The notes beneath the pieces were generated by a model that had not been told where the DNA came from, searched no databases, and saw only the letters and a program-made list of their open reading frames with translations. This document shows positions 1-54,790 of a DNA stretch of 54,790 nt, one piece after another. Within the stretch, counting starts at the first letter, position 1. Each line of letters opens with the position of its first letter. Source of the DNA: Gammaproteobacteria bacterium (lineage in GTDB: Bacteria; Pseudomonadota; Gammaproteobacteria; JAADGQ01); assembly GCA_015490755.1 (NCBI GenBank), contig WFXF01000060.1:1-54790 (forward strand), in the 5' to 3' direction. Position numbers and translations under genes: made by a program.

Positions 1-213
1 AGCTAATGCGGTGATGCCTAAACTCCAGGCAGCGATCCATACACCAAATTGGTTTGCTTTAATTTCACTATGGTCGGTGATGAGCCATGGCCAAAGCTTT
101 TGGTCAGCAAATTTTAGTAAATTTTTTTGTATGTTATTGTGGTTTTGAAGGAACCAGGGGGCTATGAGTAAAATTAGCCATAAAGGTTCATGCCATTGCA
201 GGGAAAAGTTCAA
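1..213 (-). CDS. N-terminal fragment of a BatB-like VWA membrane protein (runs off the window edge)
   Basis: About 71 codons are open on the minus strand from a TTG at 211-213 to the window edge, after an in-frame TAG a few codons upstream. The start reads NFSLQWHEPLWLILLIAPW, a hydrophobic N-terminus rich in Trp and Leu. It is followed by FADQKLWPWL and a second hydrophobic stretch. This order (short membrane anchor, then an 'xDxHLLPxL'-like motif, then another membrane segment) is what I know from BatB-type von Willebrand factor A proteins. The VWA domain itself would lie outside the window. No clear ribosome binding site is visible and the TTG start is a guess. The protein could be another small membrane protein. 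Confidence 0.4.
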   Translation of the reverse strand, partial: MNFSLQWHEPLWLILLIAPWFLQNHNNIQKNLLKFADQKLWPWLITDHSEIKANQFGVWIAAWSLGITALA

Positions 214-286
214 GGTTCTGGGCTAAAGTAAAAAAATGCGTATTGATAAACATATTATAAATATGTGCAGAAGGTCCAATTAAACA

Positions 287-1939
287 TTATTTTGAACGTT
301 TGGTGTTTAACAATATTATGATACCAATGCCGGCTAATAACCAGCTCAGTACGGGCATGGAGCCTAACATTGCAAGAGTGAAACCATTAAGGGCTAACAG
401 TATTGTGGCAGATATGATTAAGCTTCCGCCAACAATGGCTGAAAAAGTTCGCCGGTTGCCCAGTTTAATCTCTTGATGAATCTTTTTCAGGTCATCAGAT
501 TTCCAGTTAACTTGCAGCTTTCCCTTGTTGATCTGCTCCAGCGTATCGTAGGCGAGCATCGGCAGTTTGGGGAATGCTTCCATCCAGCGGGGTGCATTAT
601 TCTTTAGCTCTTTGAAAACAGCAGTGGGTCCAATCTGGTCACGCATCCATTTTTCCAGGAATGGCTTTGCGGTTTCCCATAAGTTGAGCTCCGGGTTGAG
701 CTGTCGCCCCAGCCCTTCAATATTTAACAGTGTTTTTTGCAAGAGAACCAGTTGCGGCTGTATCTCCATATCAAAACGACGTGCCGTTTGAAAAAGACGC
801 AAGAGCAGGTGTCCAAATGAGATATCTTTTAATGGTTTTTCAAAGATAGGTTCACAGACACTACGAATAGCCGCTTCGAATTCATCAACTCGTGTATCAG
901 ACGATACCCAGCCTGATTGCACATGCAGCTCGGCGACACGCTGGTAATCACGGTTAAAAAAGGCAAGAAAGTTTTCAGCGAGATAGTGTTGATCTTCAAA
1001 ACTCAGTGAGCCAACGATACCGAAATCGACAGCGATATATTGGCCGTCATCAGCGACAAAGATATTGCCAGGGTGCATGTCGGCATGGAAAAAATTATGA
1101 CTGAATACTTGTGTGAAAAAAATCTCGACACCACGCGATGAGAGAGCCTTAAGGTCAATATTTTTCTCTTTAAGTTGCTCAATATTATCGACTGGAACTC
1201 CGTAAACCCGTTCCATGACAAGGATGTTTTTACGTGCGTATGGCCAAAATACTTCTGGAATGTAGAGCAGGTCTGATTTTTTGAAGTTACGATGTAGCTG
1301 TGAAGCGTTAGCCGCTTCGCGCATAAGATCCAGCTCATCAAAAATTGTTTTTTCATACTCTTGAACGACCTCTACAGGGCGTAGCCGATGAGCGTCTTTC
1401 CAGTAGCGTTCCGCCAGATGAGCCAAAGTGTAGAGCAGGTCAATATCGTGGCGAATGGTTTTTTCAATACCGGGGCGTAATACTTTGACAATCACATCTT
1501 CGCCACTATGCAAACGTGCGGTATGAACCTGGGAGATGGAGGCGGCGGCCAAGGTTTCAGAGCTGAACTCAGAGAAAATTTCACTGATCGGTTTGCCGTA
1601 GGCTTCTTCGATAATGGCTCGGGATTTTTCGCTGGAAAAGGGGGGGACGCGATCTTGAAGTTTAGCCAGTTCATCTGCAAGGTCATCGGGCAACAGATCA
1701 CGGCGTGTGGAAAGAATTTGGCCGAATTTCACAAAAATTGGCCCCAAATCTTCAAGCGCACGGCGAATGCGCACCGCATAAGGGGGTTGCTCTCGCTTGA
1801 CCCAGTTCCAGGGAAGTATGTAGCGCAAGAATCGCAGAGGACGAAACAGGTTGGTGGCGAGCACCACTTCGTCAAGACTGTGCCTGATTAATACTCTGTT
1901 AATTTCAAACAGTCGTAAAAGCTGTTTAGGATGAGCCAT
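287..1939 (-). CDS. ubiB: UbiB, atypical kinase-like ubiquinone biosynthesis protein
   Basis: This is a 550-residue ABC1/ADCK/UbiB-family protein, an ATPase-like factor needed for aerobic ubiquinone (coenzyme Q) biosynthesis at the inner membrane. Hallmarks are KFGQ at residues 71-74, the alanine-rich nucleotide loop AAAS near 131-134, a following Lys near 152, HADMHPGN near 285-292 and DFG near 305. Two membrane helices close the C-terminus (about 505-545), as in Escherichia coli UbiB, and the length matches the family. It is the last gene of ubiE-RDD-ubiJ-ubiB. The ATG has GAGG about eight bases upstream. Identification is firm; the biochemical role in the family is accessory rather than a known catalytic step. 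Confidence 0.95.
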
Positions 1940-1963
1940 TAATCAGACCTCAATAGGTGTGTG

Positions 1964-2572
1964 TTATTCGCTATTTTGTAAACGGTGAATACGTGCTTCA
2001 AGGCGATCCATATCCATACGTAGTTGGTCGACACCGCTTAGAAAGGTATTGACCTCAATAGGGTGTGGGAGATCACGACTCTCTTCTTGTAAATACTCTG
2101 TTGTATTTAGCTGTAATGTGCCGAATGTCTGTTTTGCCCAATCTTGCAATGTTCGGGCAGCGGTTCCTGCTTGATGGGCAATTACGTCACCGGTGTATCG
2201 TGAGAGTTGTTCTTCCCAGTCAATGTCGATCTGTGTGAGAATCTCCTGGAACTGTTTTCCGAGTTCACTACTCCCTTGAATTTCAATATTGCTTGAAAGA
2301 ATGGAGCTGCTACCCGGTTTTTCCACTCCTGTTTTTGCAAGTGAAAACAGAGTGCCTTTTATAATGGTATCCGGCGATTCGACCACTGCTTGAGTGACTC
2401 CGACGTGCTGGCCAGTAAATGTGAAATAGAGTGTTTGCCTGGCATCGCTCAATTCAATTGCGATGGTTTTTCCGTCGAGCCGGGAAAGTTTTTCAGGCGT
2501 TAGTGGATCAGAGCTTAAATAGTGATTAAAGGCCTTTTCCATTAGATTGATCAGTGTGTCTGGCAGGTTCAC
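1964..2572 (-). CDS. ubiJ: UbiJ, SCP2-domain ubiquinone biosynthesis accessory factor
   Basis: This 202-residue protein has an N-terminal SCP2-like lipid-binding domain (roughly residues 10-110) and a C-terminal helical, coiled-coil-like tail rich in charged residues (LRMDMDRLEARIHRLQ). That is the UbiJ layout. UbiJ organises the soluble Ubi complex and binds ubiquinone intermediates. The start is a GTG whose GTGA overlaps the stop of the upstream RDD gene by four bases, which implies translational coupling. Position between ubiE and ubiB supports the call even though SCP2 sequences diverge quickly. Confidence 0.88.
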   Translation of the reverse strand: MNLPDTLINLMEKAFNHYLSSDPLTPEKLSRLDGKTIAIELSDARQTLYFTFTGQHVGVTQAVVESPDTIIKGTLFSLAKTGVEKPGSSSILSSNIEIQGSSELGKQFQEILTQIDIDWEEQLSRYTGDVIAHQAGTAARTLQDWAKQTFGTLQLNTTEYLQEESRDLPHPIEVNTFLSGVDQLRMDMDRLEARIHRLQNSE

Positions 2573-3069
2573 AACAGCTTTTTTTCCAGAGTTTCAAGTG
2601 AATCTTCAGTATGTTCATTGCCACGAATGACAACTGTTTTGGCAATTTTATCATGGAAACATTGATTGCGTTTATCCCAGAGCATCCAGAAAAAACCCAA
2701 TAGAAGGGGGAGCGCTGAAATCAAATAGGAAATATAGCGGAGAATGGCCTGGAGAGTGGTAATACTTTTTCCTGTTCTTGCATCGACAACATAGCAATCC
2801 AGCAGCATTTTTCCCGGTGTTGCCATGAATTTGACCCACATAAATACCACAAATATGGCGGGTAAAACATTGTCAATGAAAAGCTCAATATAATAACTGT
2901 TAGGGTATTGAGCGAGGGCTTCGGGAGTTCCCTGAATCTGAAAATAGTCAAGACCCAAAATTGCGGCGACTAAACCGAAAGTGAAGAGAGCAATAATAAT
3001 CGTGTCGATAATCAGAGCCGTTAAACGTCGACCAAAACCAGCGTATTCAATATCTTCATCTGAATTCAT
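2569..3069 (-). CDS. RDD-family membrane protein inside the ubiquinone operon
   Basis: This 166-residue protein begins with the RDD signature ([20 protein letters not shown], with the Arg pair and membrane Asp). It has three to four predicted membrane segments and the family's late motif around [18 protein letters not shown]. Function is unknown for most RDD proteins; some are linked to ion transport. It overlaps ubiE upstream by ATGA and ubiJ downstream by GTGA, so it is co-translated with both. In E. coli ubiJ directly follows ubiE, so this gene is an insertion in the standard order. A role in quinone metabolism is inferred from context only. Confidence 0.85.
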
Positions 3070-3836
3070 AATTTATAACCACGGTGTATTGCGACGATGC
3101 CTGCACTCATATTGGTGTAATCGCAGCGCTCAAAGCCGACTTCCTGTATCATTGTTTTCAGTGTTTCCTGATCAGGGTGCATGCGAATGGATTCAGCCAG
3201 ATAGCGATAACTGTCTGCATCATTGGCGATTACTTTGCCTAGTGTGGGCAGTATCTTGAAAGAGTAAAAATCATAAAATGACTTTAAGGGGGGCAATGTC
3301 ACTTCAGAAAATTCCAGCACAACCAGGCGACCCCCTGGCTTTAAGACGCGATACATTTCAGCGAGTGCCGCTGGTTTATTGGTGACATTGCGCAGACCAA
3401 AAGCGATGGTAACGCAGTTAAAGTGATGATCTGGAAAAGGCAAAAACTCAGCATTGGCTTGTGCATAATCAACGTTACCAATAATGCCGAGATCGACTAA
3501 TCGGCGACGACCATTGGCGAGCATATTGCAATTAATGTCACTGGAAATCACCTGTCCAGTCGAGCCGACCTGTTTCGCTTGCTGTTTAGTGAGGTCACCC
3601 GTTCCAGCGGCCAGATCCAGGACGCGGTGACCACTGTGCAGGCCACAATATTCAATCGCCACACGTTTCCAGATGCGATGAACACCTAATGACATCAGAT
3701 CATTCATAACATCATATTGATCCGCCACAGAATCAAACACGCCCGCCACTTTACGCACTTTATCGTTGACCGCAACTTGCTCAAAACCAAAGTGCGTGGT
3801 GGATTCCTGTTTTGTATTAATCTGTTCTGGCTTCAT
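3066..3836 (-). CDS. ubiE: UbiE, demethylmenaquinone/2-methoxy-6-polyprenyl-benzoquinol C-methyltransferase
   Basis: This is a 256-residue class I SAM methyltransferase. Motif I is [12 protein letters not shown], followed by SSDIN, and the family-specific stretches [17 protein letters not shown] and AFGLRNVTN are present, with [12 protein letters not shown] later. UbiE carries out the C-methylation step of ubiquinone biosynthesis (and of menaquinone where made). Its ATG overlaps the hslU stop by one base (TAATG), and its stop overlaps the RDD gene start by four bases. It therefore links the HslVU protease genes to the ubi genes on one transcript. Length and motifs are normal. Confidence 0.96.
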
Positions 3837-5167
3837 TATAAAATATAGCGCCCTAAATCTTCATCTTTGACGAGTTCACCCAGACGGTCATCTACATATT
3901 TTGCATCAATGCTGACATTTTCGCCTTGTTTGTCAGACGCTTCAAAAGAGAGGTCTTCCAAAAGGCGTTCCATCACAGTATGCAGGCGGCGTGCACCAAT
4001 ATTTTCAGTACGTTCATTCACCTCCCAGGCCACTTCCGCCAATTTATCAATGCCATCTTCGGTAATATCCAGCGTCACACCTTCGGTGGCGAGCAGTGCT
4101 TTATATTGTGTGACTAATGAAGCATCCGGTTCGGTCAGGATTCGAGTAAAATCTTTTGCATTCAGAGCTTGCAGTTCAACTCGAATGGGCAGGCGACCTT
4201 GCAGCTCAGGGATCAAATCAGACGGTTTGGATAGGTGAAAAGCACCCGAAGAGATAAACAGAATATGGTCAGTTTTGATCATGCCAAACTTGGTGCTGAC
4301 AGTACAGCCTTCGACTAATGGCAACAAGTCGCGTTGCACCCCTTCACGAGAGACATCACCACTGCTGCGTTCGCTGCTTTTGCAAATTTTATCAATTTCA
4401 TCAAGAAACACGATGCCATTTTGCTCCGCACTTTGCACCGCTTTTGTTTTGATTTCGTCATCATTCATCATTTTTGAAGCTTCATCATCAACGAGCACTT
4501 TATAGGCATCTTTGATGGGCAGACGACGTGACTTTGTTTTTGAGCTGGATATATTCTGAAACATGCTTTGCAGCTGATTGGTCATATCTTCCATGCCGGG
4601 CGGAGCCATGATTTCAACGCCCATTGCGGGCATGTTGACTTCGATATCAATGTCACGATCATCAAGCTTGCCTTCACGTAACATTTTACGAAAACGCTGG
4701 CGTGTTGATGACTCTTCATCCGTACTCTCTTCACCGCGTGCAGGAGGTAGCAAAATATCGAGTATGCGCTCTTCAGCAGCATCTTCTGCCCGACGCTTGA
4801 CCTTACGCATCTCGGTTTCGCGGGTCTGTTTGATTGCAATATCAACCAGATCGCGAATGATGGATTCAACATCACGCCCGACATAACCGACTTCAGTAAA
4901 TTTGCTGGCTTCCACTTTAATGAAAGGCGCATCTGCAATATGGGCAACGCGACGGGCAATTTCAGTTTTGCCCACACCGGTCGGGCCGATCATCAGAATA
5001 TTTTTTGGAGTGATTTCATTGCGCAGTGCTTCGTCAATTTGTGCACGCCGCCAGCGATTACGCAGTGCAATCGCCACAGCACGTTTGGCATCAGCCTGGC
5101 CGATGATATGTTTGTCCAGCTCCTGGACGATCTCTCTTGGGGTCATACTTTGATTCATGTTAGACAT
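3836..5167 (-). CDS. hslU: HslU, ATPase subunit of the HslVU protease
   Basis: This 443-residue AAA+ unfoldase has Walker A GPTGVGKT at 61-68, Walker B VFLDEID near 253, the intermediate I-domain (about 110-240), and the C-terminal GRYIL tail that docks into HslV. The substrate-gripping pore motif GYVGRD is present near 90. HslU feeds unfolded proteins to HslV in the cytoplasm. The gene lies directly downstream of hslV with a two-base gap and overlaps ubiE. Length equals that of E. coli HslU. Confidence 0.97.
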
Positions 5168-5169
5168 AT

Positions 5170-5712
5170 CTATTCGTGGGTCAGTGTTTCGATCGTTGTG
5201 TTGGTGTTGGTGTATACGCAGATATTGGCAGCAATGGCCAAACCTTTCTCGACAATGCTGCGAGCGTCCAGTTCCGTGTTTTCCAGAAGTGCCTGAGCCG
5301 CAGATTGAGCAAATGCACCGCCGGAACCGATGGCCATCAAGCTGTTTTCGGGTTCAATGACATCGCCGTTACCGGTGATGATCAGGGACGTTTCATGATC
5401 GGCAACTGCTAATAGTGCTTCAAGGCGACGCAACATGCGGTCAGTCCGCCAATCTTTGGCCAGCTCTACAGCAGAGCGGGTCAGGTTGCCTGAATGTTTT
5501 TCCAGTTTACCTTCAAAACGTTCAAACAGGGTGAATGCATCGGCCGTGCCGCCCGCAAAACCAGCGATGACTTTGTCGTGATACAGACGTCTGACTTTGC
5601 GGGCATTGCCTTTCATGACGGTATTGCCGAGTGAAACCTGACCATCGCCACCAATCACGACCTGATTGCCACGTCGTACCGATAAAATTGTGGTGCCTCT
5701 ATACTGTTCCAA
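5170..5712 (-). CDS. hslV: HslV, proteolytic subunit of the HslVU protease
   Basis: This 180-residue threonine protease of the proteasome-beta family has a catalytic Thr in [11 protein letters not shown], which is exposed after removal of a six- to seven-residue propeptide. The conserved [22 protein letters not shown] and [17 protein letters not shown] blocks are present. The start is TTG, chosen because AAAGGAG lies at a good distance upstream and because the short propeptide matches many bacterial HslV proteins. Paired with hslU. No convincing heat-shock sigma-32 promoter was seen in the 58-base gap after xerC. Confidence 0.96.
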
Positions 5713-5770
5713 TGAGGACTCCTTTAACTGGGAACATTAAAAAATATTTATGGCGGAGGATTGTACACCA

Positions 5771-6667
5771 TCATGAATTCGTTTTCTTTTTTTTGGCGCG
5801 TGGATGGGTTTTGTCGTAGACCGATGCCAGGTGCTGAAAGTCGAGGTGGGTGTAAATTTGTGTCGATGAAATATCAGCATGACCCAGTAACTCTTGCACT
5901 GCTCGAATTTGACCGCTGGATTCCAGCAGGTGGCTGGCAAAAGAGTGGCGCAACATATGAGGGTGCAGGGGAACACTGAGCTGTTGTTTAACTCCCCACT
6001 CTTTGAGTCGCAATTGTACTGCGCGTGTTGTGAGGCGGGCTCCTCTGCGGCCGACAAAAAATGCTGTTTCATCTTTTTTTATTAAAGTGCTGCGGACGAC
6101 AAGCCAGCTTTGAATGGCTTTGATCGCAAAGCGACCGACAGGGACGATGCGTATTTTTCCACCCTTGCCTGTGACGCGGACAGTGGCATCATCCAGATCA
6201 ATATCTTCAAGGTCTAATTGGGTCAGTTCTGCGACACGCAATCCTGAGGAGTAGAGTAGCTCCATGATGGCAAAGTCACGAATGCTTAAATCATCGGTGG
6301 GTTCTTTATCCAGCAGTTGCGAGGTTTGTTCCGTATTGAGCACTTTTGGCAGTTTGTGTGCTGCTTTTGGTGCTTTAATACCGGTAGCAGGATTGTTCTT
6401 GATCTCTCCATTTTTTAGTAGATAACCAAAAAAGGTACGAAGCACTGAAAGTTGTCGCTGCAAGCTTCGGCCGTTTAAACCTTTGCTGTGTAGCGTGACG
6501 ATTAAATGGCGTATGTGTGTTGGTGTGATTTCATGCCACTGTGTGATTGATTGTTGCTGGTAAAAATCAGAGGCTTTTATTAGATCACGCCGGTAGTTAC
6601 TGATCGTGTGGGGTGATAAACAACGACCTTCAAGGTGTGATATAAATTTTTTAATCCACTCTTGCAT
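5771..6667 (-). CDS. xerC: XerC-type tyrosine recombinase
   Basis: This is a 298-residue tyrosine recombinase, the standard length for XerC/XerD, when started at the ATG at 6665-6667. The open frame extends 22 codons further, but those overlap the upstream gene and do not resemble the family. An N-terminal core-binding domain (about 1-95) precedes the catalytic domain. The active-site residues are visible: Arg in LLYSSGLRVAEL, Lys in TGKGGKIR, HxxR in HPHMLRHSFASHLL, His in LGHAD, and the nucleophile Tyr in TQIYTHLD. It resolves chromosome dimers at dif. Adjacency to hslVU (as codV-clpQY in Bacillus) favours XerC over XerD. The start codon overlaps the preceding stop as TAATG. Confidence 0.9.
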   Translation of the reverse strand: MQEWIKKFISHLEGRCLSPHTISNYRRDLIKASDFYQQQSITQWHEITPTHIRHLIVTLHSKGLNGRSLQRQLSVLRTFFGYLLKNGEIKNNPATGIKAPKAAHKLPKVLNTEQTSQLLDKEPTDDLSIRDFAIMELLYSSGLRVAELTQLDLEDIDLDDATVRVTGKGGKIRIVPVGRFAIKAIQSWLVVRSTLIKKDETAFFVGRRGARLTTRAVQLRLKEWGVKQQLSVPLHPHMLRHSFASHLLESSGQIRAVQELLGHADISSTQIYTHLDFQHLASVYDKTHPRAKKKKTNS

Positions 6668-8523
6668 TAATGTTTGGATAAAAAGTGTTGCTGTTCCCAT
6701 AGAGAGAGGCTGAGAAGTGGCCATAATCCCCATGCCAGATCAATTTGACCGCTCATGTGTTGTTTGTAAATTTTATGTAAAGCATTGCGGTCTAACTCCA
6801 TCCCTAGAATATCGGTTCTATCTAGTAATGCTCGTTCAAAAGTCGATTTCAATGATGTTCTTAACCAATCCCCCATGGGGATACTGAAACCTCGTTTAGC
6901 GCTGGTTTGATGGGAAGTATAACGAGTGAGCGCATGGCGCAGTGGTAGTTTGCCCTGCATATTTTTTATGTCTAGGCAAGATTGCCAGTCAACTTTGGTG
7001 GCTATAGATATAACTTCGCGATCAAGTAATGGTACTCTTACCTCTATGGAATGAAACATGCTGGCGCGATCTACCTTTAATAGCACCATATTTAAATGGC
7101 AGGTGAATTCATTCCAGCGCAGCCATTGGGCGCTGGCATCAGTTTCCCCCCCCATATAATTAAACACAGGATAGCTATCAGGCCATGCGGGTAACTTTGT
7201 GAAGATGTTACCTAACAAGGATTCAGATAAATGAGTGTGTTTATCTCGTTGCCAATGCCCAAATGTGGAATAGCGCCTTAAAGCGTGAGGCATATCTAAT
7301 AACCCCACTTTTTTTAAAGCCCATTGCGCATTACGCTGCCAGTATGGATTTTTAAAGCCACTGGCGTGATTTATCATGTCGGCAGCTCGTCTGGTATAGC
7401 CCCAAAATAGCTCATCACCACCATCGCCTGATAAAATGACTTTATATTTTTCGCTGGCGATCTGTGATACGAGCATGGTAGGAAAGCTGGAGTAGTCACC
7501 AAATGGTTCACCGCAGGATGCTATAACATTATCAAGCATAGCCAATGCTTCGTTTGATGTGACATGTTTGATAATATGCTTGACATCTATTTCTTTAGCA
7601 TATATCGCAGCATCTGTTGATTCATCCGTTGCTTCTTCTCCTGAGCCAATAGTAAATGCTTCGATAGATGAGTTACTAAACTCACGCATTTTAGCTGTGA
7701 TGAGTGGTGAGTCGATGCCTCCAGAAAGAAATGATGCTACGGGTACGTCACTCACCAATTGCCGTTTAACAGCAGAGGAGATTGCAGCATTCACTGCTTC
7801 ATAGGCTTCGTTGCCGGATATTGAAGGTATTTGATATTGTGGAAAACTATAATATTTACCCTGTTTTACTGCGCCACTGGATTGAACTTCCAGCCAGGAA
7901 CCGGGTTCCAGCATATGGGTGTTCTTTAGAAGAGCATAGGGTGCAGGTATGTAGGAAAGTCGTAAATATAGCGCTAATGCATCATGCGAAACTGGTAATC
8001 CCTGTCTCCATGGGTGAGCCAGGATTTGGTCATATTGCGATGCAAAAGCAACACCTTGTGGTGTTTGCATATAATAAAGAGGCTTGATGCCTGCGTGATC
8101 GCGGGCGAGTAACAGGCTACGTTTAACCTTGTCATAAAAAGCGAGTGCAAACATGCCATTGAAAAGATCAAGGGCATCACGACCCCATTCAATAAGAGCA
8201 TGGAGTACAACTTCGCTGTCACCACTTGAACGAAATGTAATGTTTTTTGCTTCCAGCTTTTTGCGTAATTCTCGAAAGTTATATACCTCGCCGTTGAAGA
8301 CTAATGTATAACGTTCATTGTCTGACACCATTGGCTGATGTCCAGTGGGGCTTAAATCAAGAATTGCCAAGCGCCTGAACACTAGCGTACAAACTTTGTC
8401 TTCAGCAGTCCATAAGCCGTCGTCGTCAGGGCCTCGTCTTTGCATCAGGTCACTAATATACTGCCAGTTAGCTCCACTGTGGGAGCGCCCGTTTATACAA
8501 ATCTCACCTGCAATTCCACACAT
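6667..8523 (-). CDS. AsnB-like glutamine-hydrolysing asparagine synthase/amidotransferase
   Basis: This 618-residue class-II amidotransferase has a nucleophile Cys right after Met (MCGIAGEI), a glutaminase domain with RRGPDDDG (about 29-36) and FNGEVYNF, and an asparagine-synthetase domain with the PP-loop FLSGGIDSPL. In family terms it makes asparagine from aspartate and glutamine, but this long paralogue group is often found in polysaccharide loci, where it amidates sugar acids. The divergent GT4 glycosyltransferase beside it favours a surface-glycan role (inference). Its stop overlaps the xerC start, placing it at the head of the xerC-hslVU-ubi run. Confidence 0.85.
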   Translation of the reverse strand: MCGIAGEICINGRSHSGANWQYISDLMQRRGPDDDGLWTAEDKVCTLVFRRLAILDLSPTGHQPMVSDNERYTLVFNGEVYNFRELRKKLEAKNITFRSSGDSEVVLHALIEWGRDALDLFNGMFALAFYDKVKRSLLLARDHAGIKPLYYMQTPQGVAFASQYDQILAHPWRQGLPVSHDALALYLRLSYIPAPYALLKNTHMLEPGSWLEVQSSGAVKQGKYYSFPQYQIPSISGNEAYEAVNAAISSAVKRQLVSDVPVASFLSGGIDSPLITAKMREFSNSSIEAFTIGSGEEATDESTDAAIYAKEIDVKHIIKHVTSNEALAMLDNVIASCGEPFGDYSSFPTMLVSQIASEKYKVILSGDGGDELFWGYTRRAADMINHASGFKNPYWQRNAQWALKKVGLLDMPHALRRYSTFGHWQRDKHTHLSESLLGNIFTKLPAWPDSYPVFNYMGGETDASAQWLRWNEFTCHLNMVLLKVDRASMFHSIEVRVPLLDREVISIATKVDWQSCLDIKNMQGKLPLRHALTRYTSHQTSAKRGFSIPMGDWLRTSLKSTFERALLDRTDILGMELDRNALHKIYKQHMSGQIDLAWGLWPLLSLSLWEQQHFLSKH

Positions 8524-8666
8524 AAATATTATTTTTTATAGCATAAATTTAGATGGCATCTATAATAATATTATTCATAAGTTAAAGTATACTATTACTC
8601 AGTATCAGTAACGGGCAGTTTTAAGCCGTTTTGATCCATCCTAATATCAATCATATTTATATCGCC

Positions 8667-9908
8667 ATGAAAATAGCTTTTTTTGTTGATGCTTTCCCGG
8701 TTTTGTCTGAAACATTCATTTTAAATCAGATAATTGGACTTATAAATAATGGTCATGAAGTCGACATCTATTCCAGAGGTCGCGGCTCTCAGGATGTAGT
8801 GCATCCTGAGGTATTAAAATATGATCTGATAAAACGAGTTTTTTATTTCAGTGATATTCCTAAGTCAGTGACTGGCCGAGTTGGTTTTTTATTGCAAACT
8901 CTTGTGCGTAGTAACGTCCTGTTAAAACCGTCATTGTGGGTGCGTATAATAGGTGTTTTTGCATCAAAAAAAACACGTAATTCTTTTCCAAAATTAGTGC
9001 AATTAACTATGATGTTACGCCAAGAAGAGAGCGAAGCATATGACATAATTCACAGTCAGTATGGCACATTGGGACGCAGCGTTATTTTGCTAAAAGAGAA
9101 TGGGGTATTACCAGGCAAGCACGTTACCTCTTTTCGTGGCCATGATATTACACAGCAAGCATACAGGAAGAGTGGTTATTATGATGACTTGTTTGCCAAA
9201 GGTGATCTTTTTTTACCTGTGAGTAACAGTTTAAAGAAAATGCTGACAGTTAGAGGGTGCGCTAGCGAAAAAATCCACATATTGCATTCTGGAATCAATT
9301 CTGAAAAATTTGTTTGCCGAGCAAGAAATTTAGAAAAAGGGGCACCAGTAAATATTCTTACTGTGGCTCGTTTAGTGGAAATGAAAGGTGTTGAGTACGG
9401 CATTAAAGCAGTGGCCAGTTTAATTGACTCGGGTAAGTCTATCCAATATAAAATAGCCGGAGACGGTATTTTGTGCGATCAACTGGAAAAGTTAATTGTA
9501 GAGCTTGGCATGGAGAGCTCCATAAAGTTATTAGGCTGGCAAAACCATGATAGCATTACCAAATTAATGGATGACACCCATATATTATTAACCCCTAGTG
9601 TTACGGCTGCCAATGGTGAACAAGAAGGTATTCCCAATGTCGTCAAAGAAGCTATGGCGATGTGTATTCCTGTTGTTAGTACCTTGCATAGTGGTATTCC
9701 GGAGCTGCTTGAAAACGGTGTGTCAGGTTATCTCGTACCAGAAAGAGATGAATTGCTACTTGCAGAATCCCTTGCCAAACTCATCAACTCGCCTGACAGC
9801 TGGCCTGAAATGGGTCTAGCTGGTCGCAAAAAAGTTGAGGCGGATTTTGATATACAGAAACTTAATGACAAATTGATAGAGTTGTATAGATCAATTCTCG
9901 CTAAATAG
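8667..9908 (+). CDS. GT4-family glycosyltransferase (GT-B fold)
   Basis: This protein of about 413 residues starts at ATG 8667 (MKIAFFVDAFPVLSETFI), where family homology begins; an upstream TTG at 8631 would add twelve unlikely residues. The N-terminal half resembles WcaL-type transferases (FPxLSETFI). The C-terminal GT4 half has TVARLVEMKGVEYGIKA, and the sugar-nucleotide-binding E-x7-E segment EGIPNVVKEAMA followed by PVVSTLHSGIPELL. It probably adds a sugar to a lipid-linked or surface glycan in the cytoplasm. It is divergent from the asnB-like gene across about 140 AT-rich bases that must hold both promoters. Donor and acceptor cannot be read from sequence. Confidence 0.88.
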   Translation: MKIAFFVDAFPVLSETFILNQIIGLINNGHEVDIYSRGRGSQDVVHPEVLKYDLIKRVFYFSDIPKSVTGRVGFLLQTLVRSNVLLKPSLWVRIIGVFASKKTRNSFPKLVQLTMMLRQEESEAYDIIHSQYGTLGRSVILLKENGVLPGKHVTSFRGHDITQQAYRKSGYYDDLFAKGDLFLPVSNSLKKMLTVRGCASEKIHILHSGINSEKFVCRARNLEKGAPVNILTVARLVEMKGVEYGIKAVASLIDSGKSIQYKIAGDGILCDQLEKLIVELGMESSIKLLGWQNHDSITKLMDDTHILLTPSVTAANGEQEGIPNVVKEAMAMCIPVVSTLHSGIPELLENGVSGYLVPERDELLLAESLAKLINSPDSWPEMGLAGRKKVEADFDIQKLNDKLIELYRSILAK

Positions 9909-9936
9909 TATAACTTTAGTTGCAACGGTTATTTTG

Positions 9937-11718
9937 TCACTCACTTTTAAATGGTGGAGAAACACGAAATACCTCTTCTAATGTAGATTGCCCTGCCAAC
10001 ACTTTTTTAAGCCCTGAAATACGTAGCGGTTGCATACCATCAAGAAGTGCCTGGTGGCGTATTTTTTCAATATCACAATGGCTTTGAATGAGTTTACGTA
10101 AGGCGGGAGTCATGGGAAGTATCTCATAAATACCAACACGACCCGAATAGCCTGTATTTCTGCACTCCAGGCAGCCATTAGCGATTGAAGTTGTTTCAGG
10201 TGTAGCGATATCCCATTGTTGTCTGAGTGTACCCCATAACTCTTGATCCAAAGGTGCTTCTGTTTTGCAGTGTGGACATAATGTACGAATCAGCCGTTGG
10301 GCTAGAATTCCTAGAAGTGTTGAACTGATCAGGTAGGGTTGAATGCCGATGTCAAGCAAACGAGTCAAGGTGGAAGTGGCATCGTTAGTATGAAGTGTTG
10401 ATAAAACCAAATGTCCTGTGAGAGCGGCTTGAATTGCCATCTCAGCGGTTTCCTGGTCCCGGATTTCTCCAACCATAATAATATCGGGGTCTTGGCGCAG
10501 CAATGCACGTATGCCATCAGAAAAATTCAAATCAATATTACTCTGTACCTGCATCTGGTTGAACTCAGGCTCAACCATCTCTATAGGATCTTCAACAGTG
10601 CAGATATTAAGGTCAGGTGAAGAGATATGCTTTAATGTTGAATAAAGCGTTGTGGTTTTGCCCGATCCAGTGGGGCCAGTGACCAAAATAATGCCATTGG
10701 TTTGCTTGATAATAGATTCCCAGGAGTCAAGGTCATCATCAATTAGCCCCAGGTCATTAAAATTTTTGACTAAAATTTCAGGGTCAAAAATACGCATTAC
10801 TAACTTTTCACCAAATGCGGTGGGCAGGGTAGCAAGTCGTAACTCGATTTCACTACCGTCCTGATTTTTGGTTTTGAGTCTTCCGTCCAGGGGGCGACGT
10901 TTTTCCGCCAAATCCATTCGTCCAAGAATTTTTATACGGCTGACAACTGCGGCCATGACGGGAGTTGGCATCTGATAAACCAGATGTAAAACTCCGTCAA
11001 TACGAAAGCGAATATTGCCCTGTTCACGGCGTGGCTCGATATGAATATCACTGGCACGCTGCTCAAAAGCAAACTGTAATAACCAGTCTACAATGCTGAT
11101 GACATGTTGATCATTTGCATCAAGCTGGCCTTTTTTACCCAGCTCGAGCATCTGCTCCAGATTGGTGATTTCATTCGGTGTGGTTTTTTTTGAATCGTTT
11201 GTTGCACCTAATACAGATTTTGAAACAGAATAAAACTCAACAAGATAGCGGCTGATATCAATAGGGTTGGCAATTACACGGGTGATTTTTTTATTTAAAA
11301 TATGAGCGATTTCATGTTGCCAATGTGTGACGTAAGGTTCTGCTGTCGCAACGATCACTTCATCTTTGTTAACTGCGAGCGGTAAAACTTTATTCCGCTC
11401 GGCATAAGCGTATGACATGACTGAGGTTGCACTGGCCGCATCAATTTTTAATGGATCGATACGTTCATAAGGTAGATTCGACCATTTTGCGAGCCAGACG
11501 GTCAATGTTTCCAGAGTTAACTGTTTGTGAGGTGGCTTTGCACATTGCAGGTTTTGATTGGCTATTACAACCAGTGGATGAAATTTAAATCGCTCCTGAC
11601 TGCGTGTTTTCAGGATAAGTCGATCAAGATCTGTGCTTTTAATCAAACCATCACTGAACAGCGCCTTGATTATTTCGCCTAATTCAATAGGGTGGTCGTG
11701 TTGATTGTCCTTATCCAA
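9937..11718 (-). CDS. GspE/PulE-family secretion or type IV pilus ATPase (orphan)
   Basis: This 593-residue assembly ATPase has an N-terminal MshEN-like domain (about 60-165), then the N2 and RecA-like domains with ASDIHIEP, Walker A GPTGSGKT at 348-355, the Asp box, Walker B DPDIIMVGEIRDQETAE and the His box LSTLHTND. A Zn-binding knuckle is formed by CPHC and CLECRNTGYSG near 485-530. Such ATPases power extension of pilus or type II secretion pseudopili on the cytoplasmic face. No platform protein, pilin or secretin gene lies nearby, so the machine served is unknown. It converges on the glycosyltransferase with a 28-base gap. Confidence 0.9.
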   Translation of the reverse strand: MDKDNQHDHPIELGEIIKALFSDGLIKSTDLDRLILKTRSQERFKFHPLVVIANQNLQCAKPPHKQLTLETLTVWLAKWSNLPYERIDPLKIDAASATSVMSYAYAERNKVLPLAVNKDEVIVATAEPYVTHWQHEIAHILNKKITRVIANPIDISRYLVEFYSVSKSVLGATNDSKKTTPNEITNLEQMLELGKKGQLDANDQHVISIVDWLLQFAFEQRASDIHIEPRREQGNIRFRIDGVLHLVYQMPTPVMAAVVSRIKILGRMDLAEKRRPLDGRLKTKNQDGSEIELRLATLPTAFGEKLVMRIFDPEILVKNFNDLGLIDDDLDSWESIIKQTNGIILVTGPTGSGKTTTLYSTLKHISSPDLNICTVEDPIEMVEPEFNQMQVQSNIDLNFSDGIRALLRQDPDIIMVGEIRDQETAEMAIQAALTGHLVLSTLHTNDATSTLTRLLDIGIQPYLISSTLLGILAQRLIRTLCPHCKTEAPLDQELWGTLRQQWDIATPETTSIANGCLECRNTGYSGRVGIYEILPMTPALRKLIQSHCDIEKIRHQALLDGMQPLRISGLKKVLAGQSTLEEVFRVSPPFKSE

Positions 11719-11813
11719 AGATCAAATACCTTAATTTGCTTTAAATCCATTTTACTTATTAACGTCACACGGCAGTATTAAGGTGAGTTATCTCTTATTT
11801 TTCGCTGTCTCTA

Positions 11814-12260
11814 ATGGTTGAGCCTTATTTTAAATTTGATGAGGATAAAGGCGAAGTAACAGAGCTGGAAGGTAGGTGGATTGTTGGTTACGCTGATGCT
11901 TGCGAAGATAATGGTGACAATTCATTCTCTAGGGCTATTTTAATTGTTTCAGGAAATACATTTAATTACCAAATTGAGACTTATTATGATTCTTTGTGCT
12001 CTGAAGTAGTTTCAATTAAGCCAAAAGAATCATGGAGGGCATCATTTATTATTGGAAACGCTGTAACTACCAGTTCGGGACTGATTGCAAAAGAAATAGA
12101 TTTTATTTCTAATAAGGATGCTGGCAATGTTTGGTATTACAATATTTTCAGAGTAGATGATGGTAAATTGTATTTTGGTAAGGAGGCCAGCAGTAGTGAG
12201 GAAAAAAGACCTATCAATTTAGAGCCGAATCCACATTATGTAGTGAAGAGAGGGGTGTAG
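11814..12260 (+). CDS. Hypothetical protein, possibly lacking its N-terminus
   Basis: A 148-residue acidic protein that I do not recognise. It has no membrane segment and is rich in aromatic and Gly/Asp residues suggestive of beta structure. There is no convincing ribosome binding site before ATG 11814. Just upstream, a GTG at 11783 in another frame encodes YLLFFAVSNG before a stop, which resembles part of a signal peptide. An original secreted or lipoprotein precursor may therefore have been broken by a frameshift (inference). Base composition is more AT-rich than the following Rpn remnant. It sits between a GspE-type gene and a palindromic repeat, an accessory setting. Confidence 0.5.
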   Translation: MVEPYFKFDEDKGEVTELEGRWIVGYADACEDNGDNSFSRAILIVSGNTFNYQIETYYDSLCSEVVSIKPKESWRASFIIGNAVTTSSGLIAKEIDFISNKDAGNVWYYNIFRVDDGKLYFGKEASSSEEKRPINLEPNPHYVVKRGV

Positions 12261-12297
12261 ATCACTCACTGACGAAATTAGCAAAAATCAATGAATC

Positions 12298-12354
12298 AAG
12301 GGGGTCAAGTATCATATTGACTGCTTACTTAGAGTTTAATGTGGTCTACCCCTT
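12298..12354. repeat. Inverted-repeat hairpin before the Rpn remnant
   Basis: An outer stem AAGGGG/CCCCTT encloses about 45 bases, within which GTCAA/TTGAC forms a small inner stem near 12305-12322. The right arm is followed by AATTTTT, so it may also act as a terminator for the upstream hypothetical gene. Similar GGGGTCA...GACCCC elements flank mobile genes in many gammaproteobacteria, in my recollection. Only the local pairing is seen here. Confidence 0.4.
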
Positions 12355-12428
12355 AATTTTTACAGGTTCGAACTGGGTTTTAAGATTCGGGTTCACCCAT
12401 CCCCCAAAAGGGCGATATACTCCCCGCC

Positions 12429-13180
12429 ATGGAACAAAAACACGACCGCAGCTACCACCGCCTCTTCTCCGAACCTGAGCTGCTCAAAGATCTGATCTGC
12501 AACTTTGTTGACGAACCCTGGGTGACTGAAGTCGATTTCAGCCGCATGGAGCGCATCAACGCCAAATTTCACAGCGAAGCCCTGGAACGCCGCGATGGAG
12601 ATATCATCGTCCGTCTGCCTTTTAAACAACCGCCCGGACAAGATATCTACCTTTTGCTGCTGCTCGAATTCCAGTCCACAGTCGACCCCTGGATGGCACT
12701 GCGCTTTGGAAGCTATGTTCACCTGCTCTACAAACAGCTGCGAACAGAAAAAAGACTCGCCCCCGACGGCCGATTGCCGCCTGTCTTCCCACTGCTTTTG
12801 TATAACGGCGGCAGTCAGTGGAAAGCCGCCACCGATCTTAAATCTCTGATTTCACTGCCAGACAACACCTCGCTGTGGCGTTATCAACCCAGTATGCGCT
12901 ATATTTAGTAGATGAAAGCCGATATCCGGAAGGTAAAGCAGGCTCAATCAGCGGACTGATCTTCCGGCTTGAAAATGCCAGAAGCCCCAAAGAGTTCAAA
13001 GCCGCACTGGAAGAGATGACGCAAAACATGCCGAGTTATCTCGATTCAGTCAAACGAGCCGTTGCAGTATGGATCACTTATGTACTGGCACCGAAAAGTA
13101 ATTGGGGTCGAAGTAAAATTGAGTCAAATCATCAACCTCATGAGTACAAGGAGCTACTGAAGGTTATCGTAGTTTGGTAA
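12429..13180 (+). pseudogene. Frameshifted Rpn/PD-(D/E)XK transposase-like nuclease
   Basis: The first frame (12429-12908) encodes EQKHDRSYHRLFSEPELLKDL, the FVDEPWVTEVDFSRMERI region and LLLLEFQSTVDPWMALR. This is the N-terminal and catalytic part of recombination-promoting nuclease (Rpn/YhgA) proteins, with D and ExQ of the nuclease core. It stops at TAG after MRYI. Homology resumes one base back in another frame (LVDESRYPEG from about 12905), consistent with loss of one T from a T run near 12903-12906. The second frame runs to 13180, but the usual C-terminal tail is replaced by unrelated residues, so the 3' end is also gone. GC content is higher than in both flanks, suggesting acquisition. 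Confidence 0.8.
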
Positions 13181-13234
13181 AAAGAGGTGTTGTAAGCCCC
13201 TGCCCTAATTAGCTTTTGAAAAGGATATTGATAA

Positions 13235-13276
13235 TATAGTTATTCAATTTTACCTATATTATGTATAATTATTCAA
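13235..13276. promoter_or_regulatory. 13-bp direct repeat in the promoter region of the island ATPase
   Basis: TATAGTTATTCAA (13235-13247) and TATAATTATTCAA (13264-13276) match at 12 of 13 positions and start 29 bp apart. They lie just upstream of the ATPase start at 13290. The second copy begins with TATAAT, a possible -10 element. The arrangement could be paired operator sites on nearly the same face of the helix (29 bp is close to three turns), but this is inferred. Confidence 0.4.
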
Positions 13277-13289
13277 AAGGCGAATAAAA

Positions 13290-14393
13290 ATGAATAATTG
13301 GCACTTCCCTCGACCTCAATTAGCAAAGCACTATCTTGATATACTGGCACTGGGTATCTCTTCAAATTTAGCGATTATCGCACCCAGACGAAAAGGCAAG
13401 ACTCTTTTTGTATTGCAAGATCTATCCCCTCTAGCGCAAAAAAACAGATATTTACCCGTATATGCCAGTCTTTGGCAAAACATCAATGCCCCTCATGAAG
13501 GGTTAATACTTGCTCTTGAAGATGCGATAGAAGCTTTGGATAGAAGAGCACCCATCAGCCGATTGCTTAAAACCAAAATAAAAAAGACAACTGTCAGTAA
13601 TGAGTTGCTTGGAAAGATGGAGGTTGAGTTTGCCGATAAAGCAACGAAGGTTACAAGCAAAGAGTTGTTGCTTCTGGAAAGGATGTTGACAGAGCTGCAA
13701 AAAAAAGCGGGAAAGAAGACAGTTTTACTTTTGATCGACGAAGTGCAGCACCTTGCAACATCTCCTCTTTTTGATCCGTTAACTCATGCGCTCAGAACGA
13801 TGCTGGATAAACGTCAGGGGTGTGTGAAAACAATTTTTACAGGTTCATCACGGCATTATATGAATCTGCTATTTAATGAATCACAATCTCCATTTTATCA
13901 TTTTGTAGAGACCGTACCGTTCCCTGATTTAGGAGAAGAGTTCATCGATTTTATCGTCATTAAATTAGATCAAGAGCACAGCATATCCATTAATCAAAAA
14001 TCACTGAGCCAGGCATTTGATGCGATTGACCAATCCCCCTATTGGATGATGAAACTCATCGCTCACATTCTGACATTCGGTTCGGATATCAATAGTGCCC
14101 GGGAATATATCCTTGAACTGCTTGAGGCAGCTGAAGGTTTTGAAGGTATCGCAAAACGAATGAAGATCATTGATAGAGTCGTTTACCTTGCGCTGTCAGA
14201 AGGTCATAACCCTTTTTCAAAAGAGCTATTAGCCAAAATTGATAAAGAGACTTCAGTGAAAGGAATCCCCTCAAACATTCAGCGTTCGATCAAACGCCTT
14301 GCGCAGCAAAATTTAATTAGCCAGATAGAAAAAGGGAGATATTACATAGAGAAGCCAGGTTTAAAACGGTATTTACTCGAATCAAAAATTTAG
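13290..14393 (+). CDS. P-loop ATPase with C-terminal winged helix (archaeal-ATPase/STAND-like)
   Basis: This 367-residue protein has a Walker A-type loop in APRRKGKTLF (about 31-40), Walker B in VLLLIDEVQHL (about 145-155), and a sensor-like stretch KTIFTGSSRHYMN. The last 70 residues (IPSNIQRSIKRLAQQNLISQIEKG-RYYIEKP region) read as a winged helix. The family of stand-alone ATP-binding proteins beginning 'W.FPRxxLA..YLD' is widespread in proteobacteria with no firm function; relatives act in signalling, defence or toxin-antitoxin-like contexts. AAGG precedes the ATG by about ten bases. There is no operon partner. It sits beside a broken Rpn gene in a repeat-flanked accessory stretch. Confidence 0.75.
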   Translation: MNNWHFPRPQLAKHYLDILALGISSNLAIIAPRRKGKTLFVLQDLSPLAQKNRYLPVYASLWQNINAPHEGLILALEDAIEALDRRAPISRLLKTKIKKTTVSNELLGKMEVEFADKATKVTSKELLLLERMLTELQKKAGKKTVLLLIDEVQHLATSPLFDPLTHALRTMLDKRQGCVKTIFTGSSRHYMNLLFNESQSPFYHFVETVPFPDLGEEFIDFIVIKLDQEHSISINQKSLSQAFDAIDQSPYWMMKLIAHILTFGSDINSAREYILELLEAAEGFEGIAKRMKIIDRVVYLALSEGHNPFSKELLAKIDKETSVKGIPSNIQRSIKRLAQQNLISQIEKGRYYIEKPGLKRYLLESKI

Positions 14394-14712
14394 CGCCATG
14401 ATTAAATGGAGTGTAGCGAATGAAATTAAGCCAGATTGAACGTCACTGCCATTAAGTTAAATACGCCTCCTCCCCATGCTCCAGCGTGGGGATGCATACG
14501 GAGTTATTATTAGTTGCGGTATGGGTTCCACGCTGGAGCATGGGAACCAGATGAGATCCTTGATTAATGGTAGTAAGATTGAACGTAGGAGCGATAAATC
14601 AATCGAAGGTTTGTCGCATATGTTTGGGCTAATGCTCAGAGGGTAGATAAACTACTTCAGTCATTTCCATAAGTCAGCACTTTATTCGATGATCTATAAT
14701 CTTGACCGGAAG
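14394..14712. other. Gene-free spacer of 319 bases with a palindromic repeat
   Basis: No credible coding sequence is visible on either strand. The spacer holds the inverted repeat listed separately and, at about 14579-14600, a 'GTAGGAGCGATAAATC'-type sequence reminiscent of decayed REP elements. The rest looks non-functional or regulatory, between a plus-strand and a minus-strand gene that converge here. Confidence 0.5.
14471..14549. repeat. Palindromic intergenic element with 17-bp perfect inverted arms
   Basis: CCCATGCTCCAGCGTGG (from 14473) reappears as its exact reverse complement CCACGCTGGAGCATGGG (ending at 14544). Each arm is itself an imperfect palindrome (CCCA...TGGG). About 37 bases separate the arms, including GGATGCATACGGAG. 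Elements built from 'CCCACGCTGGAGC(G/A)TGGGAAC' recur in many gammaproteobacterial genomes in my recollection. Here it lies at a convergent gene boundary and could also end transcription. Confidence 0.7.
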
Positions 14713-16566
14713 TTAGTTATGAGCAATCAATTCAAACTCGAGGCTACCGTCACAGGTATTGGTGATAGCATCTGAAGATACATGTACGTTGTGCAGTAAG
14801 CTATTGTACCCAGTGATTTCGTCCCATATATTGTTATTGGCCAAACGAATGGCATACTCCCATCGATCGTAGATGGAAGGGTCCGGATCGGGAAGGTTGA
14901 GCATTAATTCGTAATTCCCGGATGGCATATCCGCAGGCAGGCATGGGGAAGCCTGCACAATATGCGTACTGCCAGACTCCCAAAAACGTGGATCGGCATC
15001 CGGTAACTTGACTCGAAAGGCCAGTTTTTGCTCAGTATCCCGCAAAATCAATTCAACATATCGAGAATTAAAGGTCGGTGCATAACCTACATTTTTCAAC
15101 TGGATTTCAACAGAAATAGCTCCTCCCGGACGGCTCTCCTGGGTATAGTCACCCTCCAATAATACGAAGCGATAACCCAGGTTACGCTTAATATCATCCA
15201 TACATCCCTGATTGACCCAATCGTTGTTCACATCATTGTTGTACTCTGAGTTCAGATAAGAGTAATGGAGGCTACGCAGTTCAGCATCCGCCATACCTCC
15301 AGCACTCTGGCAGTCATCACGTGGAGTGTTCCCTTCACTATTGCATGTTTCACCACCAACAGCTACAAAACGAGAATCCTCAGCTTTGTATGGTTTCAGC
15401 GTCGCCGTATCGTCACCTGATGTTCCGGGGCCATAGTTATTGTAGGTACCAAAATCGGTATCGCTAGCAAGGAAACAGTCATTATGATGCCCGATACGAG
15501 CTTTATTAGAATCGTTATGTGCTTCGGTAGGCGTAAGAGGGGCAGATGATGTTGGAGCATCGCTACCATATATCAATTTCTGCTTAGCTTGTGGGTAACG
15601 TACTTGTACCTGCCGCCCCTTTGGCACAGCATCAAGCAAGGCAGTGAGAACTGCGTTACGATCATCCCAGTTTTCTTGATTGAGAATATAGGGTGATTGT
15701 GATGCATCACCGAAGTAGTCGGTATAATACCCTTCACCCCACACGCCAATGAAACCTTGTTGTACCGCCGCAATCACATCCTTATTAGCCTGCAATACAG
15801 GCTTTAACTGGCCGATATGTTCAAGCACCCGCTCCTTCTGAACATCACCATAGGGTGGACAAATCCATGAAGAGCATCCCTCACTATTCACTGTTTCCGT
15901 GTAAGCAAAGCGAACGATACTTTTTAATCCGGCCTCTCTAAGTGCAGCAAAGTCTCTCTCCATGTTACTGAGAAAATCCTGTGAAATAGGGACATTTGTA
16001 AAATCACTTAAGAAAAAATAACGATATAATAGTGTGCTATAAATATCGTAATTAGCCATATAGGGTTTATGCAGACTTCGATAACTCCGTAAAGTATCTG
16101 CATTGAGATTAGAGTATGGTTCCGGGTATGTAGAGGAAGCACGGTAAAAGCCACGTTCAGGATTTGGAAAGTCAGCTTCGCTTTCTTCGTAAATAACATT
16201 TTTACTTGGGCTGATAGTATTGGAGACTGTAATACTGAATGCCGCCAAAGCAGTAGTATGTACACCATCACTCACCTTAATCTCGATATTGTCGTAAAAA
16301 CCCGCATGATTATAATCTGGAGTGCCACTCAAAGTACCTGTACTGACATCAAAAGTAGCCCAAGCGGGCAGGTTATTAATACTAAAACTTAGGCTATCAC
16401 CATCTGCATCGCTGGCATCGGGGGTAAAATTATATTCTGCACCCTCAGCTACATTCGTAGCTGGTACTCCATTAATGCTTGGACTATTGTTAGTGGGAGT
16501 ACTTAAATCATAACCTCCACATGCAAAAAGAATAAAACTTAAACCAACACTTATAAGTAATTTCAT
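14713..16566 (-). CDS. Lipoprotein with Ig-like (He_PIG) and DUF4874/DUF4832 domains
   Basis: A protein of about 617 residues from ATG 16566; AGGG lies eight bases upstream, better placed than for the GTG at 16575. A signal peptide MKLLISVGLSFILFAC ends in a lipobox-like LFAC, so the mature protein is probably lipidated. Residues about 25-120 form a cadherin/He_PIG Ig-like domain (DADGDSLSFSINNLPAWATFD, GTLSGTP). DUF4874 follows with NPERGFYR and an apparent TIM-barrel-like region (FIGVWGEGYY), then DUF4832 at the C-terminus with an all-beta end. Family members are presumed carbohydrate-active, without a proven activity. The gene is monocistronic. Confidence 0.82.
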   Translation of the reverse strand: MKLLISVGLSFILFACGGYDLSTPTNNSPSINGVPATNVAEGAEYNFTPDASDADGDSLSFSINNLPAWATFDVSTGTLSGTPDYNHAGFYDNIEIKVSDGVHTTALAAFSITVSNTISPSKNVIYEESEADFPNPERGFYRASSTYPEPYSNLNADTLRSYRSLHKPYMANYDIYSTLLYRYFFLSDFTNVPISQDFLSNMERDFAALREAGLKSIVRFAYTETVNSEGCSSWICPPYGDVQKERVLEHIGQLKPVLQANKDVIAAVQQGFIGVWGEGYYTDYFGDASQSPYILNQENWDDRNAVLTALLDAVPKGRQVQVRYPQAKQKLIYGSDAPTSSAPLTPTEAHNDSNKARIGHHNDCFLASDTDFGTYNNYGPGTSGDDTATLKPYKAEDSRFVAVGGETCNSEGNTPRDDCQSAGGMADAELRSLHYSYLNSEYNNDVNNDWVNQGCMDDIKRNLGYRFVLLEGDYTQESRPGGAISVEIQLKNVGYAPTFNSRYVELILRDTEQKLAFRVKLPDADPRFWESGSTHIVQASPCLPADMPSGNYELMLNLPDPDPSIYDRWEYAIRLANNNIWDEITGYNSLLHNVHVSSDAITNTCDGSLEFELIAHN

Positions 16567-16848
16567 TAATAGCACCCTAATTGAGTATATGCAGGAGGTA
16601 TAAATTTTAAATATCGGACAATATAAATATCAGTAAAATAAATTTTTCAAAACCGATTATCCACAGACTCTTTTCATAATGGAATCATGTACCGGATTCA
16701 GACCCATTTCAGATTGAATAAGGCTATAATTAATGCTGGTCTATTGGTAGCATATACTGACTCATCCTGACTTGATCGTTGGCTTGGTCATTGCCATTAT
16801 TGTGACTAAAAATGCGAATTGTGAAAAGAACCGGCCGGAGGTGGCACA

Positions 16849-17241
16849 GTGAATATTAAATATGGTTTTGGAAAAACAGTTTCCATGGATTTTGAAACGG
16901 CGATAAGTACAGTAACCCAAGCGCTGCAAACAGAAGGGTTCGGTGTGCTTACCGATATTGATGTGGCTGCGACGATGAAAAAGAAACTGGATGAAGATAT
17001 GCGGCCTTATCGAATTCTTGGAGCTTGCAATCCGTCTCTGGCTTATCAGGCCATTACCAGTGAACCCTCCATCGGTCTGTTATTGCCCTGCAATGTTGTT
17101 GTTCGTCAGGAAGAGAATGGTGTTGTACATATAGAGTTTATGGATCCCGGTGCAGTTTTGAATCTGGTGGATAACCCCGCAGTAGAAAAACTTTCCAGTG
17201 ATGTGAAGTCCCGCTTGGAGCGAGTGCTTGCAGCGCTCTAA
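16849..17241 (+). CDS. DUF302-domain protein
   Basis: This 130-residue cytoplasmic protein consists almost entirely of a DUF302 domain: an N-terminal strand with GFGKTVSMDFETAISTVTQAL, then GFGVLTDIDV, PYRILGACNPSLAYQAI and IGLLLPCNVVVRQ. The two conserved Cys (in GACNP and PCNVVV) are present. DUF302 proteins are small and stable; their function is unproven, and they are common in sulfur-oxidising bacteria. The start is GTG with a strong GGAGGTG seven bases upstream. It precedes the DUF389 gene by about 100 bases on the same strand. Confidence 0.9.
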   Translation: MNIKYGFGKTVSMDFETAISTVTQALQTEGFGVLTDIDVAATMKKKLDEDMRPYRILGACNPSLAYQAITSEPSIGLLLPCNVVVRQEENGVVHIEFMDPGAVLNLVDNPAVEKLSSDVKSRLERVLAAL

Positions 17242-17338
17242 GTTGCGCTATATTTACATACAGCTCGGTAGCCGATAGTAGTGTTACTCTGACATCGATT
17301 TTTCTTAATCACAAACAGATTTATAAAGAGATTATTTT

Positions 17339-19243
17339 ATGAGTGATGTTACCGGAAATGTATATATTGTTTATGGCAAGCAATGTGAAGAAATTTCTAA
17401 AGAGATCGTTAAAAGTCAATATGCAGCTCTTTTTAAATCTGTTGTTATCGACGACTTTCTAACCGATGAAACAGTGACTGGTGATGATCGTGTCATTATT
17501 TGTGGTTCTACCAGCGAGATTAAGCAGATACTAAAAAAAGCTAGTGTGAATGGTTGTAGTGTGGCTTTGCTGGCTCAGAAAAATCAAAATACCCTTCGCT
17601 CAACCTTCGGAATTCCAAAAAATAGAGAGGAATCCCTGAAAGTAGCACTGGAAAGCGAGCCAAAACCACTGGATCTGCTTTATGTGAATGATGAGATTGT
17701 TTTATGGGGGGCGGTTATTGGTGATGCGCCACCACTGACTTATAGCAGTGCTGTTTATAGGGAAACTACGTTTGTAGAGCGGTATAAATTGCTTGTAGGA
17801 GCTTTGAAAAAACTGAAGCACCTCAAGCAAAATAAAATAAAACTAATCACAGCTAAAGGTCAGGAGATCAATACCTCGGCAAGTGGTGTTGTGATTATTG
17901 AACATGATAATCACACAGGAGCATCATCTTTGGTTCAGGGCTTTTTATCGGTCAACGATGGTAAGCTTGCAGCGCTTTTGCTCTCTCCAGCATCTATTGC
18001 GGATTACCTTTACTATCTTTACGTTTCAATTTTCAAAAAATCAAAAAATACGAATTTGCCGGACTCGGTAGGGTTCGTCAAAAGTGAATCACTTGGTATT
18101 GAGAGTGTTCAGCCACTTGATGTGATGGTTGATGGTGAAAATATTACACAAACCCCTGTTGAGTTTGTAGTCAAAAAGCAGGCCGTTCGATTCATAGCGG
18201 GCGAAAAATTTTGGGCTGAAGTCAAAAATGAATCTTCGGATAAGGAGACACTCAAGTTATCGGGCCTTCCTGTGACAAATGAGGAGGTCAGCTATGCACA
18301 AGATGTGCTGCCGTTTTTTACTCATGCCAGTGAAAATCGATATAAAGACCTTTTTTCTGATCTTAGAAAACAGGGGAAAACGGAATCAACTTATGTAACT
18401 TTGATGTTTTTGAGCACGATATTGGCAACTGTTGGACTTTTTCTGAATAGTGCTTCCGTTGTGATTGGTGCCATGTTACTGGCTCCTTTGATGCAACCGA
18501 TTGTGTCAACAGCTATGGGTGTACTTCGAAGTGATCAAAGTCTGCTGTTTAGTTCGATAAAAACAGTATTGGTCGGTGTGGTGATTGCGCTGTTCAGTGC
18601 GGCTGTCATTGCTTTGTTATTACCGCTTGAAAATTTGACCGATGAGATTTCTGCGAGACTGAGTCCCTCTCTTCTGGATTTGATGGTTGCACTCGTATCG
18701 GGTGTGGCGGCAGCGTATGCTCAAAATAATGAAAAAATTGTGGGTTCGCTTGCCGGGGTGTCGATCGCCGTTGCGTTGGTGCCACCGCTTGCCACTGCCG
18801 GTGTTGGTCTTGGCTGGATGGAGATGGATATATTCTATCCCGCATTTTTGCTGTTTGTCACTAATTTGGTGGGTATTATTTTTGCTGCATCCCTGACTTT
18901 TCTTGTTATGGGGTTTTCACCCATCAAACGTGCTAAAAAAGGTTTGGCTTATGCTTTAGTCACTTCGCTGATTGTCGCAATACCACTCTACCTCTCTTTT
19001 ACAACGATGGCTTTTGATTCTCGAATTTTGTCTGCTTTGGAGCAAAAAGAGTATCTGGTTTCAGGTAAAATCGTGCAGATTGAAAATGTTGCTCTTAAAC
19101 ATACGGATGTGCTGGTTGTGAAGTGTGATTTTATCGTTCAGGAGATGTTGAGTCATGATGAATTAACCGAATTTAAACAGACTCTACAGGCAGAGCTTGA
19201 TATGCCGTTTGCTCTGGAAGTTGTTCAGCGGGTTCGTTTGTGA
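17339..19243 (+). CDS. DUF389 membrane protein fused to a degenerate diacylglycerol-kinase-like domain
   Basis: A 634-residue two-part protein. Residues 1-290 follow the DAGK/YegS lipid-kinase plan: DDRVIICG (49-56), FGIPKNREESLKVAL (90-104), PKPLDLLYVND (109-119), and the C-terminal sandwich ESLGIESVQPLDVMVDGE (250-267) with TPVEFVVKKQAVRF. However, the catalytic GGDGT is replaced by GSTSE, and the GTGND loop by KNQNT, so kinase activity is unlikely. Residues about 330-520 are DUF389 with at least six membrane helices, including ASVVIGAMLLAPLMQPI and VSGVAAAYAQ. A small C-terminal domain follows. The role may be sensing lipid or nucleotide to control a membrane pore (inference). Confidence 0.85.
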   Translation: MSDVTGNVYIVYGKQCEEISKEIVKSQYAALFKSVVIDDFLTDETVTGDDRVIICGSTSEIKQILKKASVNGCSVALLAQKNQNTLRSTFGIPKNREESLKVALESEPKPLDLLYVNDEIVLWGAVIGDAPPLTYSSAVYRETTFVERYKLLVGALKKLKHLKQNKIKLITAKGQEINTSASGVVIIEHDNHTGASSLVQGFLSVNDGKLAALLLSPASIADYLYYLYVSIFKKSKNTNLPDSVGFVKSESLGIESVQPLDVMVDGENITQTPVEFVVKKQAVRFIAGEKFWAEVKNESSDKETLKLSGLPVTNEEVSYAQDVLPFFTHASENRYKDLFSDLRKQGKTESTYVTLMFLSTILATVGLFLNSASVVIGAMLLAPLMQPIVSTAMGVLRSDQSLLFSSIKTVLVGVVIALFSAAVIALLLPLENLTDEISARLSPSLLDLMVALVSGVAAAYAQNNEKIVGSLAGVSIAVALVPPLATAGVGLGWMEMDIFYPAFLLFVTNLVGIIFAASLTFLVMGFSPIKRAKKGLAYALVTSLIVAIPLYLSFTTMAFDSRILSALEQKEYLVSGKIVQIENVALKHTDVLVVKCDFIVQEMLSHDELTEFKQTLQAELDMPFALEVVQRVRL

Positions 19244-19253
19244 TTTCAATGTC

Positions 19254-19988
19254 ATGAAACTTTTTTTATTTCTGGTATTGGTTGCTTTATTTTCAGGCTT
19301 ACATGCAGGTGAAGTTCGTGTGGCGGTGGCGGCTAATTTTCTTGTGACACTTAAGGCAATAGCTACTGAGTATGAAAACTTGAGCGGCAATCAGCTGATT
19401 ATCAGTGGTTCTTCCAGCGGTAAACTCTATGCTCAGATCGTCAATGGTGCACCTTATGATGTACTGCTCTCGGCTGATCAATATTACCCAGAAAAGTTAA
19501 TAGAGTCGGGTAAGGCAATACCATCCAGCCGCTTTACTTATGCAACAGGGCGTTTGGTGCTCTGGAGTGGTGAAAAGCAACCCATTGATGCTTCGCGGCT
19601 GGATGATCCTGATATCAAGCGTATTGCTATTGCTAATATGCGCACCGCACCTTATGGTCGTGCGGCACAGCACGTATTACAAAACATGGGTCTGTGGTCT
19701 ATGTTGAAAAACAGACTTGTTCGTGGCGAAAATATTGGACAGACGTTTCAATTTGTTGCTACTGGAAATGCACAATTAGGTTTTGTTGCGTTATCGCAAG
19801 TGCTTAATCCAAAAAATTATTTCAATCAAGAGTTTTATTGGCTGGTGCCGCAAGATGATTATCCTGCGCTGGAGCAAGAAGCCGTGTTGTTGAAGCATGG
19901 GAAAAACAATATGGATGCCAAACACTTTTTGGCATTTCTGAAAAGTGATAGGGCGCGTGATGTCATGCAGCAGTACGGGTATCTTTAA
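19254..19988 (+). CDS. modA: ModA, periplasmic molybdate-binding protein
   Basis: A protein of 244 residues from the ATG at 19254; the open frame extends 19 codons upstream into the previous gene, without signal-peptide character. The signal peptide KLFLFLVLVALFSGLHAG precedes EVRVAVAANF, the typical ModA mature start. Oxyanion-binding Ser residues lie in SGSSSGKLYAQI, and NGAPYDVLLSADQ and TAPYGRAAQ are family blocks. It delivers molybdate (or tungstate) to ModB. Its stop overlaps modB as TAATG. Confidence 0.94.
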   Translation: MKLFLFLVLVALFSGLHAGEVRVAVAANFLVTLKAIATEYENLSGNQLIISGSSSGKLYAQIVNGAPYDVLLSADQYYPEKLIESGKAIPSSRFTYATGRLVLWSGEKQPIDASRLDDPDIKRIAIANMRTAPYGRAAQHVLQNMGLWSMLKNRLVRGENIGQTFQFVATGNAQLGFVALSQVLNPKNYFNQEFYWLVPQDDYPALEQEAVLLKHGKNNMDAKHFLAFLKSDRARDVMQQYGYL

Positions 19989-20659
19989 TGGATCTGCTTT
20001 CACCCGTTGTATTGACTTTAAAGCTTGCAGCGGTGACCACGCTGATATTATTAGTGGTCAGCACACCGCTGGCTTGGTGGCTGGCACACAGCAAATCAAA
20101 ATGGGCTGCGACGGTTGAGGCGCTGGTCGCTTTGCCGTTGGTGCTGCCACCAACTGTATTGGGTTTTTATTTTCTGATTGTATTGGGTGCTAACGGGGTG
20201 ATTGGTGGGCCATGGTCTGATTTGACAGGTTCCGCATTGACCTTTACTTTCAGTGGATTGGTGATCGCTTCGGTCATCTATTCTTTGCCGTTTGTGGTGC
20301 AACCGTTACAAAGTGCTTTTGTCGCAGTGGGCAGAAAACCATTGGAAGTGGCTCTGTTACTTCGGGCATCACGTCTGGATGCTTTTTTCAGTGTGATTCT
20401 TCCGCTATCAATACGTGGCTATATTACTGCCACAGTGCTTGGTTTTACGCATACCATGGGCGAATTTGGCGTGGTACTGATGGTGGGGGGCAGTATTCCG
20501 GGTGAGACGCAAGTGCTCTCCATTGCCATATACGAGCATGTTGAAGTGCTGGATTATGGTTCCGCTCATGTGCTTTCAGCGGGGTTGTTGGTATTTACTT
20601 TTATTGTGTTGCTGATGGTCTACGTGATCAATCGAAGGTTTCCGGTCAATGCCCATTAA
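19988..20659 (+). CDS. modB: ModB, molybdate ABC transporter permease
   Basis: A 223-residue inner-membrane permease with five to six helices. The ABC-interaction EAA loop is visible around EVALLLRASRLDAFFSVILPLS. The conserved PLVLPPTVLGFYFL and the late GEFGVVLMVGGSIPGET are diagnostic for ModB. It pairs with ModA and ModC. Its start overlaps the modA stop by one base and its end overlaps modC by eleven bases. Confidence 0.95.
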   Translation: MDLLSPVVLTLKLAAVTTLILLVVSTPLAWWLAHSKSKWAATVEALVALPLVLPPTVLGFYFLIVLGANGVIGGPWSDLTGSALTFTFSGLVIASVIYSLPFVVQPLQSAFVAVGRKPLEVALLLRASRLDAFFSVILPLSIRGYITATVLGFTHTMGEFGVVLMVGGSIPGETQVLSIAIYEHVEVLDYGSAHVLSAGLLVFTFIVLLMVYVINRRFPVNAH

Positions 20660-21737
20660 AGCTCAGTTTGACGTTACGTTTGAAAGCTTTAGCCTTAACG
20701 TGTCGCTGGATCTGCCAGTCAAAGGCGTGATCACACTGTTTGGCCCTTCGGGTTCAGGTAAATCGACTCTTCTGCGTTGTATCTCTGGGTTGGAGCGTAG
20801 CCCCAACGGTTATATGAGAGTGGCTGACGAAGTATGGCAAGATGAGGATAACCATATTTTTTGCCCCTCACATAAACGCCCTCTAGGTTATGTATTTCAA
20901 GAAGCCCGGCTATTTCGTCATCTTAATGTGAAAAAAAATTTGGAGTACGGTTATAAACGCACGCCGCAAAATGAACGGCGTATTGAGTGGCAGCAGGTGA
21001 TCGACATGTTAGATATTGGCCATTTGTTACAGCGCAAGCCTCATAACCTTTCTGGGGGTGAACAACAACGTGTTTCTATTGGGCGGGCACTGCTCGCCAG
21101 TCCTGAATTGATATTGATGGATGAACCTTTGGCTTCACTCGATATTGTGCGTAAACAGGAGGTACTGCCGTTTATCCGTAAACTTCATGATGAACTGGAT
21201 ATTCCGGTGATTTATGTCAGCCATTCTCTGGATGAGGTGTTGCAGATCACTGATACGATGGTGTTGTTACGTGAAGGGCAGATAGTTGCTATCGGCCCGA
21301 TCACTGAGCTTTGCTCAGAATTGGAGCTGAGTCAATATCTGGGTGATATGTCCGGTTCGGTCATTGATACGACGATTGAAGCGCATGAAGAAGCATTCGG
21401 ATTGACTCGCTTGAGTTTTCAGGGCGGTGAAATTTATGTTCCCAGGCTGCCCTTCCCAACGGGTCATCAACAGCGGGTGCATATTCTAGCTAGAAATGTA
21501 GGTATTGCACTGCAAAAACCGAATGGCTCCACCAGCTTTTTAAATATTTTTAAAGCCACCGTTATTGATATAGCCCTGCCCGAAATTAATAGCCACGCTG
21601 TGCAGATCAAACTCGATGTGGGTGTGCCTCTTTTGGTTAGTATCAGTCGTAAATCTCTGCATGTTCTTAAATTGAAAGTAGGGCAATCGTGCTATGCAAT
21701 GATCAAGGCTGTCTCATTGGCGGGTGGAGTGCAATAG
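20649..21737 (+). CDS. modC: ModC, molybdate ABC transporter ATPase
   Basis: A 362-residue ABC ATPase with Walker A GPSGSGKST, Q-loop YVFQEARLF, signature LSGGEQQRVSIGRALL, Walker B LILMDEPLASLD and switch His in YVSHSLDEV. The C-terminal 70 residues form a Mop/TOBE domain (NVGIALQKPNGSTSFLNIFKATV) that binds molybdate in the family and can throttle transport. It completes modABC. No ModE gene or obvious Mo-box was found in the window. Confidence 0.95.
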   Translation: MPIKAQFDVTFESFSLNVSLDLPVKGVITLFGPSGSGKSTLLRCISGLERSPNGYMRVADEVWQDEDNHIFCPSHKRPLGYVFQEARLFRHLNVKKNLEYGYKRTPQNERRIEWQQVIDMLDIGHLLQRKPHNLSGGEQQRVSIGRALLASPELILMDEPLASLDIVRKQEVLPFIRKLHDELDIPVIYVSHSLDEVLQITDTMVLLREGQIVAIGPITELCSELELSQYLGDMSGSVIDTTIEAHEEAFGLTRLSFQGGEIYVPRLPFPTGHQQRVHILARNVGIALQKPNGSTSFLNIFKATVIDIALPEINSHAVQIKLDVGVPLLVSISRKSLHVLKLKVGQSCYAMIKAVSLAGGVQ

Positions 21738-21814
21738 CCTTCAAAACTTTATTTTCAGCCTTAAAGCATCTTTTTACACCATTTGGTAAACAAAAAGTCG
21801 TGCTCATTCCGAAG

Positions 21815-22633
21815 TTATTTTTTTAGCACTCCACCGACCAATACCCTACCACCTAGAATATATGAAATGGGTGACAGAATAATCAGCAAAATTCTGTCCA
21901 GTTTTCTGAGAGCTAAAAATTTATCAGGGATTATTCTTGTGACAATGAAATTAAAATACTTTTTTATTTCAGGTTCAAGCATTGAAGAGAGCAGCTGATT
22001 AATATCTTTTTCTGTGAGCTTTCTTTCATCTTCAGTTATATACGGTTTTTTTCCTTCATACACAAACCCTACCATTTTTGGATAGAGCCATTTATCGACA
22101 AAATCAGAGTTCCGGATTTTATCGGTTATTGAGTGGCTGTATACTTCATTAAAGCAAAATATAGCACCAGGCTTTGAAACTCTGCGTATTTCACTGATTG
22201 ACAAAGGTATTTCAACGTGATGCAAAATATCTCTTGCAACCACAATATCGAAATAGTCATCGTCATATTTTAACTGTTCCGCTGGCATTTCTTGAAATTC
22301 GATATCCAGATTTTCTTTCTCAGCCAGTTTTCTTGCAATTAAAAGGGATTCCGGTGAAAGGTCAAAACCTTTTACATTGGCCCCCGCTTTTGAAAGGCGA
22401 AATGCATCATCTCCAAATCCACAGCCCATTACGAGTACATTTTTTCCTTTCAGACCTTTATTCAGCAAGTATGTATACATCTCCCAGCTGGCATTCCACC
22501 ACCTTCGGTTTTTGTTAAAAATAACATCAAAATTGACTGGTTTTTCAAGAATTTCTTTATTGATCCTTGCGTGTTCTCTGTGATATTCCAGTTCGCGTTG
22601 TTGTCGTTCGGTGATTGTTTCGTTGTTATTCAC
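21815..22633 (-). CDS. Class I SAM-dependent methyltransferase, substrate unknown
   Basis: A 272-residue protein with motif I VLVMGCGFGDDAFRLS, post-I acidic KGFDLSPESLL and a DIVVARDILHHVEIP block, placing it in the Methyltransf_11/UbiE-like superfamily. The last 40 residues are hydrophobic (ILLIILSPISYILGGRVLVGG), suggesting membrane association near a lipid or glycan substrate. It starts with GTG preceded by AGG. It faces modC convergently and is divergent from the HAD phosphatase gene. The exact acceptor cannot be read; a glycan or lipid methylation role is inferred from the PMT-type gene nearby. Confidence 0.8.
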   Translation of the reverse strand: MNNNETITERQQRELEYHREHARINKEILEKPVNFDVIFNKNRRWWNASWEMYTYLLNKGLKGKNVLVMGCGFGDDAFRLSKAGANVKGFDLSPESLLIARKLAEKENLDIEFQEMPAEQLKYDDDYFDIVVARDILHHVEIPLSISEIRRVSKPGAIFCFNEVYSHSITDKIRNSDFVDKWLYPKMVGFVYEGKKPYITEDERKLTEKDINQLLSSMLEPEIKKYFNFIVTRIIPDKFLALRKLDRILLIILSPISYILGGRVLVGGVLKK

Positions 22634-22712
22634 TTGGATTTACCTGATTCTTTAATCCGGCCTCGATAAAGGCTAGATATTAATATAATAAAGAGCCATG
22701 TCATGAATGATT

Positions 22713-22731
22713 TTAATGTGAAAAACATTAA
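22713..22731. promoter_or_regulatory. Perfect hairpin upstream of the HAD phosphatase gene
   Basis: TTAATGT and ACATTAA form a perfect seven-base stem around GAAAA. It lies between the divergent methyltransferase and HAD genes and eight bases before a second, longer hairpin. Could be an operator or an RNA structure; no U-tract follows. Confidence 0.35.
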
Positions 22732-22738
22732 TGATATA

Positions 22739-22769
22739 TCAGGATAAATACGCTCAGTATTTACCCTGA
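22739..22769. promoter_or_regulatory. 13-bp hairpin in the leader of the HAD phosphatase gene
   Basis: TCAGGATAAATAC (22739-22751) pairs with GTATTTACCCTGA (22757-22769) at 12 of 13 positions around the loop GCTCA. There is no U-tract after it, so it is not a usual terminator. It sits about 50 bases before the GTG start, suiting an operator or a leader RNA element. Confidence 0.45.
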
Positions 22770-22819
22770 ATTCTCGGGCTTTTAAATATATACTTGATCG
22801 TTTCTAAGGAGGAGAACAG

Positions 22820-23668
22820 GTGAATAAAAGAAGACTTTTATTATGCACTGATATGGATCGAACGGTGATTCCTAACGGTGAGCAACCCGAACACAAAAAG
22901 GCACGCCAACGGTTTTATGATTTTTGCAGTCTGCCTGAGGTCAGTCTGGTTTACGTGACGGGTCGTCATCAAAACCTGGTGGAGGAGGCGATCAAACATT
23001 ACCGTTTGCCCATGCCGGACTATACAATCACGGATGTAGGTACAAAGATCTATAAAGTGGATGGAGATGAATGGAGCGAAATCGAGGAGTGGGCGCGGAG
23101 GATTTCTCAAGACTGGAATGGAGTTTCGCATCAAGAGATTGAAATTATATTGAATGGTTTCTCTGACCTTCAGATACAAGAGCATGAAAAGCAAAACGTC
23201 CATAAATTGAGCTATTACGTTTCACTGGATATAAATCACAAATCGCTGCTTGACCAAATTTCAAAATGTCTTGAGAGTCGTGGAATGAATGCCAGTTTGG
23301 TATGGAGTATTGATGAACTTGAAAATATCGGTTTGCTGGATATTCTTCCGCGCCATGCCACCAAGCTACATGCAATTAAATTTTTAAAAAAACAGCTAAA
23401 GTATGCGTTGCATGAAGTGGTGTTTGCAGGTGACAGTGGTAATGATCTGCCCGTGATGGGCAGTGATGTAGCTGCCGTGTTGGTTGCTAATGCGAGTAAA
23501 GATGTACAATTAGAGGCGAAAAAGCGGGCAATAGAAAGCGGTAATGAAAAAAAACTCTATATTTCGACTGGGAAAAATAGCGATAGGAACGGTAATTATT
23601 CATCAGGTGTATTGGAGGGTATAGAGTATTTTATGCCTTCATTTCAAGAGCTGTTTAAACGGTTATGA
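22820..23668 (+). CDS. HAD-IIB phosphatase resembling sucrose-6-phosphate phosphatase
   Basis: A 282-residue HAD hydrolase with nucleophile and general acid D11/D13 in TDMDRTV, motif II in VYVTGRH, Lys near 182 in ILPRHATKLHA, and motif IV GDSGND at 204-209. The C2-type cap lies between (about 85-170). The whole resembles the Spp branch (sucrose phosphatase), which removes phosphate from sucrose-6-phosphate made by sucrose-phosphate synthase; sucrose serves as a compatible solute. No synthase gene is adjacent, so another sugar phosphate is possible. The GTG start has an excellent GGAGG site. Confidence 0.75.
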   Translation: MNKRRLLLCTDMDRTVIPNGEQPEHKKARQRFYDFCSLPEVSLVYVTGRHQNLVEEAIKHYRLPMPDYTITDVGTKIYKVDGDEWSEIEEWARRISQDWNGVSHQEIEIILNGFSDLQIQEHEKQNVHKLSYYVSLDINHKSLLDQISKCLESRGMNASLVWSIDELENIGLLDILPRHATKLHAIKFLKKQLKYALHEVVFAGDSGNDLPVMGSDVAAVLVANASKDVQLEAKKRAIESGNEKKLYISTGKNSDRNGNYSSGVLEGIEYFMPSFQELFKRL

Positions 23669-24010
23669 GAACTATTATTCAAATCTAATAGTTGAGGTGC
23701 AACCAGACCACAGCCGTAACAACGCATCAATACTTCATCATTGATATTGCTTAAAGCCTGTTTTATATGGTGAAGAAGGTTACTATCAGTGCAGCAGGCA
23801 TCAATTCTCAAGTCCTGACTGTTTTTTAAGGTTTCTCATAATACTTTTGTACAGATTTTTTCATTGAACCTCTCTTTTATTGTGTGTGGTGTAACTATAC
23901 CTCCATCGAAATTTTACTCTCATTAATTTTACGTTACCATAGCGATAACCCGAATATTTTTATGATTAAAAATCCTCAGTGAGTTAATTGCAGGATTTGA
24001 ATATTTAATT
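23669..24010. other. 342-base spacer between HAD and PMT genes
   Basis: Besides the ArsM-like remnant, the spacer holds only AT-rich sequence (about 23870-24010), which must include the promoter of the downstream PMT-type gene. I could not fix -35 and -10 boxes with confidence. Confidence 0.4.
23680..23864 (-). pseudogene. Remnant of an ArsM-like (arsenite) SAM methyltransferase N-terminus
   Basis: An ATG at 23862-23864, with GAGG five bases upstream, encodes MKKSVQKYYEK and is then out of frame. One missing base (an A in the run near 23834-23837) restores LKNSQDLRIDACCT, then IKQALSNINDEVL and YGCGLVAPQLLD. These blocks match the N-terminus of ArsM-like methyltransferases (LKTSxDLxTxACC...HxEVLxxYYGCGLVxPExL). 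Homology ends at about 23680, just before the SAM-binding motif; the remaining 250-300 residues are gone, cut off by the end of the HAD gene. Dead gene remnant. Confidence 0.7.
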
Positions 24011-26116
24011 TTGAATAGTGGATATGTAGTAGTGACAACATTCAAACAGTTTTTTAAGAGTAACTATTTCGTTTTCACTATTTTTTTAGTTATAGCATTA
24101 AGCTTTCTATTGAGGTATTTTCGGGCAACGATAGGTTTACCCTATGTATACTTTTGGGATGAACCACAGACCGCAAGTACAGCTCTGCAGATGATGAAGA
24201 CAGGTGATCTGAACCCCAACTTTTTTAGTTATGGGACATTCATGATCTATCTAAACCTTTTAGTTGATAAATTACACTACCTTTATTTGGTAACACAAAC
24301 TTCTGATTTAACTCACTTGGATGAAATAAAAACCAAGTTTGAAACAGGGTGGCACTGGACAATATCTCACCCAAGCTTCTATTTTTGGAATCGTATTTTA
24401 ACTGCCTTGCTAGGAACGGCGACAGTCTTCGTTACTTATTTAATTGGTAAGCATCTTTTTAATAAATGGATCGGTTTGATCAGTGCTATTTTTTTAGCCA
24501 CTCTGCCCATTCATATCGAGCATTCTGCGGTTATTACATCAGATGCGCCGGTAGCCCTGTTTGTTCTGAGTGTTGTACTATTTTCGATTCTTTTTATTAA
24601 AACTGAGCAAAAAAAATATTTTGTATTGAGTCTTGTTTTTGTCGGTTTAGCGATAGCAACAAAATATAATGCCGGCCTTACACTCTTACTACCACTGGTT
24701 TCACTTTTATGGCTCACCTATAAGCAAAAGAAACTCTGCAAACTAAATTATTGGATCCTGCTTTTTGTTATTCCATCGGTTGTTTTCATTATAGCCATGC
24801 CGTATGCGGTCCTGGATGCTAAGGACTTTGTAAAAGAGGTTCTCTATAGAATGCAGCATTACAATGTTTTAGGGCATGAAGGCGCGGAAAGCATTCCCGG
24901 TTGGGATCACTTTTCATTTCAGATGCAGAATTTTTATCAAAATATTGGAGTAGTGGCGACAATCCTTGTATTGATTGGCTTGGTCAGTGCTGTGTTTAGA
25001 CCTTTGTTAGCATTCACCATACTATTACCGATCGTATATATTTTGTATATGAGTGGTATGAAGGTTAATTTTCATAGAAATTTTATACAAGTATACCCAT
25101 TTATCGCTATTTTGATCGGAGCAGGATTTTACTATCTCCACTATTTTTTGAATTCTTTTTTGAAAAATTTAAATAATTATAAATACAGCATGCCTCTTTT
25201 AGTCACAATGTCCATTCTTGTATTATTTCTTGGCACTCAAACAGTAACTTCATATATTCAATATTTGAATGATGCTCTTTCAAAAGACACAAGAACACAG
25301 GCGATTGAAATATTAAATAGTGCTAAAGATATTGATAATATTATTATTGCTAAAGAGTTTCGGTTTCATTTGCAGGATTTGCGTAATCTGAAATACAGTT
25401 ATTCAATAGTGCCGCTGGAGTTAATTGGCAGTTTAGAAAAGAAAAGTAATACACTCTATGTACTGCCGGAGCGCATTGAAAACGAACAGGGTAAATACTT
25501 TCTGGAAACCAGGGAAAAGCAAGGTATTTTAGAAAAGGTGAGCCAGGATCAGAGTTCAACTATTTATCAAAGTGTTGGAATGGATTCGGTCACATATTTA
25601 GATCGTTATTCAATAAACCCTGCGCTTTCCATATTTACAAAAATACCTGATATTAAATTAAACCCAACGGTTATTTCACTGGATACCTGTACACTGTCTT
25701 CAGATAAAATCAAACTGACAAATAACAATATACTGGCTTTTAATGATGGGAGTGTTACGACACCATCATTTACCTTAAATCCTGGGACATATCATTTTAA
25801 TATAAATGCCAGAAGGTTTTTTTATAGGCCTACATACAAGGAGTTTGATGTTGGTCGTTATAATGTGAAAATTATCGTTGAAAAGAGCCATAAAATTGGT
25901 ACAGATATATTTCTAAAAGTATCTGTATTTGATGATGGTAATGGGCTTGTTACAGAAAAAATTCTTGAACCTACAAGTGAATTTTCACCTTTCAGCATAC
26001 CTTTTACTTTAAATGATCAGGGAAATATCAGAGTGAAGCTAGAATATTTGAATAAGACTTCAGGGGAGAGTACCTCCCCGCAGATGGAGCTTAAAGGATT
26101 GGGCATTTCAATTTAG
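24011..26116 (+). CDS. GT39/PMT-family membrane glycosyltransferase
   Basis: A protein of about 700 residues with some ten to twelve predicted membrane helices over residues 20-430. The first periplasmic loop carries the GT-C acidic pair in FWDEPQTAS (D50, E51), followed by ALQMMKTGDLNPNFFSYGT. This is typical of dolichyl/undecaprenyl-phosphate-mannose-type protein or lipid glycosyltransferases (PMT_2/ArnT-like). The C-terminal 170 residues are soluble and beta-rich, probably carbohydrate-binding. The start is uncertain: TTG 24011 and GTG 24032 are both possible and neither has a strong ribosome site. Substrate unknown; nearby methyltransferase and HAD genes hint at a glycan pathway. Confidence 0.78.
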   Translation: MNSGYVVVTTFKQFFKSNYFVFTIFLVIALSFLLRYFRATIGLPYVYFWDEPQTASTALQMMKTGDLNPNFFSYGTFMIYLNLLVDKLHYLYLVTQTSDLTHLDEIKTKFETGWHWTISHPSFYFWNRILTALLGTATVFVTYLIGKHLFNKWIGLISAIFLATLPIHIEHSAVITSDAPVALFVLSVVLFSILFIKTEQKKYFVLSLVFVGLAIATKYNAGLTLLLPLVSLLWLTYKQKKLCKLNYWILLFVIPSVVFIIAMPYAVLDAKDFVKEVLYRMQHYNVLGHEGAESIPGWDHFSFQMQNFYQNIGVVATILVLIGLVSAVFRPLLAFTILLPIVYILYMSGMKVNFHRNFIQVYPFIAILIGAGFYYLHYFLNSFLKNLNNYKYSMPLLVTMSILVLFLGTQTVTSYIQYLNDALSKDTRTQAIEILNSAKDIDNIIIAKEFRFHLQDLRNLKYSYSIVPLELIGSLEKKSNTLYVLPERIENEQGKYFLETREKQGILEKVSQDQSSTIYQSVGMDSVTYLDRYSINPALSIFTKIPDIKLNPTVISLDTCTLSSDKIKLTNNNILAFNDGSVTTPSFTLNPGTYHFNINARRFFYRPTYKEFDVGRYNVKIIVEKSHKIGTDIFLKVSVFDDGNGLVTEKILEPTSEFSPFSIPFTLNDQGNIRVKLEYLNKTSGESTSPQMELKGLGISI

Positions 26117-26168
26117 AGCTTTTTATAAGAAAAGCGGGTATGGCTGGTTAGTCAGTCCGCTATTAAAG

Positions 26169-26723
26169 TCAATTGCTTTCAAGGTACTCTTCCACAGCGG
26201 GCCTTAGAGATGTAAGGCCTGAGTTGATTCCAGTTTTTATTGCCTCTTCGGTTGTCTGTTTTTTGTTAAATTTTGCATCAATTGCAAACAGTGCACCGAT
26301 TCTGTTGCCACTGCCACAGTGCACCATTACAGGGTGTTCGGCATGTTCCTGAATAGCGTTCATCAACGCATTTGCGTTTTCTTTGGAGAGGCCACTTTTT
26401 CCTGCAACAGGAATGTTGATGTAATGCATGCCAAGCTCAGCCACTTTGCTGGCTTCATTCCAGGCTCCCGGTTCATTGATCGTGCGTAAATTAATGACTG
26501 TTTTGTAACCTGCTGCTTGTGCTTGCTCCAGTTGCTCTGGCGTAGGCTGACCACCTGTTAATACATTGGTTAGTGGGTTTTTTGCGTTGGGGATGTTAAT
26601 CATTTTCATTTGGGTGAGTTGTGTGGTTTGCTCAATCTGTGTGTTGGTTGCACTGTTACCTCCAGTGCAACCGCTAAGAATGGTTGCACCAAGAATTGCG
26701 GTGTAAAGTATCTTTTGGTTCAT
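26169..26723 (-). CDS. Lipoprotein with tyrosine/dual-specificity phosphatase-like domain
   Basis: A protein of 184 residues from the ATG at 26723 (MNQKILYTAILGATILSGC), which gives a clean lipobox LSGC with Cys19; the upstream extension is not signal-like. The domain (about 45-175) resembles DSP/PTP-like and DUF442 proteins: GGQPTPEQLEQAQAAGYKTVINLR and the P-loop HCGSGNR (C136, R141). The Cys and Arg needed for phosphatase chemistry are present. Location is predicted to be the periplasm, where phosphotyrosine substrates are not obvious. Relatives occur in sulfur-oxidising bacteria, with function unknown. Confidence 0.8.
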   Translation of the reverse strand: MNQKILYTAILGATILSGCTGGNSATNTQIEQTTQLTQMKMINIPNAKNPLTNVLTGGQPTPEQLEQAQAAGYKTVINLRTINEPGAWNEASKVAELGMHYINIPVAGKSGLSKENANALMNAIQEHAEHPVMVHCGSGNRIGALFAIDAKFNKKQTTEEAIKTGINSGLTSLRPAVEEYLESN

Positions 26724-26873
26724 TTTAGCACTGATCCATAATAGTTTGAGTTTAATAGGGCCATCAGGGTAACAGCAGATCATAATATTGACAGTGATTA
26801 TGTCACATAAATCTACCTGGTTACGTATAATGCCACCACAGCTTTGGTATAGAGATATAACCCTGATTAAATT

Positions 26874-27845
26874 CTACAGCTCTTTATTGAATAATCGCTG
26901 TTGTCGCTGGTTATTCAATATCGCTTCAGCTTTGGCACCCAGGTAGACATAAACTCCCAGACCAACCATTAAACCGATTGCTGCAAACATCATCCAGACA
27001 GCTTCGACCAACTGTTCACCATCGCCAAGTGCGCCTTTAAACATTAACAATAGGGATTCAATTGAAATTGCAATCAGTATTGCTGCAATAAAACGTGTAA
27101 TCGTTCGCCTTGTGGAGCTGTGGCGGAAGATATCTTTGTGCATGAGTACCTCTTCTTCCAGAGTTGTTTTCCCCAAGTCAAAAACAGCCAGCGCCAAGGT
27201 TAGGAAGATGATGGCACCAAAAGGCTTGAGGTAATAATCTTCGATTTCAGTTGTTTCTGAAAAGAGTGATAAAATCTCAGTGGTTGCTGAATAGAGAAGA
27301 ATGCCAACAACGGCAAAAAGCCCAATAGAAATGAAGGTGTAAATTCCTTTGAAGAGGGGTTCAAAGCGACGTCGTAACGTATCGCCCATTAAAAATTCCA
27401 ATGTTTCAGGCAGATCAATATCCACGACAATATAACCTTGAGTATTACCACTTTTGTCTTTTCGTTTTACTGCTGCTGAAACACAGAGATTACGACTTAC
27501 TGCCGAAAGGTAGGGTTCTGTGACAATGATTTCATCACTTTCTGATGCCATCAAATAATAAGGGCGTTGACTGCGGTCTTTATCCAGCCCTTTGTGGTTA
27601 GGGATATTACTGCCAGCTGGTACAATATTTTTACTGGTCTGCCGCCCATCATTGTCCAGTGTATAAAGTGTATTAACAAAAGGGTAGGTGCTATCCAGGT
27701 AATCGATAGTTTTTTGTTGAAATTTTAGTTCATAAAAAAGCTTCTCTTCCAGTATGCCTGATAAAATCGAAGCGAGTAGCTCGTGTATTGCACTGCGATA
27801 TTCGTGAAAGCGTTCAATAACACTGATGTAGCTCATTTCAGCCAT
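26874..27845 (-). CDS. Membrane protein with N-terminal PDC (Cache-like) sensor domain
   Basis: A 323-residue protein. Residues about 20-155 resemble a PDC/Cache sensor (PYYLMASESDEIIVTEPYLSAV and KSGNTQGYIVVDIDL). Four membrane helices follow at about 168-190, 208-228, 252-270 and 285-308, separated by a short acidic loop. No kinase, GGDEF or methyl-accepting domain is attached. AAGGA precedes the ATG. It lies downstream of prmC on the same strand. It may be a sensor acting through a partner protein; this is inference. Confidence 0.75.
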   Translation of the reverse strand: MAEMSYISVIERFHEYRSAIHELLASILSGILEEKLFYELKFQQKTIDYLDSTYPFVNTLYTLDNDGRQTSKNIVPAGSNIPNHKGLDKDRSQRPYYLMASESDEIIVTEPYLSAVSRNLCVSAAVKRKDKSGNTQGYIVVDIDLPETLEFLMGDTLRRRFEPLFKGIYTFISIGLFAVVGILLYSATTEILSLFSETTEIEDYYLKPFGAIIFLTLALAVFDLGKTTLEEEVLMHKDIFRHSSTRRTITRFIAAILIAISIESLLLMFKGALGDGEQLVEAVWMMFAAIGLMVGLGVYVYLGAKAEAILNNQRQQRLFNKEL

Positions 27846-27902
27846 CGATGGTTTTCCTTCTAAATAATATCTCTAGATATGGCATACGATGAATCGTTTG
27901 GT

Positions 27903-28760
27903 TCAATTTTCCTTGTGGGTAAGGCCTAATGTAACTCGGTCATTTCCACCAAAATCTTGAAATGTTGTGACATGCTTGTAGTTTCCCTGAGCCAGTAATT
28001 TACGTACAGCATCACCCTGATCGTAACCGTGCTCAAGAAGTAACCAACCATGATCCTTCAATGAAGATGGTGCAGTGGAAATAATTATTCGTATGTCGTC
28101 CAATCCATCTCTGCCGCTGATCAAGGCGCTACCGGGTTCAAATCTGACATCTCCTTGAGTTAAATGAATATCTTTCTCGGGAATATAGGGCGGGTTTGAG
28201 ACGATCATGTCAAACAGCTCTCCTGATAGCTGCTCAAGCCAGCTCCCTTTTATAAATTCGATATTATTGATTTCAAGTTGCTTTGCATTGGATCGTGCAA
28301 TTGCTAAGGCGTAGGGTGAACGGTCAACGGCATAAATATGGCAATTGGGTCGCTCACTGGCGATGGCTAATGCAATTGCACCCGAACCTGTTCCCAGGTC
28401 AGCAATTTTCCATTTTGCATGGTTTGGTATTTTTTCCAGTGCCAGTTCGACGAGCCGTTCGGTATCTGGCCGAGGGATTAATACATCTGTGCAAATATTA
28501 AGTTCTAAAGACCAGAAATCCCGTCTGCCGATCAAATAAGCAACGGGTTGCCCTGATAAGCGTTGTTTGATCAGTTTTTGGTAATCATTTTGTTGTTGGT
28601 CAGTGAGAGTATGCTCTGGCCATGAATAGATAAAACCGCGACTTTTATTAAGCACGTGACATAACAAAACTTCTGCATCAATGGTCGCTGTATCATGCTT
28701 TGAGGATAAAATGTTTTTAGCGCTTTTGAGAAGCGAGTCAACACTGTTGGTTTTAGCCAT
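27903..28760 (-). CDS. prmC: PrmC, release-factor glutamine methyltransferase
   Basis: A 285-residue SAM methyltransferase with motif [14 protein letters not shown] and the N5-glutamine-methylase motif NPPYIPE. The N-terminal helical domain binds the release factor. It methylates the Gln of the GGQ loop in RF1 and RF2. In most gammaproteobacteria it follows prfA; here it follows the DUF188 gene, overlapping it by eight bases (ATGGCTAA). Confidence 0.94.
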
Positions 28761-29199
28761 GTTTAGTTAAAATTTTATCCAGATGGTTAGCAAAAGATTG
28801 TCGATCACTTTGGCTGAGTGTGGGTGGTCCACCTGTGTGAACTCCACTGCCTCGTAATGTCTCCATAAAATCTCTCATATTTAAACGTGCCTTAATGCTG
28901 TTTGCAGAATAGAGTTCACCTCGCGGATTAAGTGCATATGCTCCTTTTTCAATCACTTCATCAGCCAAAGGAATGTCACTTGTGATGACGAGATCACCCG
29001 TACTAGCTCTTTTGACAATCTCATTGTCAGCGACATCAAATCCCGGCGGGACTTGAATTGATGTTATGTTCGGTGCGGGTGGTGTACGTATTGGCTGGTT
29101 TGCGACGAGTGTAAGCTGCACTCCAGTACGCTGCGCTGCGCGGAACAAAATCTCTTTGATCACGACAGGGCATGCATCGGCATCGACCCATATTTTCAT
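28753..29199 (-). CDS. YaiI/YqxD-family (DUF188) protein
   Basis: A protein of 148 residues from ATG 29199; the frame extends 25 codons upstream, but family homology begins at [18 protein letters not shown]. The DxDACP start and the later [15 protein letters not shown] and DFMETLR blocks identify DUF188, a predicted PIN-like metal-binding fold, possibly an RNA-cleaving enzyme. Function is not established. It is divergent from the DUF3108 gene and overlaps prmC. Confidence 0.9.
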
Positions 29200-29295
29200 T
29201 TTTTGATATTCACTCCAAAACATGTGGTTGAAAGCACTCATGATATATCGTAGCCTGATCATAATTCTACCCAAGTCATAGTGAAACCTTACTGT

Positions 29296-30021
29296 ATGAA
29301 ACGGATTATTTTTTCTTTGTTTATGGGAAGTGCTTTTCTTTTTGGCTTTGTGCCACTTGCCAAAAGTGCTTCGTTTCCCGAAAGCTTCGAAGCTGTTTAC
29401 GCTCTCAAAAAAGGCTTTATTACATTTGGTGAGACTCGTCGTACCTTGAAAAATCTGGAGCAGGGGCGTTTTTCATATGAATCTAAAACAAAACCAACCG
29501 GGTTTGCTGCGTTTTTTGTGGAAGGACGAGTTTCAGAAAAAAGCATCTGGAAATTTCAAGATGGGCATTTACAACCATTGGAATTCAGCTATTTGAATAC
29601 GGGTGGAGGTAAAAAGCGGGAGGTGGAGTTGAAGTTTGATTGGCAAACCAAAAAAGTGACTAATCGGGTCAATGGTGATCCCTGGACCATGGTGTTGACT
29701 GATGGAACGCTAGATAAATTACTTTACCAGCTTAGTTTGATGCATGATCTGGCCGCAGGTAAAGAGCAGATGACGTATACTATTGCGGATGGTGGAAAAC
29801 TAAAAACTTATGATATTCGTGTGCGTGGTGATGAAGTTATCGAAACGCCTGCGGGAAAATTTGAAACCGTCATAGTGGCTCGTGAAGGTAATGAACGCAG
29901 CACAACAATGTGGTGTGCGAAGTCCTTAAACTATCTTCCTGTAAAAATTCAACAGATTGAAGCGGATGGTAACCGTTTTTCAGCAGAGCTGAGTCAAGTG
30001 AAAGGGTTGCCTGCTTGGTAG
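29296..30021 (+). CDS. Secreted DUF3108-domain protein
   Basis: A protein of 241 residues from the ATG at 29296 ([20 protein letters not shown]), a better signal-peptide start than GTG 29281. The signal peptide ends at about AKSA|SFP. The mature part is a DUF3108 beta-barrel-like domain: [19 protein letters not shown], a KTVTNRVNG-like block and [15 protein letters not shown]. Such periplasmic proteins are of unknown function, probably lipid- or envelope-related. It is usually found near purine genes in relatives; not so here. Neither candidate start has a good ribosome site. Confidence 0.85.
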
Positions 30022-30046
30022 CATCATATCTGTTAAACTCACACCA

Positions 30047-30102
30047 TCTCCTCTTCCTTGGTATACCCCATACAAAATTGGGTTAGCGGAAGAGTCAGGA
30101 GA
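30047..30102. repeat. Long imperfect hairpin at a convergent boundary
   Basis: TCTCCTCTTCC (30047-30057) pairs with GGAAGAG...AGGAGA (30088-30102) with a four-base bulge, and an inner ACCC/GGGT stem lies in the loop. It falls between the converging DUF3108 and histidine-kinase genes. No U-tract follows, so termination is possible but not typical. Confidence 0.35.
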
Positions 30103-30145
30103 AGCATTAGCAGGAGATATTGTGAGAGGAGGAGTGGTTTCAGGG

Positions 30146-31747
30146 TTAAATATTTTCTGCAATAGAAGGGTATGTTTCAAATGTGGTTTTTTCTTTTGAA
30201 AAATGAGCAACCTGATTTTTCTCGTTTATAGGGAGTGGGATAAGAATTGTAAATGTAGTGCCTTCATTAATTTCACTATGAACATTAATCTTTCCTCCCA
30301 TAAGCTGGCATAGGCGTTGGCTGATTGCTAGCCCTAAACCTGTTCCGCCATAGTTGCGGGTAATGCTCATATCTGCTTGATAAAATTCATCAAATATATG
30401 GTTTTTTTGGGATTCACTCATGCCAATACCTGTATCATGCATTGTTATCATGAGTTCCTCTTTTTTGTGGTGAACATTTAGTGTAATTTTACCACATGTA
30501 GTAAATTTACATGCATTGCTTAATATGTTTAAGATAATTTGTTGCAGTTTTGCGTCATCAATGTAAAGCACCTCGGTTGTATGTTGTTCGATATTGAAAG
30601 TCAGGTTGTTGTCGTTTTTTAGTGCTAGAGGCCTGGCAATATCAATTGTGTGATTAATCAGTTTGTTTAGGTCTGTCTGTATAATGCAAACTTCAGCATA
30701 CCCTGCTTCTATTTTAGCAAGGTCAAGAATGCTGTTGATTAACTTCAATAGATCATCAGAAGCGGCTAATACACGTTGCAAATCTTTAGATATATCTGTG
30801 TTAGGGTCAAGCTCTTCAATGCTCATTTCTGTGTAGCCGATAATGGCATTGATTGGAGTTCTCAGTTCATGACTCATGTTTGCAAGAAAGTCAGACTTCA
30901 AACGAGTGGCTTTAAGTGCTTTGTCTCGTGCAATCACCAGCTCTCGAGTCCGTTCGGCAACCTGTATTGACAGTATTTTTTTTTGGTTTAATAGTTTTTC
31001 TTGCCGATCATCCAGTGTTTCCATCATACGATTGAATGCCTGGGCGATAATATTGACTTCGGCAGAGCCTTTAACATTTGAGCGTACATTTTTTTTGCCA
31101 GATTCAGCGCTGTCCATTGCTTTTGAAATTTTACTTAACGGGGTGGTGATATGACTGGCAATGATATGTAATAGGGCAAGAAAAAATGGGGCTAATATTA
31201 GTGAGATAATAATATTTTCAATGAATGCTTTACGCCAGATTATTGGTAATGCAGACAGGCCGATCACCACATGCACATTACCTAAAAAAAGAGGGCCATT
31301 TCCGTCATATTTAGAGCGTTTGTGCGCATAAACAGAGTTGATAAAATGAAGTGTTTTATCTGTTTCCTTTATGAGTTGTGGTTTTGTGGTTTTGTATATT
31401 TTATCAAGGTACCAATCGCTTTGCTGGCCTTTTCGTAATAAAACCCTGCCCTTGGCATTATAAACTCCAACATGATCTACTGTTGAAAGTGCTAAAGTTG
31501 CATCGGCAAAATCAATGGCACTCTGCTTGTTTCCAGACTCTAGAGCCAATGCACTTTGATTGGAAAAGTTACTTGTAATCTGATGCCCTTCATTAACCAG
31601 ATAGGTGTAAAAACGTTTTTTTTCCAGCCATGCTGTGGTAAGTGATGCAATGATGATCAATAATATACTGCCGACTGAAAACACAAGCATGAGTTGCTTG
31701 CGTATTGTTAAGTGATCAGGAAAAAGGTATTTGAGGATGAAATCCAT
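30146..31747 (-). CDS. Membrane sensor histidine kinase
   Basis: A 533-residue protein: TM1 (about 20-42), a periplasmic CHASE8-like sensor (to about 175), TM2 (about 178-200), HAMP (about 200-255), coiled linker, HisKA with FLANMSHELRTPIN, and a HATPase domain with N-box ILNILSNACKF, G1 DTGIGM and G2 GGTGLGLA. It autophosphorylates on the His of the H-box. There is no receiver domain and no response-regulator gene in the window. It is the last gene after ttcA-argA, 13 bases beyond argA. Signal unknown. Confidence 0.92.
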   Translation of the reverse strand: MDFILKYLFPDHLTIRKQLMLVFSVGSILLIIIASLTTAWLEKKRFYTYLVNEGHQITSNFSNQSALALESGNKQSAIDFADATLALSTVDHVGVYNAKGRVLLRKGQQSDWYLDKIYKTTKPQLIKETDKTLHFINSVYAHKRSKYDGNGPLFLGNVHVVIGLSALPIIWRKAFIENIIISLILAPFFLALLHIIASHITTPLSKISKAMDSAESGKKNVRSNVKGSAEVNIIAQAFNRMMETLDDRQEKLLNQKKILSIQVAERTRELVIARDKALKATRLKSDFLANMSHELRTPINAIIGYTEMSIEELDPNTDISKDLQRVLAASDDLLKLINSILDLAKIEAGYAEVCIIQTDLNKLINHTIDIARPLALKNDNNLTFNIEQHTTEVLYIDDAKLQQIILNILSNACKFTTCGKITLNVHHKKEELMITMHDTGIGMSESQKNHIFDEFYQADMSITRNYGGTGLGLAISQRLCQLMGGKINVHSEINEGTTFTILIPLPINEKNQVAHFSKEKTTFETYPSIAENI

Positions 31748-31760
31748 TTATAGAGTCGCT

Positions 31761-33083
31761 CTAGATGATTTTTAAGAAGATTTTTGATTGGCGCTGGTAG
31801 TTGTAGAGTGATTGCTTCGATGTGGGTAATTTATCCAGTGATGCGGGTTTAAAGCCTCGCTCTTGAAACCAGTGTAATGTCCGCGTGGTCAGTACAAAAA
31901 GCTGCTTAATGGTCTGTTTTTTGCTCTCTTTCTCAACTTGTTTTAATAGTGTTTCTCCATGATTCATATTTTGATAATCAGGGTGAACCGCCAGACAAGC
32001 CAGTTCGGCTGTCTGCTCTTCCGGATATGGGTAAAGTGCTGCGCAGGCGATGATCATGCCATCACGTTCGATAACGGTGAAATGGTCTATTTCCATTTCA
32101 AGCTTTTCCCGTGAGCGACGCAGCAGAATGCCCTCTTCTTCAAGTGGTGTAATCAGTTCAAGGATGCCACATATATCATCAATGGTTGCTTGTCGGGTAT
32201 TTTGGTAATCGTCGCTGGAGATGAGAGTTCCAACTCCATCGCGGGTAAACAGTTCTTGAAGCAATGCACCTTCAGTTTGGCGATGGATCAAGTGAGTACG
32301 GCGAACACCTCGTTGGCACGCATCAATGGCTCGCTTCAGATCAGATCTGCTCTCTTCATCAAGAGACTTTTGATCAGCCAATATTTTTTTTGCTGTCGTT
32401 GTTGTCAGATGGCGAATGAGTTGTTGCTTATGGTCAAGAATTCCTCTGTTTTCAATCAGACATAATAGCTTTTCTGCTTTAATTGATGTTGCAACAGCAG
32501 TGGCCACTTCGATTGCAGTAAGGTTAAATATCTCACCTGTGGGAGAATAACCTAATGGTGAAAGTAAAATGATTGCACCGTGATCCAGGTGGTGACTGAT
32601 TGCTTTATGGTTAATGCGTCGAACTTCACCTGTATATTGAAAATCGATGCCATCTTTTATTCCGAGTGGCTGTGCTGTTACAAAATTGCCGGATATGACT
32701 TGAAGTGATGCGCCCGCCATGGGGGAGTTTGCAATACCCATGGAAAGCAAGGATTCAATCTCAAGCCGGACATGACCTACAGCATCTTTAACAAAAGGTA
32801 GTGCTTCTTTGTGTGTGATGCGCAATCCATTTGTATAGGTTATTTGGGATTGATGCTCTTTGAGGCGCTGTTCAATTTGAGGTCTGGCTCCATGAACAAG
32901 CACCATACGGATTCCCAGGCTATTGAGCAAGGCAATGTCGTGGATGAAATTGGGAAAGTCTTTTGATGCGACCATTTCACCATCAAAGGTAATTACAAAT
33001 GTACGTCCACGAAAGGCGTATATATAAGGTGATGCATTGCGAAACCAGGTTACAAATTCAAGAGGCTTAATAATATCTGACAT
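31761..33083 (-). CDS. argA: ArgA, amino-acid N-acetyltransferase (N-acetylglutamate synthase)
   Basis: A protein of 440 residues from ATG 33083, which overlaps the ttcA stop as TGATG; a GTG one codon earlier is possible. It has the amino-acid-kinase-like regulatory domain (TFVITFDGEMVAS, LVHGARPQIEQRL; about 1-290) and the C-terminal GNAT domain (ELACLAVHPDYQNMNHGETLLK). This is the E. coli-type ArgA layout. It acetylates glutamate as the first step of arginine synthesis; the family is inhibited by arginine. Confidence 0.95.
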   Translation of the reverse strand: MSDIIKPLEFVTWFRNASPYIYAFRGRTFVITFDGEMVASKDFPNFIHDIALLNSLGIRMVLVHGARPQIEQRLKEHQSQITYTNGLRITHKEALPFVKDAVGHVRLEIESLLSMGIANSPMAGASLQVISGNFVTAQPLGIKDGIDFQYTGEVRRINHKAISHHLDHGAIILLSPLGYSPTGEIFNLTAIEVATAVATSIKAEKLLCLIENRGILDHKQQLIRHLTTTTAKKILADQKSLDEESRSDLKRAIDACQRGVRRTHLIHRQTEGALLQELFTRDGVGTLISSDDYQNTRQATIDDICGILELITPLEEEGILLRRSREKLEMEIDHFTVIERDGMIIACAALYPYPEEQTAELACLAVHPDYQNMNHGETLLKQVEKESKKQTIKQLFVLTTRTLHWFQERGFKPASLDKLPTSKQSLYNYQRQSKIFLKII

Positions 33084-33961
33084 CACTCTGACCTCATTGG
33101 TTGAATTGTGGTGGTTTGAGGGGGAGTAGTAGAAGGGAACGCAAACGGGTCATATTGCTCTTCTTCTAGCAAAAGATCAGAACCATTGGCTGTGATACGT
33201 GCCGCATCAAGGTCTTTAAAACTCCAAAGATTTCTATCCATGAGCTGGCTGATCTGAATATTACCAATAGCACTGAGTAAATTACTCGGAATTTTAGGGT
33301 TTTCCTGACTGAGGCTTGCAATCAGTTGTTTGACTCTCTGGCGTGTAAGATGATCTTGCGAGCCACACAAATTGCAGGGAATGATCGGGAAGTTGCGCTC
33401 CTTGGCATATTCAACAATATCTTTTTCCTGACAGTAAACCATGGGACGAATCAGAATGTGCCGTTTATTATCAGTGAGTAGTTTGGGGGGCATGGAGCGT
33501 ATCTGGCCTGAATACATCATTGACATCAGGGTCGATTCAATCAGGTCGTCGCGGTGGTGTCCCAGTGCAATTTTGGTGAAGCCATTTTTTTCGGCATAAT
33601 GATAGATATTGCCACGCCGTAGTCGTGAACATAGCGAGCAGTAATTTTTTCCCTCAGGAATTTTGTCTTTAACAATAGAGTAGGTGTCACGCTTGAGGGT
33701 TTCATGAGGAATTTTATGATCATCAAGCCACTGGCGCATCAATGTATCATCCCATCCTGGCTGAGATTGATCGAGTGTGAACGCAAAAATTTCATAACGG
33801 TTGCGTGGACGTTTATTTAGTTTGTTGAGAACGCTAAGCAGTGTATAGGAATCTTTTCCACCGGACAGGCAGACCATGATGCGGTCACCTTTTTGGATCA
33901 TGCCGTAATCGGCAATGGCTTTGCTGGTGTAGTGTAAAAGTTTTTTTTCAACTTTAGACAA
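33083..33961 (-). CDS. ttcA: TtcA, tRNA 2-thiocytidine(32) synthetase
   Basis: A 292-residue PP-loop ATPase with [12 protein letters not shown] (about 31-42) and two CxxC pairs (CSLC near 113 and CNLC near 198) that hold the Fe-S cluster. It thiolates C32 in certain tRNAs. The start is TTG with GAGG ten bases upstream; no ATG gives the family N-terminus. It is divergent from radA and overlaps argA by one base. A short Pro/Thr-rich tail closes the protein. Confidence 0.94.
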
Positions 33962-34097
33962 CGGAATATGGCCTCTGCAGGTTTAAAGATATAATCTAAA
34001 TCTATTTTATAATAGTTTTGGTTTGTATGTGATGTGAATATCTCACTAAATAAATTTACCCACTTAATGTGGTAAGAAATGTGGTAAAGGAAAACAG

Positions 34098-35453
34098 ATG
34101 CGTGAAAAGCTGGCTTATTATTGCTCCGAGTGTGGTGCATCATTTCCTAAATGGTCAGGGCAATGTTCTGATTGTGGTGCCTGGAATAGTTTGAGTGAAA
34201 CGATTGTAAGCAGGAAGAAGGTTGATGATCGTGGTCGATTTGCAGGCTATGCGGGTGCTGAGTCGGCGATTCAGCCACTTAATGAAGTTGGTGTCAAAGA
34301 AGTTGCACGTATACCCACAGGGATATTCGAGCTGGATCGGGTTTTGGGTGGTGGCTTGGTAATGGGGTCGGTTGTGTTGCTTGGTGGTGACCCCGGAATA
34401 GGTAAATCAACTCTGTTATTGCAGGGAATCGTTTCATTAGGTGAGAGTTGCTCAACACTCTATGTGACGGGGGAGGAGTCTTTGCAGCAGGTGGGGCTCA
34501 GGGCGCGACGTCTAGATCTTCAGGGCGCAAATTTAAGATTGCTGAGCGAGACTCGGGTTGAGCGTATTCTGGATCACGCCAAACATGAAAAGCCCAATGT
34601 CATGGTGATAGATTCTATACAGACCGTCTATTCAGATGCGCTGCAGTCTGCTCCCGGAGCGGTTGCTCAGGTGAGAGAGAGCGCCGCGCAGCTGGTACGT
34701 TTTGCCAAACAGACCAATACTGCAATATTTCTGGTCGGGCATGTTACCAAAGATGGAGCGCTGGCAGGGCCACGGGTACTGGAGCATATGGTTGATACAG
34801 TGCTCTATTTTGAAGGGGATACAGGTAGTCAGTTTCGTATGATTCGGGCGATTAAAAATCGTTTCGGAGCGGTGAATGAGTTGGGTGTGTTTGCCATGAC
34901 TGAAAAGGGTTTGCGTGAAGTCACGAATCCATCGGCTATTTTTTTATCTCGTCATGAGAAAGCATCGGGCAGCGTTATTATGGTGACGCGTGAAGGCAGT
35001 CGGCCTTTATTAGTGGAAGTGCAGGCGCTTGTGGCGGAGAGTCATATGGGAAATCCGCGGCGTGTCACTGTGGGGCTGGATCAAAATCGTCTGGCAATGT
35101 TATTGGCAGTTTTACATCGTCATGGTGGTGTTGTGATGTACGATCAGGATGTATTTGTAAATGTAGTGGGTGGCGTGCGTGTTACGGAAACCGGTGCTGA
35201 CTTGGCGTTGTTATTGGCGGCTATTTCCAGTTTGCGTGATTATGTATTGCCACAAGATTTGATTGTTTTTGGTGAGGTGGGGCTGGCTGGAGAAATTCGG
35301 CCGGTTCAGGGAGGGGAGGATCGTTTGAAAGAGGCAGTCAAACATGGTTTTACCAAGGCAATTGTACCCGCATCAAATGTACCTAAACGAAAAATAGAAG
35401 GCCTCAATATTATGGCGGTTAATAACTTGCGTGAAGCAATTTCTCAAATTTAG
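34098..35453 (+). CDS. radA: RadA/Sms recombination ATPase
   Basis: A 451-residue protein with an N-terminal zinc finger (CSECGASFPKWSGQCSDCG), a RecA-like core with Walker A GGDPGIGKST, the RadA-specific KNRFG motif, and a C-terminal Lon-protease-like domain lacking the catalytic Ser (VNVVGGVRVTETGADLALLLA). It helps branch migration in recombination repair. AAGGA precedes the ATG. A 10-bp sequence AATGTGGTAA occurs twice, 12 bp apart, just upstream (34066-34087). Confidence 0.96.
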   Translation: MREKLAYYCSECGASFPKWSGQCSDCGAWNSLSETIVSRKKVDDRGRFAGYAGAESAIQPLNEVGVKEVARIPTGIFELDRVLGGGLVMGSVVLLGGDPGIGKSTLLLQGIVSLGESCSTLYVTGEESLQQVGLRARRLDLQGANLRLLSETRVERILDHAKHEKPNVMVIDSIQTVYSDALQSAPGAVAQVRESAAQLVRFAKQTNTAIFLVGHVTKDGALAGPRVLEHMVDTVLYFEGDTGSQFRMIRAIKNRFGAVNELGVFAMTEKGLREVTNPSAIFLSRHEKASGSVIMVTREGSRPLLVEVQALVAESHMGNPRRVTVGLDQNRLAMLLAVLHRHGGVVMYDQDVFVNVVGGVRVTETGADLALLLAAISSLRDYVLPQDLIVFGEVGLAGEIRPVQGGEDRLKEAVKHGFTKAIVPASNVPKRKIEGLNIMAVNNLREAISQI

Positions 35454-35496
35454 TGGTGTGGCTTCATTAATGTAGTGCTCTTCGAGATAAAAAAGC

Positions 35497-35525
35497 TTGC
35501 AATCACTGCTATGGTTTCGTATTGT
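35497..35525 (+). promoter_or_regulatory. Promoter of the first initiator tRNA gene
   Basis: TTGCAA (35497-35502), a 17-base spacer and TATTGT (35520-35525) form a sigma-70-type promoter. The following GTGCGCCG is a GC-rich discriminator, as expected for stringently controlled stable-RNA promoters. The same boxes occur before the second tRNA gene. Confidence 0.65.
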
Positions 35526-35537
35526 GTGCGCCGTTGA

Positions 35538-35614
<77 letters not shown>

Positions 35615-35625
35615 AACTTTTTTGT

Positions 35626-35648
35626 CTTGACAGTTCAAGGTTTTTTTT
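35626..35648 (+). terminator. Weak terminator-like hairpin between the two tRNA genes
   Basis: CTTGA/TCAAG forms a five-base stem around CAGT, followed by a G and eight T residues. The stem is short, so termination may be partial. Confidence 0.4.
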
Positions 35649-35658
35649 GAGGAAAAGC

Positions 35659-35687
35659 TTGCAATCGTAGCTTTGGTTTCGTATTGT
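35659..35687 (+). promoter_or_regulatory. Promoter of the second initiator tRNA gene
   Basis: TTGCAA (35659-35664) and TATTGT (35682-35687) are 17 bases apart, duplicating the boxes of the first promoter. The discriminator GTGCGGC is again GC-rich. Confidence 0.65.
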
Positions 35688-35700
35688 GTGCGGCAGTTGA

Positions 35701-35777
<77 letters not shown>

Positions 35778-35785
35778 AATTTTCA

Positions 35786-35809
35786 GCCTCGATTTTTCGG
35801 GGCTTTTTT
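35786..35809 (+). terminator. Rho-independent terminator after the tRNA pair
   Basis: GCCTCGA and TCGGGGC form a seven-base stem (one G-U) around TTTT, followed directly by six T residues. It ends tRNA transcription nine bases after the second CCA. Confidence 0.8.
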
Positions 35810-35822
35810 ATGAAGTATTTTT

Positions 35823-35847
35823 AAAATGGGCCTTATGGCCCATTTTT
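35823..35847 (+). terminator. Second strong terminator before rimP
   Basis: AAAATGGGCC and GGCCCATTTT pair perfectly around TTAT and merge into a T run. It lies about 15 bases before the rimP start. With two terminators between the tRNAs and rimP, the operon must rely on read-through or a promoter within this gap; in E. coli, NusA-controlled termination occurs at this place. Confidence 0.75.
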
Positions 35848-35860
35848 TGTTTTGAGAGTC

Positions 35861-36322
35861 ATGTATATAAAACCGCAGCAAAAATTGTATGACTTGATTG
35901 CTCCAGTTGTTGAAACAATGGGTTATGAGCTTGTGGGTATTGAATACCTGCCGCATGATGGAACATCTGTATTACGCATATATATAGATATTGAACAAGG
36001 TATTGTTGTTAAAGATTGTCAGCGGGTGAGTGAGCAGGTGAGTACGTTGCTGGATGTGGAGGATCCTGTTCCTGGTTTCTACCACCTGGAGGTATCTTCG
36101 CCAGGTCTTGACCGTCCACTTTTCACTGAGGCGCATTTTGAACGCTTTGTTGGTTGTGATGTGCGTATTCAGCTTGAAACGCCTATGATTGATGGTCGGC
36201 GTAAGTACAAAGGGAAATTACTGGGTATAGATGGCGGGGAAGTTAAGGTTTTGCAAGATGGTGAGGAAGTTGATCTGCCATTTGCACAGATTCAAAAAGC
36301 ACGTTTGGTCGCTGAAGTTTAA
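35861..36322 (+). CDS. rimP: RimP, ribosome maturation factor
   Basis: A protein of 153 residues from ATG 35861 ([20 protein letters not shown]); a TTG three codons earlier is also open. The family blocks [32 protein letters not shown] and GRRKYKGKL are present, with a C-terminal SH3-like domain. It assists 30S subunit maturation. First gene of the rimP-nusA-infB-rbfA-truB operon. Confidence 0.94.
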
Positions 36323-36366
36323 CCGGGTTTGACTGGTTATTACTGATTCTTAATCGAGGTTTGGCA

Positions 36367-37860
36367 ATGAACAAAGAAATTCTGGCTGTAGTCGATGTGG
36401 TATCCCATGAGAGGGGTGTGGCTAAAGAAATTATTTTTGAAGCAATAGAAACAGCGCTTGCGACAGCGACGAAAAAACGTTATCAAGAAGATATTGATGT
36501 ACGTGTCAGTGTCGATCGCATAAGCGGTGACAGTGAATCATTTCGTCGTTGGGAAGTGATGGATGATGATGATGAAATGTTTGAATCGCCGGTTCGGCAG
36601 ATTTTATTGCAGGCCGCACTGAAAAAAGAGCCTGATATTAAAGTTGGAGACTTCATTGAAGAGCCTATTGAATCAGTTGCTTTTGGCAGGATTGCCGCGC
36701 AGACTGCTAAACAGGTTATTGTGCAAAAGGTACGGGAAGCTGAGCGCTCCCAGATTATTGAAAAGTTTGAAAAGCGTATCGGGGAAATGGTTTCAGGTAC
36801 GGTTAAACGTACCAGTCGTGGCAATGTCATATTGGATTTAGGTGAAGGTGCTGAAGCTTTTGTTGCGCGTGAAGAGTTAATACAGCGTGAGTCGGTGCGC
36901 CCTGGTGACCGATTGAGAGGCCTTTTGAACGGGGTTAATGCTGAAGGCCGAGGTCCGCAACTTGTTGTGAGCCGAACTGTGCCTGAACTTATTATTGAGC
37001 TTTTTAAGTTAGAAGTTCCTGAAGTTGGCGATGAAATGATTGAGATTATTGGTGCAGCGCGTGATCCTGGTTTACGGGCAAAGATTGCTGTAAAGACTAA
37101 TGATCCACGCATTGATCCTGTGGGTGCTTGTATTGGTATGCGAGGTGCACGTGTCCAGGCGGTTTCCAATGAACTCAATGGTGAACGTGTTGATATCATC
37201 TTGTGGGATGAAAATCCGGCGCAGTATGTGATCAACGCCATGTCACCTGCTGAAGTTGTCTCTATCGTTGTTGATGAAGACAAACAATGTATGGATATTG
37301 CTGTTGCTGAAGATAATCTCTCCCAGGCCATTGGGCGTGGCGGTCAAAATATTCGCCTGGCGAGTCAACTGACTGGATGGGAGCTGAATGTAATGACCGA
37401 AGATCAGGCAGAAGAAAAAACGGATGCTGAATCTGAAAAACTTCAATCTCTATTTATGGAGTTGCTCGATGTTGATGAAGAGATCGCTTTGGCACTAGTG
37501 CAAGAAGGTTTTTCATCGATTGATGAGGTCGCTTATGTACCCATAGAAGAGATGCTCAAGATAGAAGAGTTTGATGAAGAGATTGTAGAAGAATTACGTA
37601 ATCGTGCACGTGATGCAATGATCACAATGGCGATTACTGCGGAAGAAAAAGTCGATACATCACCTCCTGCTGCTGATTTATTGGCTCTGGATGGCATGAA
37701 TGAAGAGTTGGCTTACACATTGGCTGGGCGTGGTGTTTCTACTCAAGAGGATCTGGCTGAATTGGCTGTTGATGATCTGATTGAGATTGAAGATATGGAT
37801 GAGAAGCAGGCTGCTGATTTAATTATGGCAGCGCGTGCGCCTTGGTTTAGTGAAGAATAA
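36367..37860 (+). CDS. nusA: NusA, transcription termination/antitermination factor
   Basis: A protein of 497 residues from ATG 36367, with GAGG eight bases upstream (the open frame begins two codons earlier at a TTG). Domains in order: N-terminal RNA-polymerase-binding domain (1-125), S1 ([21 protein letters not shown]), two KH domains ([15 protein letters not shown] and [14 protein letters not shown]), and two acidic C-terminal repeats (about 360-425 and 435-497), as in E. coli. It controls pausing and termination and probably feeds back on its own operon through the upstream terminators. Confidence 0.97.
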
Positions 37861-37888
37861 CGGTTTTTAAGATGGGGGCTGAATAGAT

Positions 37889-40684
37889 ATGTCTGAAGTT
37901 AAAGTAAAACAGTTTGCGGATATTGTCGGTATCCCCGTCGATCGTTTACTCACACAGCTTGGTGAAGCCGGTGTGGCAGCTAAAACGGAAAATGATATGA
38001 TTTCTGATGCAGAAAAGCAGAAGTTACTGGAGTTTTTGCGTGGTAGTCATGGCCATAAAAGGAGCTTGGGTGGTGGTAAAAAAATTACACTGCGCCGTAA
38101 AACCCAGGACTCTTTGACACAAAAAGGTGCGCAAGGCAAAACAAATGCGGTGAGTGTAGAGGTGCGCAAAAAACGTATCTACATTAAACGTGATGATGTA
38201 CCCGTTGAAAATAAAGTGGTTACAAAGCCACGAACCCCCTTGATTCCTAACCCACCTAAACCTAAGGCAGAAGTAACAAAAGAGAAGCCTGTTATTCAAA
38301 CTAAGCCAAAAATTGAAAAAAAAGAGAGAAAAGAGGTTAAAGCAGAGCTTGAAGTAGAAGAGAGTCTGGTTGAAAAAAAACCTGAACCAGCCGCTGCAGG
38401 AAATATAAAGGAAGTAACGGATAAATCTGTTGTATCTGAACCCAAAGTTGTTTCTGCTCCTGAAACAGTAACAAAAGAGGAAAAAGATTCTCCGGTTGCT
38501 CCTGTATCTGAAAAGAGAAAAGTGCCTTTGACTATGCGTGAAAAGGTGCGAATGGAAAGTGAGCGTTTAAAAAGTGCCCAAAAGGCTAAAATTGATGCTG
38601 CTGAAGAAAGAAAACAACGTGCTGCTGATAAAATAAAGCAGGAAGCCGAAGAGAAGGCAAGGCTGGAAGCAGAAAAAGATGCTAAAGATAAACAAGCAAA
38701 AGAGAATCAACCAAAAGCCAATGCTTCTGAAATAGTAGACAAAAAGCCGACACAATTTCGTAATAAAAATAAAGAAAAAGCAGGTTCCAAATATGGGCGT
38801 TCAGAGCTTCATGTAGCGACGGGCAAATCTGGACGGCGTAAGAAAAAGGTTAAAGGTTCATCTGAACGGGACATAGCTAAAAGTTCAAAAGCTCTGCATG
38901 GCTTTGAAAAGCCAACGGCTCCTGTTGTTCGGGATGTGAGTATTCCAGAAACCATTACAGTGGCTGAATTAGCACAGCGAATGGCGGTGAAAGCGGCTGA
39001 AGTTATTAAAACCATGATGAAAATGGGTAGCATGGTCACGATTAACCAGGTGCTTGATCAGGATACTGCGACTCTGGTTGTCGAGGAGATGGGGCATAGA
39101 GCTAAAGCAATGCAGTCAGATGCATTGGAAGAGTCCATTACTCAGATTGAAGCGTTGGAAGGTGAGAAAAAGCCACGTGCACCTGTTGTTACCATTATGG
39201 GTCATGTTGATCATGGTAAAACAACTCTGCTTGACTATATCCGCCGCACTCGAGTGGCATCAGGTGAAGCGGGTGGTATTACTCAGCATATCGGTGCTTA
39301 TAACGTTGAAACCGATAAGGGAAATATTACTTTTCTTGATACTCCGGGGCATGCGGCATTTACTGCAATGCGTGCTCGTGGCGCAAAAGTTACTGATATT
39401 GTTGTGCTTGTGGTGGCTGCTGATGATGGTCTAATGCCTCAGACACTGGAAGCGATTCAGCATGCACGTGCTGCTGAAGTGACTCTCATTGTCGCTGTTA
39501 ACAAAATAGATAAACCTGATGCTGATCCAGAGCGTGTTATGTCTGATTTGGCTGCAAAAGATGTCATCCCCGAGTCATGGGGGGGGGACACCATGTTTAT
39601 TAATGTCTCAGCCTTGAAAGGCGATGGTGTTGATGAGTTGCTGGATAGTATCACTATGCAGGCTGAAATGCTTGAACTGGCTGCTGTTGAGGATGCACCT
39701 GCCCGTGGTATTGTTATTGAATCCGCTCTTGATAAAGGGCGTGGTCCGGTAGCGACTGTCATGGTTCAAGCGGGTACCTTAAAACGGGGGGATATGGTGT
39801 TATCTGGCCAGGAGTTTGGCCGGGTACGTGCCATGCTTGATGCAAACGGTAAAGTGGTCAAAAAAGCAGGGCCTTCAATTCCTGTCGTTATTCTTGGTCT
39901 TTCCGGTGCCCCCAATGCAGGTGATGATCTGATTGCTCTGGAAGATGAGCGTAAAGTTCGTGAAGTTGCAGAGCAGCGTCAACATAAACAGCGTGATGCA
40001 CGATTGGCACGTCAGCAATCAGCGAAACTTGATGAGCTTTATAGTAACTTTGGTAAAGAGGGTGAAGTTCAGGTATTGAATCTCCTTATTAAAGCTGATG
40101 TTCAAGGCAGTGCAGAAGCATTGACGCAATCCTTGATGAAACTGGTTCACGAAGAAGTTAAAATAAATGTTGTCGCAAATGGTGTGGGTGGAATCAATGA
40201 GTCAGATGCCAATCTGGCTGTCGCCTCAAAAGCTATTATGATCGGCTTTAACGTACGTGCTGATGCTTCGGCAAAACGGTTGCTCGAAGAAAATGAAGTC
40301 AGTCTACGTTATTACAGTGTGATTTATGATGTTATTGATGATGTGAAGAGGGCAATTTCAGGTATGTTGACTCCTGAATTGCGTGAGCAAATTGTTGGTA
40401 ACGCAGAAGTTCGTGATGTTTTTCGTTCTCCCAAGTTTGGTGCAGTGGCGGGTTGTCTGGTTGTTGATGGTGTTGTCAAGAAAAATAATCCGATTCGTGT
40501 CTTACGTGATAATGTTGTTATTTACGAAGGTGAACTCGAATCATTACGTCGCTTTAAAGATGATGTCAATGAGGTTCGTGCCGGTACTGAGTGTGGTATC
40601 GCAGTGAAGAATTACAATGATGTTCAACCTGGTGATGTCATTGAAGTATTTGAACAGGTCGAAATTTCTCGCACATTTGATTAA
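37889..40684 (+). CDS. infB: InfB, translation initiation factor IF-2
   Basis: A 931-residue GTPase. It has an N-terminal IF2_N domain (1-50) and a long Lys/Glu/Ala-rich linker (about 60-340) with predicted helical segments, then a second IF2_N-like domain. The G domain has G1 GHVDHGKT at 438-445, G3 DTPGHAAF and G4 NKID, followed by domains II-IV that bind fMet-tRNA. It delivers the initiator tRNA to the 30S P site, and the initiator tRNA genes lie at the head of the same region. Length is normal for the gammaproteobacterial long form. Confidence 0.97.
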
Positions 40685-40718
40685 TGGTTTCCAGGCTAAA
40701 TTTAATGAGTTCTCTTGT

Positions 40719-40753
40719 AATTCCTGCATGAACTATTTGTGTGGGAATTTTTT
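40719..40753 (+). terminator. Terminator-like hairpin between infB and rbfA
   Basis: AATTCCTGCA (40719-40728) pairs with TGTGGGAATT (40740-40749), with two G-U wobbles, around an 11-base loop, and runs into six T residues. It may partly end transcription after infB and lower expression of rbfA and later genes. Confidence 0.55.
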
Positions 40754-40780
40754 ATTATCCGATAGATAAGTTATAGCGCA

Positions 40781-41164
40781 ATGCCAAAAGAATATACGCG
40801 TTCCCAGCGTGTTGAAGAACAGATTCAACGTCTCCTTTCTCAAGTGATTCCTCGTGAAATTAAAGATCCACGTTTAGGTATGGTGACTGTTTCTGCCGTT
40901 GATGTGTCTCGAAAACTGAGTATCGCAAAAGTATTTGTAACACTACTGGGTGGTGAAGGCGAAATTAAAGATCGTATTGAAATACTTAATAAAACATCTG
41001 GTTTTTTGCGCAGTGAACTTGCAAAAAATATTACGATGAGGCATGTTCCCGAGTTACGTTTTTTCTATGATGTCAGTATTGAGCGGGGCGCTAAGTTATC
41101 GGCCTTGATTGATCAGGCGATTGATCTGGAAAATTCATCACCTGATATAGAGGAAAAGAAGTGA
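40781..41164 (+). CDS. rbfA: RbfA, ribosome-binding factor A
   Basis: A 127-residue single KH-like domain protein with RSQRVEEQIQRLLSQVI, REIKDPRLGMVTVSAVDVS and the late PELRFFYDVSIERGAKLS. It helps maturation of the 30S subunit in the cold. Its TGA overlaps the truB GTG start by four bases. Confidence 0.95.
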   Translation: MPKEYTRSQRVEEQIQRLLSQVIPREIKDPRLGMVTVSAVDVSRKLSIAKVFVTLLGGEGEIKDRIEILNKTSGFLRSELAKNITMRHVPELRFFYDVSIERGAKLSALIDQAIDLENSSPDIEEKK

Positions 41165-42078
41165 GCCAGCGCCGAAAAGCCAAAGGCAGAAAAGTAAATG
41201 GCATTCTTCTTTGCGATAAGCCGTTAGGTGTCTCTTCAAATGCGGCGTTGCAGAGCGCTAAAAATTTATATTGCGCTCAAAAAGCAGGTCATACCGGCAG
41301 CCTTGATCCATTAGCCAGTGGTATGTTGCCTCTTTGCTTTGGTGAAGCAACAAAAATTTCCCAGTTTTTGCTGGACTCAAATAAGTATTACCGCGTGGTG
41401 ATTAAACTGGGTGAAAAAACAGCATCTGGTGACGCTGAAGGCGAAGTTATTGAGCGCTGGCCAGTGCCTGAAATCAGTGATTCGCTGCTTGAAAAGGTTT
41501 TGAATGATTTTACGGGTGAAATCCAGCAAGTTCCTCCTATGCATTCAGCGCTCAAACAAAAAGGGCAGCCACTTTACAAGCTGGCTCGTCAAGGAATTGA
41601 GGTAGAGCGTGAAGCCCGTACGCTCAATATTCTTTCATTAGAACTGTTAAAGTTTGAAGGTGATTCATTAGAGCTTGATGTTTACTGCTCCAAAGGAACT
41701 TATGTGCGAACACTGGCTGAAGACATCAGTGCGGCATTAGGTTGTGGTGGTGGACACATAACCTATTTACGTCGTCTGAAAGTCGGACCTTTTGACGGTA
41801 ATATGTACTCTCTAGAGACTCTTAAAGAGATAAAAGAGAGTGGTGATTTTGAAGCTTTGGATGCACTGTTATTGCCAATTGATCATGGGGTTTCACAGTG
41901 GCCTATGCTTAACCTTCTTCCTGCAACCGTACTGCAACTACGTCAAGGTCAGCCTGTTTTCATTCCCAATTCACCTACGACAGGTTTAATCAGACTCTAT
42001 TCTGAAGATAACAGTTTTCTGGGTTTGGGAGAGATGCAGGATGATGGAAAAATTGCATCCAGGAGATTATTTAATTAA
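41161..42078 (+). CDS. truB: TruB, tRNA pseudouridine(55) synthase
   Basis: A 305-residue protein with NGILLCDKPLGVSSN, the catalytic Asp in GHTGSLDPLASGMLPLC, the KTASGDAEGE block, and a C-terminal PUA-like domain. It makes pseudouridine 55 in the T loop of tRNA. The start is GTG, overlapping rbfA. In most gammaproteobacteria rpsO and pnp follow; here pabC does. Confidence 0.96.
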   Translation: MSQRRKAKGRKVNGILLCDKPLGVSSNAALQSAKNLYCAQKAGHTGSLDPLASGMLPLCFGEATKISQFLLDSNKYYRVVIKLGEKTASGDAEGEVIERWPVPEISDSLLEKVLNDFTGEIQQVPPMHSALKQKGQPLYKLARQGIEVEREARTLNILSLELLKFEGDSLELDVYCSKGTYVRTLAEDISAALGCGGGHITYLRRLKVGPFDGNMYSLETLKEIKESGDFEALDALLLPIDHGVSQWPMLNLLPATVLQLRQGQPVFIPNSPTTGLIRLYSEDNSFLGLGEMQDDGKIASRRLFN

Positions 42079-42090
42079 TAGTCTTAATAT

Positions 42091-42112
42091 ATACTCAACA
42101 CCTTTTGAGTAT
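42091..42112. repeat. Perfect hairpin between truB and pabC
   Basis: ATACTCAA pairs exactly with TTGAGTAT around a six-base loop. No T run follows. It marks the junction where the ribosome/tRNA operon meets the pabC cluster. Confidence 0.45.
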
Positions 42113-42126
42113 CCCTGATTTATAAT

Positions 42127-42966
42127 ATGTTGATCAACGGTGTTGCATCGGATGTCATAAGCTCTTTGGATCGATGGCTTCATTATGGTGATGGTCTGTT
42201 TGAAACCATTGCGGTAAAAAACGGTAAATTACAGTTGTGGGATCAACATATGCAGCGTTTGGCAGATGGCTGTGATCGTCTTGGCCTGCCAAAGATTGAT
42301 CCTGAGTTACTCCACGACGAAGCAACACGTCTGTTTTCTGAAAAAAATAACGACCCTCAGGCGATACTCAAAATCATAGTGACCCGTGGCGTGGGCGGGC
42401 GTGGTTATCACTCTCCAGAAACTCCCTCTGTTACACGAATTTTATTGCGTTATCCGTGGCCCTCTTTTCCAGATCATCATTGGCAAGAGGGTATTCATGT
42501 TGAGGTATGCAAAACACGTTTGGGAAGTAACCCTGTGCTGGCAGGCATGAAGCATCTTAACCGTCTTGAGCAAGTGATGGCCAGCCGTGAATGGTGTGAA
42601 CCTGAAGTGCAGGAAGGGTTGATGCTTGATCTACAAGGCAATGTGATTGAAGGAACACGAACAAATCTGTTTATCATTAAAAATGACCAGTTGATAACGC
42701 CTGATCTATCCATGTGTGGTGTTGAAGGGGTCATGCGTGGTGAAATTATCAATAACATTGCAAAAAGATTAGGGATCAAGGTTCATATGAGAGCGGTCAA
42801 TCAGGAGACCTTGGCGACGGCTGATGAACTATTCTTATGTAATAGCATTATTGGTATCTGGCCTGTAAAATCATTCGGAAAAACAGTCTATTCCAGGTTT
42901 TATTTAACAAGAAAATTGATGAATTCTCTAGAGCAACAGTTAGCGCATCGTGGTATTGATCTGTGA
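42127..42966 (+). CDS. pabC: PabC, aminodeoxychorismate lyase
   Basis: A 279-residue fold-type IV PLP enzyme. It starts LINGVASDVISSLDRWLHYGDGLFETIAV; the PLP-binding Lys is in LAGMKHLNRLEQVMA, and the late EGTRTNLFII block is present. It releases pyruvate from aminodeoxychorismate to give 4-aminobenzoate for folate. No good ribosome site is seen before the ATG, which follows TATAAT directly. Its TGA overlaps mltG. Confidence 0.92.
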   Translation: MLINGVASDVISSLDRWLHYGDGLFETIAVKNGKLQLWDQHMQRLADGCDRLGLPKIDPELLHDEATRLFSEKNNDPQAILKIIVTRGVGGRGYHSPETPSVTRILLRYPWPSFPDHHWQEGIHVEVCKTRLGSNPVLAGMKHLNRLEQVMASREWCEPEVQEGLMLDLQGNVIEGTRTNLFIIKNDQLITPDLSMCGVEGVMRGEIINNIAKRLGIKVHMRAVNQETLATADELFLCNSIIGIWPVKSFGKTVYSRFYLTRKLMNSLEQQLAHRGIDL

Positions 42967-43967
42967 AAACCTTATCCAGATTCATATTGTTTATCGTTGT
43001 ATTGTTGGGGATTGCGCTGGTTATTCTTGCAATCGATTTTAAGAAGTTTTTTGACGCACCTCTGAATGTCACTTCTGAACATACTTTATATGAACTGAAA
43101 CCCGGCTCTAATATCAGAAAAGTAGCAAATACCCTGGTCGAATCCGGTTTTATTTCTCACCCATACTATTTTATTGCATTGGCTCGTTGGCAGGGGGTTG
43201 CTGATCAAATTAAGGCAGGAGAGTATGAAATCAAAACAGGTACGACCCCACCACAATTTTTAAAGCAAATTATCGATGGAAAAGTCACGCAATACAGCGT
43301 TACACTGATAGAGGGGCTGACTTTTCGTCAGGCATTGACCACCATTCATGCCAATAAAAATCTGCTTCATCATCTGGTTGGGAAAAATGATCAGCAAATT
43401 ATGGCTGAACTGGGTTGGCCTGATGAGCACCCGGAAGGTCGTTTTTTTCCTGATACTTATCACTTTATACGGGGTATGAGTGATGTCGATATTTTGCGAA
43501 GATCATATCAAACAATGCAAAAATACCTTGAGGAGGCATGGTCAAAACGTGAAAAAGACCTACCACTTAAAACCAGTTACGAAGCGCTCATTCTAGCCTC
43601 AATTGTAGAAAAAGAGACAGGGCTCAGGAGCGAGCAGAGAGAGATAGCCGGTGTGTTTATTCGTCGATTAAACAGAAAAATGCGATTGCAAACCGATCCT
43701 ACGGTCATTTATGGAATGGGTGATCGTTACGATGGAAATATCAGGCGGCGTGATTTGATCGAACTTACACCCTATAACACCTATCGCATACCTGCACTGC
43801 CTCCAACTCCGATTGCATTGCCTGGTGGTGCGGCGATTGATGCTGTGATGCATCCTCTAAAAGGAAAAACGCTCTACTTTGTATCAAAAGGTGATGGCTC
43901 ACACTATTTTTCCGAGACACTGGAAGAGCATAACAGAGCCGTCACTCAATACCAGTTAAAAAGATAG
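42963..43967 (+). CDS. mltG: MltG, endolytic murein transglycosylase
   Basis: A 334-residue inner-membrane protein with one N-terminal helix (about 5-25), a LysM-like domain, and the YceG catalytic core. The catalytic Glu is in LASIVEKETG, with RRLNRKMRLQTDPTVIYG and TPYNTYRIPALPPTPI downstream. It cleaves nascent glycan strands and sets their length. GTG start overlapping pabC; standard pabC-mltG-tmk-holB order. Confidence 0.95.
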   Translation: MKTLSRFILFIVVLLGIALVILAIDFKKFFDAPLNVTSEHTLYELKPGSNIRKVANTLVESGFISHPYYFIALARWQGVADQIKAGEYEIKTGTTPPQFLKQIIDGKVTQYSVTLIEGLTFRQALTTIHANKNLLHHLVGKNDQQIMAELGWPDEHPEGRFFPDTYHFIRGMSDVDILRRSYQTMQKYLEEAWSKREKDLPLKTSYEALILASIVEKETGLRSEQREIAGVFIRRLNRKMRLQTDPTVIYGMGDRYDGNIRRRDLIELTPYNTYRIPALPPTPIALPGGAAIDAVMHPLKGKTLYFVSKGDGSHYFSETLEEHNRAVTQYQLKR

Positions 43968-43982
43968 CAGGAATCCATATTG

Positions 43983-44603
43983 ATGTCAGGTCACTTTATT
44001 ACGATTGAAGGCAGCGAAGGGGTGGGAAAGACCACCAATATTAACTTTATTCGAGAGTATCTTGAAGAGAAGAAGCTAAAAGTCACGGTGACTCGTGAGC
44101 CAGGTGGCTCAAAACTGGCGGAAGAGGTTAGAGCGCTGCTTTTGAATCATCGGCAAGATGATATGGCGAATGATGCTGAACTACTGTTGATGTTTGCAGC
44201 ACGCGCCGAGCATCTGCATAAAGTGATTCACCCTGCACTAAAGCGTGGTGAATGGGTCATCTCTGACCGTTTCACAGATGCAACTTATGCTTATCAGGGC
44301 GGGGGGCGCGGTATTTCGATGGAACGAATTGCCCAGTTGGAAAATTGGGTGCAAGGGGATTTTCGCCCTGAACTGACGCTGTTATTGGATGCCCCGGTAT
44401 CAGTCGGTTTGAAACGTGTTGGAAAACGAGGTGAGCTGGATCGTTTTGAAAAAGAGAAATCAGACTTTTTCGAACGTGTGCGTAATACTTATCTTGAACG
44501 AGCCAGAATATTACCTCAGTGTTTTCGAGTGATTGATGCGACATGCCCATTAGAAGAGGTACAATCCCAAATTAAAACCTCTCTGGATGACTTTTTTAAA
44601 TGA
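43983..44603 (+). CDS. tmk: Tmk, thymidylate kinase
   Basis: A protein of 206 residues from ATG 43983, one codon inside the open frame. P-loop EGSEGVGKTTN, DR motif in SDRFTDATYAYQGGGRG, and a Lys/Arg-containing lid near RFEKEKSDFFERVR. It phosphorylates dTMP to dTDP. GGA lies ten bases upstream. Its stop overlaps holB as ATGA. Confidence 0.96.
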   Translation: MSGHFITIEGSEGVGKTTNINFIREYLEEKKLKVTVTREPGGSKLAEEVRALLLNHRQDDMANDAELLLMFAARAEHLHKVIHPALKRGEWVISDRFTDATYAYQGGGRGISMERIAQLENWVQGDFRPELTLLLDAPVSVGLKRVGKRGELDRFEKEKSDFFERVRNTYLERARILPQCFRVIDATCPLEEVQSQIKTSLDDFFK

Positions 44604-45583
44604 GTGTTAGTGAGTTTCCTTCATGGTTAATGCCTTCATTTAGCAGTTTGGTTCAGCGTCTTTGCTCCGGAACACTGCCTCATGCACTACTTTTGACTGG
44701 TCAAAAAGGCATTGGTAAACAGCGATTTGCGGAGGCGTTGATGAGAGCTGTATGTTGTGAGGAGCCTGATAAAGAAGGCTTTGCATGTCAGCAGTGCCGA
44801 AGTTGCCAATTAATTAATGCGGGAAGCCACCCTGATGTTAAAAGCATCAACCCTGTTGAAACGGGAAAAATTATTAGTATCGATCAAATCAGAGCGCTCA
44901 ATCAGTATGTGTTACTTAAAGCACAATTGAGTGGTAACAAAGTGGCTGTGATTTCACCGGCAGAGAAGATGAATATTGCCTCTTCAAACAGTCTGCTCAA
45001 AACATTGGAGGAGCCTCCTGCCCATTCGTTATTGATTTTGGTAACAGATCGTCCTGCAATGTTGCCGGCCACAATTCGCAGTCGTTGTCAGAATATTACA
45101 CTGAGTAAGCCTTCTGTTGATGTGGGAACTCAATGGCTGAAAACTTATATCGATTCACCGAAAGATCATCTGGAATTATTGCTTGCATTGGCTGATGGTG
45201 CGCCATTTGAAGCCATAAAACTGGCAGATAATGAGCTTTTGAAACATCGAGATAAAATGTTGAGTGATCTTGAGGGCTTGATTCGAGGTCAAAATGATCC
45301 CGTGTCTATTGCTGAAGCATGGTTAAAGGTGAGTATGAGTGACTCTCTGTATTGGTTACAGCGTTGGGTGGAAGATCTGATACGTTTGAAAAGCAGTGAA
45401 AATCTACCTGATATCAAAAATTCAGATGTTCGTGAGCGGTTGCAAAGAGTGGGGCTCTTATGGAATTTGAAGTCTCTATTCAGCTTTTATGATCAGCTTT
45501 GTGAAACGATACGCCTTTGTGAAACATCATGTAATCCACAGATGTTGCTGGAAGATCTACTCATTTTTTGGGTTAATCGTTGA
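44600..45583 (+). CDS. holB: HolB, DNA polymerase III delta-prime subunit
   Basis: A 327-residue AAA+-like clamp-loader subunit with a degenerate P-loop GQKGIGKQRF, the four-Cys zinc module (CC...CQQCRSCQ), SSNSLLKTLEEPPAHSLLIL and the SRC motif in RSRCQNITL. It is the rigid partner of delta in the clamp loader. Last gene of the operon; the pilZ gene that often follows is absent. Confidence 0.94.
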   Translation: MSVSEFPSWLMPSFSSLVQRLCSGTLPHALLLTGQKGIGKQRFAEALMRAVCCEEPDKEGFACQQCRSCQLINAGSHPDVKSINPVETGKIISIDQIRALNQYVLLKAQLSGNKVAVISPAEKMNIASSNSLLKTLEEPPAHSLLILVTDRPAMLPATIRSRCQNITLSKPSVDVGTQWLKTYIDSPKDHLELLLALADGAPFEAIKLADNELLKHRDKMLSDLEGLIRGQNDPVSIAEAWLKVSMSDSLYWLQRWVEDLIRLKSSENLPDIKNSDVRERLQRVGLLWNLKSLFSFYDQLCETIRLCETSCNPQMLLEDLLIFWVNR

Positions 45584-45596
45584 GTATATGATTAAT

Positions 45597-45651
45597 CGGA
45601 GCCAGGGCTTTAGCCCTGGTTTAGATGAAGGGGCTGAAAGTCCCTGCTCCG
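45597..45651. repeat. REP-like double-hairpin element after holB
   Basis: CGGAGC (from 45597) pairs with GCTCCG (to 45651) as an outer stem. Inside are AGGGCTTTAGCCCT, a hairpin by itself, and a related GGGGCTGAAAGTCCC. Together they are two near-palindromes in opposite orientation. It lies at the convergent end of holB and the permease gene and may terminate or stabilise transcripts. Confidence 0.65.
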
Positions 45652-45713
45652 TAAAAATTCAATTCAGAGTGTAGAGGTTATTTTGTGAACGTTCCTTAAA
45701 CAGCTATCTATAT

Positions 45714-46772
45714 TTATATTTCAATATCTGTTCTGGGCCAGGCATCAATGACGGCTTTTACTAATGTGGCCAGAGGAATTGCAAAAAACACCCCCCATAC
45801 TCCCCATATTCCGCCAAAAAACAGTACTGCAACAATGATGGCTATTGGGTGCAAATTAACAGCTTCGGAGAATAGCAAGGGAACTAATACGTTACCATCC
45901 AGTGCTTGAATAACAAGATAAGCTGTAACCAAATAGGCTAGTTCTGGTCCCCAGCCCCATTGAAAATAGGCAATTAATACCACGGGGAAAGTCACAGCAA
46001 CAGCACCAATATAGGGGATAATGACAGAGAGACCGACTAATGCAGCCAGAAGTGCTGCAAAGTTAAGCCCCATAATTGCAAAAGTGATATAAGTTACAAC
46101 ACCAACAACAAAAACTTCCAAAAATTTACCGCGTACATAGTTACCAATTTGTTGATCCATTTCATGCCATACTTGTGTTGCAACTTTGCGTTCTTGAGGT
46201 AAAAGCCCTTGAAACCATTCAATAATTTCCTCTTTATCTTTAAGTAAAAAGAAGATTAATACTGGAATAAGAATAAGATAAATAAGAACCGTGAAGATGA
46301 CCGCCATGGATGAAAGTGAAATCGAAAGTAAATTTTGAGCAAAAGAGCCTACAGATGTTTTAATTGTTGCCAGCAGCTGCGCAATTTGTTGTTCTGAGAC
46401 AAAATCGGGATAAAGCTCAGGGAGTTTAAATAATGAGTCCTGACCTTTACTGATCATGTCCGGTAAGGTTTGAGCCAGTTGAGTAATTTGGTTTAATAGC
46501 ATCGGTAGCACGGCAAGTAGCAAGAATGCCATAAAAATAAGCGATGGAATGTAGGTGAGAAGCACAGCGCTTATGCGTGAAATATTGCGTTTTTCCAGTA
46601 TTTTCACCAGCCCTTCAAGAAAGTAGGCCAAGACGATGCTAATCAGTAGTGGTGCCAACATATCTCCAATAAATATGACGATACCAAAACCGATAATCAG
46701 CAATAATCCGAGGATGATAGCTTCAGGGTCAGACAGATATTTATTGATCCAGCGAGTGATAACGTTTTGCAT
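45714..46772 (-). CDS. AI-2E/PerM-family transporter
   Basis: A 352-residue membrane protein with about eight helices. It begins with IILGLLLIIGFGIVIFIGDMLAPLLI and has the family's long central helical region (about 90-210) and the terminal HPIAIIVAVLFFGGIWGVWGVFFAIPLATLVKAVI block. PerM proteins export small molecules; AI-2 export and Na+/H+ antiport have been shown for relatives. Substrate here unknown. It is monocistronic, divergent from dapA. Confidence 0.9.
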   Translation of the reverse strand: MQNVITRWINKYLSDPEAIILGLLLIIGFGIVIFIGDMLAPLLISIVLAYFLEGLVKILEKRNISRISAVLLTYIPSLIFMAFLLLAVLPMLLNQITQLAQTLPDMISKGQDSLFKLPELYPDFVSEQQIAQLLATIKTSVGSFAQNLLSISLSSMAVIFTVLIYLILIPVLIFFLLKDKEEIIEWFQGLLPQERKVATQVWHEMDQQIGNYVRGKFLEVFVVGVVTYITFAIMGLNFAALLAALVGLSVIIPYIGAVAVTFPVVLIAYFQWGWGPELAYLVTAYLVIQALDGNVLVPLLFSEAVNLHPIAIIVAVLFFGGIWGVWGVFFAIPLATLVKAVIDAWPRTDIEI

Positions 46773-46940
46773 TTTATATTTAGTGGTTGCTTAACAATAT
46801 ATTACGCATGATCATAACATCACAAATAGAGTTAATATAAGTTGTATTCAGGATGCAGTGATAAATATAGGTTAATACCTTGTCATCCGTGAATGTCACA
46901 AGTACCATGAGCAGCAGAATTTAAGCAGGAGAATTGAAAT

Positions 46941-47822
46941 ATGTTTCATGGCAGTATGGTTGCGCTGGTGACACCAATGTTTCCTGATGGAACACTGGAT
47001 CGAACAGCATTGGACGAATTGATTGAGTATCATATCGAGCAGGGAACGGATGCGATTGTAGCGATGGGTACCACTGGGGAGTCTGCGACCTTCGGAATAA
47101 AAGAGCATTGTAGCGTTGTTCGTGATGTTGTGACAAAGGTTGACGGGCGTATACCCGTGATTGCGGGTACAGGTTCTAATGCAACTCAAGAAGCGATCGA
47201 GTTAACGATGGGTGCAATGGAAGCCGGTGCTGATGCCTGCCTGTTAGTCACACCTTACTATAATAAACCGACTCAGGAAGGTCTGTATTTGCACTATAAA
47301 GCAGTTGCTGATGCAGTGGCAATACCGCAAATTCTCTATAATGTGCCTGGGCGTACTGCATGTGACTTGTTGCCTGAAACAGTCGAGCGGTTATCCTCTG
47401 TTCCAAATATTATTGGTATCAAGGAAGCGACAGGAGATATCGAGCGAAGTCGTGATATTTTAGCTCGTTGTGGTCAGGCTCTGGATATTTATAGTGGTGA
47501 TGATGCTACTGCGATGGAGTTGATGCTGAATGGTGCTAAAGGTGTCATTTCAGTGACGGCTAATGTCGCTCCAAAACAAATGCATGAGATGTGTGAACTT
47601 GCACTGCAGGGCAACCGGTCGGCTGCGCAGTTGATTGATGAGTGTTTAAGTGCGTTACATCGTGATCTATTTGTTGAGGCGAACCCGATCCCAGTGAAAT
47701 GGGCTTTATATGAAATGGGTTTGGTAACAACAGGCATTCGCTTGCCTTTGACTGTTTTATCTGAGCAATATCATGAAGTTATTCGCAAGGCACTGGCACA
47801 ATCCGGAGTTGATTATGAATAA
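46941..47822 (+). CDS. dapA: DapA, 4-hydroxy-tetrahydrodipicolinate synthase
   Basis: A 293-residue class I aldolase with GTTGESATF, Tyr in YNVPGRTACDL (about 133) and the Schiff-base Lys in IIGIKEATGD (about 161). It condenses pyruvate with aspartate semialdehyde on the way to lysine and meso-diaminopimelate. AGGAGA lies well placed before the ATG. Overlaps bamC by eight bases. Confidence 0.96.
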   Translation: MFHGSMVALVTPMFPDGTLDRTALDELIEYHIEQGTDAIVAMGTTGESATFGIKEHCSVVRDVVTKVDGRIPVIAGTGSNATQEAIELTMGAMEAGADACLLVTPYYNKPTQEGLYLHYKAVADAVAIPQILYNVPGRTACDLLPETVERLSSVPNIIGIKEATGDIERSRDILARCGQALDIYSGDDATAMELMLNGAKGVISVTANVAPKQMHEMCELALQGNRSAAQLIDECLSALHRDLFVEANPIPVKWALYEMGLVTTGIRLPLTVLSEQYHEVIRKALAQSGVDYE

Positions 47823-48309
47823 AAAAATATTTTTCTTACGAGTCATTGTCTTGGGTTTGAGTCTGGCTCTACTGGCAGCGTGTAGCTCTATCGATAAAAC
47901 AGCTTATAAAAATGCACGGACACTGCCATCACTCGAAATTCCACCCAATCTGATGGCACCTGCGGTGAGTGAAGGTGTGGAAATGGTCACTCAGACTGAC
48001 AGCGTTGCAGCTGGAAAAGCAGCTCTGATCTGGGAGCGAGATGGTGGATTGCTTATGGTGCTGAATCTGGATTATGCAACAGCATGGATGCAGATTGGTG
48101 AAATTTTGAAAGCAAAAGGCTTTTCGATAAAAAGTGAAGAGAAGGCCAAAGGTCTATATCACTTGCAATTGCAAGACAGTTCAAAACAACTGAGTATAGA
48201 AGATCGAGGTGTGAAAATATTGGTAACGATTCTTGATTCAAAAAAACGACGGGATCACTCTAACGAAGCTTATCAAATATTGTCGAAAATACATGCTGAA
48301 CTAAGATAA
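47815..48309 (+). CDS. bamC: BamC, short outer-membrane assembly lipoprotein
   Basis: A 164-residue lipoprotein from ATG 47815, inside the dapA end; the upstream part of the frame is dapA in another frame. Signal peptide with lipobox LLAAC. The next segment, IDKTAYKNARTLPSLEIPPNLMAP, is the conserved BamD-binding arm. One helix-grip domain follows (about 75-160). E. coli BamC has about 344 residues with two such domains, so this is a one-domain form. The dapA-bamC order is standard. Confidence 0.85.
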   Translation: MNKKIFFLRVIVLGLSLALLAACSSIDKTAYKNARTLPSLEIPPNLMAPAVSEGVEMVTQTDSVAAGKAALIWERDGGLLMVLNLDYATAWMQIGEILKAKGFSIKSEEKAKGLYHLQLQDSSKQLSIEDRGVKILVTILDSKKRRDHSNEAYQILSKIHAELR

Positions 48310-48322
48310 AAATTATTTGATA

Positions 48323-50713
48323 TTACTTAATACAAACAGCGCGTATTTGTGCCATGTCAGTGAACCCTTGCATGACTTTTTCAATGCCATCTTGTTTGAG
48401 GGTTCGCATACCTGCAGCAAGAGCACCTTGTAGTATGGCCTGAACGCGAGAGCGTTCAAGAATGAGCCGTTTAATCTCATCTGAAGCTTCCAGAAATTCA
48501 TGAAGAGCGATCCGTCCACTGTACCCCGTGTTGTTACACTTTTCACAACCCACGGGTTTACATAGTGTTATCTTTCCATCACCGTTAGCATAAATTTCAT
48601 GCCACTCTTTTAGTGTTTTTGCGTAAAGTTTTTCAGCATCTGTATCAGCGACTATAAGCTCTTCACAATATTCATGAGCAAGCCCCATTAATTCATGTTC
48701 ACTGCATACATACTCCTCCCGGCAAGCATTACAAAGTGTTTTTGCTAAACGCTGAGCAAGAATGCCCAGCAGAGCGTCTGAAAAGTTAAACGGATCCATG
48801 CCCATATCTAACAGTCGTATGATACTTTCCGGTGCGCTATTGGTATGTAGTGTTGAAAAGAGTAAGTGTCCCGTTAATGAAGCTTCGATACCGGTACCTG
48901 CGGTCTCTTCATCACGCATTTCACCGACCATAATAACATCTGGATCAGCCCGCAAAAAGGCACGCATAGCTGCAGCAAATGTGAAGTTGATTTTAGGTTG
49001 TACCTGCACTTGACGTAGTCCTGGCTGGGTGATTTCTACGGGGTCTTCAGCCGTCCATATTTTACGCTCTACAGTATTAAGGTGGCCAAGAAGAGCATGT
49101 AGTGTAGTGGTTTTACCTGAGCCGGTTGGGCCACAGACAAGAAACATGCCATAAGGTTTTTCAATGTTGGCAATAATTCCTCTCTTGTTACGTTCACTCA
49201 GGCCAAGTTTATCAACGGAAACTGCCCCACCTTTTGCTAATATCCTTAGAACTACATCTTCTACGCCGCCCGCTGTAGGCAAGGTGGCAACACGTAGTTC
49301 GATATCGAGAGGGCCATACTTTTTGAAATTAATTTTTCCATCCTGTGGTTTTCGTCTCTCGGAAATATCAAGGTTGGACATTATTTTCAACCTTGAAATA
49401 AGTGCTTGGCGGTATTGGGCGGGTAACTCCAAGTATGAGACTAATGCACCATCACGGCGAAATCGAATAGTTGTTTTTTTATTTCCTGGGTAAGGTTCTA
49501 TGTGAATATCAGATGCACCTTGTTGATAGGCATCAATCACTATTTTATTCATTAGCTTGACAACAATATTATCCGAAAGGTCAGATTCAGAAGGTTCCAG
49601 CTCGTCATCGTCACTATGATCATCTTCTAAAACCAGATCTTCAGTTAAAGACTCACTGAACTCACTGCCTAGCCCTTGAGTGTCATAATAATAGTTGGTG
49701 GCCCAATCAATATCTGTTGCAGTTGACATGACACTTTCCACCAACATATTGGTGTGAAAGCTGAGTGCATCCAACGCAGATGTTTTGATATTGATCGGAT
49801 TTTCAGCCGCAATAATGAGCTTGCCCTTATAAATTGCAAGAGGAATGACTCTGTAGCGTTTGATCAGTTCTTTAGGAACAAGGTTGATAATTTTGAGGCT
49901 GATTTCGTATTGTCTGAGATTAACAAAAGGGATGCCTAGTTTTTTTGCAAGTGCCGTTTGAACGACTTCCTGGCTAAGAATGCCTTTTTCGACCAGAAGT
50001 TCTCCCAACGGCATACCGCTGACATCTTTTTTCTGGAATTCAAGAATTTCTTCAAGTTGCTCTGCAGTAATAAGCTTTTCATTGATTAATACTTCACCGA
50101 GCCTTAAGTTAGGTTGTGAATTTTGATGCTTGAGTGCGTATTCCAGCTCTATTGGTGAAGTGACTTCATCAACGGGTTGCTGACTTTCATTTTCTGAATC
50201 CCTGGAGTTCTCTTGTATTTGATTTTGTTTAGGGTTGGTATAGACAGTTTTTTCATCCATTTTGCAACTAACCAATGCATCAAATGGAGAAAAAATATAA
50301 CGATATTGGTTGACTCCTTCACTTTGTAGTAATAGCAAACCGTGTTTACAAACAATGAGTCCAACGGCAGTTCCCTGTAACTTTATATGGTCAAAAAATT
50401 TCAAATTAAATTTTTTATTGATGGTCGTGTCAGGTGAGGCGTGCGAGTCTGTTTGATTATTTGTCGTTTGGTGGAATCGCCGTGAGTATTGAATGACCCG
50501 GATATCTTTCAGGGCAATTCTTTGGGGGGTCTGGCTATCTCGCCTGGCAACTAAAATGGTACCCGTTTTGGTATCCATTGATTCAAAAAGACCAATCGTT
50601 TTACTGCCATCCAAAAGATGGATGATGGCAGCTTCCCCACTGAGAATGCTGAGATCATCGTACTCTGAATTTACATCGACTTGTTCAGGTGGAGCGATTA
50701 TTGTGGTATCCAT
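48323..50713 (-). CDS. Large GspE/PulE-family ATPase with extra N-terminal domains
   Basis: A 796-residue protein. Residues about 1-150 form an unfamiliar pair of small beta-rich modules (GEAAIIHLLDGSKTIGLFESMD; LKFFDHIKLQGTAVGLIVC). An MshEN domain (about 200-340) follows, then the ATPase core with Walker A GPTGSGKT, DPDVIMVGEMRDEET and FSTLHTN. The Zn knuckle comprises CNAC and CEKCNNTGYSG. It should drive assembly of a pilus or secretion filament, but no partner genes lie nearby. Upstream is lptG with a palindrome and hairpin between them. Confidence 0.88.
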   Translation of the reverse strand: MDTTIIAPPEQVDVNSEYDDLSILSGEAAIIHLLDGSKTIGLFESMDTKTGTILVARRDSQTPQRIALKDIRVIQYSRRFHQTTNNQTDSHASPDTTINKKFNLKFFDHIKLQGTAVGLIVCKHGLLLLQSEGVNQYRYIFSPFDALVSCKMDEKTVYTNPKQNQIQENSRDSENESQQPVDEVTSPIELEYALKHQNSQPNLRLGEVLINEKLITAEQLEEILEFQKKDVSGMPLGELLVEKGILSQEVVQTALAKKLGIPFVNLRQYEISLKIINLVPKELIKRYRVIPLAIYKGKLIIAAENPINIKTSALDALSFHTNMLVESVMSTATDIDWATNYYYDTQGLGSEFSESLTEDLVLEDDHSDDDELEPSESDLSDNIVVKLMNKIVIDAYQQGASDIHIEPYPGNKKTTIRFRRDGALVSYLELPAQYRQALISRLKIMSNLDISERRKPQDGKINFKKYGPLDIELRVATLPTAGGVEDVVLRILAKGGAVSVDKLGLSERNKRGIIANIEKPYGMFLVCGPTGSGKTTTLHALLGHLNTVERKIWTAEDPVEITQPGLRQVQVQPKINFTFAAAMRAFLRADPDVIMVGEMRDEETAGTGIEASLTGHLLFSTLHTNSAPESIIRLLDMGMDPFNFSDALLGILAQRLAKTLCNACREEYVCSEHELMGLAHEYCEELIVADTDAEKLYAKTLKEWHEIYANGDGKITLCKPVGCEKCNNTGYSGRIALHEFLEASDEIKRLILERSRVQAILQGALAAGMRTLKQDGIEKVMQGFTDMAQIRAVCIK

Positions 50714-50739
50714 CCGTGGTTCTCTTGGAAATTATTACC

Positions 50740-50751
50740 TCGATATATCGA
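50740..50751. promoter_or_regulatory. 12-bp perfect palindrome upstream of the large GspE-type gene
   Basis: TCGATATATCGA is a perfect palindrome 27 bases before the start of the minus-strand ATPase gene and next to the lptG terminator hairpin. A dimeric repressor site is possible. Confidence 0.3.
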
Positions 50752-50775
50752 CGTTAAAACCACAAGGCTTTAACG
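50752..50775 (-). terminator. Hairpin at the end of lptG
   Basis: CGTTAAAACC and GGCTTTAACG form a ten-base stem (one wobble) around a four-base loop, covering the lptG stop codon. No T run follows, so it may stabilise the lptFG mRNA rather than end it. Confidence 0.45.
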
Positions 50776-51834
50776 TGTTCGCTTCATTAGCATCATGGCT
50801 AAAATAAAAAACAGTATTGTCGGTAATAGAGCGCTGAGTGCGGGTGGGTAGTTGTAGATCAGGCCTGTATAACTGAATATCTGACCAAACAGATGAAAAC
50901 CCAGACCAACAAGTGAGCCAAAGAGGATTCGTTGACCCACGCTAACGGTGCGTAATGAGGCAAAAATAAACGGAATGGAGAGGAGTAACATGACACCCGT
51001 ATTGAGTGGGGCGGCTATTTTTTTCCATAGAGCCAATTGGTAGCGCCCTGCATCGAGTTCATTTTTTTCCAGATAATTTACATAGTGATATAACCCCATT
51101 GCAGATAGTTTATCAGGGTTGACTGTAACGATACTTAATAGCTCCGGGTTCAGTAATGATTGCCACTCAGTTTGTGCTTTTTTATGAACAACAATGCCGT
51201 GCTCAGTAAAAGAGCTTACTTTAATATCTTTTAATAACCACTCCTGATTGGTGTAACTTGCACTCTTGGCTTGAGTTGTTGTTTGTAATTTTTGCTGTTG
51301 ATTGAATTTATAAATATAGATGCCACTTAAATCACCATCAGGAAAAACGTTGTTGATTTTTATAAAAGTCTGGTCATCTTTAGCCCAGAAGTTATTTGTA
51401 TGTTTTGTGGTGATGCGTTCTCCTAAAGCCCCAGAGCGCATATTCATGGCATAACGTTCGGCCATAGGTGCGATAAATTCGCCAATGATGGCGGCAAAAA
51501 CCATGAGTAACAGACCGACTTTAAGTGCAGAAAACAGAATTTGTTTAATGGAGACACCGGATGCTCGTATAACGGTAAGTTCACTATTGTTGGCCATTGC
51601 ACCAAGCCCGATAACACTTCCCAATAGCGTTGCCATCGGAAAAAGCATATATGCAATGCCTGGCAGCGAAAGCGCGATAAACAGCCCCGCATGTTGAACT
51701 TCATAACTGCCTTTTCCTATATCTTCCAGCTCTCGCATAAAGCCAATTAAACCAAACAATGAAAGCAACACCATCAAGACAATGGCAATATTGAGAATGA
51801 TCGCTTTGCCTATGTAAAGGTCCAGTATTTTCAT
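50770..51834 (-). CDS. lptG: LptG, LPS-export ABC transporter permease
   Basis: A 354-residue YjgP/YjgQ-family permease with six membrane helices, three on each side of a periplasmic beta-jellyroll (about 130-260). Conserved residues at the N-terminus (YIGKAIILNI) and the helix-2 region (FPMATLLGSVIGLG) are present. With LptF and the LptB ATPase it pulls LPS from the inner membrane. The ATG overlaps the lptF stop by four bases. lptB is not in the window. Confidence 0.95.
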   Translation of the reverse strand: MKILDLYIGKAIILNIAIVLMVLLSLFGLIGFMRELEDIGKGSYEVQHAGLFIALSLPGIAYMLFPMATLLGSVIGLGAMANNSELTVIRASGVSIKQILFSALKVGLLLMVFAAIIGEFIAPMAERYAMNMRSGALGERITTKHTNNFWAKDDQTFIKINNVFPDGDLSGIYIYKFNQQQKLQTTTQAKSASYTNQEWLLKDIKVSSFTEHGIVVHKKAQTEWQSLLNPELLSIVTVNPDKLSAMGLYHYVNYLEKNELDAGRYQLALWKKIAAPLNTGVMLLLSIPFIFASLRTVSVGQRILFGSLVGLGFHLFGQIFSYTGLIYNYPPALSALLPTILFFILAMMLMKRTR

Positions 51835-52931
51835 ATTGGTGAGCGTTTAAGAGTGACGTTAAAAAAATTTGGGTATTGCTGTTTTGTAAATAGTACTACG
51901 ATAAGCAAGATAACAATGCTATGAACCCACCATAGGCCAATCTGAGTAGAAATATCACCTTTTTCAACCCAGTTTTTTGCTATGACCAGCAAATTGCTAT
52001 ACGCGATAAACAGTAAAATACCAATAATTAATTTAGAATATTTTCCCTGGCGTGGTGAGGAGCGGCTGAGTGGTACTGCGAGTATGGCGAGAAAGAGTAC
52101 GGATAAAGGAATTGAAATACGCCACTGTAACTCAGCAATGGCGTGTGTATTGTTGATTGCCCAAAGTTCAGAAGGGGTTTTAGTAGAGTAGCCCTGATTG
52201 GGAGGAGGCGTACTTTTTTTGTGAATGCGTATGCCGTGCTCCTGAAACTCTGTGACTGTAAATCGGGCAGTGCCAGGCCTTCCTTCGTAACGATAACCTG
52301 TTTCCAGAACTAAAAACCGGTCACCACTTTTCAGAGTGCGCTCGCTGGCAGATCTCGCTACCAATATTTGTGGCTCACCTTCAAAAGAGCCTTCTATAAA
52401 AATATTTTTCAGCTGATCGGTTTTTGAATCTATGCTTTCAACATAGAGAGTCCAACCTGATATTTCTTTGAATTGTCCAGGAATAATAGCCCTGAGTTGA
52501 GTGGATGTATCCGTCGTATTTTTTAGCTGTGAAATACCGCGTTCAGCCCACGGGGCAATATAAAAAGAAAACACTGCTGTCAGTGATGCAATAAAGAGTG
52601 CAAGCCAGAAGATACTTTTTGCAATTTTCAGAGTGCTTACACCACACGCTTCAAGTGCTGCCATTTCGTTATCCTGATAGAGACGGCCTAATGCAAGCAA
52701 AACAGATAGGTAAAGAGCAATGGGCAGCAGCACTTCAATAGTATCTGTGATGTAGAGCATTAATAGTTGGGCAACAACATCACCTGGCAATATGCCGGCG
52801 GCTGCTTTTGCGAGTGAACGCACCAAACTATCACTGATGAAAAATAGCAATAAAATGGAAATGACCGCTGTGAGCGTGAATAGTATTTCTTTTATGATGT
52901 AGCGATTGAGTATCAATATTTTGGTTCGCAA
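51831..52931 (-). CDS. lptF: LptF, LPS-export ABC transporter permease
   Basis: A protein of about 366 residues with the same six-helix plus jellyroll plan as LptG, starting LNRYIIKEILFTLTAVISILLLFF. The frame starts at TTG 52931; a second TTG at 52916 fits the family N-terminus better, and neither has a clear ribosome site. Conserved blocks are LYLSVLLALGRLYQDNEMAALEACGVS and PLSRSSPRQGK. Operon lptF-lptG, divergent from pepA as in E. coli. Confidence 0.95.
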   Translation of the reverse strand: MRTKILILNRYIIKEILFTLTAVISILLLFFISDSLVRSLAKAAAGILPGDVVAQLLMLYITDTIEVLLPIALYLSVLLALGRLYQDNEMAALEACGVSTLKIAKSIFWLALFIASLTAVFSFYIAPWAERGISQLKNTTDTSTQLRAIIPGQFKEISGWTLYVESIDSKTDQLKNIFIEGSFEGEPQILVARSASERTLKSGDRFLVLETGYRYEGRPGTARFTVTEFQEHGIRIHKKSTPPPNQGYSTKTPSELWAINNTHAIAELQWRISIPLSVLFLAILAVPLSRSSPRQGKYSKLIIGILLFIAYSNLLVIAKNWVEKGDISTQIGLWWVHSIVILLIVVLFTKQQYPNFFNVTLKRSPI

Positions 52932-53053
52932 TAATATTTTGGAAAAAGGTAAAAAAGTATCGTTACAGGCGCTGAAATTTTACACATACATGGGTACACT
53001 ACAGCATCTAAAAAAACATTTTAACAGTATTACGGCAGGTTAGGATTCAAACG

Positions 53054-54550
53054 ATGGAATTTTCAATAAAAAGTGGTCATCCTGAAAAACAGCGTACAGC
53101 ATGTGTCGTGGTTGGTATTTTTGAACCGCGCCGTATGTGTGCATCAGCTGAGCAGATCGATAAAGTGTCGGGTGGTTTTCTCTCCAGTATTATTCGCAGG
53201 GGTGATCTTGAAGGAAAGTTTGGTCATACCCTGCTGTTACACAGTGTACCGAATACGTTATGTGAGCGGGTTTTACTTGTTGGCTGTGGTCGTGAACGTG
53301 ACTTTAATGATGCGGTTTATCGTAAACTGATTGCAAAAACAACCGTTGTGTTGAATGAAATTGGTGCGATGGAAGTCACTAATTATTTAACAGAATTGAG
53401 TGTAAAAGGGCGCAATACTCACTGGAAAATTCGTCAGGCAGTCGAAGCTGCCTGGGGAGCGCTTTACCATTTTGATTATCTTAAAAGTGAGAAAAAAACA
53501 GATCGCCGTCCGTTACGAAAATTAATTTTGTCTGTGCCCAGTCGTCGTGATCTGGCTCATTCCGAGCAGGCAGTCAAAGAGGGTCTTGCTATTGCTCAGG
53601 GAGTTGATCTGGCCAAGGATCTGGGTAATTTTCCAGGAAATATTTGTACGCCTGAATATCTGGCAAAGCAAGCAGTTACTTTAGCTGAAACAGACGAATC
53701 CATTCATACTGAAATATTAGAACAAGAGCAGATGGAGACGCTCAAAATGGGGTCGCTATTATCCGTGTCAAAAGGCTCGGCCTTGCCACCTAAGCTAATT
53801 GTGATGAACTATAGCGGCGGTAAAGAGAGTGATGCACCTGTCGTGTTGGTGGGTAAAGGGGTGACTTTTGATTCAGGGGGAATTTCGATCAAACCTTCTG
53901 CTGCAATGGATGAGATGAAATATGACATGTGTGGTGCGGCTAGCGTTCTGGGTGTGTTATCTGCTGTTGCTAAGGTGGGCTTGCCCTTGAATGTTATCGG
54001 TGTTGTTCCTGCTGTTGAAAATATGCCGGGTGGCTATGCCACGAGGCCGGGGGATATTGTGACCAGTATGTCGGGAACAACGATTGAGGTACTCAACACT
54101 GATGCTGAAGGGCGTTTGATTTTGTGTGATGCGTTGACATATTGTGAACGCTTTAATCCTTCGGTTGTGATTGATATAGCGACTTTGACGGGGGCATGTG
54201 TTGTATCGCTGGGGCATCACACCAGTGGACTTTTGGGTAATCATAACCCTTTGATCAATGATTTGCTGAATGCGGGTAGAACTTCTGGTGATCGTGCATG
54301 GGAGCTGCCTATGGGAGAAGAGTATCAAGAGCAGCTAAAAAGCCCGTTTGCTGATATTGCAAATATTGGTGGGCGTTATGCGGGAACTATTACAGCGGCC
54401 TGTTTTCTCTCCAGATTTACAAAAAAATACCATTGGGCGCACCTGGATATTGCAGGGACGGCCTGGAAAAATGGTGATAAAAAAGGGGCGACAGGTCGCC
54501 CAGTACCGTTATTAATGCAATACTTAATTGATTTGTGTGCTGAAAAATAA
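53054..54550 (+). CDS. pepA: PepA, leucyl aminopeptidase (M17)
   Basis: A 498-residue M17 metallopeptidase with an N-terminal macro-like domain (1-165) and a catalytic domain with metal ligands in [16 protein letters not shown] and NTDAEGRL, plus the later [19 protein letters not shown]. It removes N-terminal residues from peptides; in E. coli PepA also binds DNA in Xer recombination at cer. AGGA precedes the ATG. holC and valS, which commonly follow, are not seen in the remaining 240 bases. Confidence 0.96.
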
Positions 54551-54790
54551 AAGTTTTAACTAACTATTGACATTGATGGTTAGTAAGTTCAAATTGTTAG
54601 CTCTTAATTTAACTGATTTTTTACGATTACGATGAACAAAGACATTTTTAACAACGATATTGTGATGGTTCGAGCATGGCGCATCGTCGTGCTGCGAAGA
54701 TGTGTTGCTGTGTGCTTGGAGAAAATGAAAGTGTCGTAAAAAATAATCACCTGAAATTCATTTTTAAAAGCCGCAGATACTACCATCTGC
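54551..54790. other. Unassigned right-edge sequence after pepA
   Basis: Short frames are open on both strands (for example a plus-strand 35-codon frame from ATG 54631 and a frame open to the edge from ATG 54676). None resembles a family I know and none has a ribosome site. A weak inverted repeat ACTAAC/GTTAGT lies near 54560-54585 and may help end pepA transcription. Confidence 0.3.

Follow-up and report, generated by a model that had tools for sequence, protein, structure and literature searches.

A conserved family of bacterial membrane proteins carries a degenerate lipid-kinase domain fused to a DUF389 core

Membrane proteins that combine a lipid-kinase fold, a DUF389 core and a small ββαβ domain in a single chain form a conserved family of single origin. 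The pseudo-kinase/DUF389 architecture is thus not unique to the 54,790-nucleotide stretch analysed here (the window; Gammaproteobacteria bacterium, GenBank assembly GCA_015490755.1, contig WFXF01000060.1), in which it was first noticed. By sequence profiles and structure models, the N-terminal half of the protein is a remote yet clear relative of YegS and DgkB, and the earlier suggestion that it is a pseudo-kinase is strongly supported, as the fold holds up and none of the 81 relatives surveyed has the ATP loops. We give a probability of roughly 40% to the reading that the DUF389 part is a channel or transporter gated by the cytoplasmic pseudo-lipid-kinase, which would sense a membrane lipid or other ligand.

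The gene is an intact open reading frame, from ATG to stop, and no rival frame was found on the opposite strand of the same interval in the register translated. Its parts, in window positions, are the following.

17339..19243, plus strand: whole gene, pseudo-lipid-kinase/DUF389 fusion of 634 aa (intact reading frame, full-length orthologues)
17339..18223, plus strand: N-terminal YegS/DgkB-fold domain, residues 1–295, predicted cytoplasmic (profiles, model, structure search, positive-inside count)
17504..17518, plus strand: GSTSE, residues 56–60, replacing the nucleotide-binding GGDGT (alignment; GGDGT in 0/81 relatives)
17576..17593, plus strand: QKNQNT, residues 80–85, replacing the G-T-x-N-D loop (alignment to 4wrr and the family)
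17672..17689, plus strand: D112...N117, kept Asp and Asn of the 'iDlgxxN' strand, family form D-x-x-x-C-N (D in 30/32 and N in 32/32 representatives)
17957..17959, plus strand: D207 of the 'nDGkL' turn (29/32 representatives)
18128..18139, plus strand: VDGE, residues 264–267, catalytic-Glu position, kept here and lost in most relatives (family alignment)
18224..18373, plus strand: linker, residues 296–345, family signature LP...LPFFxHAxExxFKxLFxxL (family alignment)
18374..19039, plus strand: membrane core, residues 346–567, seven predicted helices with TM2 and TM5 broken (models, positive-inside pattern)
18473..18883, plus strand: Pfam DUF389, PF04087 (Pfam profile)
18479..18499, plus strand: broken-helix motif 1, LAPLMQP, residues 381–387 (invariant positions; modelled helix break between 379 and 385)
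18776..18790, plus strand: motif 2, LVPPL, residues 480–484, in the matching helix of the second half (alignment and model; the repeat relation is suggestive only)
19040..19240, plus strand: C-terminal ββαβ domain, residues 568–634, predicted periplasmic (models, positive-inside pattern)

The Pfam DUF389 model matches residues 379–515 over its whole length (positions 1–137 of 137) with 134.3 bits against a cut-off of 23.9. TIGR00341 scores 104.7 bits, above the NCBI cut-off of 94.75, but the match covers only positions 119–316 of 325, and the TIGR00271 hydrophobic domain stays below its NCBI cut-off in this protein (127 against 146.5 bits). The sequence-only reading had described this half as an uncharacterised multi-helix membrane domain of the DUF389 type, and both parts of the description hold. 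DUF389 is present in bacteria and archaea, and the literature searched gave no functional account of DUF389, TIGR00341, TIGR00271, PF04087 or COG1808, nor of the kinase-fold/DUF389 architecture; DUF389 is mentioned there in passing, or in DUF389x names.

The proposal that the first 290 residues follow the DAGK/YegS fold is upheld by profiles, the AlphaFold model and structure searches, which agree over residues 1–295. DAGK_cat (PF00781) is absent from the above-cut-off Pfam matches of the 634-aa protein, and Pfam YegS_C aligns to residues 147–286 weakly and under its cut-off. The NCBIfam lipid-kinase models align end to end, over about residues 45–295 (PRK13057, E=1e-12 over 45–289), with all of these matches far under the models' own cut-offs. 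A profile made from twelve N-terminal domains matches solved lipid kinases, namely 4wer (E=7e-12), YegS (2jgr, E=1e-8) and BmrU (1e-7), in alignments that are near end to end. An AlphaFold model built from 38 homologues (mean pLDDT 85, pTM 0.71) returns DgkB, 4wer and YegS at the top of a Foldseek search with E-values of 3.5e-13 to 1e-10. In VIA-align, the same modelled domain matches DgkB (Z 21.6, 262 residues, 3.0 Å) and YegS (Z 21.2), the DgkB/YegS range being Z 20–21.6 over ~260 residues, and lower matches include sphingosine kinase (Z 17), AGK of the TIM22 complex (15.3) and NAD kinases (13). The comparison of a predicted structure with YegS and DgkB, by which the fold claim could have fallen, therefore left it standing, and the C-terminal VDGE...TPVEF strand pair that had been pointed out is present at residues 264–276.

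Conservation of the fold is accompanied by loss of the kinase motifs. The survey covered 81 full or near-full relatives, comprising 67 aligned fusions and 14 further readable full-length members from Campylobacterota and Bacteroidota, and neither GGDGT nor GTxND occurs in any of them. The replacement of GGDGT by GSTSE and the loss of the GTGND loop, both read from the single sequence at the outset, are borne out; as no relative examined retains GGDGT, the pseudo-kinase idea also withstands the comparison with homologues. Because not one of the 81 relatives has the ATP loops, their loss goes back to the ancestor of the family and does not reflect local decay. Furthermore, the catalytic-Glu position among the 67 aligned relatives holds Glu in 7 and Arg or Lys in 35, Glu being absent in 60. 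Since the two nucleotide-binding loops are lost, and in most members the catalytic Glu as well, the N-terminal domain is expected to be incapable of conventional phosphorylation. Stand-alone kinases of related genomes, recovered by the same search, retain GGDGT, and there is no DAGK_cat gene anywhere in the window's own genome, which is 99.7% complete.

Positions conserved in the fusion family are D112-x-x-x-C-N117, T171-x-K, T179-A, D207 (which would fall in or close to the structural metal site of YegS/DgkB), P217-x-S219, L240-P and the linker LPFFxHAxExxFKxLFxxL. While the DxxxxN and DGxL elements are common to fusions and active kinases, C116, T171, K173 and P-x-S look family-specific in the alignment, and such new conserved residues (DxxxCN, TxK, P-x-S and the linker) would be expected if the domain took on a new function. 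In the Campylobacterota sample, a compact divergent subgroup of fusions of ~604 aa (L156–L159) has lost D112 and D207 and kept CN and P-x-S.

The family spans Gammaproteobacteria, Campylobacterota, Bacteroidota and Planctomycetota MAGs, that is at least four bacterial phyla. Fusion-length frames were found in 15/369 sampled gammaproteobacterial genomes, in 10/150 of the Campylobacterota sample and in 5/198 of the Bacteroidota sample, and these counts are independent of the linker pattern. A scan of named genomes, which used a five-sequence subset because the whole N-domain alignment was too diverse, and whose pattern lies in the linker so that linker-less members are missed, gave 59 fusion loci, including Halopseudomonas, Alcanivorax, Methylotuvimicrobium, Marinospirillum, Alkalimonas, Arsukibacterium, Sulfurimonas, Algoriphagus and two Planctomycetaceae MAGs. 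Nearly all fusions measure about 605–700 codons. Among the gammaproteobacterial genomes with DUF389, 11/63 carry the fusion and most others a stand-alone form of ~330 aa; no full-length fusion was found in the plasmid collection. Three other DUF389 genes with long open frames (G173, G064, G259) proved not to be kinase fusions. The long DUF389 proteins L109 (G173) and L128 (Qipengyuania plasmid) bear C-terminal extensions unrelated to the kinase fold, which indicates that DUF389 has been joined to several different soluble modules.

When the DUF389 cores are placed on a tree, a single branch (SH-aLRT 92) holds 70 fusions together with one truncated relative. The fusion label changes 2 times on it, where shuffling gives a mean of 17.6, and the second of these changes is due to the truncated copy. 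A single fusion event followed by spread between phyla is the simplest reading of this tree. The truncated member (G055; loci L003 and L015, also L160) is nested in the fusion clade, starts near the end of the kinase fold, lacks the helices 4–5 stretch and is probably a degenerate copy. One methanotroph genome (G249, on the same contig as the Methylotuvimicrobium buryatense loci) holds three diverged fusion paralogues (L022/L059, L039, L041/L082), which would be a good system for asking about differing ligands or cargo. Against three close orthologues, dN/dS is 0.045–0.117 for the N-terminal domain and, at nearby values, 0.043–0.070 for the membrane core; the ratios are rough because dS is above 1, and on these codon comparisons the N-terminal domain is under purifying selection.

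A search of the PDB by sequence found no solved DUF389 structure, and the membrane half was modelled over residues 318–634 (pLDDT 83, seven helices). The best 50 entries listed by VIA-align for the modelled core are all FNT channels (HSC, FocA, NirC, PfFNT, LciA) or aquaporins, with Z 8.3–10.4, rmsd 3.2–5.1 and 162–203 aligned residues, and these matches span model residues of about 12–220, which correspond to helices 1–6. The uniformity of this list is a first hint of the nature of DUF389, although a Z of ~10 from one predicted model lies in the range where unrelated helical bundles also match by chance. FNT channels and aquaporins themselves have the hourglass fold in common at <15% sequence identity (PMC5525234). 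Profile comparison by hhalign gave a probability of 0.1 for DUF389 against either FNT (PF01226) or aquaporin (PF00230), and it cannot decide the relation, since FNT against aquaporin likewise yields only 0.1. The NPA motifs of aquaporins are absent from the 634-aa protein, which has LAPLMQP and LVPPL at the breaks instead. The two halves of the core score 16.5 against each other, compared with 12.3 when reversed and at most 12.9 for FNT/aquaporin windows; this internal repeat is not significant, as 13/60 local shuffles reach 16.5. Foldseek places ZnT7, ZnT1 and YiiP at the top (E down to 4.3e-5) with TM-scores of 0.15–0.28 and rmsd mostly 12–25 Å. With Z ~10, a Foldseek preference for ZnT/YiiP, no profile link and a repeat that fails the shuffles, the channel fold is a lead from modelling, not a membership.

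Sidedness is suggested by the distribution of positive charges. Across 67 members, the mean K+R count per loop is 1.4, 2.0 and 2.9 after helices 2, 4 and 6 and near 0 after helices 1 and 5, with 1.5 over the 19 residues of the longer loop after helix 3. These positive-inside counts would put the kinase-fold domain in the cytoplasm and, together with the seven helices, the C-terminal ββαβ domain outside, in the periplasm.

In the mechanism that we favour, the N-terminal domain would have lost kinase chemistry and exchanged catalysis for binding, and the dead kinase would dock at the inner leaflet. Its two lobes might hold between them a lipid (diacylglycerol, phosphatidic acid or another headgroup) or other small ligand. 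Through the conserved linker the ligand state could be relayed to the membrane core, which would open, close or assemble in response. The seven-helix DUF389 core, whose helices 1–6 are modelled as hourglass-like, probably provides a pore or path by which a small solute or ion crosses, and is followed by the small periplasmic ββαβ domain. We infer the channel-like core from the model, and a regulatory role for the N-terminal domain, while the ligand and cargo named here are guesses. Conservation of the fusion in at least four phyla argues that the dead kinase is probably a built-in sensor or regulator and not an enzyme. The earlier idea of a lipid- or nucleotide-sensing gate is plausible and has become somewhat more concrete with the channel-like model of the core, nucleotide sensing being the less likely half since both nucleotide-binding loops are gone. 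That DUF389 constitutes a third branch of the FNT/aquaporin fold, with the fusion family as its lipid-gated form and the kinase-derived domain as a gate sensing diacylglycerol, phosphatidic acid or another lipid, is a speculation which we consider rather unlikely.

The N-terminal domain could instead be a scaffold, its kinase shape holding partners or driving (homo-)oligomerisation of DUF389 without ligand sensing, and retention of the fold with loss of the chemistry is what such a role would also leave behind. Human AGK has a part in the TIM22 insertase that does not depend on its kinase activity, and the AGK structure (Z 15.3) is among those that match this domain. AGK is described as a TIM22 component besides its role in lipid signalling (PMC8708263). 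The conserved polar residues D112, N117 and D207 on the former active-site strands suggest a kept pocket, an objection that is weakened by the divergent Campylobacterota group, which does without D112 and D207; by analogy with AGK the scaffold has some chance of being right, but we hold it to be somewhat unlikely. The same three residues, conserved in most members, might together with a new loop still allow the domain to act as an enzyme, or to bind nucleotides, in an altered way, and the window protein itself retains VDGE. This is a long shot, however, as no member examined has either phosphate-binding loop, 60/67 lack the catalytic Glu and one whole subgroup has lost D112 and D207. Motif loss is the sole point in favour of a locally decaying, pseudogene-like fusion without function, a reading that is refuted and to which we assign practically no weight, as the gene is intact in dozens of genomes of several phyla, with dN/dS far below 1 and the same architecture everywhere.

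A different assignment of the membrane half would make DUF389 a transporter of the cation-diffusion-facilitator (ZnT/YiiP) type with the ββαβ part as a metal-sensing domain, in keeping with the Foldseek ranking and with the order of six helices followed by an αββαβ-like domain. The low TM-scores and large deviations of those Foldseek matches speak against it, and no ZnT occurs among the 50 VIA-align entries listed, which is no exclusion. The C-terminal domain of CDF proteins is cytoplasmic, whereas the positive-inside count puts that of the fusion outside, and to our knowledge helix breaks like those at LAPLM and LVPPL do not characterise CDF proteins. We regard this assignment as improbable.

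No neighbouring gene is shared across lineages among the fusion loci compared. The recurring neighbours (a LysR regulator, a GGDEF/EAL protein, aconitase, a LonB-like protease and a glycine-zipper lipoprotein) are lineage-specific or generic, and the context thus provides neither cargo nor pathway. In the window, a DUF302 protein is encoded directly upstream (16849–17241, plus strand), and a DUF302 gene in this position was not found in the sister genomes. Directly downstream (19197–21737, plus strand), three genes read as a molybdate-type ABC transporter (modABC-like), the first of which overlaps the end of the fusion gene only via a doubtful TTG start; only the genome of the same genus shares such genes beside the fusion. 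On the minus strand, 14713–16575 encodes a 620-aa lipoprotein-like protein with an Ig-like domain, DUF4874 and DUF4832. DUF389 genes of the stand-alone or TIGR00341 kind adjoin an ion transporter and AI-2E on Haloferax plasmid pHG2 (L126), and chloride and mechanosensitive channels on Nostoc plasmid pC052_A (L127); with n=2, these channel-adjoining genes are not a test.

The conserved dead lipid kinase offers a first handle on DUF389, as its fusion to the membrane core suggests that the latter is probably under control from the cytoplasm, perhaps through a lipid. In addition, the channel-like model gives a testable idea of the job of the core; its structural resemblance to FNT channels and aquaporins is new here, consistent, and below the level of proof. 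If the favoured mechanism is true, it adds a case in which a bacterial pseudoenzyme with a lipid-kinase fold controls a channel.

Compared with known systems, the fusion has in common with the soluble lipid kinases YegS, DgkB and BmrU the two-lobe fold of residues 1–295, the Asp and Asn of 'iDlgxxN', the 'DGxL' turn and the terminal strand pair, but it lacks GGDGT and GTxND, has mostly lost the catalytic Glu and is joined to a membrane domain. With the DUF389/TIGR00341 proteins (about 330–500 aa) it shares the membrane core and its GAMxxAPLM and GVAIAVALxPPL signatures; in place of the kinase fold, the stand-alone proteins carry a short N-terminal stretch or an extension at the C-terminus, and the fusions form their own clade apart from them. 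The FNT channels (FocA, HSC, NirC) and aquaporins have an arrangement that helices 1–6 of the model, two of them broken, may share, yet they have no detectable sequence relation to DUF389, and the fusion has a seventh helix and extra soluble domains and lacks NPA. Human AGK, unlike the fusion, retains kinase activity and is a separate subunit, and the comparison of its membrane partner with DUF389 is one of analogy. AGK in TIM22 is the nearest functional parallel, in that a lipid-kinase fold cooperates there with membrane machinery and does more than catalysis.
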